A stretch of 33,274 nucleotides of DNA from Bacilli bacterium (lineage in GTDB: Bacteria; Bacillota_I; Bacilli_A; RFN20; CAG-826). The notes below the pieces were generated by a model. The model was not told where the DNA came from, did not search any database, and saw nothing but the letters and a program-made list of their open reading frames with translations. The position numbers and the translations under genes were made by a program. The stretch lies in contig JAKSVG010000009.1 in the NCBI GenBank assembly GCA_024408105.1, positions 1 through 33,274 of the forward strand, given 5' to 3'. Positions 1 to 33,274 of this stretch are shown here, piece by piece. Position 1 is the stretch's first letter, and the number at the start of each line of letters is the position of its first letter.

Positions 1-54
1 AACCCAGGATTCAACCTTGAGAGGGTTGCGTCTTAGCCGCTTGACCATGGGGCC
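1..54 (-). tRNA. tRNA-Glu(CTC), 3' part cut by window edge
   Basis: Read on the minus strand, the acceptor 5' strand GGCCCCA, a D-arm and a CAACC/GGTTG anticodon stem around loop CTCTCAA are visible, giving anticodon CTC (Glu, codon GAG). The T-arm starts, but the 3' end lies outside the window. It begins 21 nt after the gltX stop codon on the same strand, so the synthetase and its cognate tRNA are probably co-transcribed. Confidence 0.85.
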
Positions 55-75
55 AGTAGATTTATTTAACCAATT

Positions 76-1740
76 TTAGGCTAAATAATCAATTGCTTTA
101 TTAATTCTTTTATCAACTTCTTCTTTTCCAAGAATTTGAATTACAGAATGTAAATTTGGAGAATTTTTAGCGCCAACAAGAGCAACACGAACCATCTCAG
201 CAACATCTCCGACATGTCCAAGATAAATATCTTTGTTCGCTTTGTATGTTTTATTAGAATCAGCAAAGTTATGTCTAACAGCTAATTCTTTTAAGGAATT
301 AAACCATAAATCATTTGGTAATGAATAATCATTTGATGAAGCAAAATCTGTTAATACATTTTTGATTACTTCTTTTGACATAACTTCATTAAATGGATAA
401 CCATCTTTAACTATTTGATCATATCTATCATTAAAGAAGAAACCAATAATTGGATACACTTCTTTATAGAAAGTGAAATCTTTTCGAGCTTTTTCGCCGC
501 CACGTTCAATATTGAGAATCTTTGTGACATATTCTTTATTACCTTTAATATGCGTGTATAAAGTCTCATCATATAATTTTGACCATTCAACAAGACGATT
601 ATAGAAATCTTCCGCACTAAATTGAGCAATAATTTCTTTCGAGAAATAATTCAATTTATCTTGGTCAAACAAAACGCCATCAAGTGACATCTTCTCAAAG
701 GAGAATTTGAATTTATTGATGTCAAAACATTTATTTGTAATAGTCCATTCTTCAAAATTAGAATTTGCGATGGACATTAAATAAGCCTTAAGTGCTTCCT
801 TTGGGAAACCTTCCATAATAAAGTGACTAACGCTTGCTTCAGGATCTTTTCTTTTAGAAAGTTTTCTCTTATTTCCGTTATCTAATTTCATAATAACTGG
901 AGCGTGAGCATATTTTGGTAAGTCAAATCCTAATGCCTTAAATAATTCAAGATGGATAGGAGCACTTGCAATCCATTCTTCTCCACGTAAAACGGTCGTT
1001 GTTCTCATAAAATGGTCATCGCAAGCATGAGCAAAATGATATGTTGGAAGTCCATCAGACTTCATAATCACAACATCTAAAGCGTTATCAGCTATTTGAA
1101 TATCACCGCGAATTAAATCATGGAAGGTTACTTTGTTTGAAAAGTTGCCTTGAGACCTAAAACGAATAACATATTTTTCGCCTGCTTTTATTCTTTTTAA
1201 AGCTTCTTCAGGTGTTATATTACGACATAAAGCATATTCGCCATAATAACCAGGAATAACTTTCATTGCTTCTTGAACTTGTCTAATTTCTTCAATTTGT
1301 TCATGCGAACAGAAGCATGGATATGCTCTTCCTTGTTCCATTAAATGTTTGATACAAACACGATATATATGAGCACGTTTGCTTTGCGTATATGGACCAT
1401 AATCACCTTTTTCTTCGCTTCCTAAATAACCTTCATCAGGCACAATTCCAAAATGACTTAATTGCTCAATTAGCTCTTCTCCGCTTCCTTCAATTTCTCT
1501 TTTCGTATCTGTGTCCTCAAGTCGAACATAAAATACGCCATTAGAATCATATGCAACTTTGGATGCAACTAGTGACATAAATAATGAGCCCAAGTGTAAA
1601 AATCCAGTAGGAGATGGAGCAAAACGAGTTACCTCTGCGTCGCAAGATAAATTTCTTGGAGGATATTTTTTCTCCAAATCTTCTATCGTTTCGTTAATAT
1701 CGCTGAATATGTATTGTGCTAAATCTTTGTAAGTAACCAT
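76..1740 (-). CDS. gltX: Glutamyl-tRNA synthetase
   Basis: A class I aminoacyl-tRNA synthetase that charges tRNA-Glu with glutamate in the cytoplasm. The 554 residues carry the HIGH-type motif in RFAPSPTGFLHLG (about residues 39-51) and the KMSKS-type KLSKR at 293-297. LKSDG/TYHFAH-type and RGEEW segments typical of the GluRS/GlnRS catalytic core are also present. Length and an N-terminal extension of about 35 residues before the catalytic core match the ~550-aa clostridial GltX type, as opposed to the shorter ~480-aa bacterial type. Whether it also misacylates tRNA-Gln (non-discriminating) cannot be read here. The ATG at 1740 has no obvious Shine-Dalgarno. A TATAAT-like box lies about 32 nt upstream. 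The next gene on this strand is tRNA-Glu(CTC). Confidence 0.95.
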   Translation of the reverse strand: MVTYKDLAQYIFSDINETIEDLEKKYPPRNLSCDAEVTRFAPSPTGFLHLGSLFMSLVASKVAYDSNGVFYVRLEDTDTKREIEGSGEELIEQLSHFGIVPDEGYLGSEEKGDYGPYTQSKRAHIYRVCIKHLMEQGRAYPCFCSHEQIEEIRQVQEAMKVIPGYYGEYALCRNITPEEALKRIKAGEKYVIRFRSQGNFSNKVTFHDLIRGDIQIADNALDVVIMKSDGLPTYHFAHACDDHFMRTTTVLRGEEWIASAPIHLELFKALGFDLPKYAHAPVIMKLDNGNKRKLSKRKDPEASVSHFIMEGFPKEALKAYLMSIANSNFEEWTITNKCFDINKFKFSFEKMSLDGVLFDQDKLNYFSKEIIAQFSAEDFYNRLVEWSKLYDETLYTHIKGNKEYVTKILNIERGGEKARKDFTFYKEVYPIIGFFFNDRYDQIVKDGYPFNEVMSKEVIKNVLTDFASSNDYSLPNDLWFNSLKELAVRHNFADSNKTYKANKDIYLGHVGDVAEMVRVALVGAKNSPNLHSVIQILGKEEVDKRINKAIDYLA

Positions 1741-1765
1741 AATTATTAAATTCTTTCAAATTGTC

Positions 1766-1794
1766 TTGAAACATTATACTACTTTATTTATAAT
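1766..1794 (+). promoter_or_regulatory. sigmaA promoter of tRNA-Gly(GCC)
   Basis: TTGAAA (1766-1771), a 17-bp spacer and a perfect TATAAT (1789-1794). The expected start lies near 1801, about 10 nt before the tRNA 5' end. Confidence 0.8.
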
Positions 1795-1810
1795 AATAAA
1801 CGCTGAGTTT

Positions 1811-1884
1811 GCAGATGTAGTTCAGTGGTAGAACACTACCTTGCCAAGGTAGTTATGCGGGTTCGATTCCCGTCATCTGCTCCA
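1811..1884 (+). tRNA. tRNA-Gly(GCC)
   Basis: A complete 74-nt cloverleaf: acceptor GCAGATG/CATCTGC, D-arm GTTC/GAAC, and anticodon stem CTACC/GGTAG around loop TTGCCAA (anticodon GCC). The T-arm is CGGG-TTCGATT-CCCG and the terminal CCA is encoded. It is the only plus-strand tRNA here, with its own promoter and terminator. Confidence 0.97.
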
Positions 1885-1890
1885 TTAACA

Positions 1891-1920
1891 AAAAATACCT
1901 CGATTGAATCGAGGTTTTTT
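1891..1920. terminator. Bidirectional intrinsic terminator
   Basis: Stem ACCTCGAT (1897-1904), loop TGA, stem ATCGAGGT (1908-1915) with a T-run at 1915-1920. An A-run at 1891-1895 gives T's on the minus strand. It serves tRNA-Gly on plus and the NERD gene ending at 1939 on minus. Confidence 0.9.
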
Positions 1921-1938
1921 ATTAAATCAAATTAGGTA

Positions 1939-2553
1939 TTATGGCTTTAAATTAAGCCTTGCCAAATCATGGACAACATAGCGAAGTTGTTCTTTATCTA
2001 ACGGCTTAATGTCTCTTCCTTCTAGTTCTAAAATAAAATCTTTTAAAGACTTAACTTTTAAAAAAGCAACGTCAGAACTATCGGTTTTAAATTCGTTAAC
2101 AATGCAACTATTGTTAATAAGTACAACATTAATCATCAATGATTTATCCAAACCTGTAATCATACTTAATTTGGAAATTAAATTCTTGTTAGTGATTATA
2201 TGGTTTTCTGTAAAACGTTTATTAGGACGCTTTGCTTTACCATAATAAAAGATCCAATTTCGATCATTTTCTTTATATTCTATAGCCCCATCATAATAAC
2301 AATCATGAATGACATAGAGATATTTATCCCCAAATAATAAATGATCAATTTGGATCTTAGTATTGTCGTTAGCTTCTAAAGTTAATTTATTGATAAGATA
2401 ATAATCGTATTTATTTGCAATTTGATATGCCTTTTTTCCATATACATTAAGAAAAAACTTGTTTAAGTATCTTTTATAAATAATAGGAAAAAATATAAAG
2501 AATAAAATTGCTAAAACACTAACAATTAAAAACGTTAGAAACAAATAAAACAT
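1939..2553 (-). CDS. Membrane-anchored NERD-domain protein, probably catalytically dead
   Basis: 204 residues with one hydrophobic N-terminal anchor (about 3-27), then a cytosolic domain. The IDHLLFG...YVIHDCYYDG stretch (about 69-91) fits the core of the NERD (nuclease-related) fold. In NERD proteins the active site needs E-x-K in the 'viExK' strand. Here that strand reads I-H-D-C, so both Glu and Lys are missing, suggesting a structural or binding role. The start codon overlaps the deoD stop by one base (TAATG), so translation is likely coupled. It is the last gene of the RDD-deoD-NERD operon. The NERD assignment rests on pattern only. Confidence 0.65.
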   Translation of the reverse strand: MFYLFLTFLIVSVLAILFFIFFPIIYKRYLNKFFLNVYGKKAYQIANKYDYYLINKLTLEANDNTKIQIDHLLFGDKYLYVIHDCYYDGAIEYKENDRNWIFYYGKAKRPNKRFTENHIITNKNLISKLSMITGLDKSLMINVVLINNSCIVNEFKTDSSDVAFLKVKSLKDFILELEGRDIKPLDKEQLRYVVHDLARLNLKP

Positions 2554-3269
2554 TAAGCGAATTTTTCTGCAGTTTCAATTGCTGCTTGAATCATATCGTG
2601 GAGTCCAGTTTGTCTTTCTTGAGCAGTTAATTTGCCTTCTTTTACAAAGTTATCTGTAACTGTTAACATAGTTAAGGCTTTTTTGTGAAGATAAGCTGCA
2701 TTTACATATAAAGCATATGACTCCATTTCAACGCCCATAACACCTAGGCGAGCCCATTTTTTCCAAATCTCTTTATCGACATCATAGAAGACATCTGCAG
2801 CAAAAATATTGCCAACATGATAAGGAAATTTCTTTTCTTTTAGAACCTCTACTGCTTTTTCCAAGACATCATAGGATGCAATAGCGGAATATGTTCCGTT
2901 GATGCCATATTGACTCATCCAATTGCTATCAGTACATGCTCCCTGACAAACAAGAACATCTTTTAAATTAATTTCTGGTTGATATGAGCCACATGTTCCA
3001 ACACGAATTATCAAATCAACATCATATTCGGTAAATAATTCGTGAGAATAGATTCCAATAGATGGATGTCCCATTCCTGATGCCATAACAGAAATACGTT
3101 TTCCATTTTTTGTTAATCCAGTGAAACATAAGTTTCCTCTTACTTGATTAACTAATTTGACATCGTGCAAAAAATTATCAGCAATCCATTGAGCACGGTT
3201 AGGGTCTCCTGGCATTAAGACGACTTTTGCAATATCGCCTTTTTTAGCTTCGTTATGTGGTGTTGGCAT
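2553..3269 (-). CDS. deoD: Purine nucleoside phosphorylase, DeoD type
   Basis: Cleaves purine (deoxy)ribonucleosides with phosphate to the free base and ribose-1-phosphate, in purine salvage. The 238-residue length and overall sequence match the hexameric bacterial DeoD family. The phosphate-binding GDPNRA motif is at residues 21-26, the nucleoside-binding GVEMESYALY near 179-188, and the catalytic Asp in TVTDNF near 204. A strong AAGGAGG Shine-Dalgarno precedes the ATG. It sits 12 bp after an RDD membrane protein gene and overlaps the NERD gene by one base, so the three form one transcription unit. Confidence 0.95.
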   Translation of the reverse strand: MPTPHNEAKKGDIAKVVLMPGDPNRAQWIADNFLHDVKLVNQVRGNLCFTGLTKNGKRISVMASGMGHPSIGIYSHELFTEYDVDLIIRVGTCGSYQPEINLKDVLVCQGACTDSNWMSQYGINGTYSAIASYDVLEKAVEVLKEKKFPYHVGNIFAADVFYDVDKEIWKKWARLGVMGVEMESYALYVNAAYLHKKALTMLTVTDNFVKEGKLTAQERQTGLHDMIQAAIETAEKFA

Positions 3270-3281
3270 AAATTAGCCTCC

Positions 3282-3743
3282 TTATTTATCACTTACATCA
3301 ACTATTATAGTTGAAGCTAGTGTATCATAAAACGTTAAATGATCTTTTGAGCAAATTAACGTAATAAGATCAACAATAATAGATAAACCAAATGATAAAA
3401 ATGCAACTAAGACTCTAAGTAAAACCCTAATTATCATTGATTTATATGTAACTTCACTGCCATCATTTTGTTGGCACTTTAATGAGAAAAATCTTTTGCC
3501 GAATGTTTGTCCATTGAAATGGACAGGCAAAATAACATAATAACCGAATATAACTCCAATCACTAAGCCACCAGAAATAAAACTCGAGATAAGCAAAGCG
3601 ATGATATTAATTTGAGACGCTGTCATAATAGCGTTAACTAAACATACTATTGTCGGAATCATCATTAATAGGCAAAAAGATCCACCTATTAGAATGTCAA
3701 GCATAGTTGCTAGAATACGATTTAAAGCAGATGTTTTTCTCAT
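3282..3743 (-). CDS. RDD-family membrane protein
   Basis: About 153 residues with roughly four membrane segments. The N-terminus carries the Arg...Asp-Asp pattern of RDD proteins (ALNRILATMLDILIGG), and GQTFGKRFFSLK matches the family's second conserved stretch. The reading frame stays open to a TTG at 3788, but the ATG at 3743 is preferred because AAAGGA lies just upstream and the RDD homology begins there. RDD proteins are poorly understood integral membrane proteins, some linked to ion transport or stress. First gene of the deoD operon; no specific function is claimed. Confidence 0.8.
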   Translation of the reverse strand: MRKTSALNRILATMLDILIGGSFCLLMMIPTIVCLVNAIMTASQINIIALLISSFISGGLVIGVIFGYYVILPVHFNGQTFGKRFFSLKCQQNDGSEVTYKSMIIRVLLRVLVAFLSFGLSIIVDLITLICSKDHLTFYDTLASTIIVDVSDK

Positions 3744-3815
3744 ATTATCCTTTGTTATAATAACAAATCTATTAAAGTATTTACACAATAATTATATTTT
3801 TTCATGCTATTGTGC

Positions 3816-3821
3816 TATATT
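3816..3821 (+). promoter_or_regulatory. Extended -10 promoter of the SPFH gene
   Basis: TGC-TATATT forms an extended -10 element (TGnTATATT) with only 6 nt to the ATG at 3828. No good -35 is visible. It implies a leaderless mRNA and argues against the in-frame ATG at 3804, which lies upstream of this box. Confidence 0.5.
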
Positions 3822-3827
3822 TTATCT

Positions 3828-4253
3828 ATGCTTGAACCATGGCAATTTGCATTAGTGTTTCTTGGAATTCTTCTTCTTGGAGGAATTCTTTACGCACTAA
3901 CAGGATTCATTTCTGTTAAAAAAGGTAGAGTTGCCATTATTGAAAGAGTCGGTCAATTTGTTGGCTTATATAAGCCAGGACTATATTATTTTGCACCTAT
4001 GCTTTATAGACGCGTAGGCATGTATAGAGTCGGGGTCATAAAAGACCAATACCTTATCAATAGAATAGATTATCAACTCACATACGAAATTATAGATGTT
4101 AAAATTTATCACTATGTTGGTAAACATGATATCGAAGGAATACTTCGTGCTACATTAAAAGATAGCCGAAACGATTTATCAAATGTCATGAATAAACGAT
4201 GCGAAGCAATAGGCGTAAAATTTATTCAATTAGAAATAATAAAAAATGCGTGA
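3828..4253 (+). CDS. Short SPFH/band-7-like membrane protein
   Basis: About 141 residues: one N-terminal membrane segment (about 4-27), then a segment resembling the SPFH core. VKKGRVAIIERVGQF matches the start of the domain, KPGLYYFAPM its glycine-proline turn, and the end (RCEAIGVKFIQLEI) its last strand. Usual SPFH proteins (stomatin, HflK/C, flotillin) have about 250-450 residues with a C-terminal coiled coil. This one stops at the end of the domain, so it may not form large cages. An in-frame ATG at 3804 would add eight residues but lies upstream of the likely promoter. It is divergent from the RDD operon and convergent with glmM. Confidence 0.6.
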   Translation: MLEPWQFALVFLGILLLGGILYALTGFISVKKGRVAIIERVGQFVGLYKPGLYYFAPMLYRRVGMYRVGVIKDQYLINRIDYQLTYEIIDVKIYHYVGKHDIEGILRATLKDSRNDLSNVMNKRCEAIGVKFIQLEIIKNA

Positions 4254-4267
4254 TGTTCACGCATTTT
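4241..4267. terminator. Bidirectional terminator overlapping a stop codon
   Basis: A perfect 11-bp stem, AAAATGCGTGA (4243-4253) with TCACGCATTTT (4257-4267), and loop TGT. The TGA stop of the SPFH gene lies inside the 5' arm. A-runs and T-runs on the two sides let it serve both the SPFH gene (+) and glmM (-). Confidence 0.85.
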
Positions 4268-4274
4268 CAATATT

Positions 4275-5606
4275 TTATTGTAAGTCATTAATATAATTAA
4301 TGAGCTTATCACAAATTTCTTCGCAAACCTCTTGCGTTTTTGCTTCCGCCATTACTCGTATCAATGGTTCAGTTCCGCTTGGTCTAACAAGAATTCTTCC
4401 TTGACCATTTAATGATTTTTCGCATTCTTTAACCATATTCAAAAAACCTTGATGAGATAGAATTGCATCTTTATTACTCACATGAATATTTTTTAAACAT
4501 TGTGGGTAAATCGTTAAATCTTTTAACAATGTTTTAACGTCTTGTTTTTCAGTAGATAATAAGTTAAGCATTTTTATCATGGTTAACAATCCGTCGCCAG
4601 TATTTAAATCATCCAAAAATATAATATGTCCTGATTGCTCTCCACCTAAAAGATAACCTTTATTTTTCATCTCCGCTTGAACGTACTTATCTCCTACGCC
4701 AACTTCAGCGATACTAATATTGTTATTTTTCAATGCTATTTTTAACCCGATATTAGACATAACTGTCAAAACAATTGAGTTATTTTTTAGCTGATTATGT
4801 TTTTTCAAAAACAAAGCATTCAAATACATAATTGCATCGCCATCAATAACTTTGCCTTCATTGTCCATAGCTAAACATCTATCAGCATCGCCATCAAAAG
4901 CAAAAGCGATATCGTAATTACCATTTTTAACAACAGACGATAGATTATTGATATGTGTTGATCCACATCTATCATTAATGTTTAAACCATTAGGATCTGA
5001 ATTAACAATACTAGCATTAACACCTAATCGAGAAAGAAGTTTTGGAGCAATACTACTTGCAGAACCATTTGAACAATCAACTAAAATATTTAATTTGCTA
5101 ATTTGAGGAATAGCTTTGCTAACAAGAAAATCAATATATAAGTCAAGGAATTTGCTTGAATCTAAATACCTACCGAGTTTTTCATTTAATGCACGGGGAA
5201 TATAATCCTCAACAGAATCAATATATTTTTCAATTTCGTTTTCAATAGATTCTTCGAGTTTTTCACCTAATGAATTAAAGATTTTTATTCCATTATCATA
5301 ATATGGGTTATGAGAGGCAGAAATCATTACGCCAAAATCAAACCCACAATGTCTCACCAAATAAGATACTGATGGTGTAGTAGAAACATCAATATTAACA
5401 ACATCACCACCACTAGAAATGATGCCAGCTGCTAAAGAGTCGGCAAGCATTTTGCCTGATAAACGAGTATCTCTAGCAATCAATACCTTAATCTTTTTGT
5501 CTTTATTTGCGTATCCAATAAACCTGCCAATTCTGAATGCGTGTTCCGCTTTAAGTCCTTTATTAGACAAACCACGAAAACCATCAGTCCCAAAGTACTT
5601 TCCCAT
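4275..5606 (-). CDS. glmM: Phosphoglucosamine mutase
   Basis: Converts glucosamine-6-phosphate to glucosamine-1-phosphate on the route to UDP-GlcNAc and cell-wall precursors. The 443 residues match the family. The N-terminus MGKYFGTDGFRG is diagnostic, the catalytic phosphoserine loop is ISASHNP (Ser about 98), the Mg-binding loop is DGDADR (about 236), and the C-terminal phosphate loop is RPSGTEP. The frame extends to a TTG at 5624, but the ATG at 5606 has AAAGGA at proper distance and matches the family start. It lies 19 bp behind cdaA in a pgpA-cdaA-glmM operon. In other Firmicutes CdaA binds and is restrained by GlmM. Confidence 0.96.
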   Translation of the reverse strand: MGKYFGTDGFRGLSNKGLKAEHAFRIGRFIGYANKDKKIKVLIARDTRLSGKMLADSLAAGIISSGGDVVNIDVSTTPSVSYLVRHCGFDFGVMISASHNPYYDNGIKIFNSLGEKLEESIENEIEKYIDSVEDYIPRALNEKLGRYLDSSKFLDLYIDFLVSKAIPQISKLNILVDCSNGSASSIAPKLLSRLGVNASIVNSDPNGLNINDRCGSTHINNLSSVVKNGNYDIAFAFDGDADRCLAMDNEGKVIDGDAIMYLNALFLKKHNQLKNNSIVLTVMSNIGLKIALKNNNISIAEVGVGDKYVQAEMKNKGYLLGGEQSGHIIFLDDLNTGDGLLTMIKMLNLLSTEKQDVKTLLKDLTIYPQCLKNIHVSNKDAILSHQGFLNMVKECEKSLNGQGRILVRPSGTEPLIRVMAEAKTQEVCEEICDKLINYINDLQ

Positions 5607-5625
5607 ATTAAAATCCTTTACCAAA

Positions 5626-6414
5626 TTATTTAGATACTTTTTCTTCTTCGAACATATAATCTTCGAAGATTCTTAAGAAGTTATCAGCGTTAACTGGAAT
5701 TAATTCGCCAGAAACAGCAAGTGAAATACGTCCAGTTTCTTCACTAACAATAACAGTGATAGAGTCAGTTATTTCGCTAATGCCAATCGCGGCTCTATGT
5801 CTTGAGCCAAATTTGCCTGTCAAAGGTTTAGTTGTTGGCGTGTAATAAACACTAGCAGCGATAATTAAATCTCTTCTAATAACAACTGCTCCATCATGTA
5901 ATCTTGTTCCTGGATAAAAAATTGTTAAAAGAAGTTCAGGTGTAACAGGACAATTTAAAATTGTCCCAGATTTGATAACATCAGTTAATTCTGTGTTCTT
6001 TTCGAATGTCATGATTGCACCCGTTCTAGTTTTTGACAATGAAATAACTGCTGTTTCAATTTTTTGGTATAACGCATGTCTATCAAAAATCTTAGTAGAA
6101 TTTTTAATTAAATCATTTTTTCCTGCCAAACTATTAGCTAAGTAATGTCTAACTTCGCTAATATTTACAGAAAGTAAAACAACAACAAATCCAATAAGGG
6201 CAACAAGAGTTAATAACCAAACAAACTTAAGTGAGAAAAACCAAGCTAAAAGAGATGTAACAGCAAGACCGCCAAAAATTGCATAAGCGATTTTTCTATT
6301 AATTAATTTAAAAATAACAAAAAATAAACAAACTAAAAGTAAAATAGTAAAAACAAAATCAACCCATAAAACAGGATTATCAAAAATAAATGTTTTTGAG
6401 TTAATATCAAACAT
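5626..6414 (-). CDS. cdaA: Membrane diadenylate cyclase CdaA
   Basis: Makes cyclic di-AMP from two ATP. The second messenger controls potassium and osmolyte balance and wall homeostasis. 262 residues: about three membrane helices in the first ~83 residues, then a DAC (DisA_N) domain with the DGA motif at 174-176 and RHR at 205-207, both needed for catalysis. One base separates it from the upstream yutG/pgpA stop, and glmM follows 19 bp later. The regulator CdaR (YbbR domains), usually encoded between cdaA and glmM in Firmicutes, is absent. Confidence 0.95.
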   Translation of the reverse strand: MFDINSKTFIFDNPVLWVDFVFTILLLVCLFFVIFKLINRKIAYAIFGGLAVTSLLAWFFSLKFVWLLTLVALIGFVVVLLSVNISEVRHYLANSLAGKNDLIKNSTKIFDRHALYQKIETAVISLSKTRTGAIMTFEKNTELTDVIKSGTILNCPVTPELLLTIFYPGTRLHDGAVVIRRDLIIAASVYYTPTTKPLTGKFGSRHRAAIGISEITDSITVIVSEETGRISLAVSGELIPVNADNFLRIFEDYMFEEEKVSK

Positions 6415-6415
6415 A

Positions 6416-6901
6416 TTATTTTACCCAGCGATGAGCAAATCTAGATGCAGCAGATGCAGCAATCGCACCAACAATATCATCAATAAAAGTATTTACAATG
6501 CCACTATCTTTTCCTTCGTCGTTTAATTTTGCAATAATGCCATATTTCTTTTTATCAATAAAGCCAAAATTTGTTAAAGCAATAGAGCCATATAAGTTAC
6601 AAATTCCATAGGCTAAAACTTCATCAACGCCATATAAGCCTTCATCTCTACGTAAAACAGATTCTAAATCTTTGTTTGACATTGCGCCCTTTTCAGCTGC
6701 GATATCAAGTTCAATTCCAGTCATAATTGCGTGTTGAACTTCACGTTTTGATAAAACGCTCATGACAGATTCAAGTAATTCTTCCTTCTTTAAATCAACA
6801 TGATAATCTGCTTGAAGAAAACGTGCACAATCTGCGATATCATCAACAGTAACGCCACGGCTTTCAAGTAATTCGATACATTTTGTACGATAATCTTCCA
6901 T
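6416..6901 (-). CDS. PgpA/YutG-family phosphatidylglycerophosphatase-like protein
   Basis: 161 residues, closely resembling Bacillus YutG along its whole length (KREVQHAIMTGIELD, DEGLYGVDEVLAYGICNLYGSIALTNFG, NTFIDDIVGAIAASAASRFAHR). The family is related to PgpA, which dephosphorylates phosphatidylglycerol phosphate. The conserved acidic pair in TFIDDIVGA fits metal binding. Unlike classical PgpA it has no strong membrane helices, so its substrate is uncertain. A good Shine-Dalgarno (AAAGGAG) precedes the ATG. First gene of the unit leading to cdaA and glmM. Confidence 0.8.
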   Translation of the reverse strand: MEDYRTKCIELLESRGVTVDDIADCARFLQADYHVDLKKEELLESVMSVLSKREVQHAIMTGIELDIAAEKGAMSNKDLESVLRRDEGLYGVDEVLAYGICNLYGSIALTNFGFIDKKKYGIIAKLNDEGKDSGIVNTFIDDIVGAIAASAASRFAHRWVK

Positions 6902-6975
6902 AATATTTGCTCCTTTTAATTAATTAAAATACCACAATATATTATGATTAAATTTTTTAAAAATAAAAGCGAAAT

Positions 6976-6998
6976 AAAAAAGGTTCCTTATGGAACCT
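6976..6998 (-). terminator. Terminator after the M3 peptidase gene
   Basis: On the minus strand: stem AGGTTCC, loop ATAA, stem GGAACCT, then six T's. It lies 6 bp after the pepF stop codon. Confidence 0.9.
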
Positions 6999-7004
6999 AT
7001 TTAA

Positions 7005-8723
7005 TTAGAACTTCGAATCATCGAATGACTCTAATACTTTTACAAGAGGTCTAATGACCTTTTTAACATTGCCTTCTTCGAATGGATTACGAAGATGATT
7101 TTTCTTAAGCAATTCAACAAATGGGTATTTTCCACCACACTTACAAAGTTTAATATATTTCCTCCATGCTTTTGGTTGATCTTTTCTCATTTCAACAAGG
7201 AATTGGAATGCAACAACTTGGGCTAATGTATAGTCGATGTAATAAAATGGCGAACCAAAGATATGAGATTGCCTCATCCAAGCTGCTCCATGACCAAAGC
7301 AAGGCATTTCTTTAATATATTTTTTATGTGGCTCATAACGTGATTGAATATCTAACCACACTTTGCAACGTTCTTCATGAGTTGCTGTTGGGTGAGCGTA
7401 AACCCAATGTTGAAATTCATCGATTGAGATTCCATATGGCAAAAATTCAATTGCGTCTGATAAATGGGAGAATCTATATTTTTCATCATCTTTTCCAAAG
7501 AAATCTTTCATATATGGCCATGCAAAGAATTCCATACTCATTGAATGAATCTCACATGCCTCTAATGTTGGCATTCTAAAATCAGAAGGTTTAATTTTTC
7601 CTGATAAATATCCTTGGAATGCATGTCCAACTTCATGTGTTAAGACATTAACATCCCCTTCTGTTCCGTTGAAATTAGAGAAAATAAAAGGATATTGATA
7701 TAAAGGAAGATATGTCATATAACCGCCTGGAGCTTTGCCTGCTCTAGCTTCTAAATCAAGTAAGTGATGATCTCTCATGAAACGGAAAAATTCACCACTT
7801 TCCTTGCTCATATCGTCATACATTTTTGTCGCAGCTTCCACTAAATATTTTGTATCGCCTGCTGGTTTTGGATTACCTGATAAAAAGGATAAATTATAAT
7901 CAAATGAATACATCTTAGAAAATGGGATTCCAACGCGTTTTGCTTGCTTTTTGTAGAGTTTTTGAGCAACTGGAACAACAGATTCGGCAATTTGCTTGCG
8001 ATACAAAGCAACTTTATTAGCATCATAATCGACTCTGCCAAGAGATAAGTAGCCTAATTCAGTAAAATCTTTAAATCCAAGTTTCTTAGCAGCCTTGTCA
8101 CGAAGTAAAACTAATTGTCCATAAATATCGCCAATTTCTTTTTCTTTGGATGCAAAGAATTCATCAACTTTAATCGATGCATCTTTACGAATTTGTCGAT
8201 CTTTATCTGTTGAGAACTTTCCCATTTGAGAAAGATTATATATTTGACCTTTGAATTCAATCTTGGCAGATCCTAAAATTCTGTCATATTGTGATGAAAG
8301 TTTATTGATTTCGATTAACTCTGGAATTATTTTCTCATCAAATGCTTTTAACGAGTTTTCTGTTTTAACGAAATAATATGAACTCCACTTTTCTTCAATT
8401 TCTTTTCTAAAAGGAACATTCACCAAAACTTTATTCCATTGATTCAAAATGTTTGATAGCAAAGGTAGCATCTCATCCATCTTGTCTTGAGCCTTACTAA
8501 TAGTAGGATCAACTGTGTTTAATGAATAACGAATGGATATAACAGTAATCTGTGTTTCGATTTTTTCCATAAATCGTTCCATTCTTTTAATAACAGCAAA
8601 GCCAGTTTTAAAATCTTTTGCAGCCTGCAATTCCTTAATTAATTGAACAACTTTCTTTTCGATAGTTTTATATGAAGGAACCTTCAATGGTATGTCTTCA
8701 AATTTTACATTTTTATCTAACAT
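7005..8723 (-). CDS. pepF: M3-family oligoendopeptidase (PepF-like)
   Basis: A zinc metallopeptidase of about 572 residues that cuts short cytosolic peptides. The zinc-binding HEVGH is at 363-367, in THEVGHAFQGYL. The glutamate zinc ligand is expected in the PTLEACEIHSMSMEFF segment about 25 residues later. The C-terminal FGHGAAWMRQSHIFGSPFYYIDYTLAQ block is typical of M3 oligoendopeptidases. A GTG at 8732 is in frame, but the ATG at 8723 is favoured because AGAGGTG sits 8 nt upstream. It ends a minus-strand run (ADH, YhhN, pepF) closed by the terminator at 6976-6998. PepF versus other M3B members cannot be decided. Confidence 0.85.
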   Translation of the reverse strand: MLDKNVKFEDIPLKVPSYKTIEKKVVQLIKELQAAKDFKTGFAVIKRMERFMEKIETQITVISIRYSLNTVDPTISKAQDKMDEMLPLLSNILNQWNKVLVNVPFRKEIEEKWSSYYFVKTENSLKAFDEKIIPELIEINKLSSQYDRILGSAKIEFKGQIYNLSQMGKFSTDKDRQIRKDASIKVDEFFASKEKEIGDIYGQLVLLRDKAAKKLGFKDFTELGYLSLGRVDYDANKVALYRKQIAESVVPVAQKLYKKQAKRVGIPFSKMYSFDYNLSFLSGNPKPAGDTKYLVEAATKMYDDMSKESGEFFRFMRDHHLLDLEARAGKAPGGYMTYLPLYQYPFIFSNFNGTEGDVNVLTHEVGHAFQGYLSGKIKPSDFRMPTLEACEIHSMSMEFFAWPYMKDFFGKDDEKYRFSHLSDAIEFLPYGISIDEFQHWVYAHPTATHEERCKVWLDIQSRYEPHKKYIKEMPCFGHGAAWMRQSHIFGSPFYYIDYTLAQVVAFQFLVEMRKDQPKAWRKYIKLCKCGGKYPFVELLKKNHLRNPFEEGNVKKVIRPLVKVLESFDDSKF

Positions 8724-8798
8724 AATTTTCACCTCTTAAAAAATAGTTTACTTAAACAAAATAATAATTCAAAAGAATATTTAAAAATATTGTTGCAT

Positions 8799-9458
8799 TT
8801 ACCCAATTATAAAGCACAAAGAAAAAGCTATTAACATTTGAGCTGCAAGATAAGTTAGCATTATTGGAAATTCTCTTCTATCTATTTTTTTAAAGAAATG
8901 TGTGTAAGAAAGAATTGAATCACTGGCAATAAATAAAATCACACCGACAATAAGTGTTATATTCCAAACTTGGAAGCGATGATCAAATAAAAGCATAATG
9001 GAAAGAATGAGTTCAACTATTAACGTAAAACCATAGATGGGGCCAGGAACTTGAAAAATGCCCAATTGTTTCTTAAAAATAGGGAGAGTAAGCAAAGGAC
9101 TTGCTAGGACCAATATTCCTAATGGAATAAGTAATCCTAATGGAAGTTGATATGTAAATAAACTCATCATTAATGCAATAAAGAAAATATGATTAATAAA
9201 GAACGCAATAATTCCTAGCAAAAAACAAATTTTCTTATCTTCAAAAATAAGCAATATATCTCCAATTAGGCCAAAACCTAATGCAAAATAAATCAGCAAA
9301 TTAACATTTTTGTTAATAAAAATGCAAGAAATGATAATGCCTAAAAGGCAAAACGGCTTTAAAATTTTACGAGCTAATTCAAACTTAAAAAAGCAGCAAA
9401 CAAGTTCTGCTATTGAAATAGCTAATGTAATTCCTAATGAAATATAAAACCACATCAT
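8799..9458 (-). CDS. YhhN-family (TMEM86/lysoplasmalogenase-like) membrane protein
   Basis: 219 residues with about eight membrane helices. Family-typical landmarks are KPFCLLGI near residue 34, GFGLIGDILLIFEDKKICFLLGIIAFFINHIFFI near 57-90, ASDSILSYTHFF near 178, and the terminal YLAAQMLIA. Animal TMEM86 members hydrolyse the vinyl-ether bond of lysoplasmalogens; bacterial YhhN members are less well characterised. The start overlaps the ADH stop (ATGA), so the two are translationally coupled. A plasmalogen or ether-lipid/aldehyde link to the adjacent dehydrogenase is an inference only. Confidence 0.75.
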   Translation of the reverse strand: MMWFYISLGITLAISIAELVCCFFKFELARKILKPFCLLGIIISCIFINKNVNLLIYFALGFGLIGDILLIFEDKKICFLLGIIAFFINHIFFIALMMSLFTYQLPLGLLIPLGILVLASPLLTLPIFKKQLGIFQVPGPIYGFTLIVELILSIMLLFDHRFQVWNITLIVGVILFIASDSILSYTHFFKKIDRREFPIMLTYLAAQMLIAFSLCFIIG

Positions 9459-10663
9459 TTAATTAAATTATATATGAATTCGAAATCTTTATAAGAAAAA
9501 AGTCTAGGAACTGGATATAATGGGTTGGCTTCTTTATCTGCTCTTTTTATCATTAAAGGAATATCTTCTTCTTTAATTATTCCATCAATTCTATTTGGTA
9601 TATTCATTGACTTATTTAGATCTTCAATCATTTGAATAAATTTATTAGCTTTTTCTTCAACTGACAAAGAGATTTCATTTTCAGATATAACATCATATAA
9701 TTCAGAAAGTTTTTTATGTGCGCTTTTACCAAATTGCTTCAAAACGTAAGGAAGTATTATTGCATTGGCAAGACCATGAGGAACATTATAAAAGCCACCA
9801 AGAGTATGAGCTATTGAATGAACATAGCCAACATAAGCTCTAGTAAAAGCAACACCAGCATAATAAGATGCTTTTAGCATATTATTACGTGCATCCATAT
9901 TATGTGGATTGTTATACGTTTCTTGAATATTTGAAAAAATCAATTTAACAGCTTTAACTGCCATTTGCTTAGTAAATTTTGTATTGCTTTTCCCAATATA
10001 TGCTTCAACCGCGTGAGTTAAAGCATCCATACCGGTTGTAGACGTAATCTTTCCTGGTAAATCCTTTATTAGTAATGGGTCCAATATTGCATAAGAAGGA
10101 ACTAATTTAGGATCATTAATTGGATATTTTTCATGCGTTAAGTGATTCGAAACAACAGCTGCCAACGTAGCTTCGGATCCTGTTCCTGCTGTGGTTGGAA
10201 CAGCAATCAGTAACGGTAACTCTTTTCTAACTTTAAGGTTACCTTTCATTTGTGGAATAGATTTATTAGGTCTAGCAACCCTTGCACCAACGCCTTTGGC
10301 GGTATCGATTGGAGAGCCTCCACCAAACGCAATTAACGAATCACATTTATTCTTTAAATATATTTCCAAAGTTTCTTCAATCTTATCAATTGTTGGGTTA
10401 GGAACAACACCATCAAAAACAACATATTCAATTGAATTTTCATTTAACGATGATAAAAGTGAATTCATTAAACCAGATCCATGCAAATATGAATCAGTAA
10501 CAATCAAAGGTTTTTTAAAACTGTGCTTAATCAAAATTTCCCCCACCTTAGACGAAGAGTTCATACCTTCGATTGTCTTAGGAACAGGAATATTAACAAA
10601 TTTCATCGCTAGGCGATAAAAAGCTTGATATGTTCGACAATATATTTTTCTCAATATATTCAT
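9455..10663 (-). CDS. Iron-containing alcohol dehydrogenase
   Basis: A NAD(P)-dependent group III dehydrogenase interconverting an alcohol and an aldehyde (402 residues). The nucleotide-binding GGGSPIDTAKG lies near 118-128 and the family signature VPTTAGTGSEAT near 156-167. Metal-ligand histidines are in VHSIAHTLGGFYNVPHGLANA, with a further Asp near 196. The N-terminus (YCRTYQ) resembles other Firmicutes members, which supports the ATG at 10663. No Shine-Dalgarno is visible. The start codon is only 8 nt after the 3' end of tRNA-Gly(CCC), so tRNA processing would leave a near-leaderless mRNA. The substrate is unknown. Confidence 0.9.
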   Translation of the reverse strand: MNILRKIYCRTYQAFYRLAMKFVNIPVPKTIEGMNSSSKVGEILIKHSFKKPLIVTDSYLHGSGLMNSLLSSLNENSIEYVVFDGVVPNPTIDKIEETLEIYLKNKCDSLIAFGGGSPIDTAKGVGARVARPNKSIPQMKGNLKVRKELPLLIAVPTTAGTGSEATLAAVVSNHLTHEKYPINDPKLVPSYAILDPLLIKDLPGKITSTTGMDALTHAVEAYIGKSNTKFTKQMAVKAVKLIFSNIQETYNNPHNMDARNNMLKASYYAGVAFTRAYVGYVHSIAHTLGGFYNVPHGLANAIILPYVLKQFGKSAHKKLSELYDVISENEISLSVEEKANKFIQMIEDLNKSMNIPNRIDGIIKEEDIPLMIKRADKEANPLYPVPRLFSYKDFEFIYNLIK

Positions 10664-10671
10664 AATAATTT

Positions 10672-10745
10672 TGGAGCACCCGGCGGGAATCGAACCCGTA
10701 TAGCTAGCTTGGGAAGCTAGTGTTCTACCACTGAACTACGGATGC
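10672..10745 (-). tRNA. tRNA-Gly(CCC)
   Basis: 74 nt with acceptor GCATCCG/CGGGTGC, D-arm GTTC/GAAC, and anticodon stem CTAGC/GCTAG with loop TTCCCAA (anticodon CCC, codon GGG). CCA is encoded. It is embedded between the DUF2188 membrane-protein gene (26 nt upstream) and the ADH gene (8 nt downstream) on the same strand. Confidence 0.96.
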
Positions 10746-10750
10746 ATAGT

Positions 10751-10766
10751 GGTCCCAATTGGGACC
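10751..10766. repeat. Perfect 16-bp palindrome between a stop codon and tRNA-Gly
   Basis: GGTCCCAATTGGGACC, self-complementary, 5 bp from the last base of the DUF2188 gene's stop codon and 5 bp from the tRNA 5' end. As RNA it gives a 6-bp GC-rich stem with an AATT loop. No T-run follows on the minus strand, so it is not a classical terminator. It may be a processing or stability element. Confidence 0.6.
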
Positions 10767-10771
10767 AAGAT

Positions 10772-11875
10772 TTAAGCTTTTCTAATTTTTCCAGCCATCG
10801 AGTGAACGCGAATACTTCCGCCTTGATTTTTAGAAATTTCTTTCGCGTATGCAATAGCTTCAGCTTGAGTATCAAATAATTTAAGAGCTTTTTCACCTTT
10901 TGCAAGTTTAACTTGCCATTTATTTTCTGTTGGGTGTTGTGAAATATGATAAACCTTACCAGATGATTTAACAGAAGGCTCTTTTTTAGGCTCTGATTTC
11001 TTTGATTCCTTTTTAGGTTCAGCTTTAATAGTTGAAGTCTTCTTCTCGACCGGTTTTGATTCCTTTTTAGGTTCAGCTTTCTTGACAGAGACTTTTTTCT
11101 CATCAGGTTTTAATTCATTTTTAGGTTCAACCTTTGTTTCATTTTCAACCGCAATTTCTTCTTGATGTTTTTCACTAGGTTCTTCAGGTTTCACAACATG
11201 TTCTTCTACCTTAGGTGCTTCCATAACAGGCTTTTCTTCAGGAGCTTTAGTGAAAATAATCACTTTTTCTTCTTTAACTTCAGGTTTTCTATCTGCTGGT
11301 TTTTCAACTGATTCATGAGGTTTCTCAGCCTTCACTTTTTTATATCCTTCTTTGCACGCATATTTCATATGAGAAATACCAAGCACAATTATAGACAAAA
11401 ACGTTAATGCTACAAAAACTGTGAAAATTATCAGAATCGCTATATCACCAGAATATTTATCTGAATTTTCAAAAGCAAATAAAGCGTATCTAAAGGTTGC
11501 TTTACCATATTGGACAGTAGCATATAAGAATGCTGCATAAGATGTCAAAAATCCTAAAAATGCGCAAACAAAGAAATATGCTATTCCAGAGAATTTCCTT
11601 TTCGTGCAGGCTACAATCATCCAAATTAACCCAAATAGGCACAACACGACTCCGATGATGAAGGAAACATTTGCCATAATATCGGTTGGGTATTTAAAAT
11701 TATTCATTCCAAAAATACCAAATAAAACCGATTTAGCAAAACGTGCATAATTCGCTAATGAGTCTGCAAAATAAGAAAATGCAACATTCATTACTAATAA
11801 CGCGCCAATTGAAAGCACGAAAAGAACAATTAACGAAAATGTTGCGGTTCTTACTCTTTTATGTAATTTAGTCAT
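10772..11875 (-). CDS. Four-helix membrane protein with charged K/E/P linker and DUF2188 tail
   Basis: 367 residues in three parts. About four membrane helices cover roughly 10-170. A low-complexity Lys/Glu/Pro/Ser linker follows (about 185-300), with near-repeats of an AEPKKESK unit. The last ~60 residues (VYHISQHPTENKWQVKL...EAIAYAKEISKNQGGSIRVHSMAGKI) match the DUF2188 pattern of Trp, a 'TQAEAI' helix and a terminal 'G-K-I'. DUF2188 is usually a small stand-alone protein of unknown function; a membrane-tethered form is unusual. A GGAGG Shine-Dalgarno precedes the ATG. tRNA-Gly(CCC) and ADH follow on the same strand. Function unknown. Confidence 0.75.
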   Translation of the reverse strand: MTKLHKRVRTATFSLIVLFVLSIGALLVMNVAFSYFADSLANYARFAKSVLFGIFGMNNFKYPTDIMANVSFIIGVVLCLFGLIWMIVACTKRKFSGIAYFFVCAFLGFLTSYAAFLYATVQYGKATFRYALFAFENSDKYSGDIAILIIFTVFVALTFLSIIVLGISHMKYACKEGYKKVKAEKPHESVEKPADRKPEVKEEKVIIFTKAPEEKPVMEAPKVEEHVVKPEEPSEKHQEEIAVENETKVEPKNELKPDEKKVSVKKAEPKKESKPVEKKTSTIKAEPKKESKKSEPKKEPSVKSSGKVYHISQHPTENKWQVKLAKGEKALKLFDTQAEAIAYAKEISKNQGGSIRVHSMAGKIRKA

Positions 11876-11921
11876 AAAACTACCTCCGCCATTTATTTTA
11901 ACATATTTTTATAAAATAAAT

Positions 11922-11945
11922 AAAAAACTTCGGAAATCCGAAGTT
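11922..11945 (-). terminator. Terminator of the Thr-Val tRNA unit
   Basis: Minus-strand stem AACTTCGG, loop ATTT, stem CCGAAGTT followed by a T-run. It lies 10 bp beyond the tRNA-Val 3' end. Confidence 0.9.
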
Positions 11946-11955
11946 AATTGCTCAA

Positions 11956-12031
11956 TGGTGGATGCTACAGGGCTCGAACCTGTGACCTTCTGTACGTCAA
12001 ACAGATGCTCTCCCAGCTGAGCTAAACATCC
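11956..12031 (-). tRNA. tRNA-Val(GAC)
   Basis: 76 nt: acceptor GGATGTT/AGCATCC, anticodon stem TCTGT/ACAGA with loop TTGACGT (GAC), T-arm ACAGG-TTCGAGC-CCTGT, and encoded CCA. It lies 8 bp behind tRNA-Thr. Confidence 0.97.
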
Positions 12032-12039
12032 AACTGGTA

Positions 12040-12116
12040 TGGTGCCGTCGAAGGGAATTGAACCCCCAACCTACTGATTACGATTCAGTTGCTCTGCCGG
12101 GTTGAGCTACGACGGC
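12040..12116 (-). tRNA. tRNA-Thr(CGT)
   Basis: 77 nt: acceptor GCCGTCG/CGACGGC, anticodon stem ACTGA/TCAGT with loop ATCGTAA (CGT, codon ACG), T-arm with TTCAATT loop, and encoded CCA. First gene of a Thr-Val pair with its own promoter. Confidence 0.97.
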
Positions 12117-12130
12117 ATCGGGCGAAATTA

Positions 12131-12159
12131 ATATTATATTAAATGAAAACTCTTTTCAA
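12131..12159 (-). promoter_or_regulatory. Promoter of tRNA-Thr/tRNA-Val
   Basis: Minus strand: TTGAAA (12154-12159), 17-bp spacer, TAATAT (12131-12136). The tRNA starts 14 nt further on. Confidence 0.65.
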
Positions 12160-12253
12160 TCATATTTTTCCAAAATTCAAATTTGAATGATAATGCATCT
12201 ATATATTAAGCGTGTGTTTTTGTTTATCAACTAAGGCGAAAAACTCTACTTTA

Positions 12254-13180
12254 TTAAATAAAATTAAATATTTTCTCCCAAACGATTTCATCTTGCGATG
12301 TCATTTCCATTGGAGACTTATCTTTCATATATTCCTTTTTATCAGAAAAAGTTTTCAATTCTTTTGTTTTAATTTTCTTATTAAATTCAGCAAAAATTTT
12401 ATTCATATAGCTTACTGCATTCATAGAATAATTTGGATTATGCTTTTTACCATCATTAATTAAATAAGATAAATTATTGTTCTTCACATGTCTTTTTATA
12501 TATCCAGTAGAAAACTTGTATGAAACAATGTTGTCATCTAAAGAATGAATGAACAAAATCTTATCGTCAGTATTCCTTAAATATGCTAGATTATCGATAT
12601 TGGAGTAATCTTTTAAAAGATTATTTTCATATTTTATTATAGGATGAAGCATAAGATTTAATTTTGTAATAGCTCTTAATCCGCTTTTAAGCGAATAAAA
12701 TCCAGATATAACAACTGCTTTCTTTATTTTTTCTCTTAGATTAATAACATTCAATGCTGTATAGCCACCTAGTGAATGGCCGATAACAATAATTTCTTCT
12801 TTCAAATTTAAATAATCTAGCAATTCGATTACATCTTTTGTGGGTTCGTTAATGGAATAAATAGAATCTCCTTCAGATTTATCACATCCAATATAATCTA
12901 AAGTTAAAACTTTATAACCATTTTTGCATAATTCATTTATCTCGCGAAGATAAGCAGTATGACCAGGACCAATGCCATGCAAAAATAAAATTGTTTTATC
13001 GGTTTTATAATTTTTATAAAAATAATAAAAATAAGAAACAATTAAGCCACTAGAATTTTTGAAAGTAAAATTTTCTTTAATTAATCCCGTAAAATCATCT
13101 TCAGATAAGTATGGGATAATGCCATCTTTATCATAACGAGTGCAAAATTTATTTAAATATATTTTTAATATTTTATTCAT
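12254..13180 (-). CDS. Alpha/beta hydrolase, S9/thioesterase-like
   Basis: 308 residues, serine hydrolase fold. The oxyanion segment is FLHGIGPGH, the nucleophile elbow GHSLGG has Ser136, and the acid is probably an Asp of HSLDDNIV. The likely catalytic His is in GKKHNP. No signal peptide is seen, so it is cytosolic. The substrate (ester, thioester, peptide) is not predictable. A TATAAA box lies about 11 nt before the ATG and no Shine-Dalgarno is visible. It is a single gene between the tRNA pair and the methyltransferase, at the left edge of the accessory region. Confidence 0.85.
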   Translation of the reverse strand: MNKILKIYLNKFCTRYDKDGIIPYLSEDDFTGLIKENFTFKNSSGLIVSYFYYFYKNYKTDKTILFLHGIGPGHTAYLREINELCKNGYKVLTLDYIGCDKSEGDSIYSINEPTKDVIELLDYLNLKEEIIVIGHSLGGYTALNVINLREKIKKAVVISGFYSLKSGLRAITKLNLMLHPIIKYENNLLKDYSNIDNLAYLRNTDDKILFIHSLDDNIVSYKFSTGYIKRHVKNNNLSYLINDGKKHNPNYSMNAVSYMNKIFAEFNKKIKTKELKTFSDKKEYMKDKSPMEMTSQDEIVWEKIFNFI

Positions 13181-13260
13181 CTAAGAATATTTTTATACAA
13201 ACGCTTAAATATTGCTATATCTAGCTTAACAATATTAACTACTTAGTGTTGCTTTAATTT

Positions 13261-13293
13261 AAAAAATAAAAAGAATCGATATTGCATCAATCC
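13261..13293 (-). terminator. Terminator after the methyltransferase gene
   Basis: Minus strand: GGATTGAT (13286-13293), loop GCAAT, ATCGATTC (13273-13280) with two G-T pairs, then a T-rich run at 13261-13272. Confidence 0.75.
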
Positions 13294-13383
13294 TTTTAAG
13301 AATATTTGTCTTTCTAGTAAAGAAATAATACGTCAAAAACAAAATTTGATATAGAAATGATACAAGAAAGCGAAATTAAATTG

Positions 13384-14172
13384 TTACTTCTTCTTGCATA
13401 TGTAAATTAAATGATTGTTTCTACCAAGTAATTCTCTTTTTTCAGAAAAATGAATATGCCAATTTATGTATGATTTAAATTCTTCATCAGTAAAACGAAA
13501 GTCAGTTCTTTCTTCTAATGATTCTAAACTGCCATCAGTTCCTACAGTTGTTATATATTCTACAAGCTTATTTTTAAATAGATTTTCAAATTCACAAACA
13601 TCATATCCAGTAAATAATTGTTCTTCGAAATGGAGTACATTCATTTTATCATCATAATTTTCTTTTAATCCTGCGCTCCATTTGCCATACATATAGTTAG
13701 AATCCATAATTCCATAAATTGAAATAAAAGCAAACATTAAAATACCACCAGATTTTGTCACTCTGATCGCTTCATCAATTGCTTTGTTTATGTCTTCGTA
13801 ATCGTATAAGTGATAAAAAGGACCAAATGATAATGTTAAATCAAAATAATCATCTTGAAATTTAGATAAATCAACCGCATCACCAAGATATGATTTAAGA
13901 TTGATTATTCCATTAGAATTTTTTTGTAATACTTTTAAATTATTTTCAACTAATTCAATTGCTGAAACATCATATCCTTCTTTTGCTAAAGCAATTGAAT
14001 ATTTACCAGTGCCGGCACCAATTTCGATTATCTTAGCACTTTTATTTATATACTTATGAATAAAATGCATTGTGGTGGCATATTCAAGTTGTCCATGTCT
14101 GCTTCTAATTAATCTTGTATCTTCATTAGTTTTATCATAGAAATCTTTTAAATATTCTTTTCTTCTACTCAT
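13384..14172 (-). CDS. Class I SAM-dependent methyltransferase
   Basis: 262 residues with a Rossmann methyltransferase core. Motif I is IIEIGAGTGKYS (about 44-55), the acidic motif II is VSAIELVENN, and DLTLSFGPFYHLYDYED fits motif IV with an aromatic pocket. SGGILMFAF is the post-IV strand. An N-terminal RLIRSRHGQLEYATTMHFI segment is typical of small-molecule methyltransferases in Firmicutes; nothing points to DNA or rRNA as target. The ATG overlaps the stop of a 16-codon upstream ORF (ATGA). The promoter lies at 14235-14262 and the terminator at 13261-13293, so it is its own unit. Confidence 0.85.
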   Translation of the reverse strand: MSRRKEYLKDFYDKTNEDTRLIRSRHGQLEYATTMHFIHKYINKSAKIIEIGAGTGKYSIALAKEGYDVSAIELVENNLKVLQKNSNGIINLKSYLGDAVDLSKFQDDYFDLTLSFGPFYHLYDYEDINKAIDEAIRVTKSGGILMFAFISIYGIMDSNYMYGKWSAGLKENYDDKMNVLHFEEQLFTGYDVCEFENLFKNKLVEYITTVGTDGSLESLEERTDFRFTDEEFKSYINWHIHFSEKRELLGRNNHLIYICKKK

Positions 14173-14219
14173 ACTATTTCTTCAGTCTCCAAAATCCCGT
14201 TTTCTTTACCAAAATTCAT
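14169..14219 (-). CDS. 16-codon upstream ORF coupled to the methyltransferase
   Basis: The ATG at 14219 opens MNFGKENGILETEEIV and ends in TGA, which overlaps the methyltransferase ATG (ATGA). It lies between the promoter and the methyltransferase start and has no strong Shine-Dalgarno. It could be a leader peptide, the stub of a lost first gene, or chance. Confidence 0.3.
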   Translation of the reverse strand: MNFGKENGILETEEIV

Positions 14220-14234
14220 ATGTAATTCCAACTT

Positions 14235-14262
14235 ATTATATCTTATTAAATCATTTGCTCAA
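14235..14262 (-). promoter_or_regulatory. Promoter of the methyltransferase unit
   Basis: Minus strand: TTGAGC (14257-14262), 16-bp spacer, perfect TATAAT (14235-14240). Confidence 0.6.
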
Positions 14263-14526
14263 CATAAGTATAGATGTTTTAAAAATAAAAATTATTTACT
14301 TAACCATAGCGAGATTTCAAATCCCCGTCAGATTGTTGGCTGGTCCAAACTATGATTTTTTATATGCCACTTTAAAGAAAATATAAGAAATGATACTTCC
14401 GCTACCTTTTGAATTTATAAAAAGTGTAGTTTTTAAAAAAAAGACAATACAGAACGTATCATCTCTTAATCTATTAAATGGCAAAGAGCAGTGGAAATAA
14501 TGCAAGTTCCACACCCCACAAACTTT
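14263..14526. other. Gene-free spacer with a possible structured element and an inverted repeat
   Basis: No coding sequence is seen. Read on plus, 14302-14361 has an 8-bp closing stem (AACCATAG with CTATGATT), inner hairpin potential around GAGATTT/AAATCCC, and a T-run at 14356-14361. An imperfect 12-bp inverted repeat, AAGAAATGATAC (14385-14396) and GTATCATCTCTT (14456-14467), follows. No terminator for the HTH-acetyltransferase gene could be recognised. Confidence 0.4.
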
Positions 14527-15411
14527 TCAACTATTTTCATTTTTGCTTTTTCCACATTTGTTTTGTAGAAATTCCTTAGTTTTGTTTAAATTTGAGCAAG
14601 TTAAGATTGGAATCATTTCCTTAATTTCACCAACAGATTTGTCCCACCACTTAAATTTCTCTAACAATTCAATAAGTTCATCATCAAATCTTTTTCTTAT
14701 AACTCTAATCGGATTACCTGCAACAATTGTATAAGGTTCAACATCTTTGCTAACAACACTGTTGCAACCAATTATTGCTCCATCGCCAATATGAACTCCA
14801 GGCATAATAACAGCATTTTGTCCAATCCAAACATCATTACCAATTACTGTGTCACCTTTAAGTGGCATATCTTTTATATTTGGAGTTTTTGCTTGCCACT
14901 TATCCAAAGAAAAGAATGGGAATGTGGTAACTGAATTCATTTGATGGTTCGCTCCATTCATCACAAATTCAATTCCTGAAGCAATTTGGCAAAATTTTCC
15001 AATGATTAGTCTATCATTATTCCATTCATATAAATGTGTTACGTGGCTTTCAAATTCTCTATCTGCAATATACGTAAAATCTCCAACAATAATATTTTTA
15101 TTAGTTAAAGTCGGTTTAACATTAATTTCATTTCTATAGTTTGCAATTGGATGAATTGCCATAGGAGAGGGTTTTTCTTGCTCCTCAATCAATTTATCTA
15201 TACCTTTAACATCTTCCTCGCTTATTTCTTTCATATTTAACATGAAATCTCTTATTAAAATAAGAAGTTTGTCATAGCTAATGCCTCTTTGACCCGATTC
15301 GATTTTATTAATCGCGCTTCTATTAGCGTAGCCTAAAGCTTTGGCCATCTCATCTTGCGACATGCCATTTTCTAAACGAATTTCTTTTATTTTTTCACTT
15401 AATTTGCTCAT
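14527..15411 (-). CDS. XRE helix-turn-helix fused to a Vat/XAT-type acetyltransferase
   Basis: 294 residues in one frame. Residues about 5-60 are an XRE/Cro-type helix-turn-helix (LSEKIKEIRLENGMSQDEMA...NKIESGQRGISYDKL). A charged linker follows, and from about 80 onward a complete left-handed beta-helix acetyltransferase. That part closely follows streptogramin A acetyltransferases (Vat) and the XAT class: IGKFCQIASGIEFVMNGANH with catalytic-type His156, PLKGDTVIGNDVWIGQNAVIMPGV, AGNPIRVIRKRF, KWWD. XAT enzymes acetylate hydroxyls of antibiotics with acetyl-CoA. The start codon overlaps the RhuM-PLD stop (ATGA), so the two are coupled. The fusion suggests an enzyme that also binds DNA, perhaps the palindrome at the operon promoter. 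The true substrate is unknown. Confidence 0.85.
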   Translation of the reverse strand: MSKLSEKIKEIRLENGMSQDEMAKALGYANRSAINKIESGQRGISYDKLLILIRDFMLNMKEISEEDVKGIDKLIEEQEKPSPMAIHPIANYRNEINVKPTLTNKNIIVGDFTYIADREFESHVTHLYEWNNDRLIIGKFCQIASGIEFVMNGANHQMNSVTTFPFFSLDKWQAKTPNIKDMPLKGDTVIGNDVWIGQNAVIMPGVHIGDGAIIGCNSVVSKDVEPYTIVAGNPIRVIRKRFDDELIELLEKFKWWDKSVGEIKEMIPILTCSNLNKTKEFLQNKCGKSKNENS

Positions 15412-16277
15412 ATTTCTTTAACTTTTTTAATGAATTCTTTACACCAAAACTCATCCCCAATTTTAGTAATAATGAAAGTTTTGTTTCCAAGATAATTAAG
15501 CGAAGTGCCGACATGATAAATTATTTCATTATCTATAATTAAAAACCTATCATGAAAATCATCACTATTTTTTCTCTCTATTAGAAAATATTCCTCAGAA
15601 AAACTATTAATGAAAGTATCACTTATGTTGCTTTTTGATGAGGTGATTAGGTTACATTTTATTTTTCTACTAACTTTAAAATTATCTAAAGCTTTTGCAT
15701 CAAAATATGGATCAATAATAGTTAGTTCGTTATCCACTTCTTCAACTATTTTGCTAATAAAAATTTGTGATTCAAAGTATTGTCCTTTATAAAATATCTC
15801 TGATTTAGGTTTTATTTTTGCAATTTCTTTTTTTAATTTATTGACTTCTTCATCCAACGAAAGAACTTTATTTAATAAAGTTAAGTAATTATCTTTAGAA
15901 ACAAGTGCACGATTAGAAACGCAATAACCTTTAAGCAAAAATTCTTTTAAAACATTATTTGCCCATTTGCGGAAAACAATACCGTTTTTTGATTTCACTC
16001 TATAACCAACCGAAATAATCACATCTAAATTATAAATATCGTAATTATATATTTTGCCGTCAGGCCCAGTCATTGCATTTTTTGCAACAACTTGTTCTTC
16101 AACTAATTCTTCTTCTTCAAATATTTTGTTTATGTGTCTGCTAATAACAGATTTATCTCTACCAAAAAGTTCACTTATTTGATTTAATGTCAGCCACACA
16201 GTTTCTTCATTCGGAGAAACATTTACATCGATTTGGACTAAATCATTTTTAAAAGTAATAATTTCGTATTTTTCCAT
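15408..16277 (-). CDS. RhuM-family protein with phospholipase-D-like C-terminal domain
   Basis: About 289 residues. The first ~125 match the RhuM family (TVWLTLNQISELFGRDKSVISRHINKIFEEEEL, YNLDVIISVGYRVKS, FRKWANNVLKEFL), with a likely helix-turn-helix. A short coiled segment follows (about 140-158), then a domain with IIDPYFD and HDRFLIID (His242, H-x-R-x4-D) resembling one half-site of phospholipase-D-like phosphodiesterases or nucleases. PLD enzymes need two such motifs, so it may act as a dimer. The frame opens at ATG 16304, but ATG 16277 matches the start of the decayed copy and lies 6 nt after a -10 box. RhuM genes are often found in mobile or defence-related loci. First gene of the pair with the HTH-acetyltransferase. 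Confidence 0.8.
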   Translation of the reverse strand: MEKYEIITFKNDLVQIDVNVSPNEETVWLTLNQISELFGRDKSVISRHINKIFEEEELVEEQVVAKNAMTGPDGKIYNYDIYNLDVIISVGYRVKSKNGIVFRKWANNVLKEFLLKGYCVSNRALVSKDNYLTLLNKVLSLDEEVNKLKKEIAKIKPKSEIFYKGQYFESQIFISKIVEEVDNELTIIDPYFDAKALDNFKVSRKIKCNLITSSKSNISDTFINSFSEEYFLIERKNSDDFHDRFLIIDNEIIYHVGTSLNYLGNKTFIITKIGDEFWCKEFIKKVKEI

Positions 16278-16283
16278 ATGTAA

Positions 16284-16312
16284 AGTATACACTAGTGTAT
16301 CCATTTAGACAA
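16284..16312 (-). promoter_or_regulatory. Promoter of the RhuM-PLD/HTH-acetyltransferase operon
   Basis: Minus strand: TTGTCT (16307-16312), 17-bp spacer, TATACT (16284-16289), then 6 nt to the ATG at 16277. The expected start coincides with the start codon, so the mRNA is probably leaderless. Confidence 0.7.
16287..16300. promoter_or_regulatory. Perfect 14-bp palindromic operator candidate
   Basis: ATACACTAGTGTAT lies in the spacer and overlaps three bases of the -10 box of the operon promoter. A protein bound there would block RNA polymerase. The natural candidates are the HTH of the downstream acetyltransferase fusion or RhuM itself. Confidence 0.6.
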
Positions 16313-16316
16313 CATT

Positions 16317-16360
16317 TTTATAAATAAAAAGCCTGATTTTGTATCAGACTTGTTGTTAAC
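16317..16360. repeat. Direct repeat copy A (terminator plus flank)
   Basis: About 45 bp starting TTTATAAATAAAAAGCC and ending near GTTAAC. It is nearly identical to 16682-16728, with a few single-base differences. Each copy lies just upstream of a rhuM promoter, which supports a tandem duplication of the terminator-promoter-rhuM unit. Confidence 0.8.
16326..16350 (-). terminator. Terminator between the rhuM remnant and the intact rhuM operon
   Basis: Minus strand: AGTCTGAT, loop ACAAA, ATCAGGCT, T-run. It lies 13 bp upstream of the -35 box and insulates the operon. It is nearly identical to the terminator at 16691-16716. Confidence 0.8.
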
Positions 16361-16652
16361 ACTTAACTCTATAGCCAACAGATATAACAACATCAAGGTT
16401 ATAATATTCTGGAGGTCTATGATTAGGATTGGAATCATTTGGACTTATGTGCAAAAAATGCACAGAAGTATTTTTATCTAATTCGCCATCCTTATAAATA
16501 TTATTTCTATGTCTTGAAATAACAGAACGATCTCGTCCAAACAGCAAAGAAATTTGGTCTTTAGTTAACCAAACAGTATCTTCTTCAGGAGAAACATTAA
16601 CATCAAGCTAAACATTATTGTTTTTAAATGTAATAATTTTATATTTTTCCAT
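16356..16652 (-). pseudogene. Decayed, truncated rhuM copy
   Basis: From the ATG at 16652 the frame reads MEKYKIITFKNNNV, then a TAG stop where the intact gene has Gln. After the stop it reads on as LDVNVSPEEDTVWLTKDQISLLFGRDRSVISRH and later YYNLDVVISVGYRVKC. It stops at the point where the intact gene continues KSKNGIVF. The middle (HFLHISPND...) differs from the neighbour, so it is a diverged paralogue and not a fresh duplicate. Its promoter keeps TTGTCT but has lost about 10 bp including the -10 box. It is therefore silent and broken. Confidence 0.8.
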
Positions 16653-16681
16653 ACACTATTGTTGCCTTAAAGACAACAGAC

Positions 16682-16728
16682 TTTATAAATAAAAAGCCTG
16701 ATTTTTGTATCAGACTTGTGTTGCTAAC
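16682..16728. repeat. Direct repeat copy B (terminator plus flank)
   Basis: Partner of 16317-16360. It lies upstream of the decayed rhuM copy and contains the terminator hairpin at 16691-16716. The gene it once terminated is no longer recognisable. Confidence 0.8.
16691..16716 (-). terminator. Orphan terminator upstream of the decayed rhuM
   Basis: AGTCTGAT/ATCAGGCT stem with T-run on the minus strand. Only gene debris lies upstream of it. Confidence 0.7.
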
Positions 16729-16949
16729 CTGGATATAAACGCAAGAAATGATACAATTCAACATCTTGGCTTATATTTATCTTTTAAAAGTGAAATTTTC
16801 TACACCTAGAAAACCTTGTTAAGTGTATTACTCACTCTATGCTCAGTGCAAGAAGAGCCGATCGAATAAGTGAAGAGTTCTTTCAAAAAAATTGAATCAT
16901 TTCAAAGAATCAAGTTTAAATAAAAATAACCATCGGCAATTTTTGCTTC
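16729..16949. other. Gene debris without a recognisable product
   Basis: Every frame is interrupted and no homology is evident. The region contains one copy of the AAGAAATGATAC motif (16743-16754). It is probably decayed coding sequence, given the alkD-like remnant beside it. Confidence 0.4.
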
Positions 16950-17050
16950 TTAAAATAAACTAGGATCAATACCTGGAGTTAATTTACTTTGAAATGAACA
17001 TATTTTGCATCGCTTATTTTAAGCAATTCTTTTTTTAAATTATTAATACT
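16950..17050 (-). pseudogene. Remnant of an AlkD-like DNA alkylation repair gene
   Basis: The minus strand reads NLKKELLKISDAKYVHFKV. After a one-base frameshift near 16979-16983 it continues LTPGIDPSLF and then hits a stop. The joined text resembles the N-terminus of Firmicutes AlkD-type (PF08713) proteins, which run 'L...aD.kY..F..KL.PgId'. The rest of the gene is lost. It lies directly behind the XRE gene ending at 17059. Confidence 0.45.
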
Positions 17051-17058
17051 TAAAATAT

Positions 17059-17652
17059 TTATTTCTTTCTATAAATTGGCATTCTACTCCACACAAAGAT
17101 TGCCAATTGAGGAGGAATACCGACAAAAAATAAATACCAAAGGTTTAAATCATTCACCATTAATACAGTTAAGTATGAAGCAGCTATGCCAGTCCACACT
17201 AATAAGCTTATAAACAAAAATAGGTAATGACTTCTATTAAACCAAATTGATGTAAAAATAATTCCAATTATTGAACAAAGTACTACTCCCCAAACAAATG
17301 ATAACCATGAAACGTTAAAAAAGTTAGGGAAAGCAACGAAACAAACAACAGAAACAAAAAGGGCTCCCAACATTGCAAGACCAATAATAATCAGTTTTAA
17401 ACGTCTGCCATCATCTTCGTTTGATAACATTTCAACTTTATTATGTTTCTCAAAAAAGTAATCCATTGAAACACCAAAAAATGATGCAAGTTCTTTTAAA
17501 GTATCGCAAGTTGGTAAGGATGTACCGTTTTCCCATTTAGAAATATTACGATCACTGTAGTTGAGTTTCTCTGATAACTCTAATTGAGTAAGTTTTTTTG
17601 ATTTTCTTAATTTTATTAAGTTTTCTGCAAATATTTGATTTAAATTTTCCAT
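17059..17652 (-). CDS. Membrane-anchored XRE-family regulator
   Basis: 197 residues. An N-terminal XRE helix-turn-helix (about 8-62; LIKLRKSKKLTQLELSEKLNYSDRNISKWENGTSLP) is followed by a short linker and about four membrane helices (85-190). Such one-component membrane regulators may sense envelope or membrane signals and often repress their own gene. There is no Shine-Dalgarno. The ATG lies 7 nt after a TAATAT box, and a quasi-palindrome fills the space between -10 and -35. A DegV gene starts 137 bp away on the other strand. The target beyond itself is unknown. Confidence 0.8.
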   Translation of the reverse strand: MENLNQIFAENLIKLRKSKKLTQLELSEKLNYSDRNISKWENGTSLPTCDTLKELASFFGVSMDYFFEKHNKVEMLSNEDDGRRLKLIIIGLAMLGALFVSVVCFVAFPNFFNVSWLSFVWGVVLCSIIGIIFTSIWFNRSHYLFLFISLLVWTGIAASYLTVLMVNDLNLWYLFFVGIPPQLAIFVWSRMPIYRKK

Positions 17653-17659
17653 GGTAAAT

Positions 17660-17689
17660 ATATTACTCTACTATGAGTGGAGTTGTAAA
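17660..17689 (-). promoter_or_regulatory. Promoter of the membrane XRE gene
   Basis: Minus strand: TTTACA (17684-17689), 18-bp spacer, TAATAT (17660-17665). Seven nt separate it from the ATG, so the mRNA is likely leaderless. Confidence 0.6.
17665..17683. promoter_or_regulatory. 19-bp quasi-palindrome, likely XRE operator
   Basis: ACTCTACTATGAGTGGAGT reads as ACTC-t-ACT-atg-AGT-g-GAGT: seven perfect pairs and one mismatch about an ATG centre. It fills the spacer between -35 and -10, a position expected for autorepression. Confidence 0.55.
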
Positions 17690-17789
17690 TTGTTTCTCTA
17701 CTAACTTGTGTTTCACAATATAGTGACTATTTTTTAATTAACCTTTAAATTAATAATCGTTTCTTAGGTTGATAAAAAAGGAGATTGAT

Positions 17790-18641
17790 ATGAACAAAGT
17801 TAAAATTATTGTTGATTCCACTGTGGATCTAACAAAAGAAATTTACGAAAAGTATGGCATTGAAGTATTGCCACTTAATGTCTCTTTTGAAAAAGAAACA
17901 TACCAAGATGGTGTTAATATTGATATCGTCACCTTATTTAAGAAAGTTGAAGAAACAGGTAAACTTCCACATACCAGTGCATGTTCGCCAGAATTAATAC
18001 ATGCAACATTTAAAAAGTACATTGACATGGACATGGACATTATATTTCTTGGTTTATCAAGCACAATGTCTAGCAACTTCCAAAACGCTTTTATTGCAAA
18101 AGCAAGTTTTAAGGATGACAGAATTTATTTAGTTGATTCAAAAAGTTTGTCTACTGGCACTGGTTTACTTGTTTTAAAGGCTGCAAAACTTGTTGAAGCA
18201 GGTAAATGTGCAAAAGAAATAGCTGAGGAACTTGAAAAAACTGTTCCAAATGTTGTAGCTCAATTTACTATTGAACAGCTTGAATACCTACATAAAGGTG
18301 GAAGATGTTCTGGCGCATCTAAAATATTCGGTCATATTTTCCATATCCGCCCATACATTAAAGTTAAAGATGGCGAGATGTATGTATATAAAAAGCCTAG
18401 AGGGCCTATGAAAATTGCAATTAATGAGCAATTAGCAGACGTTAAAGAAAACTTACCTAATATTGATCAATCCGCTGTTATTATTACTCATTCGCTTGTA
18501 AGCAATGAATTACTTGAATATACAAAAGCTGAACTAGCAAAAATTGTAGATCCAAAATCAATAATTGTTACTACTTCAGGATGCGTTATCTCTTCACATT
18601 GCGGAAAAGGCTGCATCGGAATACTTTACATTAAAAATTAG
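17790..18641 (+). CDS. DegV-family fatty-acid-binding protein
   Basis: 283 residues. The start KIIVDSTVDL, the HTSACSPELI segment (about 69-78) and FLGLSSTMSSNFQNA carry the conserved Thr/Ser residues that bind the fatty-acid carboxylate. GGRCSGAS and the C-terminal HCGKGCIGI are typical of the family. DegV (FakB-like) proteins bind fatty acids; FakB members present them to the FakA kinase, but no fakA is in this window. The frame extends to a TTG at 17769, but the ATG at 17790 has AAAAAGGAG at the right distance. Confidence 0.92.
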   Translation: MNKVKIIVDSTVDLTKEIYEKYGIEVLPLNVSFEKETYQDGVNIDIVTLFKKVEETGKLPHTSACSPELIHATFKKYIDMDMDIIFLGLSSTMSSNFQNAFIAKASFKDDRIYLVDSKSLSTGTGLLVLKAAKLVEAGKCAKEIAEELEKTVPNVVAQFTIEQLEYLHKGGRCSGASKIFGHIFHIRPYIKVKDGEMYVYKKPRGPMKIAINEQLADVKENLPNIDQSAVIITHSLVSNELLEYTKAELAKIVDPKSIIVTTSGCVISSHCGKGCIGILYIKN

Positions 18642-18840
18642 AGAATCTAAGTGCGTTTTGGAAAAACTTGATTTCCTTCAAAATATACTTGATTAATTTT
18701 AGTATTATGAATGGTTCTTAAATCATCTTACTTCTGGTGTGTAATAATTAAAGACAAAAATACTCCTTAAAAAAGTATCGAAGAACTATGAAGAAACTCA
18801 AAATGTGTTTTAAATATAAGGATTTTTAATAAAACTAAAG
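18642..18840. other. Non-coding spacer after degV
   Basis: No gene, tRNA or clear terminator for DegV is seen. There is only a weak AATACTCC...AAGTAT-type short inverted repeat near 18760-18780. Confidence 0.4.
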
Positions 18841-18871
18841 AAAAACAGCACTGAAATTGTATCAATGCTGT
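18841..18871 (-). terminator. Terminator of the tRNA-Leu pair
   Basis: Minus strand: ACAGCATTGA (18862-18871), loop TACAATT, TCAGTGCTGT (18845-18854) with one G-T pair, then a T-run. It lies 10 bp beyond tRNA-Leu(CAA). Confidence 0.85.
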
Positions 18872-18881
18872 AGTCTACAAG

Positions 18882-18966
18882 TGGTGCCCACGGCCGGAGT
18901 CGAACCGGCATGGATTTCTCCGATGGATTTTGAGTCCATTGCGTCTACCAATTTCACCACGTGGGC
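18882..18966 (-). tRNA. tRNA-Leu(CAA)
   Basis: 85 nt class II tRNA: acceptor GCCCACG/CGTGGGC, anticodon stem ATGGA/TCCAT with loop CTCAAAA (CAA, codon TTG), long variable arm, T-arm CCGG-TTCGACT-CCGG, and encoded CCA. Confidence 0.97.
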
Positions 18967-19014
18967 AGTGCATTTATTTTAATTGTTCGATAAGCGTATT
19001 TCAATCACTTGTTT

Positions 19015-19099
19015 TGGTGCAATGGGTGAGATTTGAACTCACATGTCGTTAAACATAAGATCCTGAATCTTACGCGTCTACCAGTTCCGCCACCATTGC
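19015..19099 (-). tRNA. tRNA-Leu(CAG)
   Basis: 85 nt class II tRNA: acceptor GCAATGG/CCATTGC, anticodon stem TAAGA/TCTTA with loop TTCAGGA (CAG, codon CTG), long variable arm, and encoded CCA. It begins 19 nt after the P-type ATPase stop on the same strand, so read-through co-transcription is plausible. Confidence 0.97.
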
Positions 19100-19118
19100 A
19101 ACAAATACCAAGTATATA

Positions 19119-21860
19119 TTATTTTGCTGTTATTCGCTTAATAAATTTTATCAATACAACAATTTCGTGAACAATTAATGGAGATACACACATTGCTGCT
19201 GTAATAAGCCATTCATTAACAGAAAGATCGGCTGTCGAGAATATTGATCTCATAAATGGTGCTTCAATAACAAACAATTGAAGAGCAAGGCCAACAACAA
19301 AAGCAATTAGCATCATCCAGTTTTTGCTCTTGAAAACATGGATAAATGATTTATTTTGATTACTCATTCCAACCATATGAACCAGTTCAGAAATTGCCAA
19401 AGCAGTAAACGCCATTGTTCTTGCTTGGGCAAGTATAGGTGAATCACTTGCTATAGTAGCAATTGAACCCCAATCAGTAATACCGTTTAACCAGAATGCG
19501 CTAAAATAGGCAAGCAAGACAGAAACAGTAATAACCGTCCCATACCCGATTGTGGTAGCGAAACCACCATGACTGAACAAGGAATCTTTCGGGTTTCTTG
19601 GCTTTTCGTTCATGTTATTCGGGTCTTTAGGATCCATCCCTAGAGAAATTGCAGGGAGAGAATCGGTAATCAAATTAACCCAAAGTAAATGTATTGCGAT
19701 AAAAGGAGAAGGGAAACCAATACAGATAACAATAAACATAGCCAACACTTCAGCTATATTACTAGATAGCAAGAATAGAACTGTTTTCTTGATATTGGCA
19801 TAAATGCCGCGTCCTTCTTCAACAGCTTTTTCAATTGAAGCAAAATTATCATCAGTAAGAACCATATCGGCTGAAGATTTAGCAACATCTGTTCCAGTTA
19901 TTCCCATAGCAATGCCTATATCAGCAGCTTTTAATGACGGAGCATCGTTAACACCATCACCTGTCATTGCGCATATATTTCCGTTTGCTTTAAAAGCTTT
20001 AACAATGGAAACTTTATTTTCCGGGGAGACACGCGCAAATACTCTAATGGTTTTAACCTTTTCTTGTAATTCAATTGGGGACAATTTATCGATGTCAGAA
20101 CCCATCATACATTGATCGATTTCGTCTGCTATGCCTAAATCTTTTGCAATAGCAAACGCAGTATCTTTGTGGTCTCCTGTAATCATTATTGTAGTAATAC
20201 CAGCATTTTTAAACATGCTAACGGCTGGTTTAGCCTCTGGTCTTGCTGGATCTATCATCGCTGTTAAACCAACAAACACTAAATCATCTTCCTTTATTGA
20301 TTCAATATTTTCTTTATATCCTAGTGCAAGCACACGCAAAGCCTTATCCGAGAAATATTTGTTAGCCTTATTAATATTTTCAATATCTTCTTGTGAAATA
20401 TTTCTAACTTCACCATTAATTAAAATTTTTGTTGTGTGTTTTAAAATGCTGTCCAATGCACCTTTTGTAAACATAATATTTCCGTTAGATAATTTGTGCT
20501 TTGTTGACATCATTTTTCTAACGCTGTCGAATGGTAACTCATCGATTCGAGGCATTTGAGTTTCCAATGATTTCTTATGCATATCAAACTTATTTGCCAT
20601 AGCAACAAGACAAATTTCAGTAGGATCACCAAATTCACCTTCATCAACCGTTGCATTTGAACATAATGACATTCCATATGCGAGTTTTCTTAAGCTCTCT
20701 TCTTTTGAATCTTTATTAAAATCAATATGAACAAAATATTTATCATTTGCATATGCTTCAACAACAGTCATCTTGTTTTGAGTCAATGTTCCAGTTTTAT
20801 CAGAACACACAACGCTAACTGCGCCAAGTGTTTCAACGCTAGGAAGCTTTCTAACAACAGTATTTGCTTTAACCATTCGTTGAACACCAATAGATAAAAC
20901 TATAGTCACAACAGCAGCAAGGCCTTCAGGAATGGCGGCTACTGCAAGAGCTATAGCACTTAAAATGCTATCAATCCAAGAATGGATGTCAGATTGAGTA
21001 TTATGGACAAATATATAAATGATATCAACGACTAAAACTAAAACTACTATTACAATAGTAATTATTCCTAAAATTTTACTTAACTTAGATAATGCTTTTT
21101 GAAGCGGTGTCTGCTCATCCTCGTTTTCTTCTAACGCAGTTGCAATTTTTCCAATTTCAGTATTCATTCCAGTAGAGGTTACAATTCCTTTTCCCCTACC
21201 ATAACTAACTGGTGTTGACATAAATGCCATGTTGACCCTATCACCTAAAGCAACCTCATCAGAAAAAGTAATTGAAGCATCTTTTGTAACAGGCACAGAT
21301 TCACCAGTCAAAGATGATTCGTTTGCCTTTAAATTTACTGATTCAACGAGCCTAAGATCGGCACCAATTGTGTCTCCTTCTTCTAGTAGAACAATATCAC
21401 CAATAACAAGGTCACTCGATTTAATTTTTATTCTTTTTCCATCACGGATAACTAGCGATTCAGGAGAAGACATATCTTTCAATGCATCTAGTGAGGTTTG
21501 AGCCTTCATCTCTTGAACTGTACCAATTATTGAATTCATTATTATGACAGCCAAAATGATAATAACATCAGGCCAGTCTCCAGTTTTGACGAAGTCAAAT
21601 GGATTTCCTGCACTTACTGTTTTAATCGTTTCATAAATTGAAACTCCAATTGTGACTGCAATTGCGGCAAACAAAACAAAAATCATCGGATTATTCATTT
21701 GCTCAAAGAAAACTCTAATCCATGATTTCTTTTTCTTTTCAATTAATTTATTTGGGCCGTATAAAGATAGGCGCCTATTTGCCTCTTCAGCAGTTAAACC
21801 TACTTCGATGTCGGTATTAAGTTCACTTTTTGTAGACTCAATTGTTTTTTGTTCGAACAT
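19119..21860 (-). CDS. P2-type cation ATPase (Ca2+/Mn2+ exporter)
   Basis: 913 residues, membrane, ATP-driven cation export. The actuator loop LTGESVPV lies near 183-190, the phosphorylation site is D354 in DKTGTLT, the hinge is TGDGVNDAPSLKAADIGIAMG, and there are ten expected membrane helices. M4 has AAIPEGLAAVV and M6 has LLWVNLITDSLPA, so the Glu and Asn-x-x-Thr-Asp ligands of SERCA/PMR1-type pumps are kept, which points to Ca2+ and/or Mn2+. The Lactococcus homologue YoaB is controlled by a yybP-ykoY Mn2+ riboswitch. The same RNA motif lies in this leader, so Mn2+ detoxification is the best reading. The ATG at 21860 has GGAG at proper distance. Confidence 0.93.
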   Translation of the reverse strand: MFEQKTIESTKSELNTDIEVGLTAEEANRRLSLYGPNKLIEKKKKSWIRVFFEQMNNPMIFVLFAAIAVTIGVSIYETIKTVSAGNPFDFVKTGDWPDVIIILAVIIMNSIIGTVQEMKAQTSLDALKDMSSPESLVIRDGKRIKIKSSDLVIGDIVLLEEGDTIGADLRLVESVNLKANESSLTGESVPVTKDASITFSDEVALGDRVNMAFMSTPVSYGRGKGIVTSTGMNTEIGKIATALEENEDEQTPLQKALSKLSKILGIITIVIVVLVLVVDIIYIFVHNTQSDIHSWIDSILSAIALAVAAIPEGLAAVVTIVLSIGVQRMVKANTVVRKLPSVETLGAVSVVCSDKTGTLTQNKMTVVEAYANDKYFVHIDFNKDSKEESLRKLAYGMSLCSNATVDEGEFGDPTEICLVAMANKFDMHKKSLETQMPRIDELPFDSVRKMMSTKHKLSNGNIMFTKGALDSILKHTTKILINGEVRNISQEDIENINKANKYFSDKALRVLALGYKENIESIKEDDLVFVGLTAMIDPARPEAKPAVSMFKNAGITTIMITGDHKDTAFAIAKDLGIADEIDQCMMGSDIDKLSPIELQEKVKTIRVFARVSPENKVSIVKAFKANGNICAMTGDGVNDAPSLKAADIGIAMGITGTDVAKSSADMVLTDDNFASIEKAVEEGRGIYANIKKTVLFLLSSNIAEVLAMFIVICIGFPSPFIAIHLLWVNLITDSLPAISLGMDPKDPNNMNEKPRNPKDSLFSHGGFATTIGYGTVITVSVLLAYFSAFWLNGITDWGSIATIASDSPILAQARTMAFTALAISELVHMVGMSNQNKSFIHVFKSKNWMMLIAFVVGLALQLFVIEAPFMRSIFSTADLSVNEWLITAAMCVSPLIVHEIVVLIKFIKRITAK

Positions 21861-21862
21861 AA

Positions 21863-21880
21863 ATTACTCCTTCAAGTAAT
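21863..21880 (-). promoter_or_regulatory. RBS-sequestering hairpin linked to the riboswitch
   Basis: Minus strand: ATTACT, loop TGAAGG, AGTAAT. The loop and 3' arm contain the AAGGAG Shine-Dalgarno (21867-21872). Its 5' arm shares two bases with the 3' strand of riboswitch helix P1, so the two structures compete. Confidence 0.5.
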
Positions 21881-21956
21881 CGTCTCGCGCATTTACTAAT
21901 GGTTAGGTTCCGGGTGTTATGCCGTGATGACGGTTCCTAACTGAGCTACTCCCGAT
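21879..21956 (-). ncRNA. Compact yybP-ykoY (Mn2+) riboswitch
   Basis: Minus strand, 78 nt. P1 is ATCG/CGAT (21953-21956 with 21879-21882). The 5' strand continues with the hallmark GGAGTAGC and the 3' side has GCGCGAGA, together forming the L1 metal-site loop. P3 is GTTAGG/CCTAAC (21936-21941 with 21902-21907), enclosing the conserved CCGTCATCACGG...CCCGG L3 loop. A small hairpin CATT/AATG (21890-21901) closes the junction. The order matches the Lactococcus yoaB element without one of its side hairpins. It starts about 3 nt after the predicted transcription start and ends 7 nt before the Shine-Dalgarno. The D-arm-like AGCTCAGTT text makes it look like a tRNA at first glance. Confidence 0.8.
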
Positions 21957-21965
21957 ATGGCTTAT

Positions 21966-21993
21966 ATTATAACCAATAATACTAATAAAACAA
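21966..21993 (-). promoter_or_regulatory. Promoter of the riboswitch-ATPase transcript
   Basis: Minus strand: TTGTTT (21988-21993), 16-bp spacer, perfect TATAAT (21966-21971). Start expected near 21959. Confidence 0.75.
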
Positions 21994-22022
21994 TTGTTAT
22001 ACAATTAAATTGCATCTATAAT
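21994..22022 (+). promoter_or_regulatory. Promoter of the acyl-AMP ligase gene
   Basis: TTGTTA (21994-21999), 17-bp spacer, perfect TATAAT (22017-22022), then 7 nt to the ATG at 22030, so likely leaderless. Its -35 abuts the -35 of the divergent ATPase promoter. Confidence 0.75.
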
Positions 22023-22029
22023 TTTGTCT

Positions 22030-24000
22030 ATGGAAAAAGTGAAGCACAAAACATCTCGTTGTGATATGTCGGTATTTTATGAGATTGCCGATAGACTAAT
22101 GACAACAGAAAAAACATTTAAAGATATTTTTGAACTTCATGCAAGAGATGATATCAGAAATAAAAACGGAAAGATTTTTATATACGAAGAATCTGGTAAA
22201 ACAATATCAATAAAATATAAAGAATACTATTCTTTAGTTATGAAATATTCCCAAGCCTTATCTAAGTCTCTTATAGACATAGAAAAGGGCAGTTTTGTTG
22301 CATTCAAAATCACAAATTCAGTCAAATTTCCACTTGGTTTTTGGGGTTTAATATCAGCAGGTTATAAACCATTATTAATCAATCCAATTTTAAGTAAAGA
22401 AGACACAATAAAATTGATTCATGAATCCGATGCAAAAGCAATTATTTCTGAAAATGATGAAAGTTATGATATTAAAAACGTCAACATTTTGACTATCGAG
22501 CTAAAAGAAGAAAATAAAAATCCTTGTTGGGAAAATGAAATGGCGTTTTGCACAAGTGGGACAACTGGAGACTCAAGAATTTTTGGATATTCCGGAAAAG
22601 AAATGTCCTACCAAATATATTCTGCTTATACAATGCCTGATGTAACTGCGGACATAATGTATGTTGGCAATGTTAGGCTTTTAGCTGTAATTCCTTTTTC
22701 ACATATATTTGGTTTCGTCGCAATTTTCCTTTGGTATACATTTTTTGGAGCAACAATCGTTTTTCCTAATTCAAGTTCGCCGAATGATCTTCAACAAGCA
22801 TGCATAAAATATAAATGTACACATTTATATGCGGTGCCGTTATTTTTTGAAACTTTAGTATCAAAATTTAAACATACGGTTGCTCTAGAAAAAGAGTCGA
22901 AACAAAAACTCGTAGATAAAGTAATAAGATACAAGAATAAATATATCGCTAAAGCAGAGGCTGGCTTAGCAAACAAGAAATTTGTTTTAAAAGCAATCCA
23001 AAAGAAAGTTCTTGGCCCACAGATTGTTTACTGTATTGCAGGTGGTAGCGCACTAGGGAAAGAAACATTAGAAATCATGAACGGAATCGGATATAACTTG
23101 TATAACGGTTATGGCATGACAGAAATAGGTGTAACTTCAGTTGAGCTTTCGCCAAATGTTTCACAAAGAAATAAAGCATCAGTAGGAAAACCATTATATG
23201 GGGTGACATATAAAATAGAAAATAACGAATTATTAGTAAAATCAAACTATATACATTCTTTTAGAATGATAAATGGTAAAAAAGAAATCCCAGATATTGA
23301 TCAAGATAGTTATTTCCATACTGGGGATATAGGTGAAATTAAAGATGGCTACTTATATATAAAAGGAAAAGTTAAAGATGTTATCATTGGTTCAAACGGA
23401 GAAAATATATATCCTGATGAAATTGAAGTAAAATTTAGGAAACTTCAAAACGTGTTAAATCTTTCCTTAGTGGGAGTGCCAACTGAAAAAGGTGAAATAT
23501 TAACTTTGTTTTTAAACGTTGATCAAACAATTGATAAAGGCAAAATAAAAGACTTGGAAAATTCGATTAAAGAAATAAATGAGACATTGCCTCAGCCAAT
23601 GCAAATAAGAGATATCTATATTTCAAGAAACCCTCTTCCAATGAATGCATCTTTAAAAATTAAAAAATATGCATTGATAGATGATTTCAAAAATAATAAA
23701 AGTAATTATTTAAAACTTTCAAGCGGAGAGATAGTATCGTTTGAAGGATATGATAAAAAATTAGTTGAAGAAACCGTTTCAAAATTAATTAAAATCATTG
23801 CAAATGTCCTTTATATTGATAAAAAAAATATCGCTCCAAATAATCATTTTGTAATTGATTTAGGTGGCGATTCATTCTCTTATATGTCATTAATTGCTGA
23901 TATCGAAACTAACTTCAATATAGAAATTAAGACTGATTTAATCGGTAAGCTAAATAGTGCGAACGAATTCGCACTATATATACTTCAGAATAAGAAATAA
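22030..24000 (+). CDS. Acyl-AMP ligase with C-terminal acyl-carrier domain
   Basis: About 656 residues. The adenylation domain (about 1-540) carries TSGTTGDSR (A3), NGYGMTE (A5), YFHTGDIGEIKDGYLYIKGKVKDVIIGSNGENIYPDEIE (A7-A8) and NASLKIKKY with the A10 lysine. A helical insert near 280-320 recalls long-chain fatty-acyl ligases. Residues about 575-656 form a phosphopantetheine carrier domain, DLGGDSFSYM with the attachment Ser615. The protein can therefore activate an acid and load it onto its own carrier. No condensation, thioesterase or acyltransferase gene is nearby, so the acceptor is unknown. The frame reaches a TTG at 22024, but ATG 22030 is preferred. It ends one base before the convergent Nudix stop. 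Confidence 0.88.
   Translation: MEKVKHKTSRCDMSVFYEIADRLMTTEKTFKDIFELHARDDIRNKNGKIFIYEESGKTISIKYKEYYSLVMKYSQALSKSLIDIEKGSFVAFKITNSVKFPLGFWGLISAGYKPLLINPILSKEDTIKLIHESDAKAIISENDESYDIKNVNILTIELKEENKNPCWENEMAFCTSGTTGDSRIFGYSGKEMSYQIYSAYTMPDVTADIMYVGNVRLLAVIPFSHIFGFVAIFLWYTFFGATIVFPNSSSPNDLQQACIKYKCTHLYAVPLFFETLVSKFKHTVALEKESKQKLVDKVIRYKNKYIAKAEAGLANKKFVLKAIQKKVLGPQIVYCIAGGSALGKETLEIMNGIGYNLYNGYGMTEIGVTSVELSPNVSQRNKASVGKPLYGVTYKIENNELLVKSNYIHSFRMINGKKEIPDIDQDSYFHTGDIGEIKDGYLYIKGKVKDVIIGSNGENIYPDEIEVKFRKLQNVLNLSLVGVPTEKGEILTLFLNVDQTIDKGKIKDLENSIKEINETLPQPMQIRDIYISRNPLPMNASLKIKKYALIDDFKNNKSNYLKLSSGEIVSFEGYDKKLVEETVSKLIKIIANVLYIDKKNIAPNNHFVIDLGGDSFSYMSLIADIETNFNIEIKTDLIGKLNSANEFALYILQNKK
23954..23977. 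repeat. Perfect 10-bp hairpin inside the 3' end of the ligase gene
   Basis: ATAGTGCGAA, loop CGAA, TTCGCACTAT. No T-run follows on either strand. It lies 21 bp before the stop codon, where two convergent genes meet without a spacer, so it may stand in for a terminator or protect the 3' end. Confidence 0.5.
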
Positions 24001-24399
24001 TTATTTTAAATATATTCTTTTAATTTTCTCAAGTGTCGGAGCATCAGCTTTTGAGAAATCTAATTTATCAAGATCGTTTTTATCTGACCAGGCCATATTA
24101 AGATGTTCGGTCAATGTTGGCGTACCACCAACTAATTCACAACGATAAGTATCAATGTGAAGAATTTGAGTTTCGTATTCATCAATTATTTTTGTAATTA
24201 ATTCATGAACTTTAACATCAATTTTTAATTCCTCTTTCAATTCACGAGCAAGAGCTTGTTCAGGTGTTTCTCCAACCTCGAGTTTTCCTCCAGGAAATTC
24301 CCATTTAAAACGAGTTTCTCCTCTATCTCCTCTTTGAGCAGCAAAAACTTTATTATCTTTTATTATTGCACCAGCAACTACAAATACTTCTCTTTTCAT
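24001..24399 (-). CDS. MutT/Nudix hydrolase
   Basis: 132 residues, hydrolyses nucleoside di/triphosphate-like substrates. The Nudix box is GGKLEVGETPEQALARELKEEL (about 36-57), fitting Gx5Ex7REUxEExGU. FKWEFPGG just before it and the GAIIKDNKVFAAQRG start fit 8-oxo-dGTP/CTP pyrophosphohydrolases of the MutT/NudG type. The frame stays open to 24537, but the ATG at 24399 matches the family and avoids an overlap with the divergent phosphatase gene. It is convergent with the ligase gene with no spacer. Confidence 0.88.
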   Translation of the reverse strand: MKREVFVVAGAIIKDNKVFAAQRGDRGETRFKWEFPGGKLEVGETPEQALARELKEELKIDVKVHELITKIIDEYETQILHIDTYRCELVGGTPTLTEHLNMAWSDKNDLDKLDFSKADAPTLEKIKRIYLK

Positions 24400-24419
24400 A
24401 ACAAATACCTGTATTATTA

Positions 24420-24425
24420 TATAAT
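24420..24425 (+). promoter_or_regulatory. -10 box of the low-molecular-weight phosphatase gene
   Basis: Perfect TATAAT, 11 nt before the ATG at 24437. No clear -35. The leader would be about 5 nt. Confidence 0.45.
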
Positions 24426-24436
24426 AGATTTTTGAT

Positions 24437-24895
24437 ATGAAAACGATTATATTCATTTGCCACGGAAATATTTGTAGAAGCATTGCCGCAGAATGCATTG
24501 CAAATAAAATATTGATTGATAAAGGAATAACTAACATTAGAGTGTTTTCTCGAGCTGTTAGTCTAGAAGAAATTGGAAATGATATCTACCCTCCAATGAA
24601 AAGAGAGCTTCTTCGTCAACAAATACCACTTAAAAAACATTTTGCCGAGCAAATATCAAAGCACGATTATGATGAAGCAGATTTTATTTTTTATATGGAT
24701 GAATCCAATAAAATAAGACTGTCACATTTAATTAATGATTATAAGAATATTGTTAAACCAATAACTTTATATAATAAAGAAATTTCTTACATAGAAGATC
24801 CTTGGTATACAGATAGGTTCGAGCTTGTTGTTAAGCAATTAAAAATTTGCGTCAAAAATATAATAGAAAATATTTACGAAACTGAATCAAATTGA
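24437..24895 (+). CDS. Low-molecular-weight protein-tyrosine-phosphatase family protein
   Basis: 152 residues. The P-loop CHGNICRS has nucleophile Cys8 and Arg14 (Cx5R-S) at the N-terminus, and the general acid Asp is in EDPWYTDRF near 119. That is the LMW-PTP layout; the fold is shared with arsenate reductases, but the DPW/F motif favours a phosphatase. Possible substrates are phosphotyrosine or phosphoarginine proteins. The 3' end overlaps the convergent ABC transporter gene by 22 bp. Confidence 0.9.
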   Translation: MKTIIFICHGNICRSIAAECIANKILIDKGITNIRVFSRAVSLEEIGNDIYPPMKRELLRQQIPLKKHFAEQISKHDYDEADFIFYMDESNKIRLSHLINDYKNIVKPITLYNKEISYIEDPWYTDRFELVVKQLKICVKNIIENIYETESN

Positions 24896-26613
24896 GAAGA
24901 ATATAACTCATAATAAAATCCATGTTTATTCATCAAATCTTTATGGTTACCTTTTTCAACAATTTTTCCATTTTTAATAACAAGAATAACGTCAGCAGAA
25001 ACAATGGTTGAGAGTCTATGAGCAATAACGATAGATGTTTTATTTTCCATAATCTTATCAAACGCATCATTAATCATTTTTTCACTTCGTGTATCAATGT
25101 TACTTGTAGCCTCATCTAAAACAACTATATTAGGCTCAGCAAGCATTAATCTAGCAATTGAAATTAGTTGTTTTTCTCCTTCACTAAGTCCGTTTTTACT
25201 TGAAACAATAGTGTCATAACCAAACGGTAATAAATTTATAAATTTATCAATGTTAGCTTTTTTGCAAACATCAATTATTTCTTCATTTGTTGCATCCTGC
25301 TTGGCATATCGAATATTGTCAAATATTGTCCCTTTGAAAACCCAAGGCTCTTGAAGTACAAATCCAATATTATTTCTAATAGTTTTCTTAGATAATTCTC
25401 GATATGAGATTCCATCATATTTCAAATCACCACCATCAATATCAAAATATCTTAAAACTAAATTAATAAGTGTCGACTTACCAGCTCCTGTAGGACCAAC
25501 TATAGCAATTTTTCTACCGTGAGTTATATCAAGGGAAAATTCTTCAATTAAAGACTGTTTTTTATTGTATGAAAAATTAATATGTTCAAACGATATATCA
25601 TGTATTGAAGTAACTTCCTTAATTCCTTCATCTTTGTCATCTGGTTGATTTAAGAAAGCACAAATCCTTTCAAATGATGTTCGAGCATTTTCAAGTTCAA
25701 TAGCAGCAGAACTAATTTCGTTAAATGGTTTTGTGTATTGATTAATATAAACAAGAAATGATGCAAGTCCTCCAATAGAAATCATTGCGTTTAAATTATT
25801 AAAAATATCGCTTTTTATTGAAATAATAACAATTCCAATTACGCCGATTAATGCATAAATAATATTATTAACTAATCTAGTTGATGGGTTAACCCAAGAT
25901 GCAGAAAATAGCGCTAAATTGCCGTGTTTTCTTAAAATATTATTAGATTTTTTGTATTTTTCAATAAATTGCAATTCGTAATTATTTGACTGAATAAGAT
26001 CAAGATTTTCAATACATTCTTTAGATAAAGCATTTATGTTACTTTGAAGTTCAAATTGCTTAACAAAATATTTATGGTTTCTATTAGAAATAAATCTAGC
26101 AACAAATATACTTAATGGACTTAATAAAATTACACCTATAGCCAAAAGCCAATTTAATATAAACATCAAGATAATAGTAACAATAATAGTTAATCCGCCT
26201 TCAATAAAGTATTTAAACAAAGAAATTAGGCCATTGGTAATATTTTCTATATCCACAATTTCGAATTGAAGAATACTTCCACTTGAATGATTAGAAAAAT
26301 ATGAGTAAGGAATAGAATTAATTTTGTTAAAAACATCGATACGCATTTTATAAACAATATTGTGAGTAAATTTATTAACTAATCTTTCAAATAAATAACC
26401 GCTAATAATTCCAACTGCAGCCAAAATAATACAAGTAATGACATATGTTAAAAATGCATGATAATTATTTGCTAAAGCCTCATCAAGAGCCTTACCAATT
26501 AAATATGGTTGAGACATTGATGCACCAACAAAGAAAAGAACCAAAATGAGTGTGAACACAATTTTCTTGGTTTCACCTTTTATATATCTTTTAATCCGTC
26601 CTAAATTTTTCAT
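24874..26613 (-). CDS. ABC exporter half-transporter, catalytic-site subunit
   Basis: 579 residues: six membrane helices (about 18-300) then an ATPase domain. Walker A is GPTGAGKST, Walker B ends VVLDEATSNID with the catalytic Glu, and the switch is IAHRLS with His. The signature is the unusual LSEGEKQ. With its partner (26610-28430) it fits a heterodimeric exporter: its complete Walker/Glu/His set pairs with the partner's canonical signature in the active site, while its own odd signature belongs to the degenerate site. The ATGA overlap with the partner supports equal synthesis. Substrate unknown (drugs, peptides or lipids). Confidence 0.9.
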   Translation of the reverse strand: MKNLGRIKRYIKGETKKIVFTLILVLFFVGASMSQPYLIGKALDEALANNYHAFLTYVITCIILAAVGIISGYLFERLVNKFTHNIVYKMRIDVFNKINSIPYSYFSNHSSGSILQFEIVDIENITNGLISLFKYFIEGGLTIIVTIILMFILNWLLAIGVILLSPLSIFVARFISNRNHKYFVKQFELQSNINALSKECIENLDLIQSNNYELQFIEKYKKSNNILRKHGNLALFSASWVNPSTRLVNNIIYALIGVIGIVIISIKSDIFNNLNAMISIGGLASFLVYINQYTKPFNEISSAAIELENARTSFERICAFLNQPDDKDEGIKEVTSIHDISFEHINFSYNKKQSLIEEFSLDITHGRKIAIVGPTGAGKSTLINLVLRYFDIDGGDLKYDGISYRELSKKTIRNNIGFVLQEPWVFKGTIFDNIRYAKQDATNEEIIDVCKKANIDKFINLLPFGYDTIVSSKNGLSEGEKQLISIARLMLAEPNIVVLDEATSNIDTRSEKMINDAFDKIMENKTSIVIAHRLSTIVSADVILVIKNGKIVEKGNHKDLMNKHGFYYELYSSQFDSVS

Positions 26614-28430
26614 TTTAAAGAACCTCTTTTTTGTGAGATATATAAGTCTTTATATATTTGACAGTTTTTTAATAAATCATCATGTTTCCCTTGAGCAATG
26701 ATTTCTCCACCGTCAATAACTAATATTTTGTCGCAATTTAAAATTGAACCTACTCTTTGAGAAATAAATATTTTTGATGCATTTGGATAAATATTTGTAA
26801 TATTTTGGCGAATCTTTTTATCGGTAATAAAGTCCAATGCTGAAAAGCAATCATCAAAGATATAAAGATCACATTGTTTAGCTAAGGCTCGAGCAATATT
26901 TAATCTTTGTCTTTGACCACCTGAAAAATTTAAACCATTTTCTTCGATAATATGATTTATCCCATCTTTATATTTACTAACAAATTCATAAGCTTCACTT
27001 ATTTTTAATGACTCAATAATTTCTTTATCAGTTAATTTTTGATTTGACATTAAAATATTGTCTTTTATCGAACCTTGTAAAAACGAAGCTTTTTGAGAAA
27101 CATATGATATTTTGCTTCGCAAAACCTTTGCATCAATATCGTTAACATCGACTCCAAAAATCGAAACCTTACCTTCACTTGGTCTAACATATCTTTCAGT
27201 AAGAGAGACTATTGATGATTTCCCGCTACCTGTCGCACCTATAATTCCAAGGCTTTCACCTTTATTTAGTGAAAATGACATATGTTTTAAAACGTTGTTT
27301 CCTCCATCAACATATCTTAAAGAGACATCTTCAAAAGATAAAACAACATTGTAATCTTTTGGCAATACATTATTATCTTTAGATGTTTCTAGCAAAAGAA
27401 CATCATTAATTCTTTTTTCAGAAACTCTTGATTTTACTAAAACAAGAAATGTGCTTGCGAATTGGGTTAAGGTAAATGAAATTTGCGCTAGAAAAGATAT
27501 TTCAGCAATGACAGTTGTTGCAATAGCAACACCTTCATTACTACCAATTGATAAAATTGAATTACCAGCAAATAAGCAAATAGCAATGATAGCAATTGAT
27601 GTAATCGCGAATGTTAATGGGTTTATCAATGAATTAACATTACCAACATGAATTGCTGATTTTTTGTATTTATCGTTATACTTTCTAAAAGAATTTTCTT
27701 CATAATTTTGTTTATTAAAGCCGCGAATAATTTTTTCACCTTCAATTACATCACTTGTTTTTTCTGATATGTCATCAAGATTTGCTTGGATACCAATATA
27801 TTTAAAAGATGAATATCTCATTATTATTAATGTAATAAACATTACAATAGGAACAATCGCAACAAAAATAAATCCAATTCTATAATCAAGAAGGAACGAA
27901 ACAATTAATGAGCCAATCAATATTGTAGGCATTCGAACAATAAGTCTAATAAATAGAAGCGTTCCTTGTTGAACAATGTATGTGTCATTATTAACAATAT
28001 TTTGGAGTTTACCTTTATTTATTTTATTCGTTTCTTTCTTAGAAAGTGTGAGTATTTTATTAATGAGTGATTCACGTATTTCTGTTCCTACTTTCATAGC
28101 AGTAATAGACGCAATATATTGGGTAATCATTGTGATAAGAAACCCAACTATTCCCATTGTGAGTATGATACTAAAAGCTATCAATGCATCGCTTAACATT
28201 CTATTGTCAGTTATCCAACAGCCAAAACTTCTTATGAATAAACCTAAATTTTTAGATATAACATTGCTTTCAGGCATCAAATTGACATCACCAAATTTAG
28301 TTAAATCTATAACAGCCTTCATAAATAAAGGAATAAGTAAATCAAAAACAGCTTCAATAATCTTTAAAATTGGTCCAAAGATATATGCAGCAATATTGTG
28401 TTTATATGAATCACTTACGCGTTTAATCAT
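26610..28430 (-). CDS. ABC exporter half-transporter, degenerate-site subunit
   Basis: About 606 residues: six membrane helices, then an ATPase domain with Walker A GATGSGKSS and canonical signature FSGGQRQ. Walker B is IFDDCFSALD, with Asp in place of the catalytic Glu, and the switch motif is ISQRVGS with Gln in place of His. Both changes mark a non-hydrolytic site, as in TM287/288- or BmrCD-like heterodimers. The frame reaches a TTG at 28448, but ATG 28430 is preferred and lies 6 nt after a TATAAT box with no Shine-Dalgarno. First gene of the exporter pair. Confidence 0.9.
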   Translation of the reverse strand: MIKRVSDSYKHNIAAYIFGPILKIIEAVFDLLIPLFMKAVIDLTKFGDVNLMPESNVISKNLGLFIRSFGCWITDNRMLSDALIAFSIILTMGIVGFLITMITQYIASITAMKVGTEIRESLINKILTLSKKETNKINKGKLQNIVNNDTYIVQQGTLLFIRLIVRMPTILIGSLIVSFLLDYRIGFIFVAIVPIVMFITLIIMRYSSFKYIGIQANLDDISEKTSDVIEGEKIIRGFNKQNYEENSFRKYNDKYKKSAIHVGNVNSLINPLTFAITSIAIIAICLFAGNSILSIGSNEGVAIATTVIAEISFLAQISFTLTQFASTFLVLVKSRVSEKRINDVLLLETSKDNNVLPKDYNVVLSFEDVSLRYVDGGNNVLKHMSFSLNKGESLGIIGATGSGKSSIVSLTERYVRPSEGKVSIFGVDVNDIDAKVLRSKISYVSQKASFLQGSIKDNILMSNQKLTDKEIIESLKISEAYEFVSKYKDGINHIIEENGLNFSGGQRQRLNIARALAKQCDLYIFDDCFSALDFITDKKIRQNITNIYPNASKIFISQRVGSILNCDKILVIDGGEIIAQGKHDDLLKNCQIYKDLYISQKRGSLK

Positions 28431-28436
28431 ACGGTG

Positions 28437-28442
28437 ATTATA
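28437..28442 (-). promoter_or_regulatory. -10 box of the ABC exporter operon
   Basis: TATAAT on the minus strand, 6 nt before the ATG at 28430. No convincing -35. Suggests a leaderless mRNA. Confidence 0.45.
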
Positions 28443-28470
28443 ATGCAATATATAATTTAAAATTGCAAAT

Positions 28471-28492
28471 AAAAAGCCTCATTAATGAGGCT
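28471..28492 (-). terminator. Terminator of the four-gene envelope operon
   Basis: Minus strand: AGCCTCAT, TA, ATGAGGCT, T-run. A second smaller hairpin (AACTATT/AATAGTT, 28499-28515) overlaps the stop codon of the lipoprotein gene. Confidence 0.9.
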
Positions 28493-28513
28493 AATAATAA
28501 CTATTTGTAATAG

Positions 28514-29065
28514 TTAAAAATTAAGAGTTAAATTAACACTGCTTTTAGAGATTTCATCAGAGCTTTCTGAAATAATAAATGTCGCAGTACCATCGATTTT
28601 CTTAGCACTTTTATCTATTTTTTTAAATTCAATCACTAGGCTAGCAGTATACCAATTCTTTGTTGCCCAATGATCTTTTTTATAACTATCGGCTTTGCAA
28701 TAGCTATCAGTGAATGATCCATCTTCTTTTAAACCACCGATTACATGATCAGTAGGAGATGTTTCCCATCTCCATGAATAAAAGTTTAGTGGGTCTGTAT
28801 AATGGCTTGCAATGATAATGCCACCATAATTCTTCTTCATTACGGAATAAAACCCAGCATCATCATTAAAAGAATTAAATTCGAAATCAGTAATTGTTTC
28901 TCTAGAACTTGCTATATCACTATAAAATTGAGAAGTTTCTGATGTTCCTTTTGATGTAACTAACGATTCAAATGTAAATGTATCGCCTTCTTTAAAACTG
29001 CTTCCACATGATGCTAATAAACTGATACAACTTAAACCTAATAATAAACTTGCAATTTTTTTCAT
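28514..29065 (-). CDS. Lipoprotein of unknown function
   Basis: 183 residues. A signal peptide with lipobox LLASC gives a lipidated Cys20. The mature part is rich in Ser/Asp/Lys and has a W-x-W pair and several aromatic residues (FYSWRWETSPTDHV); the end reads as beta-strands. No family is recognised. GGAGAATTAAT precedes the ATG. Last gene of the envelope operon. Confidence 0.8.
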   Translation of the reverse strand: MKKIASLLLGLSCISLLASCGSSFKEGDTFTFESLVTSKGTSETSQFYSDIASSRETITDFEFNSFNDDAGFYSVMKKNYGGIIIASHYTDPLNFYSWRWETSPTDHVIGGLKEDGSFTDSYCKADSYKKDHWATKNWYTASLVIEFKKIDKSAKKIDGTATFIISESSDEISKSSVNLTLNF

Positions 29066-29104
29066 ATTAATTCTCCATCGCGCAATTAGATTATTGCAAA
29101 ATTT

Positions 29105-30184
29105 TTAAATATTAACAATTTGTTTTTTCTTGTTCCTTCTTGAAAATAAATAGGAAATAAAATATATGACAGCAATCAGGGTTGATTTTATAGCATCAAA
29201 CAATATCTTAAAATCAAACCTTCCCTGTTGAATAAAAGTAAATATTAATAAAACATATATTAGCAATGAGTAAGCGAAAAAGATATAAGCAAGAAATGGA
29301 ACTAATTTTTGCATTGGACCATGTCCTCTAAACATTGAGACAATTCCAATGCCGCCAAGAACAAACAAAATTGCAGCAATATAAGCAACAATAAAGATAA
29401 CTGGAGACATTTGAATACCACCAGTAACGCATTTATATAAATCGAACGATGTGTTAACTATATCCATAACGCCAGTTACAACACACGCAGCACCAGAAAT
29501 AACCATTAAAATTTTGCCAGTTGTTTCGCGCTTGCTTTCATTTATCCATTCTTTTACAAATTCTGCACGTGACAATTTTCTAATATCATTTCCATCTTTA
29601 TCTCTTAATGAGATAGAAAGCAATCTTTGGCCAATTTTCATCGTAATTTCTTCAAGATCGTTCGATGACAAAAATAAAATAGAAACTGCTTCCCAAAGAA
29701 ATGCCCAAGCGGTAATATCTATCATTTCATTAACAAGTCCACTACCATCAAGAGTGCCATTATTAACTAAAAATATTCTAACAAACAAGATGATTGCAGA
29801 TATAACAATCAATGAGGCAGAAACAAACCAGTTTTTATGTTTAACACGATAAATTGTATAATGAAACATTTCTAAAGCATCTTTTAGCGATGATAAAAGA
29901 GTGTCTGGATCATAACTTTCATAATCATCGATTTTTAATATCAAGTTCACCTTATAACCAGTTGGAAATGAATCCATTAGTTCTGACACTCTAGCTAACA
30001 CTTCTGTTTTAAATTTCGGGTATTTTAATGAACAAATATCTAATTCTAAAAAATCGCTAGCTTTTTCCGTTTGTAGAATCAAATCAACAATCTTATTTTC
30101 ACGATCAATATTAAAATAATGTGAAAGAATATCTAATTGTCTTTCAAGTTTTCTATCGTAAATAGTGTTTTTCTTATTTTTCAT
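29105..30184 (-). CDS. Polytopic membrane protein of unknown function
   Basis: About 359 residues. A soluble N-terminus of about 125 residues (KLERQLDILSHYF..., YKVNLILKIDDYESYDPDTLL) is followed by a helix pair (about 127-185). A cytosolic loop with ISLRDKDGNDIRKLSRAEFVKEWI comes next, then about five more helices and a basic tail. No family is recognised. An in-frame TTG at 30229 extends the frame, but ATG 30184 is preferred. It lies between the PAP2 phosphatase and the lipoprotein, so an envelope role is likely. Confidence 0.7.
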   Translation of the reverse strand: MKNKKNTIYDRKLERQLDILSHYFNIDRENKIVDLILQTEKASDFLELDICSLKYPKFKTEVLARVSELMDSFPTGYKVNLILKIDDYESYDPDTLLSSLKDALEMFHYTIYRVKHKNWFVSASLIVISAIILFVRIFLVNNGTLDGSGLVNEMIDITAWAFLWEAVSILFLSSNDLEEITMKIGQRLLSISLRDKDGNDIRKLSRAEFVKEWINESKRETTGKILMVISGAACVVTGVMDIVNTSFDLYKCVTGGIQMSPVIFIVAYIAAILFVLGGIGIVSMFRGHGPMQKLVPFLAYIFFAYSLLIYVLLIFTFIQQGRFDFKILFDAIKSTLIAVIYFISYLFSRRNKKKQIVNI

Positions 30185-30254
30185 TAAAATAATGTTACTC
30201 CGAAAAGAGTAAAATTTAAAGGCGAACAATGAAACTTAACATGATTATAAAAAT

Positions 30255-31208
30255 TTAGTTTTTTGCCAAAAAGCCCTTAGATTCAATCTTTTTGAAAATT
30301 AAAGGATATAAAGTCATGAAAATTAGAGGAGTAGACATCTTTAAAAAGAAATGGACAACTCCAATACCTGCAAGTTTACCTAAAGGTCCAACTAAAAGAG
30401 TTTCCCATGCAATATATAGAAAACCGCCAATAACTGCTCTAGCAATTTTTTGAGCAGTTGTTCCGTTAGTATCAAATTTAATGAATCTTCTTTCAATAAA
30501 CCATCCGGTCATAATGCCAAAGAAAACACCAGGATCTTTAAATCCATCAACAGTCATCTTTTTTGGATCGACAATTAGCTTTCCGTCAACATAATCTAAT
30601 GGATAATTTTTTAATGAAATATAAATAAGCAAACCAACTACCAAAAAAGTAGCAATGATATAAATAATGATATCGGCATTTTTGTAGCGGTCACAAACAT
30701 TTAAAAGAAAAGCAACTAAAACAGACGATGCTGCACCAACAACACATGCTACTAAAACATCTTGAGGAGTATGAACTCCTAGATATAATCTAGAAAACAT
30801 AGTTAATAGAACCATAATGGTTCCAAAAACAATTACCCACCAGTATTTCTTAAACGCTGCTATCATTCCACCATAAAAGCCAGAAGTTGAAGAAACATGT
30901 CCACTAGGAAAGGAATATCCAGAAGCGGCACCTAATGCGCCTTGAACTGGCTTTATCCTTGGATCTCTCACCCATGGTCGATATACACAAAAAGTTGCTT
31001 TAAAAAAGGCCCCAAAGAAAATTGATGTTCCATAAGAGCATAATAAATTGGAAGCTTTTCTTTTATTAAAATTCCAATAAATAATTAATGCTGGAACCAT
31101 TAAGAAGTAATCAACAGCAATCAAAGAAATGAATAAGAAGAAATTATCTAAACTCCCGCCTATTGATTCTCTAAAAGACTGTAATCCGTATAAAAAATCT
31201 AAATCCAT
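30255..31208 (-). CDS. PAP2-superfamily membrane phosphatase
   Basis: 317 residues, about eight membrane helices. All three PAP2 motifs are present: KATFCVYRPW (K-x6-RP), SFPSGHVSS (PSGH) and SRLYLGVHTPQDV (SR-x5-H-x3-D). The enzyme dephosphorylates lipid phosphates such as undecaprenyl pyrophosphate, phosphatidate or phosphatidylglycerol phosphate on the outer face. The family's usual length is about 200-230 residues; the extra ~100 at the C-terminus hold three or four more helices. It is 25 bp behind the lipase-like lipoprotein gene. Confidence 0.9.
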   Translation of the reverse strand: MDLDFLYGLQSFRESIGGSLDNFFLFISLIAVDYFLMVPALIIYWNFNKRKASNLLCSYGTSIFFGAFFKATFCVYRPWVRDPRIKPVQGALGAASGYSFPSGHVSSTSGFYGGMIAAFKKYWWVIVFGTIMVLLTMFSRLYLGVHTPQDVLVACVVGAASSVLVAFLLNVCDRYKNADIIIYIIATFLVVGLLIYISLKNYPLDYVDGKLIVDPKKMTVDGFKDPGVFFGIMTGWFIERRFIKFDTNGTTAQKIARAVIGGFLYIAWETLLVGPLGKLAGIGVVHFFLKMSTPLIFMTLYPLIFKKIESKGFLAKN

Positions 31209-31233
31209 TTTAATAATCTTTCATAATTTTTAT

Positions 31234-32751
31234 TTACCTACTGAATTTAGCAGAAATAACCGTAGCAACAGCGGCATGTGTTCTTATCATTTGAGGACCA
31301 ACATCCACTATATCTGATATTCCTAAGCCAACTTCTAGAGCAATGTCTAAAATAACTCCGACAAATTTACTAATTATTTCATCATATGTACTTAGTATTT
31401 CAAAAATTTTATCCATTGGTGATTCTTCGCCAATTGTAGCCTCTGTTATTTCTCTCATAATAGCAATAAAAGCACATGGTCTAACATAAAGATTCACTAT
31501 ATATGAGTCTTCAGGTTCCTCGGGATTAACTATTTCTGTACGATAGCATTTTTTCATTTCTTTATTAACAATTCGTTTATTTAAACTATCAACAAAATCG
31601 TTAGCCTCTTCTAAAGAATCAAATTCATATACATCACTATCTTCATCAAGAGGAGCAAACTCAAATAAACTATCTCTAGTTAATGAAAGTTTTTTTAAGA
31701 ACATATCCAAGGCTTGGCATATTTTAGTAGGTTCACCAGGATATTTGTCTTTCATAATATTCTCATAATAAGTAGCATTTTCTACATGGGAGAAATATAA
31801 AATATTTCCATATAACTTAAATCCCCATTCTTTTAAAGGAACTCTACTAACCAAATCTTCTTTACATAATAAATTGAAAATTGATTTATATGATTGAAGT
31901 TTTTGTTCATTATCTTCACAAGTAGTTAAAGGAGCATTATAGCAATAGAATAAAGATTTAATATCTTTGTTATTGTCACTCATCATAGTGCCAACTAGGT
32001 TCATAACTCCTCCACCCCTAGAATGACCGCATCCAAAGAAATATGATTCAAAATTCTTGTCTTTGAAATCTTCAATATAAGTAATAACGTTATCATACAC
32101 TCTCTTGGCTGTTGCAGAGAAACCTTTATGGTCCTTTTTATTGATCCAATCAGGGCATTCATCAAACACTTCTTTATAAGCTTCGGTATCGCCTCCTACA
32201 TCAAAATTACTTGCCCAACCAGTATTATCGATATAGCCATGAATTGCGGTAAAGAAAAATTGATATTTTTTCCCATCTATTTCAGCTTTATGATTTCCGA
32301 TATATAATCCACATTTATCGTTAGGATTGTCAGAAAAACCTACGGTTGTATATCTAATATCTTTTAATCCGAATTGTTCATAAATTGGAAAAACTTCTCC
32401 ATCAGGTGTGGAATACTTGTCATTAACAAATTGCGTTTTTTCATTATATGTATCTGCTACTAGGCATGCCCCTATTTGAGCAACATCTGCATTAAATATT
32501 GGATTATCGTTATAAAGAAAGTTTCGATAATCCATTGTAATTTCAATTTCGTTTGTATTTTGCTTATTTATGGTGTCATAAAAAACAGTTCTATATTTAT
32601 TGCTCTTAGGATTAGGGTCAATGTTATCATAAAGACCATCGAAATCAGAATCAGTATAATTAACGACAGATTTATTGCATCCGCTTAATGAAATAACCGA
32701 CATGCCAGCAAGCAATAATAACGGCAATAAAATGATTTTTTTCTTTTTCAT
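31234..32751 (-). CDS. Secreted lipoprotein with lipase-like alpha/beta-hydrolase domain
   Basis: 505 residues. Lipobox LSGC gives a lipidated Cys25. A short Ca-binding-type loop, DSDFDGLYDNIDPNP (about 34-48), resembles a thrombospondin type-3 or dockerin-like DxDxDG repeat. An alpha/beta-hydrolase region follows with FTAIHGY and the nucleophile elbow GHSRGG (Ser244), as in class-3-lipase/DUF2974 proteins. The remaining ~230 residues are unusual; a His is in IRTHAAV near the end. It should face the outside of the membrane. Substrate (lipid or polymer ester) unknown. First gene of the envelope operon; GAGG precedes the ATG. Confidence 0.7.
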   Translation of the reverse strand: MKKKKIILLPLLLLAGMSVISLSGCNKSVVNYTDSDFDGLYDNIDPNPKSNKYRTVFYDTINKQNTNEIEITMDYRNFLYNDNPIFNADVAQIGACLVADTYNEKTQFVNDKYSTPDGEVFPIYEQFGLKDIRYTTVGFSDNPNDKCGLYIGNHKAEIDGKKYQFFFTAIHGYIDNTGWASNFDVGGDTEAYKEVFDECPDWINKKDHKGFSATAKRVYDNVITYIEDFKDKNFESYFFGCGHSRGGGVMNLVGTMMSDNNKDIKSLFYCYNAPLTTCEDNEQKLQSYKSIFNLLCKEDLVSRVPLKEWGFKLYGNILYFSHVENATYYENIMKDKYPGEPTKICQALDMFLKKLSLTRDSLFEFAPLDEDSDVYEFDSLEEANDFVDSLNKRIVNKEMKKCYRTEIVNPEEPEDSYIVNLYVRPCAFIAIMREITEATIGEESPMDKIFEILSTYDEIISKFVGVILDIALEVGLGISDIVDVGPQMIRTHAAVATVISAKFSR

Positions 32752-32767
32752 ACTAACCTCGCCTTTT

Positions 32768-33001
32768 TTATATTTTATAACAAATATTTATAAATGTGTG
32801 TTCATAATTGCTTAAATTTCTAAAGCCATCTACTGTTCCTACCATAGACAGCATCCTTTTAGCAAGTCGGGTTTCTTTCATTTCTAACTCAAAAATAGCA
32901 ACTGGAACATTCGATCTTGATGCAGTTCGATAAGCCATATTTAAAGCTAGAGCAGTTTTCCCTACTCCTGATCGTGCTCCTAAAAGGTCACTTCGCCTCC
33001 A
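32768..33001 (-). pseudogene. DnaB-like replicative helicase fragment
   Basis: The minus strand reads DLLGARSGVGKTALALNMAY, then VPVAIFELEMKETRLAKRML, then a stop at 32768-32770. GxxxxGKT(A) is Walker A, and the 'F-x-LEM' stretch is typical of DnaB C-terminal RecA-like domains. Only about 75 codons remain, against the usual ~450. Upstream the homology fades at about 33000, possibly with a frameshift (GGEVTF lies in the neighbouring frame). It is likely a phage or plasmid helicase relic cut by the adjacent element. Confidence 0.65.
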
Positions 33002-33274
33002 TGAAAGAGAAGTTTAAAGTAGTATGACGGTTGAAATATTCCGCCATTCACCGCTGCGGAGAAATTGAACCGGCAAAGTAAAAAGCCAGGCTAGTTGCTT
33101 GGCTTTTTAACTACATAGGTGTCAAACTTTGACTTATACCCAAATTTTAGTCCAATTATTGGGGGTAGATACACCGTTTTGTACTAATCTTCTCGCAATG
33201 ATACAATTGCAACCCCCTTGAGCTCTAGAAAGTGCAACCCCCTACCATAATCGTGAAAATTTGAAACCCCCTAT
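33002..33274. mobile_element. Probable insertion-sequence end (partial, runs off the window)
   Basis: No ORF of note. Three direct repeats of AACCCCCT type (33210-33218, 33235-33243, 33265-33273) and a hairpin terminator lie within 270 bp of the broken helicase gene. Repeated C-run motifs at a terminus recall transposase-binding repeats of IS21-like elements, but no transposase is visible here and the family is a guess. Confidence 0.4.
33080..33108. terminator. Bidirectional hairpin terminator
   Basis: AAAAAGCCAGGC (33080-33091), loop TAGTT, GCTTGGCTTTTT (33097-33108): a 12-bp stem with one G-T pair and A/T runs on both sides. It lies within the presumed IS end. Confidence 0.75.

What the first reader, a model, noticed from the sequence alone, without database searches (positions are those of the whole stretch)
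21863..21956. Minimal Mn2+ riboswitch that seems to switch translation of a P-type ATPase
A 78-nt yybP-ykoY element with short P1 and one fewer side hairpin than the Lactococcus form. Just after it an ATTACT/AGTAAT hairpin traps the Shine-Dalgarno, and its 5' arm shares two bases with P1. Metal-stabilised P1 would weaken that hairpin and free the ribosome site, giving an ON switch without a terminator, as expected for an exporter.
Basis: partly seen in the sequence, partly recalled or inferred. Interest (0 to 1): 0.6.

Follow-up and report, generated by a model that had tools for sequence, protein, structure and literature searches.

The report
Compact manganese riboswitch before cation pump
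An uncultured gut-type bacterium carries, just before a metal-pump gene, a short RNA sensor of the well-known manganese-sensing class that most likely lets ribosomes start making the pump only when manganese is plentiful; it is a good example of a known kind, overlooked because the standard database model is too strict.

Summary
On the minus strand, 21956-21879, lies a 78-nt RNA with the yybP-ykoY Mn2+-riboswitch core, 18 nt before the start codon of a P-type Ca/Mn-type ATPase (19119-21860). Rfam RF00080 finds nothing, but that test is not valid: the same model gives E. coli mntP 41.6 bits (cut-off 45) and misses E. coli alx altogether. A covariance model built only from the window and its relatives finds both E. 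coli riboswitches (alx E 2e-5; mntP E 0.03) and the element in 131 of 279 genomes of the order, 124 of 135 times before the same ATPase, with very strong covariation. The missing P2 hairpin is real but ordinary: E. coli alx and many phyla show the same three-way form. The anti-Shine-Dalgarno hairpin is also real: across 93 relatives the P1 3' strand pairs better with its own ribosome site than with others' (z -8.2), and no terminator lies between. A translational ON switch is therefore the best-supported mechanism; Mn2+ binding itself was not testable. New member of a known kind. In passing: relatives place the element before SPFH-protein genes.

The parts
21966..21971 (-). -10 promoter box TATAAT; start site expected a few bases before P1
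   Evidence: sequence; exact TATAAT within about 40 nt upstream in 38 of 124 related elements, against 4 in the 55 nt further upstream. The consensus scanner did not list it because the -35 (TTGTTT) is weak
21879..21956 (-). 78-nt Mn2+ riboswitch aptamer, three-way-junction form
   Evidence: homologous to E. coli alx and mntP
21953..21956 (-). P1 (P1.1) 5' strand AUCG, pairs with 21879-21882
   Evidence: compensatory changes among relatives; own arms pair better than swapped arms
21879..21882 (-). P1 3' strand CGAU; also the foot of the anti-RBS hairpin
21945..21952 (-). L1 5' strand GGAGUAGC, with P1.2 pairs G21946-C21887 and C21945-G21888
   Evidence: near-invariant in 100 relatives
21883..21888 (-). 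P1.2 3' strand end and L1 3' strand GCGAGA
   Evidence: near-invariant AGAC end
21931..21941 (-). P3.1 5' strand GUUAGG-AA-CCG, pairs with 21902-21912 CGG-AA-CCUAAC
   Evidence: covariation
21902..21912 (-). P3.1 3' strand
21924..21930 (-). L3 5' strand UCAUCAC; U21930, C21929, A21928, A21925, C21924 correspond to L. lactis U39, C40, A41, U44, C45 of the Mn2+ site
   Evidence: same length and letters except U44->A (phosphate contact only); site residues from PMC9190785; L. lactis letters from memory
21913..21923 (-). P3.2 hairpin GG-CAUAACA-CC
   Evidence: covarying in relatives
21890..21901 (-). P4 hairpin CAUU-AGUA-AAUG
21862..21881 (-). anti-ribosome-site hairpin, 8 bp with GAAG loop, excludes 3 of 4 P1 pairs
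   Evidence: -5.8 kcal/mol; swap test z -8.2 over 93 relatives, control region z -1.4
21867..21872 (-). Shine-Dalgarno AAGGAG, 6 nt before the AUG
   Evidence: sequence
19119..21860 (-). P-type ATPase, P2A Ca2+/Mn2+ type, 913 aa
   Evidence: Pfam E1-E2_ATPase, Cation_ATPase_N/C; best NCBIfam TIGR01522 below its cut-off; closest solved: Listeria LMCA1

Best explanation
It is a member of the yybP-ykoY Mn2+ riboswitch class in its three-way-junction (P2-less) form, acting as a translational ON switch for a cation-exporting P-type ATPase. Shown here: the conserved L1/L3 core, the covarying helices, homology to the proven E. coli riboswitches, the association with the ATPase, the absence of an intrinsic terminator, and a conserved hairpin that uses P1's 3' strand to cover the ribosome site. 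Inferred: with little Mn2+ the P1 strand stays in the anti-ribosome-site hairpin (OFF); Mn2+ binding between L1 and L3 docks the two legs, stabilises P1, dissolves that hairpin and frees the Shine-Dalgarno (ON), so that surplus Mn2+ is pumped out.
For: Model R1 from the window and relatives finds E. coli alx (28.3 bits, E 2e-5) and mntP (17.3 bits, E 0.03). Mn2+-site letters of L3 kept. Structure: 92.9% of cells paired, 18 of 19 pairs with double changes, 0/500 shuffles as good. 124 of 135 elements precede the ATPase. Anti-RBS pairing: 93 relatives, own pairing better than any of 20000 permutations (z -8.2), 35 of 38 strong cases use at least two P1 3' bases; control region in the coding sequence z -1.4. 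Energies: aptamer core with P1 -10.9; core -8.5 plus hairpin -5.8, so OFF is favoured by roughly 3 kcal/mol before any metal energy. No terminator. mntP is a known translational ON switch (PMC9603457; PMC11647493); Mn2+ binding stabilises P1.1 (PMC11087558).
Against: No RF00080 hit at any threshold, though that model also fails on alx. Minimum-free-energy folding of the leader gives another fold (-21.1 kcal/mol, no better than shuffles, z 0). P1 is only 4 bp. The Shine-Dalgarno is only half paired. The ATPase resembles Ca2+ pumps (LMCA1), so the metal could in part be Ca2+. Only 4 of 24 genomes of the genus carry the element. Relatedness inflates the shuffle controls; the swap test is less exposed to this.
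Confidence: 0.75

Rival explanations
1. Mn2+ riboswitch that acts mainly on transcription (intrinsic or Rho-dependent termination) rather than on ribosome access.
For: About a tenth of related elements have a terminator-like hairpin GGTC-TTTTT downstream (e.g. L016, L020, L141, L145, L150); mntP in E. coli is also under Rho (PMC11647493).
Against: No terminator between aptamer and AUG in the window; AUG lies 22 nt after the first base of the P1 3' strand, too short for a terminator; 111 of 122 measurable related leaders are similarly short.
Confidence: 0.1
2. Right RNA class, but it answers chiefly to another divalent ion or to pH in this organism, with the ATPase being a Ca2+ exporter.
For: Best solved relative of the pump is the Listeria Ca2+ ATPase LMCA1; alx also answers to alkaline pH (PMC9603457).
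Against: Letters of the Mn2+ site kept, including the N7-donor adenosine (A41 equivalent); a Mn2+ riboswitch controlling a Mn2+/Ca2+ ATPase is known in Streptococcus (title cited in PMC9331361).
Confidence: 0.1
3. Conserved structured leader without ligand-dependent switching here, the downstream hairpin being incidental.
For: Hairpin is modest (-5.8 kcal/mol) and leaves half of the Shine-Dalgarno in the loop.
Against: Hairpin with changed sequence recurs in relatives (AUUACU/AGUAAU, GUAUUC/GAAUAC, GUUACU/AGUAAC, AUUGUG/CACAAU); z -8.2 against permutation.
Confidence: 0.05

Closest known systems
E. coli alx Mn2+ riboswitch (yybP-ykoY, RF00080)
   Same: L1 GGGGAGUA, L3 CGUCAxxACG, no P2 hairpin between L1 and P3.1; found by the window-lineage model; RF00080 misses it too
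   Different: alx has a much longer P4 and a longer expression platform, and controls a TerC-type exporter
E. coli mntP Mn2+ riboswitch
   Same: translational ON switch before a Mn2+ exporter; homologous core (PMC9603457)
   Different: has a P2 hairpin and a long platform in a 229-nt leader (PMC11647493), where the window leader is about 100 nt
Lactococcus lactis yoaB Mn2+ riboswitch (PDB 4Y1I)
   Same: L1 and L3 metal-site letters (PMC9190785); P1.1 as switching helix
   Different: four-way junction with P2, transcription terminator platform
Streptococcus Mn2+ riboswitch before the Mn2+/Ca2+ ATPase MgtA (Martin et al. 2019, known here by its title in PMC9331361 and PMC9603457)
   Same: same class before the same kind of pump, ON logic
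   Different: paper not held, platform and junction not compared here

Membership tests
yybP-ykoY Mn2+ riboswitch | L1 GGGGAGUAG...AGAC internal loop next to switching helix P1.1 | tested here: met
yybP-ykoY Mn2+ riboswitch | L3 CGUCAxxxCG with invariant Mn2+-binding adenosine, between P3.1 and P3.2 | tested here: met
   A21928 and neighbours match L. lactis U39, C40, A41, C45 in letter and spacing; L. lactis sequence from memory
yybP-ykoY Mn2+ riboswitch | two helical legs (P1/L1 and P3/L3) joined by a multi-helix junction | tested here: met
   three-way junction (P1.2, P3.1, P4) instead of the crystallised four-way one; proven member alx is also without P2
yybP-ykoY Mn2+ riboswitch | homology to experimentally proven members | tested here: met
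   R1 finds alx (E 2e-5) and mntP (E 0.03)
yybP-ykoY Mn2+ riboswitch | score above Rfam RF00080 gathering cut-off | tested here: inconclusive
   no hit; the same test fails on proven mntP (41.6 < 45) and alx (no hit at E 10), so it does not define membership
yybP-ykoY Mn2+ riboswitch | selective Mn2+ binding and Mn2+-dependent expression | not testable with these tools
   needs in-line probing and reporters
yybP-ykoY Mn2+ riboswitch | stands before a Mn2+ homeostasis or cation transport gene | tested here: met
   P-type ATPase; 124 of 135 related elements
PMR1-type Ca2+/Mn2+ ATPase (TIGR01522) | score above the NCBIfam equivalog cut-off | tested here: not met
   656.9 against 798.3 bits; filed only as P2A cation ATPase

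The most novel reading that the evidence does not exclude
In this Bacilli lineage the three-way Mn2+ riboswitch has fused aptamer and platform to the limit: the 3' strand of P1 is itself the anti-ribosome-site strand, in leaders of about 100 nt or less, and the same RNA has been recruited to SPFH (Band 7) membrane-protein genes, implying an unrecognised role of SPFH proteins in Mn2+ homeostasis.
Probability: 0.3. Interest if true: 0.5.

Novelty: new member of a known kind. Interest (0 to 1): 0.3.

Why it matters
It adds a large, so far unlisted set of Mn2+ riboswitches in uncultured gut Bacilli and shows that Rfam's current RF00080 threshold misses the P2-less form, even E. coli alx, so counts of this riboswitch class are likely too low. 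The very short leaders are handy minimal translational Mn2+ sensors. The SPFH association, if tested, could give a function to those proteins.

Tried and rejected
RF00080 scans at gathering and at E up to 10: negative everywhere, rejected as evidence after the E. coli controls. Other Rfam chance hits near the element all lie far below their cut-offs. Single-sequence MFE folding: misfolds, no better than shuffles, not used. MAFFT-only alignment misplaces P3.1 and was used only to seed the model. P2-less form as a lineage novelty: rejected, since a pattern scan found at least 119 stretches across Proteobacteria, Nitrospirae, Firmicutes, Chloroflexi and Actinobacteria; one of those read, L208, looks like a chance match. 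Transcription terminator: none. The paper on the Streptococcus Mn2+/Ca2+ ATPase riboswitch is not held. The hairpin energies printed at the end used a wrong register and were replaced.

Full report
What was claimed and what is there. All of this is in the sequence, on the minus strand: aptamer 21956-21879, hairpin 21881-21862, Shine-Dalgarno AAGGAG 21872-21867, AUG 21860. The ORF 19119-21860 is a complete P2A-type cation ATPase (E1-E2_ATPase, Cation_ATPase_N and _C), below the PMR1 equivalog cut-off, closest among solved structures to the Listeria calcium pump LMCA1.

Is it real? Rfam's RF00080 does not report it, even at E 10. On E. coli MG1655 the same model gives mntP 41.6 bits, under its own cut-off of 45, and does not find alx at all. 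The negative result therefore carries no weight. The positive evidence is comparative. Reading upstream of the orthologous ATPases showed the same core in L002, L003, L012, L014, L015, L016, L017, L018, L020, L021 and L024. A covariance model (R1) built from six of these and the window found the element in 131 of 279 genomes of the order and, in an even draw from the class, in 83 of 395. The same model finds both E. coli Mn2+ riboswitches, alx at E 2e-5 and mntP at E 0.03, which ties the lineage to proven members.

Structure. On 98 distinct sequences, 92.9% of pair cells are standard pairs against 67.7% after shuffling and at most 42.5% when partners are slid by one column; 18 of 19 pairs show changes on both sides. 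The alignment was fitted to the model's structure, so an alignment-free check was made: P1 arms and P3.1 arms pair better with their own partner than with partners of other species (P1 -3.16 against -0.74 kcal/mol; P3.1 -6.95 against -2.57). The L3 strand CGUCAUCACG has the same length as in L. lactis, and four of the five L3 nucleotides named for the Mn2+ site (U39, C40, A41, C45) are the same letters (site residues from PMC9190785; the L. lactis letters are from memory). Between L1 and P3.1 there is no room for the P2 hairpin; the junction is three-way. E. coli alx, read directly, is also P2-less, and a pattern for this form found at least 119 stretches in many phyla. The missing hairpin is thus real but ordinary.

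Expression platform. From the first base of the P1 3' strand to the AUG there are 22 nt, with no terminator. Among 122 related elements with a measurable leader, 111 have 48 nt or less. In 93 distinct leaders the P1 3' strand plus five following bases pairs with its own ribosome-site region at -4.01 kcal/mol on average against -2.87 for permuted partners (z -8.2, none of 20000 permutations as good); for a control stretch inside the coding region z is -1.4. Of 38 strong cases, 35 use two or more bases of the P1 3' strand and 28 cover at least half of the Shine-Dalgarno. The hairpin is kept while its letters change: AUUACU/AGUAAU in the window, GUAUUC/GAAUAC in L034, GUUACU/AGUAAC in L051, AUUGUG/CACAAU in L134. 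In the window the hairpin is 8 bp at -5.8 kcal/mol and excludes three of the four P1 pairs. Secondary-structure energies put the hairpin state about 3 kcal/mol below the P1 state without metal (-8.5 plus -5.8 against -10.9), a gap that ligand binding could plausibly close (inference). The global minimum-energy fold is a different structure that is no better than shuffles, a known weakness of single-sequence folding for such aptamers.

Mechanism. Established for the class: Mn2+ docks L1 and L3 and stabilises P1.1 (PMC6754395; PMC11087558), and mntP is switched on at translation initiation (PMC9603457). Applied here: low Mn2+, P1 strand in the hairpin, Shine-Dalgarno partly covered, OFF; high Mn2+, P1 formed, Shine-Dalgarno free, ON. 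The direction follows from the mutual exclusion of P1 and the hairpin; binding and response are inferred. Some relatives instead carry terminator platforms (L016, L020, L141, L145, L150), and 124 of 135 elements stand before the ATPase.

Promoter. A perfect -10 box TATAAT (21971-21966) puts the transcript start a few bases before P1; exact TATAAT sits in the roughly 40 nt upstream of 38 of 124 related elements against 4 in the 55 nt further up.

Lineage. The window's contig belongs to a 1.03-Mb assembly (73% complete). The exact taxon was not determined.

Verdict. A true, well-supported new member of a known riboswitch class with a known kind of target and a probable translational ON mechanism. 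Its value lies in showing a blind spot of RF00080 and in the unexpected SPFH association seen in relatives.

Noticed in passing
L113, L122, L141, L145, L148, L150, L156 (genomes G088, G081, G028, G087, G184, G245): The same Mn2+-riboswitch element stands before genes for SPFH/Band 7 membrane proteins (PF01145 for L113, L122 and L145; the others by sequence likeness), mostly with terminator platforms; genome G087 has four copies. No held paper joins yybP-ykoY and SPFH.
   Followed up: partly
L280 962-1058, L281 1371-1503: Rfam 15 RF00080 scores E. coli mntP below its own gathering cut-off and does not find E. coli alx at E 10; the model misses the P2-less form in general.
   Followed up: yes
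window 22017-22030 (+): The divergent acyl-CoA ligase/ACP-domain gene has TATAAT at 22017-22022 and an ATG at 22030, so its mRNA may be leaderless.
   Followed up: no
L006-L010: Only 4 of 24 genomes of the genus carry the element; several others have a 69-70% identical ATPase directly behind an upstream gene with no riboswitch, suggesting loss or rewiring.
   Followed up: partly
L089, bases just after the element: Extreme economy: GACCUGGAGGUCUUUAUG, where the P1 3' strand GACC can pair with GGUC across the Shine-Dalgarno in a 4-bp hairpin.
   Followed up: no
L158: An element with a terminator-like platform comes before a short reading frame followed by a glycine-transporter/TRIC-like gene (PF03458).
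   Followed up: no
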